A DNA stretch of 34,154 nucleotides from Myxococcales bacterium (GTDB lineage Bacteria; Myxococcota_A; Polyangia; Polyangiales; Houyiibacteriaceae): assembly GCA_019637115.1 (NCBI GenBank), contig JAHBWH010000083.1, positions 1 through 34,154 of the forward strand. The letters are read 5' to 3'. A program made the translations under genes and the position numbers. The notes under the pieces were generated by a model. It saw only the letters and a list, made by a program, of their open reading frames with translations, was not told where the DNA came from and ran no database searches. This document shows, piece after piece, positions 1-34,154 of this stretch (its first letter is position 1; the number at the start of each line of letters is the position of its first letter).

Positions 1-72
1 GACTCGGAACCGGACTCGGAACCGGACTCGGAACCGAACTCGGAACCGGACTCGGAACCGAACTCGGAACCG
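1..72. repeat. 12-bp tandem repeat (GACTCGGAACCG type)
   Basis: Six uninterrupted copies of a 12-base unit, GACTCGGAACCG or AACTCGGAACCG, run from the window edge to about position 72. The array probably continues to the left of the window. It sits just past the 3' end of the minus-strand gene that stops at 99. The GACTCGGAACC core reappears, inverted, near 12092-12130, and a related GACTCGG hexamer array lies near 33086. No protein or RNA function is apparent. Confidence 0.85.
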
Positions 73-98
73 GAGGAGCGAGCGGCACGAAGCTCGGA

Positions 99-1049
99 TC
101 AGAGCTCGGACTCGTCGCGGACGACACGCGGGATCGTCGGCACCACGCGCTCGAGCCGTGGCGCCGCCGCGTCGGGCGTATACGAGCGCCACGTCAGCGT
201 GCCGGGGAAGCCCGTGTCGATCGTCAGCCCGTCGGACGGCTCGGTCGCGCAACGGACGACCCCCGCGAGGAAGAGGTCGCCCCCCGCGCTCGTGCCGAGC
301 GGCACGTGGTTCCACGTGCTGACCGGGCCCGAGGGCGTGCCGTAGCCCACCGCGATCCACGGCTGGCAGCCCGTCGGCGGTGGGCTCGGCTGCGGCGTGA
401 GCCCGCCGACCGGGATGTCGACCACCCACGCCGCGTCGCTCGCGCGCCAGCCGACGGCGCCGAGCGCGGACTCGACCTCGAGGTGCGCGAGCAAGACCTC
501 CGGCGGCAGCTCGGACTCGTCGGAGACGCCTGGCAATACGAAGACCCGCGAGCGCGCCTCGCCCCAACCATTCGCGACGGCGGAGACGTTCGCGCCGCAA
601 GCCGCGACCGTCAGCGTCCGCACGCACGGCTGTCGCCGGCTGGCTCCCTCGACGGTCGCGTCCGTGACCGTCCCGCTCGTCTGGGGCACGAACGCGACCA
701 CCCCGCACGTCCCCTCGAGGGCGTCGGTCGTCACCGTGAGGGGGAAACCGCTCGGATCGCTCCACGGCCCGGCGGGCACGTACCCGCGCCGCGCGAGCTC
801 CTCGTCGACCTCCACCACCGACACGTCGTGGCGCATCGTCCTCGTGCGCCGCCCACAATCCCGCAGCTCGAGCGCGGTCAGCGGAGCACGCCAACCCGGC
901 TCGGCGTCGTCGGGCGGAGGCGGGGGCTCTCGGACGACCCAGACGTCCGCGACGAGGTAGGCGACGAAGAGGCAGACGACGAGGAAGACCGCGAAGATCG
1001 CGACGCCGACGCTCCGATCACCCTTCTCGTCCTGCTCGCCTCTCGCCAC
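99..1049 (-). CDS. Hypothetical single-pass membrane-anchored protein
   Basis: A 316-residue protein that I do not recognise. A short charged N-terminus is followed by one hydrophobic helix at about residues 14-38 (VGVAIFAVFLVVCLFVAYL), then a PPPPP spacer and a long, mostly polar region that I infer to be periplasmic. The polar part contains several cysteines (for example in LRDCGRR, GTCGVV, QPCVRT, VVRCAT) that could form disulfides. The start used is GTG; the nearby ATG triplets upstream are out of frame. Coding is supported by protein-like composition compared with the arginine-rich shadow frames. It is not closely coupled to malQ, which ends 234 bases upstream of this start on the same strand. 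A membrane-anchored envelope protein is the most that can be inferred. Confidence 0.6.
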   Translation of the reverse strand: MARGEQDEKGDRSVGVAIFAVFLVVCLFVAYLVADVWVVREPPPPPDDAEPGWRAPLTALELRDCGRRTRTMRHDVSVVEVDEELARRGYVPAGPWSDPSGFPLTVTTDALEGTCGVVAFVPQTSGTVTDATVEGASRRQPCVRTLTVAACGANVSAVANGWGEARSRVFVLPGVSDESELPPEVLLAHLEVESALGAVGWRASDAAWVVDIPVGGLTPQPSPPPTGCQPWIAVGYGTPSGPVSTWNHVPLGTSAGGDLFLAGVVRCATEPSDGLTIDTGFPGTLTWRSYTPDAAAPRLERVVPTIPRVVRDESEL

Positions 1050-1079
1050 GGAGGCATCATACGTCGGACGCCGCGCGGT

Positions 1080-1107
1080 TGTTCCGAGAAGACTGTTCCG
1101 AGAAGAC
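1080..1107. repeat. 14-bp perfect tandem duplication
   Basis: TGTTCCGAGAAGAC occurs twice back to back, at 1080-1093 and 1094-1107, just upstream of the minus-strand hypothetical gene. It may be a duplicated regulator site or simple slippage. No known motif is recognised. Confidence 0.7.
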
Positions 1108-1188
1108 CACGACGCACCGACGGCCGGCTCGCCGCCAAACCACGCGTGGCTGCAGCTCGTGCCCCGCTGTCAGCGCCGGCCCAAGGCT

Positions 1189-1297
1189 GCTCAGGTGCGT
1201 GGGCCGCTCCGCTCAGGCACGCGGGCCGCTCTGGGGGCGCGGTGCTCGCTCAGGCACGCGGGCCGCTCAGGTGCACGGGCCGCTCAGGTGCGCGGGC
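1189..1297. repeat. 17-bp imperfect direct repeats overlapping the malQ stop
   Basis: Five copies of a GCTCAGGYRCGCGGGCC-like unit lie at 1189-1205, 1211-1227, 1248-1264, 1265-1281 and 1282-1297, with a 20-base interruption between the second and third. The last copy contains the malQ stop codon (TCA on the plus strand at 1284-1286), so the array makes up the end and 3' flank of malQ. Confidence 0.8.
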
Positions 1298-3149
1298 GAC
1301 GCTCGCGCAGCGCCGCGAAGAGCGCGTCGTTCTCGGGTGCGTCGAGCGCCTCGAGCCCCTCGCGGCAGCGCCGCATCCAGTTCGGCTTCTCGTCGAAGGT
1401 CCCGGGCACATTCTGTGGCCGGTCCTCCTCCCAGAGGTCCTCGAGCGTGAGCAGCAAGAGATCCCCCGGCCCCTCCGCGACCGCGGTCGCGATCCGGTCG
1501 TGCACCACGCGCGGCGTCGCGTCGTCGGGCATCGAGAGGCAGCGGCGCAGGTCCGCGGTGAGCGTCTCGCGCTCGGCCTTCGCCGCCTCGGCGCGGGCCT
1601 CGTCGTAGAGACCGAGCTCGACCCAATCGTCGATGTCCTTACCCTGCCACCAGCCGGCCCACGTCGGCAGGTCGTGGGTGTTCAGCGTCGCCACGCTGCC
1701 TTCGGGCGGCGCCTCCCACCCCCAGTCGTGCGCGAAGAAGTAGAAGACCCACGTCCGCGCCTCGTTGTGGCGCGCCATCGAGGTCCGCACGGCGTCGGGC
1801 ACGGTGCCGAGATCCTCGCCGACCAGCCGACATCGGTGGCGATGCGAGAGCAACGAGAGCAACGCGTGCAGCTCGTCGGGGCAGGTGTGGTGGACGTAGA
1901 CGCCGTCGGTCGCGGCGGCCCCGCTCGGCACCCAGAAGAGCCGGTGGAGCCACGCGGCGTGATCGATGCGCAGCACGCTCGCGTGGCGCATGTGGTGCTC
2001 GAGGCATTGGCGCAGATAGCTCCACCCCGTCGCGCGGTCGGCCTCGGGCAGCAGCGGCGGGAAGCCCCAGCTCTGTCCGCCCTCGAAGAGCGGATCGGGG
2101 GGAGCCCCGGTCGAGATTCCGGGCGCGAAACGATCGGCGAAGCGCGCCGCGTCGTAGCCGTCGTGGTGCACGCCGAGCGGGAGGTCCACGTAGAGCCCGC
2201 CCTCGGCGCCGAGCGCGGCCAGCTGCGCGTCGGCGAGCCATTGCGCGTATTGAACGGTGCGCGCCGCGCGGGCGCGGTCGGGCATCCGCGCGACGCGGCG
2301 CTCCACGTAGCCCGCGAGGTGCGGCCGGGCCGCCGCCCAGGTCTCGAGGGCCGCGTGGCGCTCCCCGCTGCAGGCCTCGGCCAAAGCGTCGAGCACGGCG
2401 AAGCGGTGGTCGGCGAGCGCCACCCAGTCCAGGTAGTCCGCCTGGGCGGGCGGGCCCGCCTCGAGGAGCCGCCGCGCCGCCTCGCTCGCGCGCAGCTCGG
2501 CCTCGGCCCCACGCGGATCCACGTAGAGCTCGTTCCAGAAGAGCCGGCTGACTGGCGCGTAAGGGCTCGGCTCGCCGCGCTCGGCGAAGACCGGCAGGAG
2601 CGGCAAGGTCGCGAAGTACTGCCCGCCCTTGGCGTGCGTCGCCGAGAGCGCGCGGCCGAGCGTGCCGAAGTCGCCCGCGTCCGGCGTGATCTCGTCGCGC
2701 AGCGCGTAGAGCGGCGCGAAGAGCCCCCAGCGCTTCTCGGGCGCCCCGTACGCGCGCGTCGGCGCGGAGAGGAGCCACGTGGGCGCGTCCGCCACGAGCG
2801 CGTCGTGCACGCCGAAGGGGATCCCCTCCACGCGCACGCGGCCGCCATGGCAGCGCGCGCGGCGCTCCCAGCGCTCACCCTCGTCCGAGACCCCCTCGAG
2901 GACGATCTCGGCCCCGTCGGCGGCGGCCACCTCGAGGGAGGCGGCGCCGTCCCAGAGCACGTGGACCGACGCCGCGCGACGCTCCGCCCGCAGCAGCTCT
3001 CGCGCCTCGTCGGCGTGCTCGATGGGCTCACCGAGCGCTCGGAGCACCGCGAGGATGGAGTCGGTCGAGGCGCGTCGGTGCCGGCCGAGGGCGTCGTGGT
3101 ACTCGGTCTCGAGTCCACGCGCGCGTGCGAGCTGTTGGAGGGCGTCCAT
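1284..3149 (-). CDS. malQ: 4-alpha-glucanotransferase (amylomaltase, GH77)
   Basis: Transfers segments of alpha-1,4-glucan between donor and acceptor sugars in cytosolic maltodextrin/glycogen metabolism. The 621-residue product carries the GH77 signatures in order: SPYAPVSRLFWNELYVDP near residue 195, GGQSWGFPPL near 358, LRIDH with the predicted nucleophile Asp396, GEDLGTVP with the predicted acid/base Glu445, and NTHDLPTWAGWW with the third carboxylate Asp493. I chose the ATG at 3149 because the family N-terminus begins there; the frame stays open for 41 more codons upstream, but that stretch looks non-coding. No clear Shine-Dalgarno sequence precedes it. It stands alone, with no glycogen genes beside it. 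Its stop codon lies inside a 17-bp repeat array. The assignment is secure. Confidence 0.95.
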   Translation of the reverse strand: MDALQQLARARGLETEYHDALGRHRRASTDSILAVLRALGEPIEHADEARELLRAERRAASVHVLWDGAASLEVAAADGAEIVLEGVSDEGERWERRARCHGGRVRVEGIPFGVHDALVADAPTWLLSAPTRAYGAPEKRWGLFAPLYALRDEITPDAGDFGTLGRALSATHAKGGQYFATLPLLPVFAERGEPSPYAPVSRLFWNELYVDPRGAEAELRASEAARRLLEAGPPAQADYLDWVALADHRFAVLDALAEACSGERHAALETWAAARPHLAGYVERRVARMPDRARAARTVQYAQWLADAQLAALGAEGGLYVDLPLGVHHDGYDAARFADRFAPGISTGAPPDPLFEGGQSWGFPPLLPEADRATGWSYLRQCLEHHMRHASVLRIDHAAWLHRLFWVPSGAAATDGVYVHHTCPDELHALLSLLSHRHRCRLVGEDLGTVPDAVRTSMARHNEARTWVFYFFAHDWGWEAPPEGSVATLNTHDLPTWAGWWQGKDIDDWVELGLYDEARAEAAKAERETLTADLRRCLSMPDDATPRVVHDRIATAVAEGPGDLLLLTLEDLWEEDRPQNVPGTFDEKPNWMRRCREGLEALDAPENDALFAALRERRPRT

Positions 3150-3592
3150 GGAGCGAGCTGGCCTAGAAGATTCCGCTGGAGTAGTCCACCCGAGAGTCAC
3201 GTTTTGCCGGACAGGGCTCGCGCGATTCGCCGATGATTTCGGCGCATCGCCGTGCGTTCTCACACGCGACACGCGCTCGCCCCCCTCAAACCGTGAGCGT
3301 CACTCACCGATCGTGAGCGCACTTCGTGGGGGACTCGTAGCGCATCCGCCCGAAGGTTTGAAGTACGCACGTGCCACGGGCCCTCACGGTCTCTCGGCGC
3401 TGAGGGCGCCTCGGCGCAGAGAGAAGAGAGCGCGGAGAGAAGAATGCGGGCAGCACCTCACGGTCCGAAGCGACGCCAGCTCTCGAGGGGCCCACGAGCG
3501 ATGCGAGCGTACGCTCACGGGAGGGGCCCCCCGGGGCGTCGCGCCCGCTGGGAGAAGCTGCCGACAGCCCCCCGACGGAATAGAGTCGCCAC
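3150..3592. other. Divergent intergenic region
   Basis: 443 bases lie between the divergent malQ and flavoprotein genes, so the promoters of both should be here. I see no convincing -35/-10 pair. The only structured part is a GTGAG/CTCAC inverted repeat (3293-3297 and 3303-3307) followed by CGATCG and a second GTGAGCG copy. ORFs crossing this region look like shadows. Confidence 0.5.
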
Positions 3593-5338
3593 GTGCCGCC
3601 TCGCCGACTCGAAAAGCTGCGTGATCCGGTGACCCTCCTCGTCGACGGCGAGCCCGTGCGGGCAGAGCGCGGCGAGCCCGTCGCCGTGGCCCTCGTCGCT
3701 GCGGGGAGGCTCGTGCTCGGCCGGAGCGTGAAGTACCACCGCCCCCGCGGTCCCGTGTGTTTCCGTGGCCGATGCGACGGCTGCCTGATGCGCGTCGACG
3801 GCACGCCCAACGTGATGACCTGCCTCGAGCCCGCGCGCGACGGGATGGTGGTAGAGACCCAGAACGTCGTGGGGAGCGCCGAGCGCGATCTGCTGGCGCT
3901 CACGGATTGGTTCTTCCCCGACGGCATGGACCACCACCACATGTTCACGCGCTTCGCCCCGCTCAACCGGGTCATGCGCAAGATCGCGCGCCGCGTCGCG
4001 GGCGTCGGAGAGCTCCCCGACGCGCCCCTCGCGCCACGTCCGCTGCGCGAGCTCACCTCCGACGTGCTCGTGGTCGGCGGTGGGGAGAGCGGCGTCGCGG
4101 CCGCGAACGCGGCGGCGCGCGCAGGGGCGAAGGTGGTGCTGGTCGAGGAGCAGACGCTCGGCGGCGAGGCCGCGTTGCGAGGGATGGTGCCGCCCCGACC
4201 CGGGCCGCCCGTCGAGGTGCGCGAGCGGACCGCGGCGCTCGGCGTTTGGGACGAGCCACCCCTCGGCTTCACGGGCTACGAGGACGACGACGCGGGCGCG
4301 CGGTGGGTCTTGCTCTCGGACGAGCGGGGGCTGACGCGGGCGCGCGTGAAGGCGCTCGTCATCGCGACGGGGCAAGAGGAGGGCGCGATCGCCGTCGCGG
4401 GCAACGACCGCCCGGGGGTCGTGGGCGCGGGCGGCGCGCGCCGCTTGCTGGCTGCCGGCGTGCGCGTCGGCGACCGCGTCGCGCTCGTCGGTGACGACGG
4501 AGACGAGGGTGACGACGAGCTCGGGCCGTCGCTCCGCGACGCGCTCTCCGGCGCGGGCGCGTCCTGGGTCGAGCGCTTCTCGGCCGAGCAGGTCCTCGCG
4601 ATCGGCGGCCGCCCGCGGGTGAAGTGGATCCGCGTGCGCGACCGATCCGGCGCGGAGCGGCGCGTCGAGGTCGACGCCGTCGTCACGAGCGCGCCGCCGT
4701 CGGCCGTGCTCGCGCTCGCGGCGCAGGCCGGCGCGCGCGCCCGCTTCGACGGGCGCGGCTTCGTGCTCGTGGCCGACGACGCGGGTGGAACGGCGGACCC
4801 GCGGACCTTCGCGGTCGGCCGCTGCACGGGGCGACGCGGAGACGAGGCGCACGCGGTCGCGCGACGCGCTGGCGAGGCCGCCGCCAGGGTCGCGCGTGAG
4901 GGCGCGTCCGAAGCGCCGCGCGCCCTCCGCGTCTCCTCGCGCGCGCCCGAACCTGGAAAAGAGGCGATGAGCAGCGCGCTCGAGCCGCACGGCGACCGGC
5001 GCGCCGCGGGCGCCGCGGGCACCGCGGACGCCGCGACTGATGGCGACAGCCACGCGAAGACGGCTGACAAACTCTTCGTCTGCCGCTGCGAGGACGTCAC
5101 GCTGCGCGAGCTCCAGGAGTCGGTCGCGCGCGGCCACCGCGATCTCGAGGGCGCGAAGCGCTACACGGGGTTCGGCACGGGGTGGTGCCAGGGGAAGCAT
5201 TGCGGCGCGCTCTGCGCGCGGATGCTCGCCGCCTCGGGAGGAGAGGTCGCGACCGAGCCCATCACCCCGAGGCCGCCCGTTCACCCCATCGCCCTTGCGG
5301 ATCTCGCGACGGTGATCGACGAGCCGGAGCCGCGATGA
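3593..5338 (+). CDS. Ferredoxin-FAD-BFD fusion oxidoreductase (HcnAB / sarcosine-oxidase-alpha-like)
   Basis: A 581-residue flavo-iron-sulfur protein with three parts. Residues about 12-95 form a Fer2_4-type [2Fe-2S] domain, with HRPRG followed by Cys56, Cys61, Cys64 and Cys77. Residues about 144-430 form an FAD/NAD(P) Rossmann region opening with VLVVGGGESGVAAA. The C-terminus is a BFD-type [2Fe-2S] domain (CRC at 497-499 and CX4C at 532-537). The order matches fused HcnA+HcnB or the N-terminal part of heterotetrameric sarcosine oxidase alpha; the folate-binding aminomethyltransferase half of that alpha subunit is absent. Start is GTG. The stop overlaps the next gene's start (ATGA), so the two are almost certainly subunits of one dehydrogenase for an amine or imino acid. 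The substrate (sarcosine, proline or hydroxyproline, opine, or glycine) cannot be read from the sequence. Confidence 0.88.
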   Translation: MPPRRLEKLRDPVTLLVDGEPVRAERGEPVAVALVAAGRLVLGRSVKYHRPRGPVCFRGRCDGCLMRVDGTPNVMTCLEPARDGMVVETQNVVGSAERDLLALTDWFFPDGMDHHHMFTRFAPLNRVMRKIARRVAGVGELPDAPLAPRPLRELTSDVLVVGGGESGVAAANAAARAGAKVVLVEEQTLGGEAALRGMVPPRPGPPVEVRERTAALGVWDEPPLGFTGYEDDDAGARWVLLSDERGLTRARVKALVIATGQEEGAIAVAGNDRPGVVGAGGARRLLAAGVRVGDRVALVGDDGDEGDDELGPSLRDALSGAGASWVERFSAEQVLAIGGRPRVKWIRVRDRSGAERRVEVDAVVTSAPPSAVLALAAQAGARARFDGRGFVLVADDAGGTADPRTFAVGRCTGRRGDEAHAVARRAGEAAARVAREGASEAPRALRVSSRAPEPGKEAMSSALEPHGDRRAAGAAGTADAATDGDSHAKTADKLFVCRCEDVTLRELQESVARGHRDLEGAKRYTGFGTGWCQGKHCGALCARMLAASGGEVATEPITPRPPVHPIALADLATVIDEPEPR

Positions 5339-6516
5339 GCGAGCGCGTCACGCACGAGGCGAAGGACCTGCCCACCGAGGCCGACGTCGTGGTGGTCGGC
5401 GGCGGCATCCTCGGCCTGGCGACCGCCTACCACCTCGCCCGGATGGGCGCCGGCCGCGTCCTCGTGCTCGAGAAGCACTACCTCTGCAGCGGCGCCTCGG
5501 GTCGCAACGGCGGCGGCGTGCGGGCCCAGTGGTCGAGCGAGACGAACATCGCGTTGATGAAGGAGTCGCTCGCGATCTGCGCCGACTTCGCCTCCGCGAT
5601 GCGCATCAACGTCTGGTTCCGTCAGGGCGGCTATCTCTTCCTCGCGCGCAGCGAGGAGCGGGCGCGGCAGCTCGAGGCGAGCGTCGCGTTGCAGCGCGAG
5701 CACGGCCTCCCGACGCGGCTGCTCGATGCGCCGGAGGTGAAGGCGCTCGTGCCCGAGCTCGACACCACGGGCCTCGTGACCGCGAGCTTCAACCCCGACG
5801 ACGCCGTCGTCTTCCCGTGGCCCTTCGTCTGGGGCTACGCGCGCGCGGCCGTGGCGGAGGGCGTCGGCATCTTTCCCTTCGTCGAGGTCGCCGAGATCAC
5901 CACCGACGGCCGCCGCGTGACGGGCGTCGTCACCGGCGGCGGCGCGACGATCCGCGCGCCGCTCGTCGTCAACGCCTGCGGCGCGTGGAGCCCCGAGCTC
6001 GCGGCGAAGGTCGACATCGCGCTGCCCAATCGCCCGCACCGCCACGAGATCTGCTCGACCGAGCCGCTCAAGCCCTTCCTCGGCCCGCTCGTCGCCGAGC
6101 TCGCGACGGGCCTCTACTTCAGCCAGTCGATGCGTGGCGAGATCGTTGGCGGCGTGAGCAACGAGCGCGTCCCCGAGGGGCTCGACCAGGGCAGCTCGCT
6201 GCGCTTCCTCGGCCTCTACGCGCGCGCGCTGACCCGGACGATGCCGATCCTCGGCCGCGTGAAGATCCTGCGACAATGGGCGGGCTGCTACGACCTCACG
6301 CCCGACGGCAACCCCATCGTGGGGCGCGTCGACTCCCTCGAGGGCTTCGTCCTGCTCTGCGGCTTCATGGGCCACGGCTTCATGATGGCGCCGATCATGA
6401 GCCGCATGACGGCGGAGCACCTGCTGAAGGGCCAGCACGACGCGCTCTTCCAGCGCTGGAACCTCCGTCGCTACGAGACCGGCGAGCTGCTCGAGGAGTC
6501 GATGATCCTCGGGTGA
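5335..6516 (+). CDS. FAD-dependent amine/imino-acid dehydrogenase, sarcosine oxidase beta-like (DAO family)
   Basis: A 393-residue DAO-superfamily flavoprotein. The N-terminal dinucleotide motif is VVVVGGGILGLATAYHLAR, followed by EKHYLCSGASGRNGGG, the family's FAD-contact segment. The C-terminal FAD motif includes GCYDLTPDGNPIVG and GFMGHGFMMAP. This is the pattern of SoxB, HcnC and the beta subunit of D-hydroxyproline dehydrogenase. The ATG at 5335 overlaps the upstream stop by four bases, which fixes the start and implies translational coupling. Inferred role: oxidises a secondary amine or amino acid and passes electrons through the FeS/FAD partner subunit. The stop codon is inside a perfect hairpin that probably ends the operon. 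The family is sure; the substrate is unknown. Confidence 0.9.
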   Translation: MSERVTHEAKDLPTEADVVVVGGGILGLATAYHLARMGAGRVLVLEKHYLCSGASGRNGGGVRAQWSSETNIALMKESLAICADFASAMRINVWFRQGGYLFLARSEERARQLEASVALQREHGLPTRLLDAPEVKALVPELDTTGLVTASFNPDDAVVFPWPFVWGYARAAVAEGVGIFPFVEVAEITTDGRRVTGVVTGGGATIRAPLVVNACGAWSPELAAKVDIALPNRPHRHEICSTEPLKPFLGPLVAELATGLYFSQSMRGEIVGGVSNERVPEGLDQGSSLRFLGLYARALTRTMPILGRVKILRQWAGCYDLTPDGNPIVGRVDSLEGFVLLCGFMGHGFMMAPIMSRMTAEHLLKGQHDALFQRWNLRRYETGELLEESMILG

Positions 6517-6536
6517 GGGCACTCGTGCCCTCACCC
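6511..6536 (+). terminator. Perfect 12-bp hairpin enclosing the stop codon
   Basis: GGGTGAGGGCAC at 6511-6522 and its exact complement at 6525-6536 flank a two-base centre, so a CTCG tetraloop is likely. The TGA stop of the flavoprotein gene lies in the left arm. A second small hairpin (CCCGA/TCGGG) follows at once. There is no U-tract, so efficiency as an intrinsic terminator is uncertain. Confidence 0.65.
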
Positions 6537-6995
6537 GAACTTCGGGTTGGGGGCGCCGCGTTCTCGTCGACGACACGCTCCGGCGCCCGGCGAGGAAGGT
6601 CGCGGTGACGAACCACGTACGCAGAGAGGTTGGTCCTCTCGACGCCGACGCACCCAAGGACGAGGAGGTCTCGGGGGTCGGTACCGTTCGAGAGGGTCGC
6701 CGTGCCCACGCGGTCCGTGTCACGCGGGCCACGAGGTCGACCCGAGATCGACGGGCGCGCTCCGTCGTTCGTGGGAGGTGAACGCGGCACGCCTCCTGCT
6801 TTGCTGCAGAGACGCGCGGCTCGGGAACGTTCTGGGCCCCGCGCGGTCAGAGCCGAAGATCGGGGCCGTCGGAGAGGGTCCGGCGAGAGCTCGGTGTCTC
6901 GATAGATCCTTGGGTTCGCTCGGGCGTCCGAGCGTGGGCACGAATGGCGGCGAGCGCGTCGGGAGGCGGCGCTCGCGGGGGAGAGCTGCGTCCGC
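6537..6995. other. Intergenic region, no supported gene
   Basis: About 460 bases hold only arginine/serine-rich open frames without family motifs on either strand. One small hairpin, GAGAGG-TTGGT-CCTCTC at 6624-6640, is visible. A GGGGGAG purine stretch near 6978 lies ahead of the next start and may be its ribosome-binding site. Confidence 0.5.
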
Positions 6996-8282
6996 ATGTC
7001 GAGCCGAGTCGCCAGCCAGAGCACGTCACCTGCCGCCGCGAAGCGCGAGCGCGCGCTCGCGTGGGCGCTCGCGGCCGGTTACCTCGCGCTGCTCTCCGTC
7101 GCGCTCTTCGTCCCGCTCGCGCCCCGCGTCTTCTGGACGATCATCATGCCGAGCGTCCCACTCTTCATCGTCGTCGTCGGCTTCCACTCATGGCGGCGCG
7201 TCTGCCCGATCGCCACGATAGGCACCCTCGGCCTGCGACTCCACGCGCGCGGCCGCAGGCTCCCGAGAGGATGGCGAGAGCGTGGCGTGGTGGTGGCCTT
7301 CGCCATCCTGATCGCGACGCTCGCGCTCCGCCTCGTCGCCACCAATGGAGACGGCGTCGCGCTCGCGCTCTTCCTCGGGGCGCTCGCGCTCGCGGCGATC
7401 GCCCTGAACGCTTGGGGCGGAGGGCGCAGCTTCTGCCACTACGCGTGCCCGGTCGGCGTCGTCGAGCGCATCTACACCGACGACGCGCCCTCGCTCGAGC
7501 GCCTCCACGCCGAGCGCCGCGGGGAGCAGCCGCGCTCCGCTTGCGCGTCGTGCTCGGGCTGCGCCGCCGCGTGTGTCGACCTCCAACCCGAGCGCGCCGT
7601 ACGACGTGACGTCCGCGACGACCGCCGACGCGACGTCACCTACGCCTTCCCCGGCGTCGTGCTGGCCTTCTACACCTACTACGCTCTCCGGGCGGGCACG
7701 TGGGAGGCGTACTTCGACGGCCGCTGGACCGAGGCGCCCGCCTCGCTCGAGCTCGCCTTCGGGCCGGGCTTCTACTTCGCGCGCGAGCTGCCGGCGATCA
7801 TCGCGGCCCCGCTCACGCTGGTCGCGTTCGGCGTCGCGTCGCACACGCTCTTCCTCGCGCTCGAGCGCGTCCTCCCGGCCGGCCAGCCTCGCGGACGGCT
7901 CGCCAGCGACGGAGCCCACGACGGGGGCCGCGGTGACGACACCGCCAGCGGCCGCGGCGACGACGAGCGTACGCGCGGCGCGCGGGCGCGCGTGCGACGC
8001 CAGCGCGCGTTGGCGCTCGCCAGCTTCGCGGCCTTCAACCTCTTCTACCTCTTCGCGGGCGCCCCCACCCTCCGGCTCGTCCCCGGCCTGAGCCGCGTCG
8101 TCGCGTTCGTCGTCCCCGTGGTCGCGACGCTCGTGCTCGTCCATCGGCTCCGCGCGACCGAGGACGCCCTCGAACGCGCGACCTCACCGGCCATCTCGCG
8201 CGCGACGCCCACACCCACCCCGGACGCGCGGCCAACGTCCGCGCGCTCGGAGGCACGTCGCCTCCCCGTCGTCGCCTCGTGA
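6996..8282 (+). CDS. 4Fe-4S membrane protein (NosR/NapH/RdxA-like)
   Basis: A 428-residue polytopic membrane protein. The first hydrophobic segments (about residues 21-40 and 45-63) lead to WRRVCP (Cys70). A second pair is FCHYACPVG (Cys147, Cys151), and a classical four-cysteine ferredoxin motif follows (Cys183-x2-Cys186-x2-Cys189-x3-Cys193). Further helices lie around 215-235 and near the C-terminus. This combination is typical of NapH/NosR/RdxA-like membrane proteins that carry electrons between quinone and soluble or periplasmic partners. No nos, nap or cco genes are present here, so the electron partner is unknown. The 40-residue Thr/Pro/Arg-rich C-terminal tail and an Asp/Gly/Arg-rich loop (about residues 298-330) look disordered. 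The ATG has a purine-rich stretch about 13 bases upstream. The stop codon falls in the first unit of a direct-repeat array. Confidence 0.82.
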   Translation: MSSRVASQSTSPAAAKRERALAWALAAGYLALLSVALFVPLAPRVFWTIIMPSVPLFIVVVGFHSWRRVCPIATIGTLGLRLHARGRRLPRGWRERGVVVAFAILIATLALRLVATNGDGVALALFLGALALAAIALNAWGGGRSFCHYACPVGVVERIYTDDAPSLERLHAERRGEQPRSACASCSGCAAACVDLQPERAVRRDVRDDRRRDVTYAFPGVVLAFYTYYALRAGTWEAYFDGRWTEAPASLELAFGPGFYFARELPAIIAAPLTLVAFGVASHTLFLALERVLPAGQPRGRLASDGAHDGGRGDDTASGRGDDERTRGARARVRRQRALALASFAAFNLFYLFAGAPTLRLVPGLSRVVAFVVPVVATLVLVHRLRATEDALERATSPAISRATPTPTPDARPTSARSEARRLPVVAS

Positions 8283-8388
8283 CCTGCATCGCTTCGTGAC
8301 CTGCATCGCTTCGTGACCTGCATCGCTTCGTGACCTGCACCTGCATCGCTTCGTGACCCGCATCGCCTCGGTGACCCGCGTCGCGACC
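8279..8388. repeat. 17-bp direct repeat array between FeS protein and ZIP gene
   Basis: Three perfect copies of GTGACCTGCATCGCTTC lie at 8279-8295, 8296-8312 and 8313-8329. Three degenerate copies follow at about 8330-8352, 8353-8370 and 8371-8388. The first unit contains the TGA of the upstream gene. There are no unique spacers, so it is not a CRISPR array. It fills almost the whole gap before the ZIP-like gene, ending about 20 bases before its start, so it could be a repeated operator or a slippage tract. Confidence 0.85.
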
Positions 8389-8408
8389 GCACCGACCCGG
8401 AGAGACCC

Positions 8409-9110
8409 ATGACCCCCACCGCGTTGCTCCTCCTCAGCCTCCTCGCGCTGTTGCTCGCGCCGCTGGTCCATGCGCTCGCCTCGCGGGTCCGCTACGGCCT
8501 ACCCGTGCTGCGCTGGGCCGCGGTCGTCGGCGTCACGGCGCTCGTGGTCGGACACGTCCTCCCCGAGTGCATCGCGCTCGTCGGCCCCGCCGCGGTCGGC
8601 CTCGCGCTCACCGGGCTCTTCTTGCCCTTCGCCGCCGAGCGGCTCGCCCACGGCAAGGCCCGAGGGAGCGCGCCGTGGGTCGGCCTGGCGGTCGCGGGGC
8701 TCTGCGTGCACGCGCTGATGGACGGCGCCGCCCTCGCGCTCGTCGATGGCCACGTCCGCGACGCGCACGGTCACGGCGAGCGCCACGGGCTCGCCCTCGC
8801 CCTCGCCGTGCTGGCCCACCGCGTCCCCGAAGCCGTGGGCCTCTGGGCGTTGCTCTCGCGTCCCGGCGGGATCCTCGCGCTCGCGCTGCTTGGCCTCGGC
8901 ACGGTGCTCGGCTTCTTCGCGAGCGGGGCGCTCGCGCCAGCGCTCGGCGCCGCGGCGCTGGCGATGCTCCAGGCGTTCGCCGCCGGTGTGCTCCTGCACG
9001 TCCTGGCCCACGCCGCGATGCCGCATACGCACCCGCACGCTCCCGGCGCGATGCCGCACGCCCACCCGCACGCTCCTGCGGTGGAGGCCGGCTCGGGCAA
9101 GCGGGCCTGA
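8409..9110 (+). CDS. ZIP-like divalent metal transporter
   Basis: A 233-residue protein with about seven or eight hydrophobic segments. The ZIP-family metal-site signatures are present in modified form: HALMDG (His101, Asp105) in the fourth helix, and AHRVPE (His137, Glu141) in the fifth, where typical ZIPs have HEIPE. The C-terminus carries a His/Pro-rich tail (PHTHPHAPGAMPHAHPHAP, about residues 205-223) and there is a short His cluster near 120-126. Both are suited to binding zinc, iron or other divalent metals. The ATG has GGAGAG a few bases upstream. The neighbouring FeS membrane protein and the repeat array in front raise the possibility of a metal- or redox-linked unit, but that is inference. 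Direction of transport and metal are not determinable. Confidence 0.75.
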   Translation: MTPTALLLLSLLALLLAPLVHALASRVRYGLPVLRWAAVVGVTALVVGHVLPECIALVGPAAVGLALTGLFLPFAAERLAHGKARGSAPWVGLAVAGLCVHALMDGAALALVDGHVRDAHGHGERHGLALALAVLAHRVPEAVGLWALLSRPGGILALALLGLGTVLGFFASGALAPALGAAALAMLQAFAAGVLLHVLAHAAMPHTHPHAPGAMPHAHPHAPAVEAGSGKRA

Positions 9111-9213
9111 TGCGCTTCCCTCGAGGTGTGGTCGCCAACCTCCGTCGGTGGCCTCCCTCGGCAGTCAGCCTCCCTCGGTCGCCTCGGCCTCCCCCGGAGA
9201 CCCCAGCTCGCCA

Positions 9214-9234
9214 CGTCGACCGTGAAGGTCGACG
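9214..9234. terminator. Hairpin between convergent genes
   Basis: CGTCGACC at 9214-9221 and GGTCGACG at 9227-9234 form a perfect 8-bp stem with a GTGAA loop. It lies between the 3' ends of the ZIP-like gene and the L,D-transpeptidase gene and could act in both directions. There is no U-tract. Confidence 0.5.
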
Positions 9235-9296
9235 CGTCGGTGGCGGTGTTGCCGACCCGGCACCGAGCCCGCTCGTCGACGGAATCTCTCGCTGCC

Positions 9297-10799
9297 TCAG
9301 TCAAAGTGGCCGAGCTGCACCCACGTGCCCTGCGCGAGCCGACGCCCGTTCCACCCCGCCGGCAACGTCGGGGTCGTCCACTCGAAGAGGAAGCGCGCGT
9401 CCACCGGCGCGAGGTTCGTGCACCCGTGGCTCCGGACGCGACCGAAGTCGTCGTGCCAGTACGCCCCGTGGAGCGCGTACGAGCGCCAATAATATTGGGT
9501 CCACGGCACCTCCTCGACCTCGTAGGGGCCATCGTCCGGATCGTGGCCGCGCATCGTCGTCGACAGGTGCTTCTCCTTGATCTGGAAGACCCCCCGCGGG
9601 GTCTCGTAACCCTCGCGGCCGCTCGCGACGAGCGTCGCGTAGATTGGCCGGTCGCCCTCGAACGCGATGAGCGTCTGCTCGGCCAAGTTCACCTGCACCC
9701 ACCGGACACGCGGGGGCACCCGCTCGTCGCGTGGCGCGGCGCGCGCGACGCGGACCTCGGCGCGTCGGAGCGCAAGCCCGTCCGCTGCGACGACGTATCG
9801 GTCGCCGTCGACCTCCACCTCACGAGCGATCGGGAAGCGCGCGTATTTCGCGGCCGTGCCCACGCGCGCGAGACCTCCGCGATCGTCGTAGCGGTAGAGC
9901 GCGCGCGGCTCGGCGTAGACGAACGCCAGCGGGAGCCGACTCTCACCCTCGAGCCGCTCGCCGACGAGCCGCGAGGGCGGCAGGCGCTCGAGCTCTTCGT
10001 CCAGCACGTAGCGCCCACGCACCGAGCGCGCGAAGACCCCGCCCTCGGTGCGCTCCACCTCGTCGAGCGCGACGAAGTAGTCGCCGACCATGCGGAGGTC
10101 GACGACCTCTGGCGCGGGCACGTCCTCCCCCTCGGCGGCCGCGCGATAGGCCTCGAGCGCGGGCAGCTCGCTCGCCTCGGGCAGCCGATAGAGCCGCAGC
10201 GCCCCGCGGCGCTTCACCATCGCGTACTCGTAGGGCAAGGCCGCGTCGAGCGCCGCGTGCTTCTGCGCGCGCTCGCTCGGGCGAGACGAGATGATGAACC
10301 CGTCGCGTGAGCAGACGTACCCCTCCGAGAGCGGGTACCACGCGCCCGCGCAGCCTCGGCCCACGACGCGCTCTCCGACCGGCAAGACGCGGCCCCGCCG
10401 GACCAACCCGAGCACGTTCCGACCCCGCTGAGGCCGCGAGTACACGGGCGCGTCGAAGTGGAACGCCGTCGCCGCCAGCTCCTCCCCTTCGCCTAGCTCT
10501 GGGAGCTGCAGCGGCTCGAAGGAGGCCGGCACCGATGGCGCCCGGAGGACGAGCGGCTCGACGTCCCGCCCTGCCGCCTGCGCCGCGAAGCCCGCTGGCG
10601 CGCCGAAGGGCACCTCGAGAGGCTCCTCGACGTCGATCATCTCGGGCGGAGGCTCCTCCTCGAGGAGACCCTCGAGACCGATCGCCTCGAGGCCTCGTGC
10701 GAAGCTCGGCGCCCCTCCGCTCGATGGGACGGCACCCACCGTGAAAACCCCCACGACCACCACCGCGATCGCTCCTACGGCGGCCAGAACCCAGCGCAC
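9297..10799 (-). CDS. L,D-transpeptidase (YkuD domain), membrane-anchored
   Basis: About 500 residues. An N-terminal transmembrane anchor (VLAAVGAIAVVVVGVFTVGA) is followed by an acidic, proline-rich linker, a long middle region with an SH3-like look (YSRPQRGRNVLGLVRRG), and a C-terminal YkuD catalytic domain. That domain shows SYALHGAYWHDDFG and SHGCTNL with the nucleophile Cys about 40 residues before the end. Known enzymes form 3-3 peptidoglycan cross-links or attach outer-membrane proteins to the wall, in the periplasm. The start is uncertain: an ATG at 10862 would overlap the divergent neighbour's start codon, so I prefer an in-frame GTG at 10799, which leaves a real promoter space; GTG at 10817 is a further option. 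Family assignment is firm. Confidence 0.9.
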   Translation of the reverse strand: MRWVLAAVGAIAVVVVGVFTVGAVPSSGGAPSFARGLEAIGLEGLLEEEPPPEMIDVEEPLEVPFGAPAGFAAQAAGRDVEPLVLRAPSVPASFEPLQLPELGEGEELAATAFHFDAPVYSRPQRGRNVLGLVRRGRVLPVGERVVGRGCAGAWYPLSEGYVCSRDGFIISSRPSERAQKHAALDAALPYEYAMVKRRGALRLYRLPEASELPALEAYRAAAEGEDVPAPEVVDLRMVGDYFVALDEVERTEGGVFARSVRGRYVLDEELERLPPSRLVGERLEGESRLPLAFVYAEPRALYRYDDRGGLARVGTAAKYARFPIAREVEVDGDRYVVAADGLALRRAEVRVARAAPRDERVPPRVRWVQVNLAEQTLIAFEGDRPIYATLVASGREGYETPRGVFQIKEKHLSTTMRGHDPDDGPYEVEEVPWTQYYWRSYALHGAYWHDDFGRVRSHGCTNLAPVDARFLFEWTTPTLPAGWNGRRLAQGTWVQLGHFD

Positions 10800-10807
10800 G
10801 CCACCTA

Positions 10808-10835
10808 GTGTGAACACAAATGTTTGCGACGCAAA
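10808..10835. promoter_or_regulatory. Two palindromes between divergent genes
   Basis: GTGT-GA-ACAC at 10808-10817 and TTTGCG-A-CGCAAA at 10823-10835 lie in the short space between the L,D-transpeptidase and the PLP enzyme genes. The local sequence is richer in A/T than its surroundings. They look like dimeric regulator sites, but the regulator is unknown and no clear -10 was identified. Confidence 0.4.
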
Positions 10836-10860
10836 GGATTTGACCGCACAACGTAGAGTC

Positions 10861-12024
10861 ATGAGCCAACGGCTTCGAACCCTCGTCGTCCATGCGGGCG
10901 AGCACCGTGAGGGTGGCGCAGTCGCCGCCCCGACCTACCGAAGCTCCACCTACGCCCTCGGCGAGCCCGAGAGCTTCGACGACATCCGCTACATCCGCCT
11001 GAACAACACGCCCACCCAGCAGGCCGCCGAGGCCAAGCTCGCCGCGCTCGAGGCGGGCGACGCGCTCGTGACGCCGTCTGGCACCGCGGCGGTGTGGCTC
11101 GCGCTCAACGCGTGCGTGCAGCCTGGCGAGCACGTGCTCGCGCCGGCACGTGTCTACGGCGGCACGCGCAAGATCCTCGATCACCTCACGGAGCGCGAGG
11201 GCGTGGAGGTGACCTACGTGGATCTCTCTCGGCCCGAGACCTGGGAGAGCGCCCGGCGCCCGAACACCCGCGCGTTCTTCTGCGAGACGATCGCGAACCC
11301 CTGGATGAGCGTGCCACCCCTCCAAGAGATCGTCGCGTTCGCGCGGCGCCACGGGCTCGTCAGCCTCATCGACAACACGCTCGCGACGCCCGTGCTCTAC
11401 CGGCCACGCGAGCACGGCTTCGACGTGGTCGTGCACAGCGCGTCCAAGCACCTCAACGGCCACAGCGACGTCGTCGCGGGCGCGATCATCGCGGCGCCCG
11501 AGCGCCTGCGCGCGATCCGCGTGCACGCCAACCGCCTCGGGATCTGCCCGGACCCCGAGGCCTGCGCGCTCCTCGTGCGCGGCATGAAGACGCTCCCGCT
11601 GCGGGTCGGCGCACAATGCGACGCAGCGATGACGCTCGCGCGCTGGCTCGACGCGCACGCGGAGGTCGACGCGGTCTGCTTCCCGGGTTTGCCAGGCGAT
11701 CCGAGCCACGCGCGCGCGACGGAGCTCCTCGACGGGTTCGGGACGATGCTCTCGTTCACGCCGAGTGGCGGCGAGCGGCGCGCGCGCGCGCTGATCGCGT
11801 CCCTGCGCCTCCCCATCGAGGCGCCGAGCCTGGGCGGCGTCGAGACCCTCGTCTCGCGCCCTGCGACCACGTCCCACGCGGGCCTGCCCGCCGAGCTGCG
11901 TCGCTCGATGGGCGTCGACGACGCGATGATTCGCGTCTCGGTCGGCGTCGAAGATCCGGACGACCTCATCGCCGACTTCGAGGCGGCGCTCGCCGAGAGC
12001 GCGCTCGCCGACGCGGCGGAGTAG
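10861..12024 (+). CDS. Cys/Met-metabolism PLP enzyme (cystathionine synthase/lyase family)
   Basis: A 387-residue fold-type I PLP enzyme. It begins with the family pattern RTLVVHAGEHREGGAVAAPTYRSSTY, has a PLP-phosphate-contact segment ALVTPSGTAAVWLAL, the aspartate in SLIDNTLATPV, and the Schiff-base lysine in HSASKHLNGHSDVV. GGVETLVSRPATTSHA and RVSVGVEDPDDLIADFEAAL close it, as in cystathionine gamma-synthase, beta/gamma-lyase and methionine gamma-lyase. Which reaction it performs cannot be settled from motifs. The ATG at 10861 gives the expected family N-terminus; the frame is open further upstream but that part is not protein-like. It is the only gene here ending in TAG. A hairpin starts two bases after the stop. 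Confidence 0.9.
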   Translation: MSQRLRTLVVHAGEHREGGAVAAPTYRSSTYALGEPESFDDIRYIRLNNTPTQQAAEAKLAALEAGDALVTPSGTAAVWLALNACVQPGEHVLAPARVYGGTRKILDHLTEREGVEVTYVDLSRPETWESARRPNTRAFFCETIANPWMSVPPLQEIVAFARRHGLVSLIDNTLATPVLYRPREHGFDVVVHSASKHLNGHSDVVAGAIIAAPERLRAIRVHANRLGICPDPEACALLVRGMKTLPLRVGAQCDAAMTLARWLDAHAEVDAVCFPGLPGDPSHARATELLDGFGTMLSFTPSGGERRARALIASLRLPIEAPSLGGVETLVSRPATTSHAGLPAELRRSMGVDDAMIRVSVGVEDPDDLIADFEAALAESALADAAE

Positions 12025-12025
12025 G

Positions 12026-12053
12026 CACGCCCCCGACGCCGTGTTGGGGCGTG
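12026..12053 (+). terminator. Hairpin after the PLP enzyme gene
   Basis: CACGCCCC at 12026-12033 pairs with GGGGCGTG at 12046-12053 across a 12-base loop, directly after the TAG stop. It is terminator-like but lacks a U-tract. Confidence 0.5.
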
Positions 12054-12056
12054 TAC

Positions 12057-12200
12057 GGGGGGTCCGATTGGAGTCGGGTCCGCATCGGTTCCGGGTTCCG
12101 AGTCGAGGTCCGCATCCGGGTTCCGAGTCGGGGGTCCACCGTCCGGATCCGGGTCCGCCGTCCGTCGTCCGCCGCCGTCCGGATCCGGTGTCCGGGTCAG
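12057..12200. repeat. Low-complexity GGTTCCGAGTCG/GGTCCGGATCC repeats
   Basis: GC-rich near-repeats of GGTCCGCATC and CGGGTTCCGAGTCG (12092-12105 and 12117-12130, a 25-base period) grade into GTCCGGATCCGGGTCCGCC-type repeats. The complement contains CGACTCGGAACC, the core of the array at the left window edge. No gene is supported here. Confidence 0.7.
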
Positions 12201-12330
12201 GGTCGGGCCATCCAACGGCTGTGTCGTTCCAGCGTCGGGGCCCAAGCCAGTCGCCAGGCGGATGCGCGGATGCGTGAATGCGCGGATGACGCGCTGCGGC
12301 GTCGCGCGATCGGGGGGTCGCACCGCCGCC

Positions 12331-12463
12331 ACAGTCGAAACATTTTTTACACGAAATATTTTCGACACAAAAAAAGACGTTTCATCTCGGGCAGTTGGGT
12401 CACGACGTCCCCAGCCATGTACTTTGCACCCACTTGATTTGCGTACGAACTTTCATATAACGG
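12331..12463 (+). promoter_or_regulatory. AT-rich promoter island of the ectoine operon
   Basis: This stretch is strikingly A/T-rich for the window, with runs such as TTTTTT and AAAAAAA. It contains an inverted repeat GTCGAAA (12334-12340) / TTTCGAC (12360-12366). A candidate promoter is TTGATT (12434-12439), a 16-base spacer, and TATAAC (12456-12461), the last reaching almost to the first possible start codon of lysC. Osmotic control is expected for ectoine genes in general; the actual regulator is not visible, and no ectR-like gene is in the window. Confidence 0.55.
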
Positions 12464-13645
12464 GTGGCCGTGCAAGCTATCCCAGTTACCAAGCCTGGCC
12501 GGCGCCTCGCCGTCCAGAAGTTCGGCGGCTCTTCGCTCGCCACCACCGACAAGATCGCCAAGGTCGCGCAGCGCATCGCCGCAGAGCGGCGGGACGGTCG
12601 ACCGATCGTGGTCGTCGCCTCGGCCATGGGCGGTCGCACCGACGCCCTCGTCGAGCTCGCGACCGCGCTCTCCGACGCGCCGGAGCCGCGCGAGCTCGAC
12701 GCCCTGCTCGCGACGGGCGAGAGCGCCTCGACGGCCCTCCTCGCCATGGCCCTCGAGGATCTCGGCGTGCCCGCCCTCTCGCTCCGCGGTTGGCAGGCAG
12801 GCATCCGGACGGAGGGCCCCCACGGCCACGCCCACATCGCCAGCATCGACACCACGCGCCTGCGCGCCGAGCTCGACGCGGGCCGCGTCCCGGTCGTCTG
12901 CGGCTTCCAGGGCATCGGACCCGACGGCTGCATCACCACGCTCGGGCGCGGCGGCTCCGACACGAGCGCCGTCGCCGTGGCGGGTGCGCTCGGCGCCGCC
13001 TGCGAGATCTACTCGGACGTCCCTGGCGTCTTCACCGCGGATCCCCGCTACGTCCCGAGCGCGAAGCTCGTGCCCTGTCTTCGTTACGACGAGATGCTCA
13101 CGTACGCGCGCGCGGGCGCCAAGGTCCTCAACACCGACGCCGTCGCGGTCGCCCGCGACCTCCGCGTGCCCATCCACGCCCGCTCGACCTTCGAGCCGGG
13201 CGACGGGACCCTGGTCACGAGCGAGGTCCCCGAGACCAGCGTCACGGGCGTCGCCACGCGCCGCGCGGCCTTCCACATCCGGGGCGAGGCCGACGCGGTC
13301 GCGACCGCGCTCGAGGCACACCACCTCGTCACGCGCCGCATCCGCGACGGACGGCACGAGGCGCTGATCGTCCTCAACGAAGGCGCCCGCCCCGAGGACC
13401 TCGAGGGCGTCGTCGCGATGGGCGCCTACGGCACGGTTTCGGTCGTCGGGCGCCGCGCGCCGCAGCTCGTCGCCGCGGGTCGCGCGGCCCTCGAGAGCGT
13501 CGGCCAGCACGCGCTCGACGTCTGGATCGAGGAGCACGCGCTGACGTGCGTCGTCTCGGGCGATCCGCAGCACGCTGCGCGCAGCATCCACTCCGCGCTC
13601 ATCGACCGTCGCGTCGGTCGGGCGGAGGTCGAAGCGCGTGCTTGA
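12464..13645 (+). CDS. lysC: Aspartate kinase
   Basis: Phosphorylates L-aspartate to aspartyl-4-phosphate, the entry to aspartate-semialdehyde and so to ectoine. The 393-residue protein shows KFGGSSLA at the N-terminus, GRGGSDTSAVAVA, and YSDVPGVFTADPRYV. After about residue 250 there is a C-terminal region of ACT-type length. It resembles the ordinary LysC class in length, not the longer Ask_Ect type often found with ectoine genes. The first codon is GTG at 12464; a second in-frame GTG at 12470 is equally possible and sits about where a transcript from the TATAAC promoter would begin. It overlaps ectA by 8 bases and heads the ectoine operon, so it likely serves precursor supply under osmotic stress. 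Confidence 0.95.
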   Translation: MAVQAIPVTKPGRRLAVQKFGGSSLATTDKIAKVAQRIAAERRDGRPIVVVASAMGGRTDALVELATALSDAPEPRELDALLATGESASTALLAMALEDLGVPALSLRGWQAGIRTEGPHGHAHIASIDTTRLRAELDAGRVPVVCGFQGIGPDGCITTLGRGGSDTSAVAVAGALGAACEIYSDVPGVFTADPRYVPSAKLVPCLRYDEMLTYARAGAKVLNTDAVAVARDLRVPIHARSTFEPGDGTLVTSEVPETSVTGVATRRAAFHIRGEADAVATALEAHHLVTRRIRDGRHEALIVLNEGARPEDLEGVVAMGAYGTVSVVGRRAPQLVAAGRAALESVGQHALDVWIEEHALTCVVSGDPQHAARSIHSALIDRRVGRAEVEARA

Positions 13646-14219
13646 CGCGCCAACCGTAGAGCCCGCGAAGGCCATGGAGCCCGCGACGGCCGCTCTGATC
13701 CGTCTGCGCCGGACTCGGCCCGAGGACGGCGCAGCGATCTGGTCGCTCCGAGAGGCGGTCGGCACGCTCGACCCCAACAGCGCGTACCTCTACCTGCTGC
13801 TCGCCGACCGCTTCCGTGACACGTGCGCGGTCGCCGAGGACGCGAGCGGCGGGCTCGTGGCCTTCCTGACGGGGTTCGTCCCGCCGCGTCAGCCGGACAC
13901 CTACTTCGTCTGGCAGATCGGGGTCCACACACGCGCGCGCGGGCTCGGGCTCGCAGGGCGCCTGCTCGACCACGTCGTCGACCGGCTCCCCGCGGTGCGC
14001 TTCCTCGAAGCCACCGTCTCCCCCTCGAACACCGCCTCGAGCGCGCTCTTCCGCGCCTTCGCCCGCCGACGCGAGGCGAAGCTCGTCGTGAGCGCCGGAT
14101 ATCCAGCCGACCGCTTCCCCGCGGTCGAGCCCCCCCACGAGGCCGAGCCGCTGTACCGCATCGGTCCCTTCGAGCCCTCTCCAACTTCCTCTCCAACCGA
14201 GAACACGAGCACCTCATGA
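13638..14219 (+). CDS. ectA: L-2,4-diaminobutyrate N-acetyltransferase
   Basis: Acetylates L-2,4-diaminobutyrate to N-gamma-acetyl-diaminobutyrate using acetyl-CoA, the second ectoine-specific step. The 193-residue GNAT protein has the EctA hallmarks LDPNSAYLYLLLADRF, DTYFVWQIGV, the acetyl-CoA loop RARGLGLAGRLL, and TVSPSNTASSALFRAFAR. GTG at 13638 is preferred because GGAGG lies about 9 bases upstream; an ATG at 13674 has poorer spacing. It overlaps lysC by 8 bases and ectB by 4 bases (ATGA), so translation is probably coupled. Confidence 0.95.
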   Translation: MLDAPTVEPAKAMEPATAALIRLRRTRPEDGAAIWSLREAVGTLDPNSAYLYLLLADRFRDTCAVAEDASGGLVAFLTGFVPPRQPDTYFVWQIGVHTRARGLGLAGRLLDHVVDRLPAVRFLEATVSPSNTASSALFRAFARRREAKLVVSAGYPADRFPAVEPPHEAEPLYRIGPFEPSPTSSPTENTSTS

Positions 14220-15586
14220 TCCCGCCCATCTTCGAACGCCTCGAGTCCGAGGTCCGCGGCTATTGCCGCAGCTTCCCGACCACCTTCACGCACGCAAGCG
14301 GCGCCACGCTCCGCGACGATCGCGGCCGCGAGTACGTCGACTTCTTCGCGGGCGCGGGCGCGCTCAGCTACGGCCACGACGCGCCGTATCTGCGCGAAGC
14401 GCTCATCGCCTACCTGCAGAGCGGCGGCATCGTGCACAGCCTCGACCTGCACACCGCCGCCAAGGCGCGCTTCCTCGAGACGCTCGAGGAGGTCGTGCTC
14501 AAGCCCCGCGGGCTCGACATGAAGGTGATGTTCCCCGGGCCGACCGGCACGAACGCCGTCGAGGCCGCGCTGAAGCTCGCGCGCAAGGTCACCGGCCGCA
14601 CCAACGTCGTGAGCTTCACGAACGGCTTCCACGGCATGACCCTCGGCGCGCTCGCCGTGACCGGGAACGCCGGCAAGCGCGCGGGCGCGGGCGTCCCGCT
14701 CGCGCACGGCCGCGCGCTCCCCTTCGACGGCTACCTCGGCGAGGGCGTCGACACGCTCGACTTCTTCGAGCACCTGCTGCGTGACAGCTCGAGCGGCCTC
14801 GACAAGCCCGCAGCCGTCATCCTCGAGACCGTCCAGGCCGAGGGCGGCGTCAACGTCGCGAGCGTGGAGTGGCTGCGACGGCTGCGCCGCATCACCGAAG
14901 AGCATGGTGTGCTGCTCGTCGTCGACGACATCCAGGTCGGCTGCGGTCGCACGGGCCCATTCTTCAGCTTCGAGCGCACGGGCGACGTGCGCACGGGCGC
15001 GATCACCCCCGACATCATCACGCTCTCGAAGTCGCTCAGCGGCTACGGCATGCCCTTCGCCGTCACGATGTTCCGCCCCGAGCTCGACGTGTGGTCGCCC
15101 GGCGAGCACAACGGCACCTTCCGCGGCTTCAACCTCGCGATGGTCACCGCGACCGCGGCGCTCGACGCGCACTGGCGCGACGACACCCTGACACGCGAGA
15201 CCGCGCGCAAGGCCGAGCTCGTCCGCGCACGCCTCGCCAAGATCGCCGCGGCGATGGGCGGCCGCGTCGTGGATCAGCGCGGCCTCGGGCTCATCCAGGG
15301 CCTCGAGTGCAGGCCGGCGAAGCTCGCGTCGATGGTCTCGAAGGCCGCCTTCGAGCGCGGCCTCGTCATCGAGACCGCGGGCGCGAACGACGAGGTCGTC
15401 AAGGTCCTCCCGCCGCTCGTCATCGACGACGCCGACCTCGCGCGCGGGCTCGACGTGCTCGAGGCGAGCTTCGCCGTCGCAGCGCGGCGTCTGCGTGACG
15501 ACGACGACGACACGCCAGCGCTCACGAGCGACTATGAGCCTGTCATCCACGCGGGCGCGAGCCACGACGAGGAGGTGCGCCGATGA
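14216..15586 (+). CDS. ectB: Diaminobutyrate-2-oxoglutarate transaminase
   Basis: Transfers an amino group from glutamate to aspartate-semialdehyde to give L-2,4-diaminobutyrate. This 456-residue class III aminotransferase shows DFFAGAGALSYGHD, MFPGPTGTNAVEAALKLAR, FTNGFHGMTLGALAVTG, the PLP-ring aspartate region VVDDIQVGCGRTG (Asp237/238), and the Schiff-base Lys272 in TLSKSLSGYGMPFAV. It carries a C-terminal tail of about 30 acidic or disordered residues beyond the usual end (DDDDDTPALTSDYEPV). The ATG overlaps the ectA stop and its own stop overlaps the ectC start, each as ATGA. Confidence 0.97.
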   Translation: MIPPIFERLESEVRGYCRSFPTTFTHASGATLRDDRGREYVDFFAGAGALSYGHDAPYLREALIAYLQSGGIVHSLDLHTAAKARFLETLEEVVLKPRGLDMKVMFPGPTGTNAVEAALKLARKVTGRTNVVSFTNGFHGMTLGALAVTGNAGKRAGAGVPLAHGRALPFDGYLGEGVDTLDFFEHLLRDSSSGLDKPAAVILETVQAEGGVNVASVEWLRRLRRITEEHGVLLVVDDIQVGCGRTGPFFSFERTGDVRTGAITPDIITLSKSLSGYGMPFAVTMFRPELDVWSPGEHNGTFRGFNLAMVTATAALDAHWRDDTLTRETARKAELVRARLAKIAAAMGGRVVDQRGLGLIQGLECRPAKLASMVSKAAFERGLVIETAGANDEVVKVLPPLVIDDADLARGLDVLEASFAVAARRLRDDDDDTPALTSDYEPVIHAGASHDEEVRR

Positions 15587-16005
15587 TCGTCCGCACGCTC
15601 GACGAGGTCGTCGGCACCGATCGCGACGTGAGCGGGGAGACGTGGACGAGCCGCCGCCTCCTCCTCGCGCACGAGGGCATGGGCTTCAGCATGCACGACA
15701 CGCTGATCCACGCCGGCACGACGACCGAGATGCACTACAAGCACCACCTCGAGGCGGTCTACTGCGTCGAGGGAGAGGGCACGCTCGAGGACCTCGAGAC
15801 CGGCCAGACCCACCGCATCGTGCCGGGCACCATCTACGCGCTCGACGGGCACGAGCGGCACGTCCTGCGGGCGACGAAGACGCTGCGCCTCGTGTGTGTC
15901 TTCAACCCGCCCGTCACCGGGCGCGAGGTGCACGGCGAGGACGGGGCCTACCCGCCACCGCCCGACGCCGCGGCCACCGCCGCGACGGCTGCCCCGACGC
16001 GCTGA
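15583..16005 (+). CDS. ectC: L-ectoine synthase
   Basis: Cyclises N-gamma-acetyl-diaminobutyrate to ectoine with loss of water. The 140-residue cupin matches EctC throughout: YKHHLEAVYCVEGEG, PGTIYALDGHERHVLRA and CVFNPPVTGREVH. Glu57, Tyr85 and His93 fall at the positions known as metal ligands in studied EctC proteins. A GGAGG site lies 8-9 bases before the ATG, within the end of ectB, and the start overlaps the ectB stop. No ectoine hydroxylase (ectD) follows; the next gene is a transporter 12 bases downstream. Confidence 0.97.
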   Translation: MIVRTLDEVVGTDRDVSGETWTSRRLLLAHEGMGFSMHDTLIHAGTTTEMHYKHHLEAVYCVEGEGTLEDLETGQTHRIVPGTIYALDGHERHVLRATKTLRLVCVFNPPVTGREVHGEDGAYPPPPDAAATAATAAPTR

Positions 16006-16017
16006 CCCTCGTCGACC

Positions 16018-17688
16018 ATGGCCGCCGCCGTCTTCGTCCTCGCGCTCATCGCGTTCACGGCGATCGGCGTCGCGTCGAGCCGCGTCAAGCAGCCCACGAC
16101 GGACGACTACCTGCTCGCGGGGCGCAACGTCCCCGCGTGGCTCACCGCGCTGTCGTCCGTCGCGACGAACAACAGCGGCTTCATGTTCGTCGGGCTCATC
16201 GGCTTCGCCTACGCCGCGGGTGTTCAGGCGGTCTGGCTCCAGCTCGGGTGGATCGTCGGCGACTGGTTCTGCTGGCTCCGCTTCCACCGCCGCATCCGCG
16301 AGCGCACCGGCGACCTCGGCCTCTCGAGCGTTCCGGCGCTGGCGGGCACGAACGAAGACGGCGGCCGCGACCGCGTCGTCGCTGGCGTGGCCGCGATCCT
16401 GACGTTCGTCTTCCTCGCCGGCTACGCCGCCGCCCAGCTGAACGCCGGCAGCACCGCGCTGCACGCGCTCTTCGGGTGGGATCTGCGCGTCGGGGCGCTC
16501 CTCGGCGCGGCGGTGGTCGTCCTCTACTCCTTCAGCGGCGGCATCCGCGCCTCGATCTGGACCGACGCGGCGCAATCCTTCGTGATGCTCTTCGCGATGG
16601 CCGCGCTCCTCGTCGCGGCCGCGATGAAGATCCCTCCGAGTGAGCTGCTCGGAGCCCTCCGCGAGGCGGATCCCGCGCTCGTCCGTTGGTGGCCCCGAGA
16701 CCTCCCCTTCGGCTTCGGGCTCCCTACCTCTTGGGCTTCGTCTTCGGCGGCCTCGGCGTGCTCGGACAGCCGCACATCCTCGTGCGCACGTGAGCCTCGA
16801 CTCGCCGAGAGCATCCCACGCGCGCGCTGGATCTACTTCGCGTGGTTCGTCCCCTTCAGCGTCGCCGCCGTGCTCGTCGGCCTCTACGCGCGCCTGCTGA
16901 TCCCCGAGCTCCCGGCGGTCGAGCATGGCAACGCGGCCGAGCTCGCGATGCCCGAGCTCGCCGTGCAGCTCCTCCCCGACGCGCTCGTCGGAGTCGCGCT
17001 CGCCGGCCTCTTCGCTGCGACGATCAGCACGGCCGACTCGCAGCTCCTCGCTTGCTCGGCCGCCGTCACGCAGGATCTCTTCCCGCGCTGGCGCTCGAGC
17101 TACGCGGCCGCGAAGCTCGCGACGCTGACAGTCGGCGCGCTGGCGCTCGGGGTGGCCCTCCACGCGTCGGACGGGGTCTTCTCGCTCGTGCTGATGTCTT
17201 GGTCCGCGCTCGGCGCGGGGCTCGGGCCGCTCCTCGTCGTGCGGCTCGCGGGCCGCCCCATCGCCCGCGCGACCGCGATCGCGATGATGGCGGCCGGCGT
17301 CGGCACGGTCTTCGGCTGGTCCGCGCTCGGCCTCTCGGGCGCCGTCTTCGAGCTGCTCCCAGGCATGGCGGCGGCGTTCCTGGCCTACGGGATGATGCCG
17401 CTCTTCATCAGGCCAGTCCGCTTCGCGCCGCCCACGACCGCCGCCATGACCGGCGCCGGAGCCGCGACCGGCGCCACGACCGGAGCCGGAGCCGCGACTG
17501 CCGCCGCGACCGGTGCCGGAGCCGCGACCACCACCGCGACCGGAGCCGGAGTCGCGACCGGCGCCACGACCGGAGCAGCCGGAGCCGCGACCGCCGCCGC
17601 GACCGGTGCCGGGACCGGTGCCGGGACCGGTGCCGCGACCGCCGCCGCGACCGGTACCGCGGCAGCGCCGGAGGGTCCCGCCGAATGA
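16018..17688 (+). CDS. Sodium:solute symporter (PutP-like) with an internal frame disturbance
   Basis: A 556-residue SSS-family transporter, expected to co-import Na+ with an organic solute. Family features include DDYLLAGRNVPAWLTALSS, TNNSGFMFVGLIG, the helix YSFSGGIRASIWTDAAQ, and LAGLFAATISTADSQLL. Between about 16723 and 16791 the frame reads as low-grade Ser/Ala/Cys sequence, whereas the next frame reads YLLGFVFGGLGVLGQPHI, a typical symporter core, and then meets TGA. A missing base near 16723 and an extra base near 16788-16791 would explain this. The last 85 residues are an Ala/Thr/Gly repeat tail with no family counterpart. It follows ectC by 12 bases and overlaps the next start, so it is part of the ectoine operon; ectoine, proline or betaine uptake is a guess. 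Confidence 0.85.
   Translation: MAAAVFVLALIAFTAIGVASSRVKQPTTDDYLLAGRNVPAWLTALSSVATNNSGFMFVGLIGFAYAAGVQAVWLQLGWIVGDWFCWLRFHRRIRERTGDLGLSSVPALAGTNEDGGRDRVVAGVAAILTFVFLAGYAAAQLNAGSTALHALFGWDLRVGALLGAAVVVLYSFSGGIRASIWTDAAQSFVMLFAMAALLVAAAMKIPPSELLGALREADPALVRWWPRDLPFGFGLPTSWASSSAASACSDSRTSSCAREPRLAESIPRARWIYFAWFVPFSVAAVLVGLYARLLIPELPAVEHGNAAELAMPELAVQLLPDALVGVALAGLFAATISTADSQLLACSAAVTQDLFPRWRSSYAAAKLATLTVGALALGVALHASDGVFSLVLMSWSALGAGLGPLLVVRLAGRPIARATAIAMMAAGVGTVFGWSALGLSGAVFELLPGMAAAFLAYGMMPLFIRPVRFAPPTTAAMTGAGAATGATTGAGAATAAATGAGAATTTATGAGVATGATTGAAGAATAAATGAGTGAGTGAATAAATGTAAAPEGPAE
17440..17670. repeat. In-gene GC-rich repeats encoding an Ala/Thr/Gly tail
   Basis: About 230 bases of imperfect 6-, 15- and 30-base repeats, all variants of GCCGCGACCGGAGCCGGA, form the 3' end of the symporter gene. 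They encode repeated TGAGAAT-like peptides after the last predicted helix. The reading frame is kept throughout. Confidence 0.85.
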
Positions 17689-18320
17689 ACGAGCTCGACG
17701 CCTTCATCGCGGTCTTCGTGCCGCTCCTCGCGATCACGAACATCCTCCCCGTGCTCCCGATCGTGTTGTCGATCCTGGAGGAGCTCCCGCACAGCCAGCG
17801 CGCGGCCGCAATGCGCCGCGCCCTGATCACGGTCGGCGTGGTCGGTGCGCTCGTCGTGCTCGGCGGTGGGGCGATGCTCCGCTGGTGGGGCCTGACCGCG
17901 GACGACCTGCGCATCGCGGGCGGCGTCGTGCTCCTCGTCTTCGCGATCCACGACCTGCTCTTCTCTCAGATGGCGCGGAAGGCGAGCGCGAAGCAGCTCG
18001 ACGAGGAGATCGAGGCCGAGCTCGGCGCCGAGCACGAGCTCTCCATCGTGCCCCTCGGCGTGCCCATCCTCCTCGGCCCGGCCGGGATGACGGCGCTCCT
18101 CGTCTTCGGCGAGACGAGCGGACGCGCCCCGACGCTCGCCGCCTTCGTCGCGACCTTCGCGCTCAACGCCCTCCTGCTCGTGAACGCGAAGCTCGTCCGG
18201 CGCGTCTTCGGCCGCGCCGTCGTGCGCGCCACCGGCAAGGTCATGGGCCTCGTGCTCGCGGCGCTCGCCGTCTCGATGCTCCGGACGGGCATCCTCAACA
18301 CGATCGCCGCCGCGAGCTGA
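17685..18320 (+). CDS. MarC-family integral membrane protein
   Basis: A 211-residue polytopic protein of the MarC/UPF0056 family, whose biochemical role is not established. It has about six hydrophobic segments, the family-type VPLGVPILLGPAGMTALLVF in the middle, and KVMGLVLAALAVSMLRTGI at the C-terminus. Its ATG overlaps the symporter stop (ATGA), placing it last in the lysC-ectABC-symporter transcript. Association with an osmolyte operon hints at a transport or envelope role under osmotic stress, but this is inference from position only. Confidence 0.88.
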   Translation: MNELDAFIAVFVPLLAITNILPVLPIVLSILEELPHSQRAAAMRRALITVGVVGALVVLGGGAMLRWWGLTADDLRIAGGVVLLVFAIHDLLFSQMARKASAKQLDEEIEAELGAEHELSIVPLGVPILLGPAGMTALLVFGETSGRAPTLAAFVATFALNALLLVNAKLVRRVFGRAVVRATGKVMGLVLAALAVSMLRTGILNTIAAAS

Positions 18321-18388
18321 CGGTGACCGAGGTGAGCGCGAAGCGCGGCGCCTTTCCCCAGCGGCGCGGCGGCGCTACGCCCGGGGGC

Positions 18389-19507
18389 ATGTCGCGTGAC
18401 GTACGCCTCGAAGGCCTCCTCGCCCGCGTGAGCCCGAGCCTCGCGGGCCTGACGCCCTACACCGTCCCGCCCGTCCCGCCGCGCATCAAGCTCGACGCCA
18501 ACGAGAGCCCGTGGAGCCTCACGGGCGAGGCGCGCGCCCTCATCGCCGAGCGCCTCGCCGCCCTCGACCTCCATCGCTACCCCGACGGTCGCGCCGAGGC
18601 CGTGCGGCAGGCGCTGGCCGAGCGCCTCGGCGCGCGCCCCGACGAGCTCGTCATGGGCGTCGGCTCGGACGAGCCGATCGCGATCCTCCTGTCGACCTTC
18701 TCCGCGCCCGAGGGGGGCCGGCCGCCCGCCGTGCTCTTCCCGGGCCCGAGCTTCGTGATGTACCGCCTCGGCGCGCTCGTCCGCGGGCTGCGCCCCGTCG
18801 AGGTCCCCCTGCGCGACGACTTCACGCTCGACGCCGACGTGCTCGACGCCGCCCTCGCGCACGAGCGCCCCGCGCTCGCCTTCTGGGCGACCCCGAACAA
18901 CCCGACCGGGAACTCGTTCGACGCCGCCACGCTCCGCGCCCTCGTGGAGGCGCACCCCACCACGCTCCACGTCGTCGACGAGGCCTACGGGCCCTTCCAG
19001 CGCGAGCGACCCGAGGACGCACCGCTCACGCTCGCGGGGTGGATGGACGAGCTGCCCCAGGTCGCCACGCTCGGCACCTTGTCGAAGATCGGCTTCGCCG
19101 GCGCGCGCTTCGGCTGGGCGCGCCTCCGACCCGAGCTCGCCTACGAGATGGAGAAGGTGCGCCAGCCCTTCAACCTCGACGCGATGGCGCAGGCGCTCGC
19201 GCACCTCGTGCTGACGGACCTGAAGGATCTGCTCGAGGCGCAGCTTCGCTCGATCGTGCGGGAGCGGGAGACGCTCGAGGCCGGGCTCGACACGTTGGGG
19301 ATCGAGCGCTTCCCCTCGCGCGCGAATTTCGTGCTGCTACGCACGCCCCTCGACGCCGCCGAGCTGCACCGCCGCCTGCTCGATCGCGAGGTCGCGGTGC
19401 GGGTCTTCAAGGACCCGCGCCTGGCCCGATGCGCGCGGGTGACGGTCGGCACCCCCGACGAAAACGCCGCCGCGCTGACCGCGCTCGAGGCCGCGCTCCG
19501 CGCCTGA
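18389..19507 (+). CDS. hisC: Histidinol-phosphate aminotransferase
   Basis: Class I/II PLP aminotransferase of histidine biosynthesis, which converts imidazole-acetol phosphate to histidinol phosphate with glutamate. The 372-residue protein shows IKLDANESPW, RYPDG, GSDEPI, the PLP contacts Asn171 (TPNNPTG) and Asp197 (VVDEAY), and the Schiff-base Lys233 in TLSKIGFAGARFG. It lies 68 bases after marC, with only a poor G-rich ribosome site before the ATG. No other his genes are nearby, so a related phosphate-substrate aminotransferase role is possible. It converges with the osmC-like gene with only 27 bases between. Confidence 0.88.
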   Translation: MSRDVRLEGLLARVSPSLAGLTPYTVPPVPPRIKLDANESPWSLTGEARALIAERLAALDLHRYPDGRAEAVRQALAERLGARPDELVMGVGSDEPIAILLSTFSAPEGGRPPAVLFPGPSFVMYRLGALVRGLRPVEVPLRDDFTLDADVLDAALAHERPALAFWATPNNPTGNSFDAATLRALVEAHPTTLHVVDEAYGPFQRERPEDAPLTLAGWMDELPQVATLGTLSKIGFAGARFGWARLRPELAYEMEKVRQPFNLDAMAQALAHLVLTDLKDLLEAQLRSIVRERETLEAGLDTLGIERFPSRANFVLLRTPLDAAELHRRLLDREVAVRVFKDPRLARCARVTVGTPDENAAALTALEAALRA

Positions 19508-19534
19508 GAGCCGCGCGCCACGCGTCGCTCGGGG

Positions 19535-19939
19535 TCACTGCGCGGCGCGCGTCTCGATGGTCGTCCCGCGCGCGAGCGTCTTGTGCACGGGGCATTTGTT
19601 CGCGATCTCGAGCAAGCGCGCGCGCTGCTCGTCATCGAGCGGGCCCACGAACGCCACCTCGCGCTGGATGTGATCGGGAGGATCCTCGCCGACCCGCTTC
19701 TCGTGCGAGAGGTGGACGTCGACCCGCTCGAGCGGCCAACCCTTGCGCTTGGCGTAGAGCGCGCAGGTCATCGAGGTACAAGCGCCGAGCGCCGAGAGCA
19801 GCAGTTCGTAGGGCGCGGGCCCGGTGTCCGTGCCGCCGAGGGACTCGGGCTCGTCCGCCACGAGCGAGAACCTCCGAACCTCGATCGCCTGGGCGAACCC
19901 GCTGGCGTCTCCGCTGACCTTCGCTTCGACCGACTTCAT
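19535..19939 (-). CDS. OsmC-family protein
   Basis: A 134-residue OsmC/YhfA-type protein. It has the two conserved redox cysteines of the family, in LSALGACTSMT and NKCPVHKTL, the latter near the C-terminus. Family members reduce organic hydroperoxides or bind small thiol-reactive compounds; this version looks closer to the YhfA-like branch because of its length and the CPVH motif. GGAGAC precedes the ATG at suitable spacing. It is transcribed alone between a convergent hisC and an upstream GC-rich hairpin. Confidence 0.88.
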   Translation of the reverse strand: MKSVEAKVSGDASGFAQAIEVRRFSLVADEPESLGGTDTGPAPYELLLSALGACTSMTCALYAKRKGWPLERVDVHLSHEKRVGEDPPDHIQREVAFVGPLDDEQRARLLEIANKCPVHKTLARGTTIETRAAQ

Positions 19940-20015
19940 CTTCGTCTCCAGTCCCCCCGACCCGCCACGACCGCGACGTCGCTCTCTTGGACGCCGCGGG
20001 ACACCCGCCGTTTCG

Positions 20016-20041
20016 GGGCGCCCGCCGTTTCGCGGGCGCCC
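20016..20041. terminator. 10-bp perfect GC hairpin
   Basis: GGGCGCCCGC at 20016-20025 and its exact complement at 20032-20041 enclose CGTTTC. It lies within threefold degenerate repeats of CCGCCGTTTCG (about 20005-20050), between the isocitrate dehydrogenase and osmC-like genes, both on the minus strand. It may end the dehydrogenase transcript, although it is about 160 bases past the stop. Confidence 0.45.
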
Positions 20042-20198
20042 ACCGTTCGGAGCATCGCGGCGCTCCGGCTCCTGCCGCGGCGGCGGCCAGCGCCGCTTCG
20101 CCGCCGACCGCGCGCAACTTGCCTCAGCGGCCGACGTTCCACGGAGGCCGCCGTGGAGGCGCCGGTCGGAGCCGAGGAGGTCTCGGGGCCGAGCCGAT

Positions 20199-21224
20199 TC
20201 AGCCGAGGCGACGGATGATCGCGTCCGCGAACTCCTGCGTCTTCAGGTTCCCGCCGATGTCGCCCGTCTTGTCGCCCTCGGCGAGCGCGGCGTTGTAGGC
20301 CGCCTTGATCGCCTCGGCGGCTGGCTTGCAGTCCGCGAGCCCCATCTCGAAGGTCATGTGGTTGAGCATCATCACGCCGCTCATCAGGAGCGACATCGGG
20401 TTGGCGATGCCCTTGCCAGCGATGTCCGGCGCCGAGCCGTGGACCGCCTCGAAGACGGCGTAGTCGTCACCGAGGTTCGCGCCGGGCGCCACGCCGAGGC
20501 CGCCGATGAGCCCCGCGCAGAGGTCGCTGAGGACGTCACCGTAGAGGTTCTCGAGCAGGAGCACGTCGAAGCGGGTCGGGTCCTGCACGATGCGCATGCA
20601 GCCCGCGTCGATGATCACCTCTTCGTAGGCGAGCTCGGGGAAGCTCTTCTCGTGCTCTTCGCGCGCGCAGCGGATGAAGAGCCCGTCTCCGAGCTTCATG
20701 ATGTTCGCCTTGTGCATCGCAGTGATCTTCTTGCGGCCACGCTTGCGGCTGTACTCGAAGCCGTATCGCGCGAAGCGACGCGAGGCGCGATCGGTCACGA
20801 CCTTCAAGCTGGTCACGACGCCGGGCGCGATCTCGTTCTCGATGCCGCTGTAGAGCCCCTCCGTGTTCTCGCGCAGCACGATGATGTCGACGCCCTCGAA
20901 GCGGGTGGGGACGCCGGGCATGCTGCGGATGGGACGGACCGCGGTGTAGAGGTCGAGCGCCTTGCGGAGCGAGACGTTCACCGACCGGAAGCCACCTCCG
21001 ACCGGCGTCGTGCAGGGCCCCTTCAGCGCGACCTTCGCGTCCCGGATCGCGTCGAGGGTCGCCGCGGGCAGCACCTCGCCGCCGCGCTCGAGCGCCTCGA
21101 GGCCCGCGTGATGCTCGACCCAGCGGATCGGCGCCTTCGCGGCGGAGAAGGTGCGCTTCACGGCCTCCGAGATCTCGGGGCCGATGCCATCACCGGGGAT
21201 GAGGACGACGGTATGCTCGCTCAC
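20199..21224 (-). CDS. icd: NAD-type isocitrate dehydrogenase (isocitrate/isopropylmalate family)
   Basis: Decarboxylating beta-hydroxyacid dehydrogenase of 341 residues. It matches the short, IDH3-like NAD-dependent isocitrate dehydrogenases: substrate-loop NVSLRKALDLYTAVRP, LRENTEGLYSGIE, AMHKANIMKLGDGLF, NLYGDVLSDLCAGLIGG, and EAVHGSAPDIAGKGIANP. The TEGLYSGIE and HKANIMK forms favour isocitrate over 3-isopropylmalate, and no leu genes are adjacent. I use the GTG at 21224, preceded by GAGAGGAG and directly followed by the family start SEHTVVLIPGDGIGPE; the frame stays open 72 codons upstream but without protein character. It would feed the TCA cycle. It is divergent from prfB. Confidence 0.9.
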   Translation of the reverse strand: MSEHTVVLIPGDGIGPEISEAVKRTFSAAKAPIRWVEHHAGLEALERGGEVLPAATLDAIRDAKVALKGPCTTPVGGGFRSVNVSLRKALDLYTAVRPIRSMPGVPTRFEGVDIIVLRENTEGLYSGIENEIAPGVVTSLKVVTDRASRRFARYGFEYSRKRGRKKITAMHKANIMKLGDGLFIRCAREEHEKSFPELAYEEVIIDAGCMRIVQDPTRFDVLLLENLYGDVLSDLCAGLIGGLGVAPGANLGDDYAVFEAVHGSAPDIAGKGIANPMSLLMSGVMMLNHMTFEMGLADCKPAAEAIKAAYNAALAEGDKTGDIGGNLKTQEFADAIIRRLG

Positions 21225-21433
21225 TTCGGGCTCCTCTCGGCCAGCCAAGCTGGCCCTGCGTCGGGCGGCCCCATGGGCCGTCGAGCGGCGGTGCGCGGTC
21301 GACGGCGGCGGCGCAGACCGCGCCGCGGGGTCGGGGCGCACCATAGCAAAGTCCCCCTCGGGCGGGTGTGATTCCCGGCAATTTCGAGCCTGCATCGGCG
21401 GCACGGCGTTCACGATTCGGGGCCCCGGGGCCG

Positions 21434-21462
21434 TTGACACCGACGGGCGCAGAGGCTACCTG
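21434..21462 (+). promoter_or_regulatory. Possible prfB promoter
   Basis: TTGACA at 21434-21439 is a consensus -35. The hexamer 17 bases later, TACCTG at 21457-21462, is a poor -10. A transcript from here would have a leader of about 45 bases before the prfB ATG at 21515. Confidence 0.3.
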
Positions 21463-21514
21463 ACCCCGCCGAAGCGGCCCTCGCCGCGCAGCCCGGACAG
21501 AAGGACGAACGATC

Positions 21515-22646
21515 ATGCCGATCTCGGTTGGTGAGACCCGCGATGTGCTCGCGGACCTCGCCCAGCGCCTCGATGCGCTGGGGAGGTATCTTTGACGTCG
21601 ATGGCCTGAGACACGAGGTCGATCGCCTCACGAACCTCTCGGTTCGCGAGGGTTTCTGGGACAAGCGCGAAGAAGCCGAGAAGCTGATGCGCGACCGCGC
21701 GCGCGCCGAGGAGACGGTCCTGACCTGGGACCGGCTCAAGAGCGACGTGCAGGGGCTCGACGAGCTCTTGCAGATGAGCGACGGCGACGACGACGAGCTC
21801 GACGAGCTGGTCGAGCAGGTGCCCGAGCTCGAGAAGGGCGTCCGCCAGCTCGAGCTGCAGCGAATGCTGCTGCCCGACGACGACCAGGACGCCATCCTGT
21901 CGGTCAACGCCGGCGCTGGCGGCACCGACGCTCAGGACTGGGCGGAGATGCTCCTGCGCATGTACCAGCGCTGGTGCGAGAAACGCGGCTATAAGGTCGA
22001 GATGCAGGACCTCTCGCGCACCGAGGTCGGCATCGCGAGCGCCTCGATGCTCGTCAAGGGGCCGAACGCCTACGGCTTCTTGCGGGCCGAGAACGGCGTG
22101 CACCGCCTCATCCGCGTCTCCCGCTTCAGCGGTCGACGCGAGACGAGCTTCGTCGCCGTCAGCGTCGTGCCGGATCTCGACGACACGGTCGAGGTCGACA
22201 TGCAGGAGAAGGACCTCGAGATCTCCGTGATGCGCTCGGGCGGGGCGGGCGGTCAGCACGTCAACCGGACCGAGTCCGCCGTGCGCATCGTCCACAAGCC
22301 GACCGGCTTCACCGTCCGCTCCGACAGCGAACGCTCGCAGCACCAGAACCGCGAGCAGGCGATGCAGCGCCTGCGCGGCTTGCTCTACGAGAAGCAGCGC
22401 CGGGAACAAGAGGCCGCCTTCGAAGAGGCCTTCATGAGCGACCAGGGCGAGATCGCCTTCGGCAGCCAAGCGCGCACCTACACCCTCCACCCCTACAAGA
22501 TGGTGAAGGACGAGCGCACCGAGATGAAGGTCGGCAACGCCGAGGCCGTGCTCGACGGTGACCTCGACGGCCTGATGGAGAGCTACCTCCTGATGACGGC
22601 CGACAAACGAAAAGAGAAGAAGTCCGCGGACGCGGCGAAGAGATGA
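21515..22646 (+). CDS. prfB: Peptide chain release factor 2 with programmed +1 frameshift
   Basis: RF2 ends translation at UGA and UAA. The ATG at 21515 opens a 26-codon frame ending at TGA (21593-21595) inside CTTTGAC, preceded at classical spacing by a Shine-Dalgarno-like GGGGAGG (21580-21586). Skipping one T continues the frame from GAC at 21594 to 22646, so the coding join is 21515-21592 plus 21594-22646, 376 residues. This is the known autoregulatory site of prfB. The catalytic GGQ motif is present ([16 protein letters not shown]). Unusually, the segment holding the SPF stop-recognition tripeptide reads [13 protein letters not shown], with Arg in place of Pro and about two residues missing compared with E. 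coli. It precedes lysS, a widely conserved neighbour. Confidence 0.95.
21580..21596 (+). promoter_or_regulatory. prfB recoding site
   Basis: GGGGAGGTATCTTTGAC contains an internal Shine-Dalgarno-like GGAGG three bases before the CTT slippery codon, followed by in-frame TGA and C. This is the arrangement known to drive +1 frameshifting when RF2 is scarce. Confidence 0.93.
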
Positions 22647-22751
22647 GCCCGGTCGGGCGTTCCCACCCCGGAGCGGCCCGACGTCCGGCTTCCCACGTTC
22701 CCCCCTGACCTGCCCCGCCGCGGCGTGGGCTTCCGGAACCGAGACCGAGCC

Positions 22752-24386
22752 ATGGCGAGCGAAGACGAGCTCCGCGACGCGCGACGCGCGAAGATCCCCA
22801 CCCTCGAGGCAGCGGGCACCCGCGCCTTCCCCAACGACTTCCGCGTGAACGAGGCGATGGAGTCGCGCCGCCGCGAGGTCGTCGACCTCGCGCTCGGCGA
22901 CGCGGAGAACCGCGAGGGGCTCCCCGAGGAAGGCGCGCTCGAGGGCGGAGAGCCCGAGACGTGGGTCTACGGCCGCGTCATCGCCAAGCGCGGGCCCTTC
23001 GTCGTCATCCGGACCCCCTACGGCGACGTCCAGGCACTCGTCCGGGCCAAGGACAGCAAGGACGTCGCGAGCCCCCTCTCGGCCGACGAGCAGCGCATCG
23101 CGCAGACGCTCGACCTCGCCGACCACATCGCCGTCCGGGGCCCCCTCGTGCGCACGCGCACCGGCGAGCTCGCGGTGCGCGCCCACGCCTACCGCCACCT
23201 CGGCAAGGCGATGCTCCCCCCGCCCGCCAAATGGCACGGCCTCAAGGACGTCGAGAAGCGCTACCGCGAGCGCTACGTCGACCTCTGGGCGAACCCCGAC
23301 GTCAGCCGCGTCTTCCGCGCGCGCTCGCTCATCGTCCAGACGCTGCGCCGCGAGCTCGACCAGCGCGGCTTCCTCGAGGTCGAGACGCCGCTCCTGCACA
23401 CCGTGCGGGGCGGCGCGACCGCCAAGCCCTTCCACACCCACCACAACGCGCTCGACCTCGACCTCGTCCTGCGCATCGCCCCCGAGCTCTACCTCAAGCG
23501 CCTGCTCGTCGGCGGCCTCGACCGCGTCTACGAGATCGGCCGCAACCTCCGCAACGAGGGCATCAGCACCCGGCACAACCCGGAGTTCACGATGCTCGAG
23601 TTCTACCAGGCCTACGCGACCTACGAAGACCTGATGGACCTCGCCGAGTCGATGCTCAAGGCCGTCGACGCGGCGGTGCGCGCGAGCTTCCCCGATGGCT
23701 TCCACGGCGAGGACGCTCCCGAGCGCCCCTTCGACCTGCAGGCCGCGTGGCGCCGCGTGCCGATGCGTCAGGCGCTCGAGGACGGCGCCCGCGCCGCGGG
23801 CCTCGAGCTCGATCGGGCGACGATCGACGACGAAGCCGCGCTCGCGGCCTTCGCCAGGTCGCTCACGGGCATCGGGGAGCACGACCGCAAGGTGCTCGCG
23901 AAGTGCCGCACGCACGGCGACCGCGTCTTCGCGCTCTACGAGCTCCTCGCCGAGCCGCGGCTGACCGAGCTCTACCGCACCGAGGACGGCGCCTACAGCG
24001 TGCCGGTCTTCATCACCGAGTACCCCTTCGAGGTCAGCCCGCTCGCGCGCAAGAACGACGCGGACCCGCGCTGGGTCGACCGCTTCGAGCTCTTCGTCGA
24101 GGGCCGCGAGATCGCCAACGCCTTCAGCGAGCTCAACGACCCGGACGACCAAGCCGAGCGCTTCCGCGCCCAGCTCGACAACCGCGAGAGCGGTGACGAG
24201 GAGGCGATGGACTTCGACGCCGACTACATCCGCGCGCTCTCGGTGGGCATGCCGCCCGCCGCGGGCTTCGGGCTCGGGGTCGACCGGCTCGTGATGATGC
24301 TCTGCGAGCAGGCCTCGATCCGCGACGTGCTGCTCTTCCCCTTGCTGCGTCCCGAGGCCCCCCGCGCGGGCGACGACGAAGACTGA
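22752..24386 (+). CDS. lysS: Lysyl-tRNA synthetase (class II)
   Basis: Charges tRNA-Lys. The 544-residue protein has an N-terminal OB-fold anticodon-binding region (VYGRVIAKRGPFVVIRTPYGDVQALV) and the class II core: RYRERYVDLWANPDV, motif 2 in NLRNEGISTRHNPEFTMLE, and motif 3 in GFGLGVDRLVMMLCEQASIR, ending in DVLLFPLLRPE. I choose the ATG at 22752; a GTG nine codons upstream is open but gives no recognisable extra sequence. The segment at about residues 310-400 is somewhat expanded. It follows prfB by 105 bases, where a small GCCCG/CGGGC hairpin lies, and precedes the permease gene by 5 bases. Confidence 0.96.
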   Translation: MASEDELRDARRAKIPTLEAAGTRAFPNDFRVNEAMESRRREVVDLALGDAENREGLPEEGALEGGEPETWVYGRVIAKRGPFVVIRTPYGDVQALVRAKDSKDVASPLSADEQRIAQTLDLADHIAVRGPLVRTRTGELAVRAHAYRHLGKAMLPPPAKWHGLKDVEKRYRERYVDLWANPDVSRVFRARSLIVQTLRRELDQRGFLEVETPLLHTVRGGATAKPFHTHHNALDLDLVLRIAPELYLKRLLVGGLDRVYEIGRNLRNEGISTRHNPEFTMLEFYQAYATYEDLMDLAESMLKAVDAAVRASFPDGFHGEDAPERPFDLQAAWRRVPMRQALEDGARAAGLELDRATIDDEAALAAFARSLTGIGEHDRKVLAKCRTHGDRVFALYELLAEPRLTELYRTEDGAYSVPVFITEYPFEVSPLARKNDADPRWVDRFELFVEGREIANAFSELNDPDDQAERFRAQLDNRESGDEEAMDFDADYIRALSVGMPPAAGFGLGVDRLVMMLCEQASIRDVLLFPLLRPEAPRAGDDED

Positions 24387-24391
24387 GCCAC

Positions 24392-26743
24392 GTGAAGGCC
24401 TGGCACCACCTCGCCCTCGGCGGCCTCGTCGTCCTGCTCGGAGTGGGCGCCGCCGGCGCGTGCTTCACCTTCGACCAGCTCACCTGGATGCTCGTCGCGT
24501 GGGCGCTCGTCCCCGTGGGGCTCTTGGAGCTCGCGTGGGGCGCGTCCCGCTCGGGCAGCGTTCGGGGCACCCGCACCCGCTACGGCGCGCTGCCGGCCTT
24601 CTACGTCTTCGCGGCGACGGCCCAGCTCGGCAGCGTGATCGCGCTCGGCGTGCTCTGGCCCGAGGTCGTGATGTGGGGCGCGAGCGGCGGCCCGATCCTG
24701 CTCCTGCCCGCGGCACACGTGCTCCTCGTCGCGGTGACGGTGGTCCTCGCCATCCTCACGGTGCGCCGCGGCGCGACGCTCCAGCCGGGCATGAAGGGAC
24801 GCGGCCGCCTGCAGCTCGCAGCGCTCGTGACGATGCTCTCCCTCGCGCTGCAGCACCTGCCGCTCCTCCTGATGGTCGTGGGCGCCGGCGCGGCGATCAC
24901 CTCGGGCTTCAGCTTCACCTACAGCCTCGACGAGGCCCGCCTGGCGCTCGCGGGCGATCTCCAGAACGCCCTACCCTGGCTGGCGCTCGCGAGCGGCGTC
25001 ACGATCGTCGCCGACCTCGTGCTCCGCGCGAGCCTCTGGTACCTGCTGCCCGAGCGCTTCCGGTTCTACTTCTGGCTGCTCTTCGACGCCGCGCTCACCG
25101 TAGGCTTCGCGGTCGCGACCTTCACGCTGCCGCTGCAGCCGCTCGGCCCCGAGCCCGAGGCGCTCGTCGACCCCGTGATCCGGCTCTCGCTCACGGCCGC
25201 CTTCGCGCTGCGCGTCTTCGTCCGGATCCTCCCGCTGCTCATGCAGGGCCTCGAGGCGACCAGCTTCGAGCTGCTCGTCGCCTCGCGCCACCTCCGCGCC
25301 AAGAAGAGCGGCTTCCTCGCGACGATCGGCGGCCTCTCGATCCTAGCCGTCGCCGTCTCGACCGCGATGCTGGTCGGAGTCCTCAGCGTGATGGGCGGCT
25401 TCCGCAACGACCTCAAGCAGAAGATCCTCGGCAACCAAGCGCACATCGTCGTCGACCTGGAGCGCCGCACCTTCGAAGGTTGGGGTCCCCTCATCGAGCA
25501 GATCGAGCGGGTGCCGCACGTCGAGGGGGTGACGCCCTTCGTGACGGGCGAGGTGATGGTCACCTCGGCCACCAACATGGCGGGCGCGGTCTTGCGCGGC
25601 ATCGACCCCGCGACGGTGGGGCGGGTGACGGACCTCGAGCGGAACCTCACGCGCGGTCGGCTCGACTACCTCGTGCACCCCGAGCGCATGCTGGACCTCC
25701 CCCCCGAGGAGCGCCGCTCGATCCTCCCGCTCGACGGCCCGAACGACACCCGCGGCCTCCTCGACGAGATCGCGAACGAGATCAACGACGAGCTCGCGCG
25801 TCAGCGCACCCCGGGACCGACGCCCCCGCGCGAGGTGCCGCCGCCGAGCGAAGGGCTGCGCGAGGCGCTCGGGACCGACCTCGACGAGTTCCTGGTCGAT
25901 CGCCCGGCGAGGACGCCGACCACGCAACCTGCGGCGGACGTCCTGCCCGGCATCATCGTCGGCAAGGAGCTCGCGCGCAGCCTCCGGGTCTACCCCGGCG
26001 ACGAGATCGACGTCATCAGCCCCCTCGGCGAGCTCGGCCCCGCGGGCCCGATGCCCAAGAGCCGCCGCTACCGCGTGGCGGGGGTCTTCTACAGCGGCAT
26101 GTACGAGTTCGACATGAAGCTCGTCTACGTGCTGCTCGAGTCGGGGCAGCGCTTCTTGAGCACGGGCGACGCCGTCAGCGGGATCGAGGTGAAGGTCTCG
26201 AACGTCGACCGCGCCCCCGAGGTCGCGACCGCGATCCGCCGCAGCCTCGTCGAGAGCGGCCGAGACGACCTGCGCGTGCAGGACTGGCAGGAGCTCAACC
26301 GCGGGCTCTTCGGGGCGCTCGCGCTCGAGAAGCTCGCGATGTTCGTCACCCTCGGCATCGCCGTGTTGATCGCGGGGTTCTGCGTCTTCGGCACGCTCAC
26401 GCTGATGGTCCAGGAGAAGAGCCGCGAGGTGGGCATCCTCTTCGCGATGGGCACGACGCGGTCCGCGATCGTCCGCGTCTTCATCGTCGAGGGGCTCCTC
26501 ATCGGCCTCTATGGCGCGGTGCTCGGGTTAGGGCTCGGGTACCTCGTGACCTTCGTCTTCGAGCACTTCGGCTTCCGCCTCAACCCGGAGGTCTATTACA
26601 TCGATCGCCTCCCCGTGAACGTCGATCCCGTCGAGTTCACCGCCGTCGGCCTCGTCGCCCTCGGCGTCTGCGTGGTCTCCACGATCTTCCCCGCCGTCCT
26701 CGCGAGCCGCCTCCGGCCCGTGGACGCCCTCCGCCTCGACTGA
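24392..26743 (+). CDS. LolC/E-type lipoprotein-export permease with extra N-terminal membrane domain
   Basis: Inner-membrane subunit expected to release lipoproteins to the periplasmic chaperone, powered by the adjacent LolD-like ATPase. The 783-residue protein is almost twice the usual LolC/E length. Residues about 1-290 form seven or eight hydrophobic helices not found in LolC/E. The standard part starts at SFELLVASRHLRAKKSGFLA (about 291), with its first helix and GGFRNDLKQKILG, a MacB_PCD-like periplasmic domain, and C-terminal FtsX helices (EKSREVGILFAMGTT, and PAVLASRLRPVDALRLD at the end). A polar, proline-rich insert of about 100 residues lies ahead of PGIIVGKELARSLRVYPGD. Start is GTG, five bases after lysS. 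Only one permease is present, so it may act as a homodimer. Confidence 0.9.
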   Translation: MKAWHHLALGGLVVLLGVGAAGACFTFDQLTWMLVAWALVPVGLLELAWGASRSGSVRGTRTRYGALPAFYVFAATAQLGSVIALGVLWPEVVMWGASGGPILLLPAAHVLLVAVTVVLAILTVRRGATLQPGMKGRGRLQLAALVTMLSLALQHLPLLLMVVGAGAAITSGFSFTYSLDEARLALAGDLQNALPWLALASGVTIVADLVLRASLWYLLPERFRFYFWLLFDAALTVGFAVATFTLPLQPLGPEPEALVDPVIRLSLTAAFALRVFVRILPLLMQGLEATSFELLVASRHLRAKKSGFLATIGGLSILAVAVSTAMLVGVLSVMGGFRNDLKQKILGNQAHIVVDLERRTFEGWGPLIEQIERVPHVEGVTPFVTGEVMVTSATNMAGAVLRGIDPATVGRVTDLERNLTRGRLDYLVHPERMLDLPPEERRSILPLDGPNDTRGLLDEIANEINDELARQRTPGPTPPREVPPPSEGLREALGTDLDEFLVDRPARTPTTQPAADVLPGIIVGKELARSLRVYPGDEIDVISPLGELGPAGPMPKSRRYRVAGVFYSGMYEFDMKLVYVLLESGQRFLSTGDAVSGIEVKVSNVDRAPEVATAIRRSLVESGRDDLRVQDWQELNRGLFGALALEKLAMFVTLGIAVLIAGFCVFGTLTLMVQEKSREVGILFAMGTTRSAIVRVFIVEGLLIGLYGAVLGLGLGYLVTFVFEHFGFRLNPEVYYIDRLPVNVDPVEFTAVGLVALGVCVVSTIFPAVLASRLRPVDALRLD

Positions 26744-26782
26744 GGCGTCGCCCCCACCGAGCACGAAGGTGAGATCCTCCGC

Positions 26783-27736
26783 ATGAGCCCGAAACCCGGC
26801 CAGCTTGGCGAGCCCCTCGTCGTCGCCCGCGACGTGAAGAAGACCTTCGTGCACGAGGGCAAGGACGTGGAGGTGCTCCGCGGCGTCGACCTCTCGATCG
26901 GGCGCGGCGAGATGGTCTGCGTCGTCGGCCAGTCGGGCACGGGGAAGAGCACCCTCCTGCACATCCTCGGGACCCTCGATCTACCCACGAGCGGCTCGAT
27001 CACCTACGAGGGCCGCGACGTCACGCGGCTCTCGAGCCGCGAGCTCGCGCTCTTCCGCAACCGCTCGCTCGGCTTCGTCTTCCAGTTCCACCACCTCCTG
27101 CCCGAGTTCGACGCCCTCGAGAACGTGATGATGCCGGGGCTCGTCCAAGGGCGGCCGCGAGGGCCGCTCCGACAGAAGGCCCGCGCGCTCCTCGAGGAGG
27201 TCGGGCTCGCCCACCGGCTGGCCCACCGGCCCGGCGAGCTCAGCGGCGGCGAGCAGCAGCGCGTCGCGCTCGCCCGCGCGCTCGTCCTCGACCCGGCGCT
27301 CGTCCTGGCCGACGAGCCGACCGGCAACCTCGACAGCCGCACGAGCGAGCAGGTGCAGCAGCTCTTCTTCGAGCTCAACGAGCGCCGGGGGACGACCTTC
27401 CTCATCGTCACCCACAGCCGGGACATGGCCGCGCGGATGCCGCGGGTCGTGGCCATGCGTGACGGCCTCATCGAGCGTGACGAGCGGAAGGTCGAGGGTT
27501 ATCGCGACACCGATCGGCGGGCCGAGGCCGCCCTCGAGGCGATCCCGCGCGACGACGAGCCCGCGAGCGTCGACGCGGCGGCCAGCTCGAGCGCCGAGCC
27601 CGCCGACGACTCCGCCTCCGAGGAAGACGACCCGGCGCTCGACCGTACGTCGGCGCAGCGTCCCTCGCCGAAGACGCCCGAGGGAGAACCCACGCCCGAC
27701 GAATCCCCGAACGAAGTCGCTCGGGACCGAGCTTGA
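26783..27736 (+). CDS. lolD: LolD-type ABC transporter ATPase
   Basis: Cytoplasmic ATPase that drives the preceding permease. In 317 residues it has Walker [10 protein letters not shown] (49-57), the Q-loop [13 protein letters not shown], signature LSGGEQQR (153-160), Walker [13 protein letters not shown] (173-184) and the switch His211 (IVTHS). The FHHLLPEF form is characteristic of LolD and MacB-like ATPases. Beyond about residue 235 there is a tail of 80 residues rich in Asp, Glu, Ser and Pro, absent from standard LolD (about 230 residues) and probably disordered. It lies 39 bases after the permease and just before bamA. Confidence 0.92.
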
Positions 27737-27783
27737 CCCCCCTGGACCCCACGGCTATGACGCCGCGGCCCGGACCCCTCGGA

Positions 27784-30426
27784 ATGCGCCACTTCCCTCG
27801 ATTGCTCGCTCTCGTCGCTCTGCTCGTCCTCGGGCACGGGCCGGGGCTCGCGCAGCCTCCCGCCGACGACGAGGAGGACGACGAGGGCGCGAGCGCCACC
27901 GCGGATGCCGACGCGGACGAGGACGACGAGGACGAAGAGGGCGAGCCTCCGCGACGCGCGCCCGGCGCCGCCGAGGGCTTCTACGGCGACCCCTACGACG
28001 ATCAACAAGACGCGGGCCCCACCGCGCCGCGGACGCTCTGTCACGGGCGCATGATCCGCGAGGTCCGCGTCGAGGGCGCGCGCCGCGTGGACGCGGACGA
28101 CGTGCGCGCGACGATGCGCTCGCGCCGCGGCCTGCCCTGCACGGACGAAGAGCTCGCGCGCGACGCGCGGGCGCTCTGGGATCTCGGCTTCTTCGAGGAC
28201 CTCGTCTTCGAGGCCAACCCACGCGGCAACGAGATCGACCTCGTCGTGACCATCCGCGAACGTCCGGCCATCGCGCGGATCCTCTACGAGGGCAACGACG
28301 AGGTCGACGAGGACGACATCGAGAAGAAGGTCACGCTCCGGGAGGGCGCGATCCTGTCGATCCCCGAGGTCCGCGCGCAGATCACGAAGATCCGCGACCT
28401 CTACGCCGAGGAGGGCCACTTCCTCGCGCGCGTCCGCTACGACATCCGCCGCGTCGAGGGGCGCGAGGAGGTCGAGGTCCGCTTCATCATCGACGAGGGC
28501 CCCGAGGTCAGCGTCCGGCGCATCCGCTTCGTCGGCAACCGCAACGTCCCGTCGTCGGAGCTCCTCGGGATCATGCAGACCTCCGAGGTGGGCTTCTTCT
28601 CGTTCATCACGAGCAACCACCACTACAACCGCAACGTCTTCGACGAGGACGTCACGCGCCTGCAGGCCTGGTACTACGACAAGGGCTTCCTCGCGGTCTC
28701 GGTGGGCACGCCCCGCATCGAGCTCACCGCCGACCGGGCCCACATCGACATCACGATCCCGATCGACGAGGGCCCCCGCTTCCGGGTCGGCCGGCTCCGC
28801 GTGCGGGAGGTCGACGAGAGCGGCGCCGAGTCGGAGTCGCTGCGCGACAACCTCCGCGACGAGATCGACCTCGAGAGCGGCGATTGGTTCAACCGCACGC
28901 GCATCGCCCTCGGCATCCAGTCCATCACCCGCATCTACCGCGATCAGGGCTTCGCCTACGTCGACCTGCAGCCCGAGACGGACCTCGACCAAGAGCGCCG
29001 CATCGTCGACATCACGGTGAACATCGAGCGCGGGCCGCCCGTGCGCATCGAGCGCATCAACATCCGCGGCAACTCGAAGACCCGCGACAGCGTGATCCGC
29101 CGCGAGATGACCGCGCACGAGGGCGCGCTCTACAACCAGACCGCGGTCGAGTTCAGCAAGCGCATGATCGAGGCGCTCGGCTACTTCGAGCGCGTCGACC
29201 TCCAGGAGGAGCGCGGCTCGGCGCCGGACCGGATGATCCTCAACATCTCGGTCGTCGAGCGGGCCACGGGCACCTTCCAGGTCGGCGCCGGCTTCTCGTC
29301 GATCGAGCAGTTCATCCTCACGGCGCAGGTCCAGCAGGACAACCTCTTCGGCAACGGCCAGAGCCTCTCGCTGCAGATCCAGCTCTCGGGCATCCGCCAG
29401 CTCATCCAGGTCCGCCTCTTCGAGCCGTGGTTCCTCGGCACGCGCTGGGGCCTCGGCGTCGACGCCTACAAGACCATCCGCCAGTTCATCGACTTCAACC
29501 AGGACACGACCGGCGCCGGCCTGACGCTCGCGCACCCGATCGTCGACCAGCGCCTGCGCTTCTCGCTGAACTACCGCGCCGAGTACGTGTCGATCGCCAC
29601 GCGTACGGGCGGCTTCTTCCAGTCGGGCGGCGGCATCGGCGCCGCGGGCTTCGCGATCTTCCAGCGCACGCCCCTCGCGGGCCTCTTCCGCGACGGCCTC
29701 ACAAGCTCGCTCCGGGCGAGCCTCACCTGGGACAACCGCAACAACCGCCTCTTCCCCTCGGATGGCTGGTTCGCGAGCTACTCCTTCGAGATCGCCGACC
29801 GCTTCCTCGGCTCCGACCAGATCTTCACGCGGCACACGGGCTTCGTCCGCTTCTACCGCGAGCTCTTCAACCTCGGCGCCCAGCGCCCGGTCGTCTTCAA
29901 GGTCAACCTCGAGGGCGGCTACATCTCGAGCCGCGCCGACCTCGGCGTGCCGATCTACGAACGCTTCTACCTCGGCGGCATCTTCAACGTCCGCGGCTTC
30001 CCGTTCTTCGGCCTCGGCCCGCGCGCGGCGATAGGCCGAACCTACGATCCGGGCGCGACGATCCCGCGTCCCGGCAATGGCCAGGCTGGCGGCGTCGCGA
30101 TCGGCGGCAACTTGCAGCTCTTCTACCAAGCCGAGCTCGAGATCCCGATCCTCCCCGAGGTCGGCATCCGCGGCGTGCTCTTCACCGACGGCGGCAACGT
30201 CTGGAACACCGAGGCGCGCCTCTGCCAGGCACCCGAGATCTCGGGTGGCGACAGCTCGACGCGCCCCTGCGGCTTCGACCCGCTCGGCATCCGGAGCTCG
30301 TGGGGCTTCGGCCTCCGCTGGTTCTCCCCCCTCGGCCCGCTCCGCTTCGAGTGGGGCCTGCCGATCGCGCGGCGCTCGTACGAGAGCGCGATCCGCTTCG
30401 AGTTCACGATCGGCAACTCGTTCTGA
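27784..30426 (+). CDS. bamA: Outer membrane protein assembly factor BamA
   Basis: Omp85 protein that folds and inserts beta-barrel proteins into the outer membrane. About 880 residues: a signal peptide (MRHFPRLLALVALLVLG...GLA), a very acidic linker (DDEEDDE... DEDDEDEEGE), five POTRA-like repeats beginning at IREVRVEGARRVDADDVRA and running to about residue 480, and a C-terminal 16-strand barrel. The barrel has the conserved loop-6 VRGF motif and ends in a beta-signal FEFTIGNSF with terminal Phe. I chose the ATG at 27784 because it gives a compact signal peptide; in-frame alternatives are ATG 27757 and TTG 27733. It sits between lolD and skp, fitting one envelope-biogenesis unit. Confidence 0.95.
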   Translation: MRHFPRLLALVALLVLGHGPGLAQPPADDEEDDEGASATADADADEDDEDEEGEPPRRAPGAAEGFYGDPYDDQQDAGPTAPRTLCHGRMIREVRVEGARRVDADDVRATMRSRRGLPCTDEELARDARALWDLGFFEDLVFEANPRGNEIDLVVTIRERPAIARILYEGNDEVDEDDIEKKVTLREGAILSIPEVRAQITKIRDLYAEEGHFLARVRYDIRRVEGREEVEVRFIIDEGPEVSVRRIRFVGNRNVPSSELLGIMQTSEVGFFSFITSNHHYNRNVFDEDVTRLQAWYYDKGFLAVSVGTPRIELTADRAHIDITIPIDEGPRFRVGRLRVREVDESGAESESLRDNLRDEIDLESGDWFNRTRIALGIQSITRIYRDQGFAYVDLQPETDLDQERRIVDITVNIERGPPVRIERINIRGNSKTRDSVIRREMTAHEGALYNQTAVEFSKRMIEALGYFERVDLQEERGSAPDRMILNISVVERATGTFQVGAGFSSIEQFILTAQVQQDNLFGNGQSLSLQIQLSGIRQLIQVRLFEPWFLGTRWGLGVDAYKTIRQFIDFNQDTTGAGLTLAHPIVDQRLRFSLNYRAEYVSIATRTGGFFQSGGGIGAAGFAIFQRTPLAGLFRDGLTSSLRASLTWDNRNNRLFPSDGWFASYSFEIADRFLGSDQIFTRHTGFVRFYRELFNLGAQRPVVFKVNLEGGYISSRADLGVPIYERFYLGGIFNVRGFPFFGLGPRAAIGRTYDPGATIPRPGNGQAGGVAIGGNLQLFYQAELEIPILPEVGIRGVLFTDGGNVWNTEARLCQAPEISGGDSSTRPCGFDPLGIRSSWGFGLRWFSPLGPLRFEWGLPIARRSYESAIRFEFTIGNSF

Positions 30427-30429
30427 TGG

Positions 30430-30456
30430 GCCGCCGGAATCCCACCCCCCGGCGGC
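30430..30456 (+). terminator. Hairpin after bamA
   Basis: GCCGCCGG at 30430-30437 and CCGGCGGC at 30449-30456 form a perfect 8-bp stem with an 11-base loop, four bases after the bamA stop. It may attenuate transcription before skp. It is followed by GGTT rather than a T-run. The rest of the 189-base gap shows no gene. Confidence 0.45.
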
Positions 30457-30615
30457 GGTTGAATCCGGGCTCGGCCGGGCTCGTCCATCCACGGAGCTCC
30501 CACCGAGCTCAATTGCCGGCTCGATCGTCGGCCGTTCGACCGTCTGCTGCTTCAACCCCCGACTCGCTTGAATTGTCGTCGCGCGAGGGCTAGTCCCTCC
30601 GCCCAAAGGAAGCCC

Positions 30616-31185
30616 ATGAGCCTCAAGCGCCACGCCATCACCCTGCTCGCCGCGCTGATCGTGTCGAGCGTCGCCCCCGAGCTCTACGCCCAGACCAAGA
30701 TCGCGGTGGTCGACCTGCAGCGCGCGCTCAACGAGACCGACGAGGGCCGGACCGCCAAGAACCGCCTCAAGCGGCTCTTCGAGCGTCGCCAGCGCGAGCT
30801 CGACCAGGCGCAAGAGAAGCTCAAGAAGATGAAGGAAGACATCGAGCGCCAGAAGAACGTGCTCAGCCGCGAGGCGCTCGAGTCCCGGCTCGAGGAGTAC
30901 CAGAAGGCGTTCATCGAGCTGCAGTCGGTCTACGTGGAGTACCAGCGCGAGCTCGCCGAGAAGGAGGCGCAGCTCACGAAGGTCATCCTCGAGCGGATGA
31001 CCGAGATCCTCCGCCGCATCGGTCAGTCCGACGGGTACACGCTCATCGTCGAGCGCAACGAGGGCGGCGTCGTCTGGGTCCCCTCGAACCTCGATCTCAC
31101 CGATCAGGTGATCCAGACGTACAACACCGAGAACCGCTCGGGCACGATGTCGACGATGTCGACCATGTCGACCACGATGCGCTGA
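30616..31185 (+). CDS. skp: Periplasmic chaperone Skp/OmpH family
   Basis: Holds unfolded outer-membrane proteins on their way to the BAM complex. The 189-residue precursor has a signal peptide (MSLKRHAITLLAALIVSSVAPELYA, cleavage before Gln), the family opening TKIAVVDLQRALNETDEG, a long charged alpha-helical hairpin at about residues 50-135 (RQRELDQAQEKLKKMKEDIE), and a closing beta region (GYTLIVERNEGGVVWVPSNLDLTDQVIQ, split here by family numbering). AAAGGA lies upstream of the ATG. The last residues repeat Met-Ser-Thr four times from a 9-base repeat, an unusual end. It follows bamA and precedes the TolC-like gene by 19 bases. Confidence 0.9.
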   Translation: MSLKRHAITLLAALIVSSVAPELYAQTKIAVVDLQRALNETDEGRTAKNRLKRLFERRQRELDQAQEKLKKMKEDIERQKNVLSREALESRLEEYQKAFIELQSVYVEYQRELAEKEAQLTKVILERMTEILRRIGQSDGYTLIVERNEGGVVWVPSNLDLTDQVIQTYNTENRSGTMSTMSTMSTTMR

Positions 31186-31204
31186 GCGTCGTCGGCCTCG
31201 CACC

Positions 31205-32629
31205 ATGAAGGGCCCGAGGGCAGCGCTACGATGGAGCGTCTGCGCGCTCGCGCTGTCCAGCGTGGGCGCGCTCGCCCAGCCCACGGGTGAGCGGTCCACG
31301 GGTGACCAGCCCGCAGGCGGCCAGCCCACGGGTGAGCGCGGCGCCGCCCCCCACGATCTCGCGTCGCTGCTCGCCCTCGCGGAGGCCCGCTACCCGTCAC
31401 TCGAGGCCCGCTCCGCGGCGATCACCGCCGCGCGGGCTCGGCTCGACGAGGCACGCCTCTCGCCCTTCTTTCAGACGGAGATCCAGGCTGGGACGACGAT
31501 CGCGCCGCGCGCCGAGGGCACGCCGATCTTCTCGAACCAGAACCAGCTCCCCGTCGACAACGGCTGGGCGCCGGTCGTCGAGGTCGCGGTCCGGGGCGTC
31601 GTGCCTCTCTACACCTTCGGCAAGCTCCGCAACGCCTGGCGCGCCGGCCGCGCTGGCGTCCGCGCCGCCGAGCTCGACCGCGACCGCGCACTCGCGCAGC
31701 TCCGCTTCGACGTCCGCCGCGCGTACTTCGGGCTGCAGCTCGCGCTGGATGTTCAGCAGATGATCCGCGAGGGGCGCGGCCACCTCGAGCGCGCCGTCCG
31801 CACCCTCGACGAGCTCCTCGAGGACGGCGACGCCGACGTGAACCCGATGGACCGCTACCGCCTCCGGACCGCGCTCGCCGAGATCGAGGCGCGCGCGTCC
31901 CAGACGACGCGGCTCGAGACCTCCGCGCGCGCGGCGCTGCGGGTGCTGACGGGGGAGCGAGAGATCCAGGTGCCGGACTGCCCGAGCGAGCCCGTGCGCC
32001 TCCCGAGCGATGACGTGGCGCGGGCCACCCCGGACGGCCGCCCAGAGGTGGGCATGCTGGCGGCCGCCATCGACGCCCGAGAGGCCGCCTTCGAGGCGCA
32101 GCGCGGCGCCTACGCCCCCGACTTCGGCCTCGGCTTCCAGGCGGGCATCTCGTACGGCCCCGGCGTCACGAACCAGCAGAACCCGTTCATCCAAGATCCC
32201 GCCAACCGCCCGATCCTCGGCGCCGGCCTCTTCTTGCGATGGAACCTCGACTTCGTCGGCAACCGCCACCGCGTCCGCCGCGCCGAGGCCGAGCTCGAGA
32301 CGACACGCGCGCAGGCGCGCGAGGCGCGCCTCGGGATGGAGCTCGAGATCGAGCTGGCGCGCGAGGCGTATCGCGACGCGCAGGAGCGCGAGGCGTCGTG
32401 GGGTCGCGGCGAGCGCGAGGGCCGCGCGTGGCTCGTCTCGGCTGCGCAGGCTTACGACGTCGGCGCCGCCACCCCTCGCGATCTGGTCGACGCGCTCCGC
32501 GCATACTTCGAGTCGCGCTTCTCGCACCTGCAGGCGATCCTCGACGTGAACCTCGCCGCCGCGGAGCTCGAGCGCGTCACGGGCGTCGCGCTCGAGCCGA
32601 CGGACGGGTGGGAGCGGGGCTGCGACTGA
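31205..32629 (+). CDS. TolC-family outer membrane efflux/secretion channel
   Basis: A 474-residue outer-membrane channel protein. After a signal peptide (about 24 residues, ending GALA before Gln) comes a short Gly/Pro/Thr repeat (PTGERSTGDQPAGGQPTGER). Two related halves of helices and strands typical of the OEP fold follow: LASLLALAEARYPSLEARSAAITAAR in the first half and RPEVGMLAAAIDAREAAFEAQRGAYAP in the second, with barrel strands such as GAGLFLRWNLDF. No RND or ABC partner is encoded nearby, so it probably serves pumps encoded elsewhere. It ends the block that begins with prfB and lysS. A very long hairpin lies 49 bases after the stop. Confidence 0.85.
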   Translation: MKGPRAALRWSVCALALSSVGALAQPTGERSTGDQPAGGQPTGERGAAPHDLASLLALAEARYPSLEARSAAITAARARLDEARLSPFFQTEIQAGTTIAPRAEGTPIFSNQNQLPVDNGWAPVVEVAVRGVVPLYTFGKLRNAWRAGRAGVRAAELDRDRALAQLRFDVRRAYFGLQLALDVQQMIREGRGHLERAVRTLDELLEDGDADVNPMDRYRLRTALAEIEARASQTTRLETSARAALRVLTGEREIQVPDCPSEPVRLPSDDVARATPDGRPEVGMLAAAIDAREAAFEAQRGAYAPDFGLGFQAGISYGPGVTNQQNPFIQDPANRPILGAGLFLRWNLDFVGNRHRVRRAEAELETTRAQAREARLGMELEIELAREAYRDAQEREASWGRGEREGRAWLVSAAQAYDVGAATPRDLVDALRAYFESRFSHLQAILDVNLAAAELERVTGVALEPTDGWERGCD

Positions 32630-32677
32630 GCGCTCGTTGTCGCCGCGTTCGGGTCCGCGCTGAAAGTAGGGTCGGAG

Positions 32678-32716
32678 GCGAGCGCCGTCGTGCGCTGCGC
32701 GCACGACAGCGCTCGC
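32678..32716. terminator. 18-bp hairpin after the TolC-like gene
   Basis: The arms 32678-32695 and 32699-32716 are complementary at 17 of 18 positions, with a three-base TGC centre. It is the longest inverted repeat in the window. It likely stops or stabilises the 3' end of the upstream transcript, but has no U-tract. Confidence 0.6.
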
Positions 32717-33085
32717 AGGGTCCATCGCGCGCGAGGTGGCGACGTCCCGTGTCGAGCGTGCGGCGGTCTTCCGGAGCGGCGGCTGGGCTTGCCCGCTCCG
32801 CGCTGAGGCGCTGCGCTCGGCAGGCGGGTGATAGGCCGTCGGGCGGACGCGGCGATCGCAGACTCGGTGCAGCTCTGTATCCAACTCCGCGACGCTGCAG
32901 GTGCGCGCGCGTGCCCGTCCACGTCGTCCCCGTCCACGTCCACGTGCCCGTGCGCGTGCGCGACCAGAAACGACCGTCGTGGTTCCGAGCTCACCACCGC
33001 GAAGCACAGCTGCTTCCTGCGACCCGGCCTCGGACCAACCGGACACGCACGCGGCCAGGCCCGGACCCGGAGCCTGACTCCGACT

Positions 33086-33285
<200 letters not shown>

Positions 33286-33298
33286 CGAGGGGGAATTG

Positions 33299-33333
33299 CG
33301 AAGCCCGCCGCACCGAACGGTGGGCGGGCTTCG
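33299..33333 (-). terminator. Terminator hairpin of the OmpA-like gene
   Basis: CGAAGCCCGCC at 33299-33309 pairs with GGCGGGCTTCG at 33323-33333. Inside it CACCG and CGGTG pair too, leaving one bulged G and an AA centre. It lies 20 bases past the stop of the minus-strand lipoprotein gene and is followed on that strand by CAATTCCCCC. It is the best terminator in the window. Confidence 0.8.
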
Positions 33334-33353
33334 AAGGTGAGCTTGCGGGTGGC

Positions 33354-33890
33354 TCAGCCGTCGGCGGGGATGATGAGGAACTCGACGCGGCGGTTGCGCG
33401 CGTGGCACTCCTCGGTGTTCTCGGTGCAGAGGCGGGCGGTCTTGCCCTTGCCCTCGGCCTCGAGCCGGATCTGGACGCCGCGCTCGGCGAGCGCGCGGGC
33501 GACGGCTGCGGCGCGGGCCTCGGAGAGGCGCTGGTTGTGGCCCGCGGCGCCCTGGTTGTCGGTGTGGCCGATGACGCGGAGGCCCGGGATCTCGCCCTGG
33601 TGGTTGTTGATGAAGGTCGCGAGGTGGTCGATGATCTCGGCCGACTCCCCGAGGATCTCGTCGCTGTCGAGCGCGAACTGGATCATCTGGTCGATCGTGA
33701 CGTGATCACCCTCGAGGTGGACGTCGTCCGGATCTTCGACCGCGGGCGGCGGGGGTGGCTCCTCGACGGGCGGCGGGGGCGGGGCTTCGTCGCCGGTGGA
33801 GACGGCGACCGTGACCGGCTCGGGCTCCTTGCTGCACGCGAAGGCGCTGAGGAGGCTGAGGGCGAGGAGTAGGCGGAACGTATTCTTCAT
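33354..33890 (-). CDS. OmpA/Pal-like peptidoglycan-associated lipoprotein
   Basis: A 178-residue envelope protein. It has a short basic N-terminus and hydrophobic stretch ending in SAFAC (Cys19), a degenerate lipobox, so it is probably lipidated; then a Pro/Glu spacer (PPPPPVEEPPPPP) and a C-terminal OmpA domain at about residues 65-175. The domain has the diagnostic VIGHTDNQGAAGHNQRLSEARAAAVARAL and NRRVEFLI, in which Asp and Arg bind meso-diaminopimelate of the cell wall. Two cysteines in RLCTENTEECHARNRR may form a disulfide. GGAGAA lies just before the ATG. It likely tethers the outer membrane to peptidoglycan. Confidence 0.9.
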   Translation of the reverse strand: MKNTFRLLLALSLLSAFACSKEPEPVTVAVSTGDEAPPPPPVEEPPPPPAVEDPDDVHLEGDHVTIDQMIQFALDSDEILGESAEIIDHLATFINNHQGEIPGLRVIGHTDNQGAAGHNQRLSEARAAAVARALAERGVQIRLEAEGKGKTARLCTENTEECHARNRRVEFLIIPADG

Positions 33891-34009
33891 GGGTTCTCCA
33901 AGGTGTGGTGGGTCGCGGCGGCGGTGGCGCGGCGGGGACCCAACGGGGGCGAGTTGCTCGCCCGGTCGACGTGGACGTCGTGCGCGTGGACGTGTCTGGT
34001 CGGCCGGAG

Positions 34010-34015
34010 ATTCTA
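34010..34015 (-). promoter_or_regulatory. Possible -10 element of the OmpA-like gene
   Basis: On the minus strand TAGAAT lies in a locally A/T-richer stretch about 120 bases before the start codon. An acceptable -35 at normal spacing is not clear (TGGACG at 15 bases). The remaining sequence to the window end shows no gene. Confidence 0.3.
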
Positions 34016-34154
34016 CACTCGTTTTGGCCTCGTCCAGACGTGGATCGACATGCGACCGGGCGCTTCGGGCGACTGGGTCGTGGTGGGATGTTGTGTGAAT
34101 ACCGTGGGTTGGCGAGTTGGTGTCGTGCTGATGGATTTTTGAAGTTGTGTGCGC

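Follow-up and report, generated by a model that had tools for sequence, protein, structure and literature searches.

A multi-helix membrane domain without a known family is fused to the LolF-type permease of a predicted lipoprotein exporter in a clade of Myxococcota

In well-studied bacteria Lol exporters are indispensable, and they are drug targets; their permeases have been described as small, with four helices. A single permease gene beside lolD, the LolDF layout, is common in most diderms outside some gammaproteobacteria, where split permease genes of this kind have been noted (PMC11784454). Two parts of the permease are of particular relevance here: TM1 and TM2, which have a role in lifting the periplasmic domains (PMC12846838), and the Hook loop, which recruits LolA (PMC10865981). 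No paper on the phylogeny of LolC/LolE in Myxococcota was found in a literature search that had most subscription journals outside its reach. We analysed a stretch of 34,154 nucleotides from a Myxococcales bacterium (contig JAHBWH010000083.1; hereafter, the window), in which a permease of the LolF/LolC-E type is extended at its N-terminus.

The permease gene (24392-26743; all features described here are on the plus strand) is a single open frame of 783 codons with a GTG start, in which residues 1-290 form the extra domain and residues 291-783 the core. The stop codon of lysS, encoding lysyl-tRNA synthetase (22725-24386), lies 5 bases upstream of the permease start. Downstream are lolD, encoding the exporter ATPase (26783-27736), and bamA, encoding a protein with five POTRA domains and an Omp85 barrel (27733-30426). 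LolD matches TIGR02211 with an E value of 2.1e-86 and 289 bits, slightly under the cut-off of 307.75. The plus-strand genes of the window are prfB, lysS, the permease gene, lolD, bamA, an ompH/skp gene and an outer-membrane efflux gene; the order prfB-lysS-lolF-lolD-bamA is conserved among homologous loci, and a lolC-lolD-lolE operon of the E. coli type is absent at the locus. Promoter and terminator scans near the start of the permease gene found nothing. In prfB, a canonical programmed +1 frameshift site (GGGAGG TAT CTT TGA C) is present at 21515-21600, and because of this site the gene probably starts at the ATG at 21515 rather than at the TTG at 21528 given in a mechanical list of open reading frames.

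The core has four helices and an FtsX C-terminus, and a MacB-like periplasmic domain separates TM1 from TM2. TM1 and its periplasmic extension span 25310-25435 in the AlphaFold2 model, and TM2-TM4, the FtsX domain, span 26300-26707 according to both Pfam and AlphaFold2. Alignment with LolF places a Hook-like LolA-binding loop, SPLGELGPAGPMPKSRR, at residues 543-559 (26018-26068). The closest PDB relative of the core by sequence is LolF (chain 9w37, E 9.7e-50), and the closest by fold are LolC/LolE, followed by MacB. The LolCE model TIGR02212 matches both halves of the core (E 7.5e-88) with 295 bits against a curated cut-off of 362, and an extension-free Myxococcota homologue likewise falls under that cut-off (360.4). 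Three LolA-like genes are present in the genome, with LolA matches over cut-off. Taken together, these comparisons suggest that the core is a LolF-type permease of a predicted LolDF-type lipoprotein exporter. The polar insert of about 100 residues that an initial annotation of the window had placed in the periplasmic domain is real: it covers 90 residues here (429-518; 25676-25945), is modelled with low confidence and, counted in alignment columns, has between 39 and 122 residues in relatives.

That annotation also described about 290 residues with seven or eight hydrophobic segments ahead of the core. Eight such segments were found in residues 1-290 (24392-25261), in full support of the proposed anatomy, in which a multi-helix domain is fused to the N-terminus of an otherwise standard LolC/E core. 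AlphaFold2 predicts eight N-terminal helices both for the domain alone (pLDDT 88, pTM 0.73) and for the whole protein (pLDDT 82.6), at residues 3-26, 30-54, 67-87, 104-129, 137-171, 188-218, 221-245 and 255-288. Loop charges obey the positive-inside rule for an N-in/C-in arrangement; with the N-terminus in the cytoplasm, TM8 would also end there and continue through a cytoplasmic elbow helix (residues 292-302, including LLVASRHLR; 25265-25297) into core TM1. The eight helices are not equally conserved. Only 6 of the 36 aligned homologues have a stretch comparable to TM1-TM2 (24398-24553), the majority of homologues starting near TM3 and having about 240 residues. TM3-TM6 (24590-25045) include a cytoplasmic GRGR loop at residues 136-139, and the TM7-TM8 hairpin (25052-25255) is the best-conserved part of the domain.

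The residues common to the 36 aligned extensions are R224, W228, D232, R264, R274, R278 and E288 in the hairpin, together with G136, R137, R139, W216 and P247. D232 in TM7 and R274 in TM8 are invariant (36/36) and, besides a few near-invariant Arg, Glu and Trp residues, are the sole invariant polar residues; they lie at about equal residue distance from the cytoplasmic ends of their helices. Given this invariance and similar depth, a buried salt bridge between Asp232 and Arg274 may lock the TM7-TM8 hairpin; the invariant charges could equally form a ligand or partner site. Outside these positions the domain changes fast: pN is 0.38-0.44 in the extra domain versus 0.14-0.22 in the core, which amounts to a two- to threefold excess of non-synonymous differences. 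A domain so much less constrained than the core suits a scaffold with few fixed contacts rather than an enzyme.

An extension of this size could in principle be an artefact, if the upstream frame were untranslated and the true protein started near residue 284-290, or if a frame error had joined two genes. The ATG at residue 284 would indeed yield a LolF of normal length. However, the coding signature runs through the whole frame: GC content at the three codon positions is 0.74/0.48/0.97 in the extra domain versus 0.70/0.43/0.96 in the core, in the same frame, with third-position values of 0.972 and 0.961, respectively. The fusion is not peculiar to this genome. The domain occurs in 54 of the 183 genomes of the order, where, contig-edge cases aside, it shares one reading frame with the permease. 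Where lysS lies upstream, nearly all homologous frames begin at the lysS stop or no more than a few codons away from it, helices and residues are conserved across the 36 aligned homologues, and a Met at window residues 283-285, where the internal start would lie, is present in only 12 of them. Because of the uniform third-position GC, the lysS-coupled starts, the conserved residues and the rarity of that Met, both a frame error and an exclusively internal start are excluded; we consider an artefact of either kind exceedingly improbable. A minor short form initiated at the internal ATG may be made alongside the long form.

Residues 1-290 gave no match in Pfam or NCBIfam, matches to MacB_PCD, FtsX and LolCE being confined to residues 291-783. 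A PDB sequence search with a profile of the domain returned nothing up to an E value of 10, and a Foldseek search with the domain model gave no match below E 0.17. VIA-align returned helical bundles only, the best of which (Z 11.2) is a designed protein and possibly reflects just a common arrangement. The missing fold match does not establish a new fold. Two Pfam matches, to MatC_N (E 0.0003) and SecY (E 0.009), each occurred in one of the 36 members and were set aside as chance resemblance between membrane proteins. A domain of the MprF/LysX type was considered since lysS adjoins the permease gene; there was no Pfam match to such a domain in the 36 members, in single-sequence scans that can miss distant kin, and the fold search was also without a clear match.

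The distribution of the domain was examined using a profile of 16 extensions, searched against 183 genomes of the order with a threshold of E <= 0.01. The profile matched in 83 genomes, 54 of them over the domain, or over part of it at contig ends; the remaining matches, mostly in f2, cover only its last part. The 54 genomes fall in families f1, f3, f5, f7 and f56-f60, including 10 genomes of f5, 7 of f7, and 30 of 33 genomes of the window's own family, the other three of which are 66-82% complete. Outside the order, nothing convincing was found in a 377-genome sample of the phylum. On a tree built with FastTree, and hence rough, from the cores alone with extensions left out, the permeases that carry the domain group together as a single clade (54 rows, support 99). 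No stand-alone copy of the domain was found in the 183 genomes of the order or the 377-genome sample, where weak matches in other families had E values of 0.001-0.01. Two apparent stand-alone copies (G295 C115 and G301 C38) stop at contig edges and resemble halves of the same fused gene, and a third candidate (G127, locus L093) is a chance match in an unrelated reading frame.

We also surveyed N-terminal extensions at 80 loci from named genomes together with loci from whole-genome searches. LysS-linked LolF proteins at these loci carry extensions of widely differing size. LolF of family f21 has none; some families have about 70 residues, forming a helix pair between the elbow and TM1; in Polyangiaceae, Nannocystis and Minicystis the extension of LolF has about 92-150 residues, in which two to three helices are predicted; and the window-type clade has 6-8 helices. 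The Polyangiaceae-type proteins (e.g. L079, and L199 from Minicystis rosea) are encoded at the same kind of locus and have a related TM7-TM8 hairpin, but lack most of the upstream helices, and inspection of the listed sequences by eye does not reveal the Asp232/Arg274 pair. Comparison of the two hairpins by hhalign gave E values of 2e-10 with the elbow and 4e-5 without it, the elbow-free comparison scoring 36, whereas no shuffled or reversed control exceeded 19.

Two further types carry large modules of other kinds. Labilithrix-type LolF proteins (L083, L163, L167 and L177) are likewise encoded at this kind of locus and have 296-373 N-terminal residues with weak similarity to GPDPase_memb/DUF975. 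They share the hairpin with the Polyangiaceae type (E 3.9e-15), in addition to a domain of their own, and are nested on the core tree among the Polyangiaceae-type clade with shorter extensions. Their upstream module is unrelated by profile to the window domain, with only the last helix and elbow aligning. This module, another fusion on the same gene, was seen at L083, L087, L163, L167, L173 and L177. Anaeromyxobacter-type LolF proteins (L205 and L207), again at the same kind of locus, begin with a membrane module of some 225 residues and about five helices, show no profile similarity to the window domain (hhalign E 0.06), and have a further helix inserted between the elbow and core TM1; they are placed elsewhere on the core tree. 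Loci with this module are L197, L202, L205, L207, L208, L209 and L212. A LolF protein of family f41 (L089:2050-4233), on a long branch, has about 230 N-terminal residues with five predicted helices. A Myxococcota-like extended LolF beside LysS and LolD was also seen in a record titled 'Euryarchaeota archaeon' (L219, JABDBI010000022.1), which is probably a misnamed or contaminated assembly. The large-extension class requires at least 8 label changes on starred branches of the core tree, indicating that large modules arose more than once. As judged from these comparisons, different N-terminal membrane modules appear to have been gained several times by the same Myxococcota gene.

With regard to function, we lean modestly towards a LolDF-type permease with a lineage-specific accessory membrane domain that acts as a scaffold on the elbow and TM1 near LolD. 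The exporter presumably works as LolDF does, with TM1 and TM2 raising the periplasmic domains while cargo would leave the membrane at the permease interface and pass to LolA at the Hook. The extra domain ends in the TM7-TM8 hairpin, which the elbow would connect, on the cytoplasmic side near LolD, directly to core TM1; this helix and one other bear the periplasmic domain. Given this direct connection, the extra domain is probably arranged around TM1 and the elbow, close to LolD. A scaffold in this position would shape cargo entry or the coupling of ATP use to extraction, and the other helices, which vary fast, probably face lipid or a lineage-specific partner. The initial annotation had suggested that the domain regulates the exporter, binds another envelope factor, or processes lipoproteins in the membrane, and the last of these fares worst. 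Lgt and Lnt are themselves multi-helix proteins, so a multi-helix domain fused to an exporter invites the comparison. However, there is no Pfam or NCBIfam match in the window domain and only isolated weak ones among the 36 members, no Lgt, LspA or Lnt model matches the window protein or those members, the domain evolves fast, and conservation amounts to one invariant Asp with no conserved His, Cys or Ser. Since dedicated Lnt (2 strong matches), Lgt (3) and LspA (1) genes lie elsewhere in the genome and no catalytic pattern is conserved, enzymatic processing of lipoproteins by the extra domain is very unlikely. Lnt and Lgt are each encoded more than once in this genome, the strong Lnt matches lying on C290 and C379 and the Lgt matches on C17, C383 and C157.

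The domain might instead be a docking site through which the exporter recruits another inner-membrane or envelope factor, such as Lnt or a protein specific to the lineage. A membrane module that is lineage-specific, strictly fused and marked by invariant charges would fit such a role, as would the unrelated modules on the same gene in different clades, which is how swappable docking parts would look. No conserved partner gene is seen at the locus beyond lysS, lolD, bamA and prfB, however, and these four are present with or without the domain; we regard docking as rather unlikely. A separate question, compatible with the scaffold explanation, is whether the extended protein works with a second permease. 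The initial annotation had also remarked on the lone permease gene beside LolD. With a LolF-type core this is ordinary, being the usual LolDF layout (PMC11784454), and the count holds locally but not for the genome, which encodes a second LolC/E-type permease without an extension (G000 C72:2985-4718; L094:2985-4718). This orphan has no lolD alongside, an altered Hook and a long acidic periplasmic insert. Orphans are present in 36 of 37 relatives, the exception being a genome that is 81% complete, and form a separate clade on the core tree (five examples, support 100). Given the retention of this extension-free protein, a heterodimer in which the two permeases pair like LolC with LolE is possible. 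The missing lolD and altered Hook suggest that the two differ as LolC and LolE do, and there is precedent in the split genes of some gammaproteobacteria (PMC11784454). Interpretation is tempered by the extended protein scoring equally for the LolC and LolE models and having a LolF-type Hook, and by the lack of a genomic link between the two permease genes; we consider the heterodimer a serious possibility that falls short of probable.

The fused domain, without a known family and on an ordinary LolF-type core, is real. A domain of 6-8 helices is fused to a Lol permease across a whole Myxococcota clade; other clades have different modules at the same gene, so the phenomenon is wider than the single case first annotated. 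If functional, such domains would offer a route for tuning lipoprotein export or for linking export to other work of the envelope. A more sweeping picture, which we offer as speculation and think improbable, is that the Myxococcota exporter is a modular platform, with unrelated multi-helix domains fused repeatedly to the LolF elbow/TM1 at one syntenic gene, and with the extended permease paired with the orphan in an asymmetric exporter in which cargo selection or the docking of a partner falls to the added domain.

Among known systems, the MacB, BceB and YbbP type VII exporters also have an FtsX-like core and some have extra helices, but their extra parts are of other kinds, namely a fused ATPase or extra FtsX repeats, and none of them stood out as a fold match to the extra domain. 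E. coli LolC/LolE (PDB 7arh, 9rld) share the core fold but have no N-terminal extension, and are encoded in an operon of a type that the window lacks. A close parallel is with LolF of LolDF exporters (PDB 9w37, 9w35, 9w2w), which has the same four-helix core, large periplasmic domain between TM1 and TM2, Hook and neighbouring lolD. One difference is size: LolF has about 410 residues and four helices, whereas the window protein adds eight preceding helices, and its periplasmic domain is split by the polar insert.
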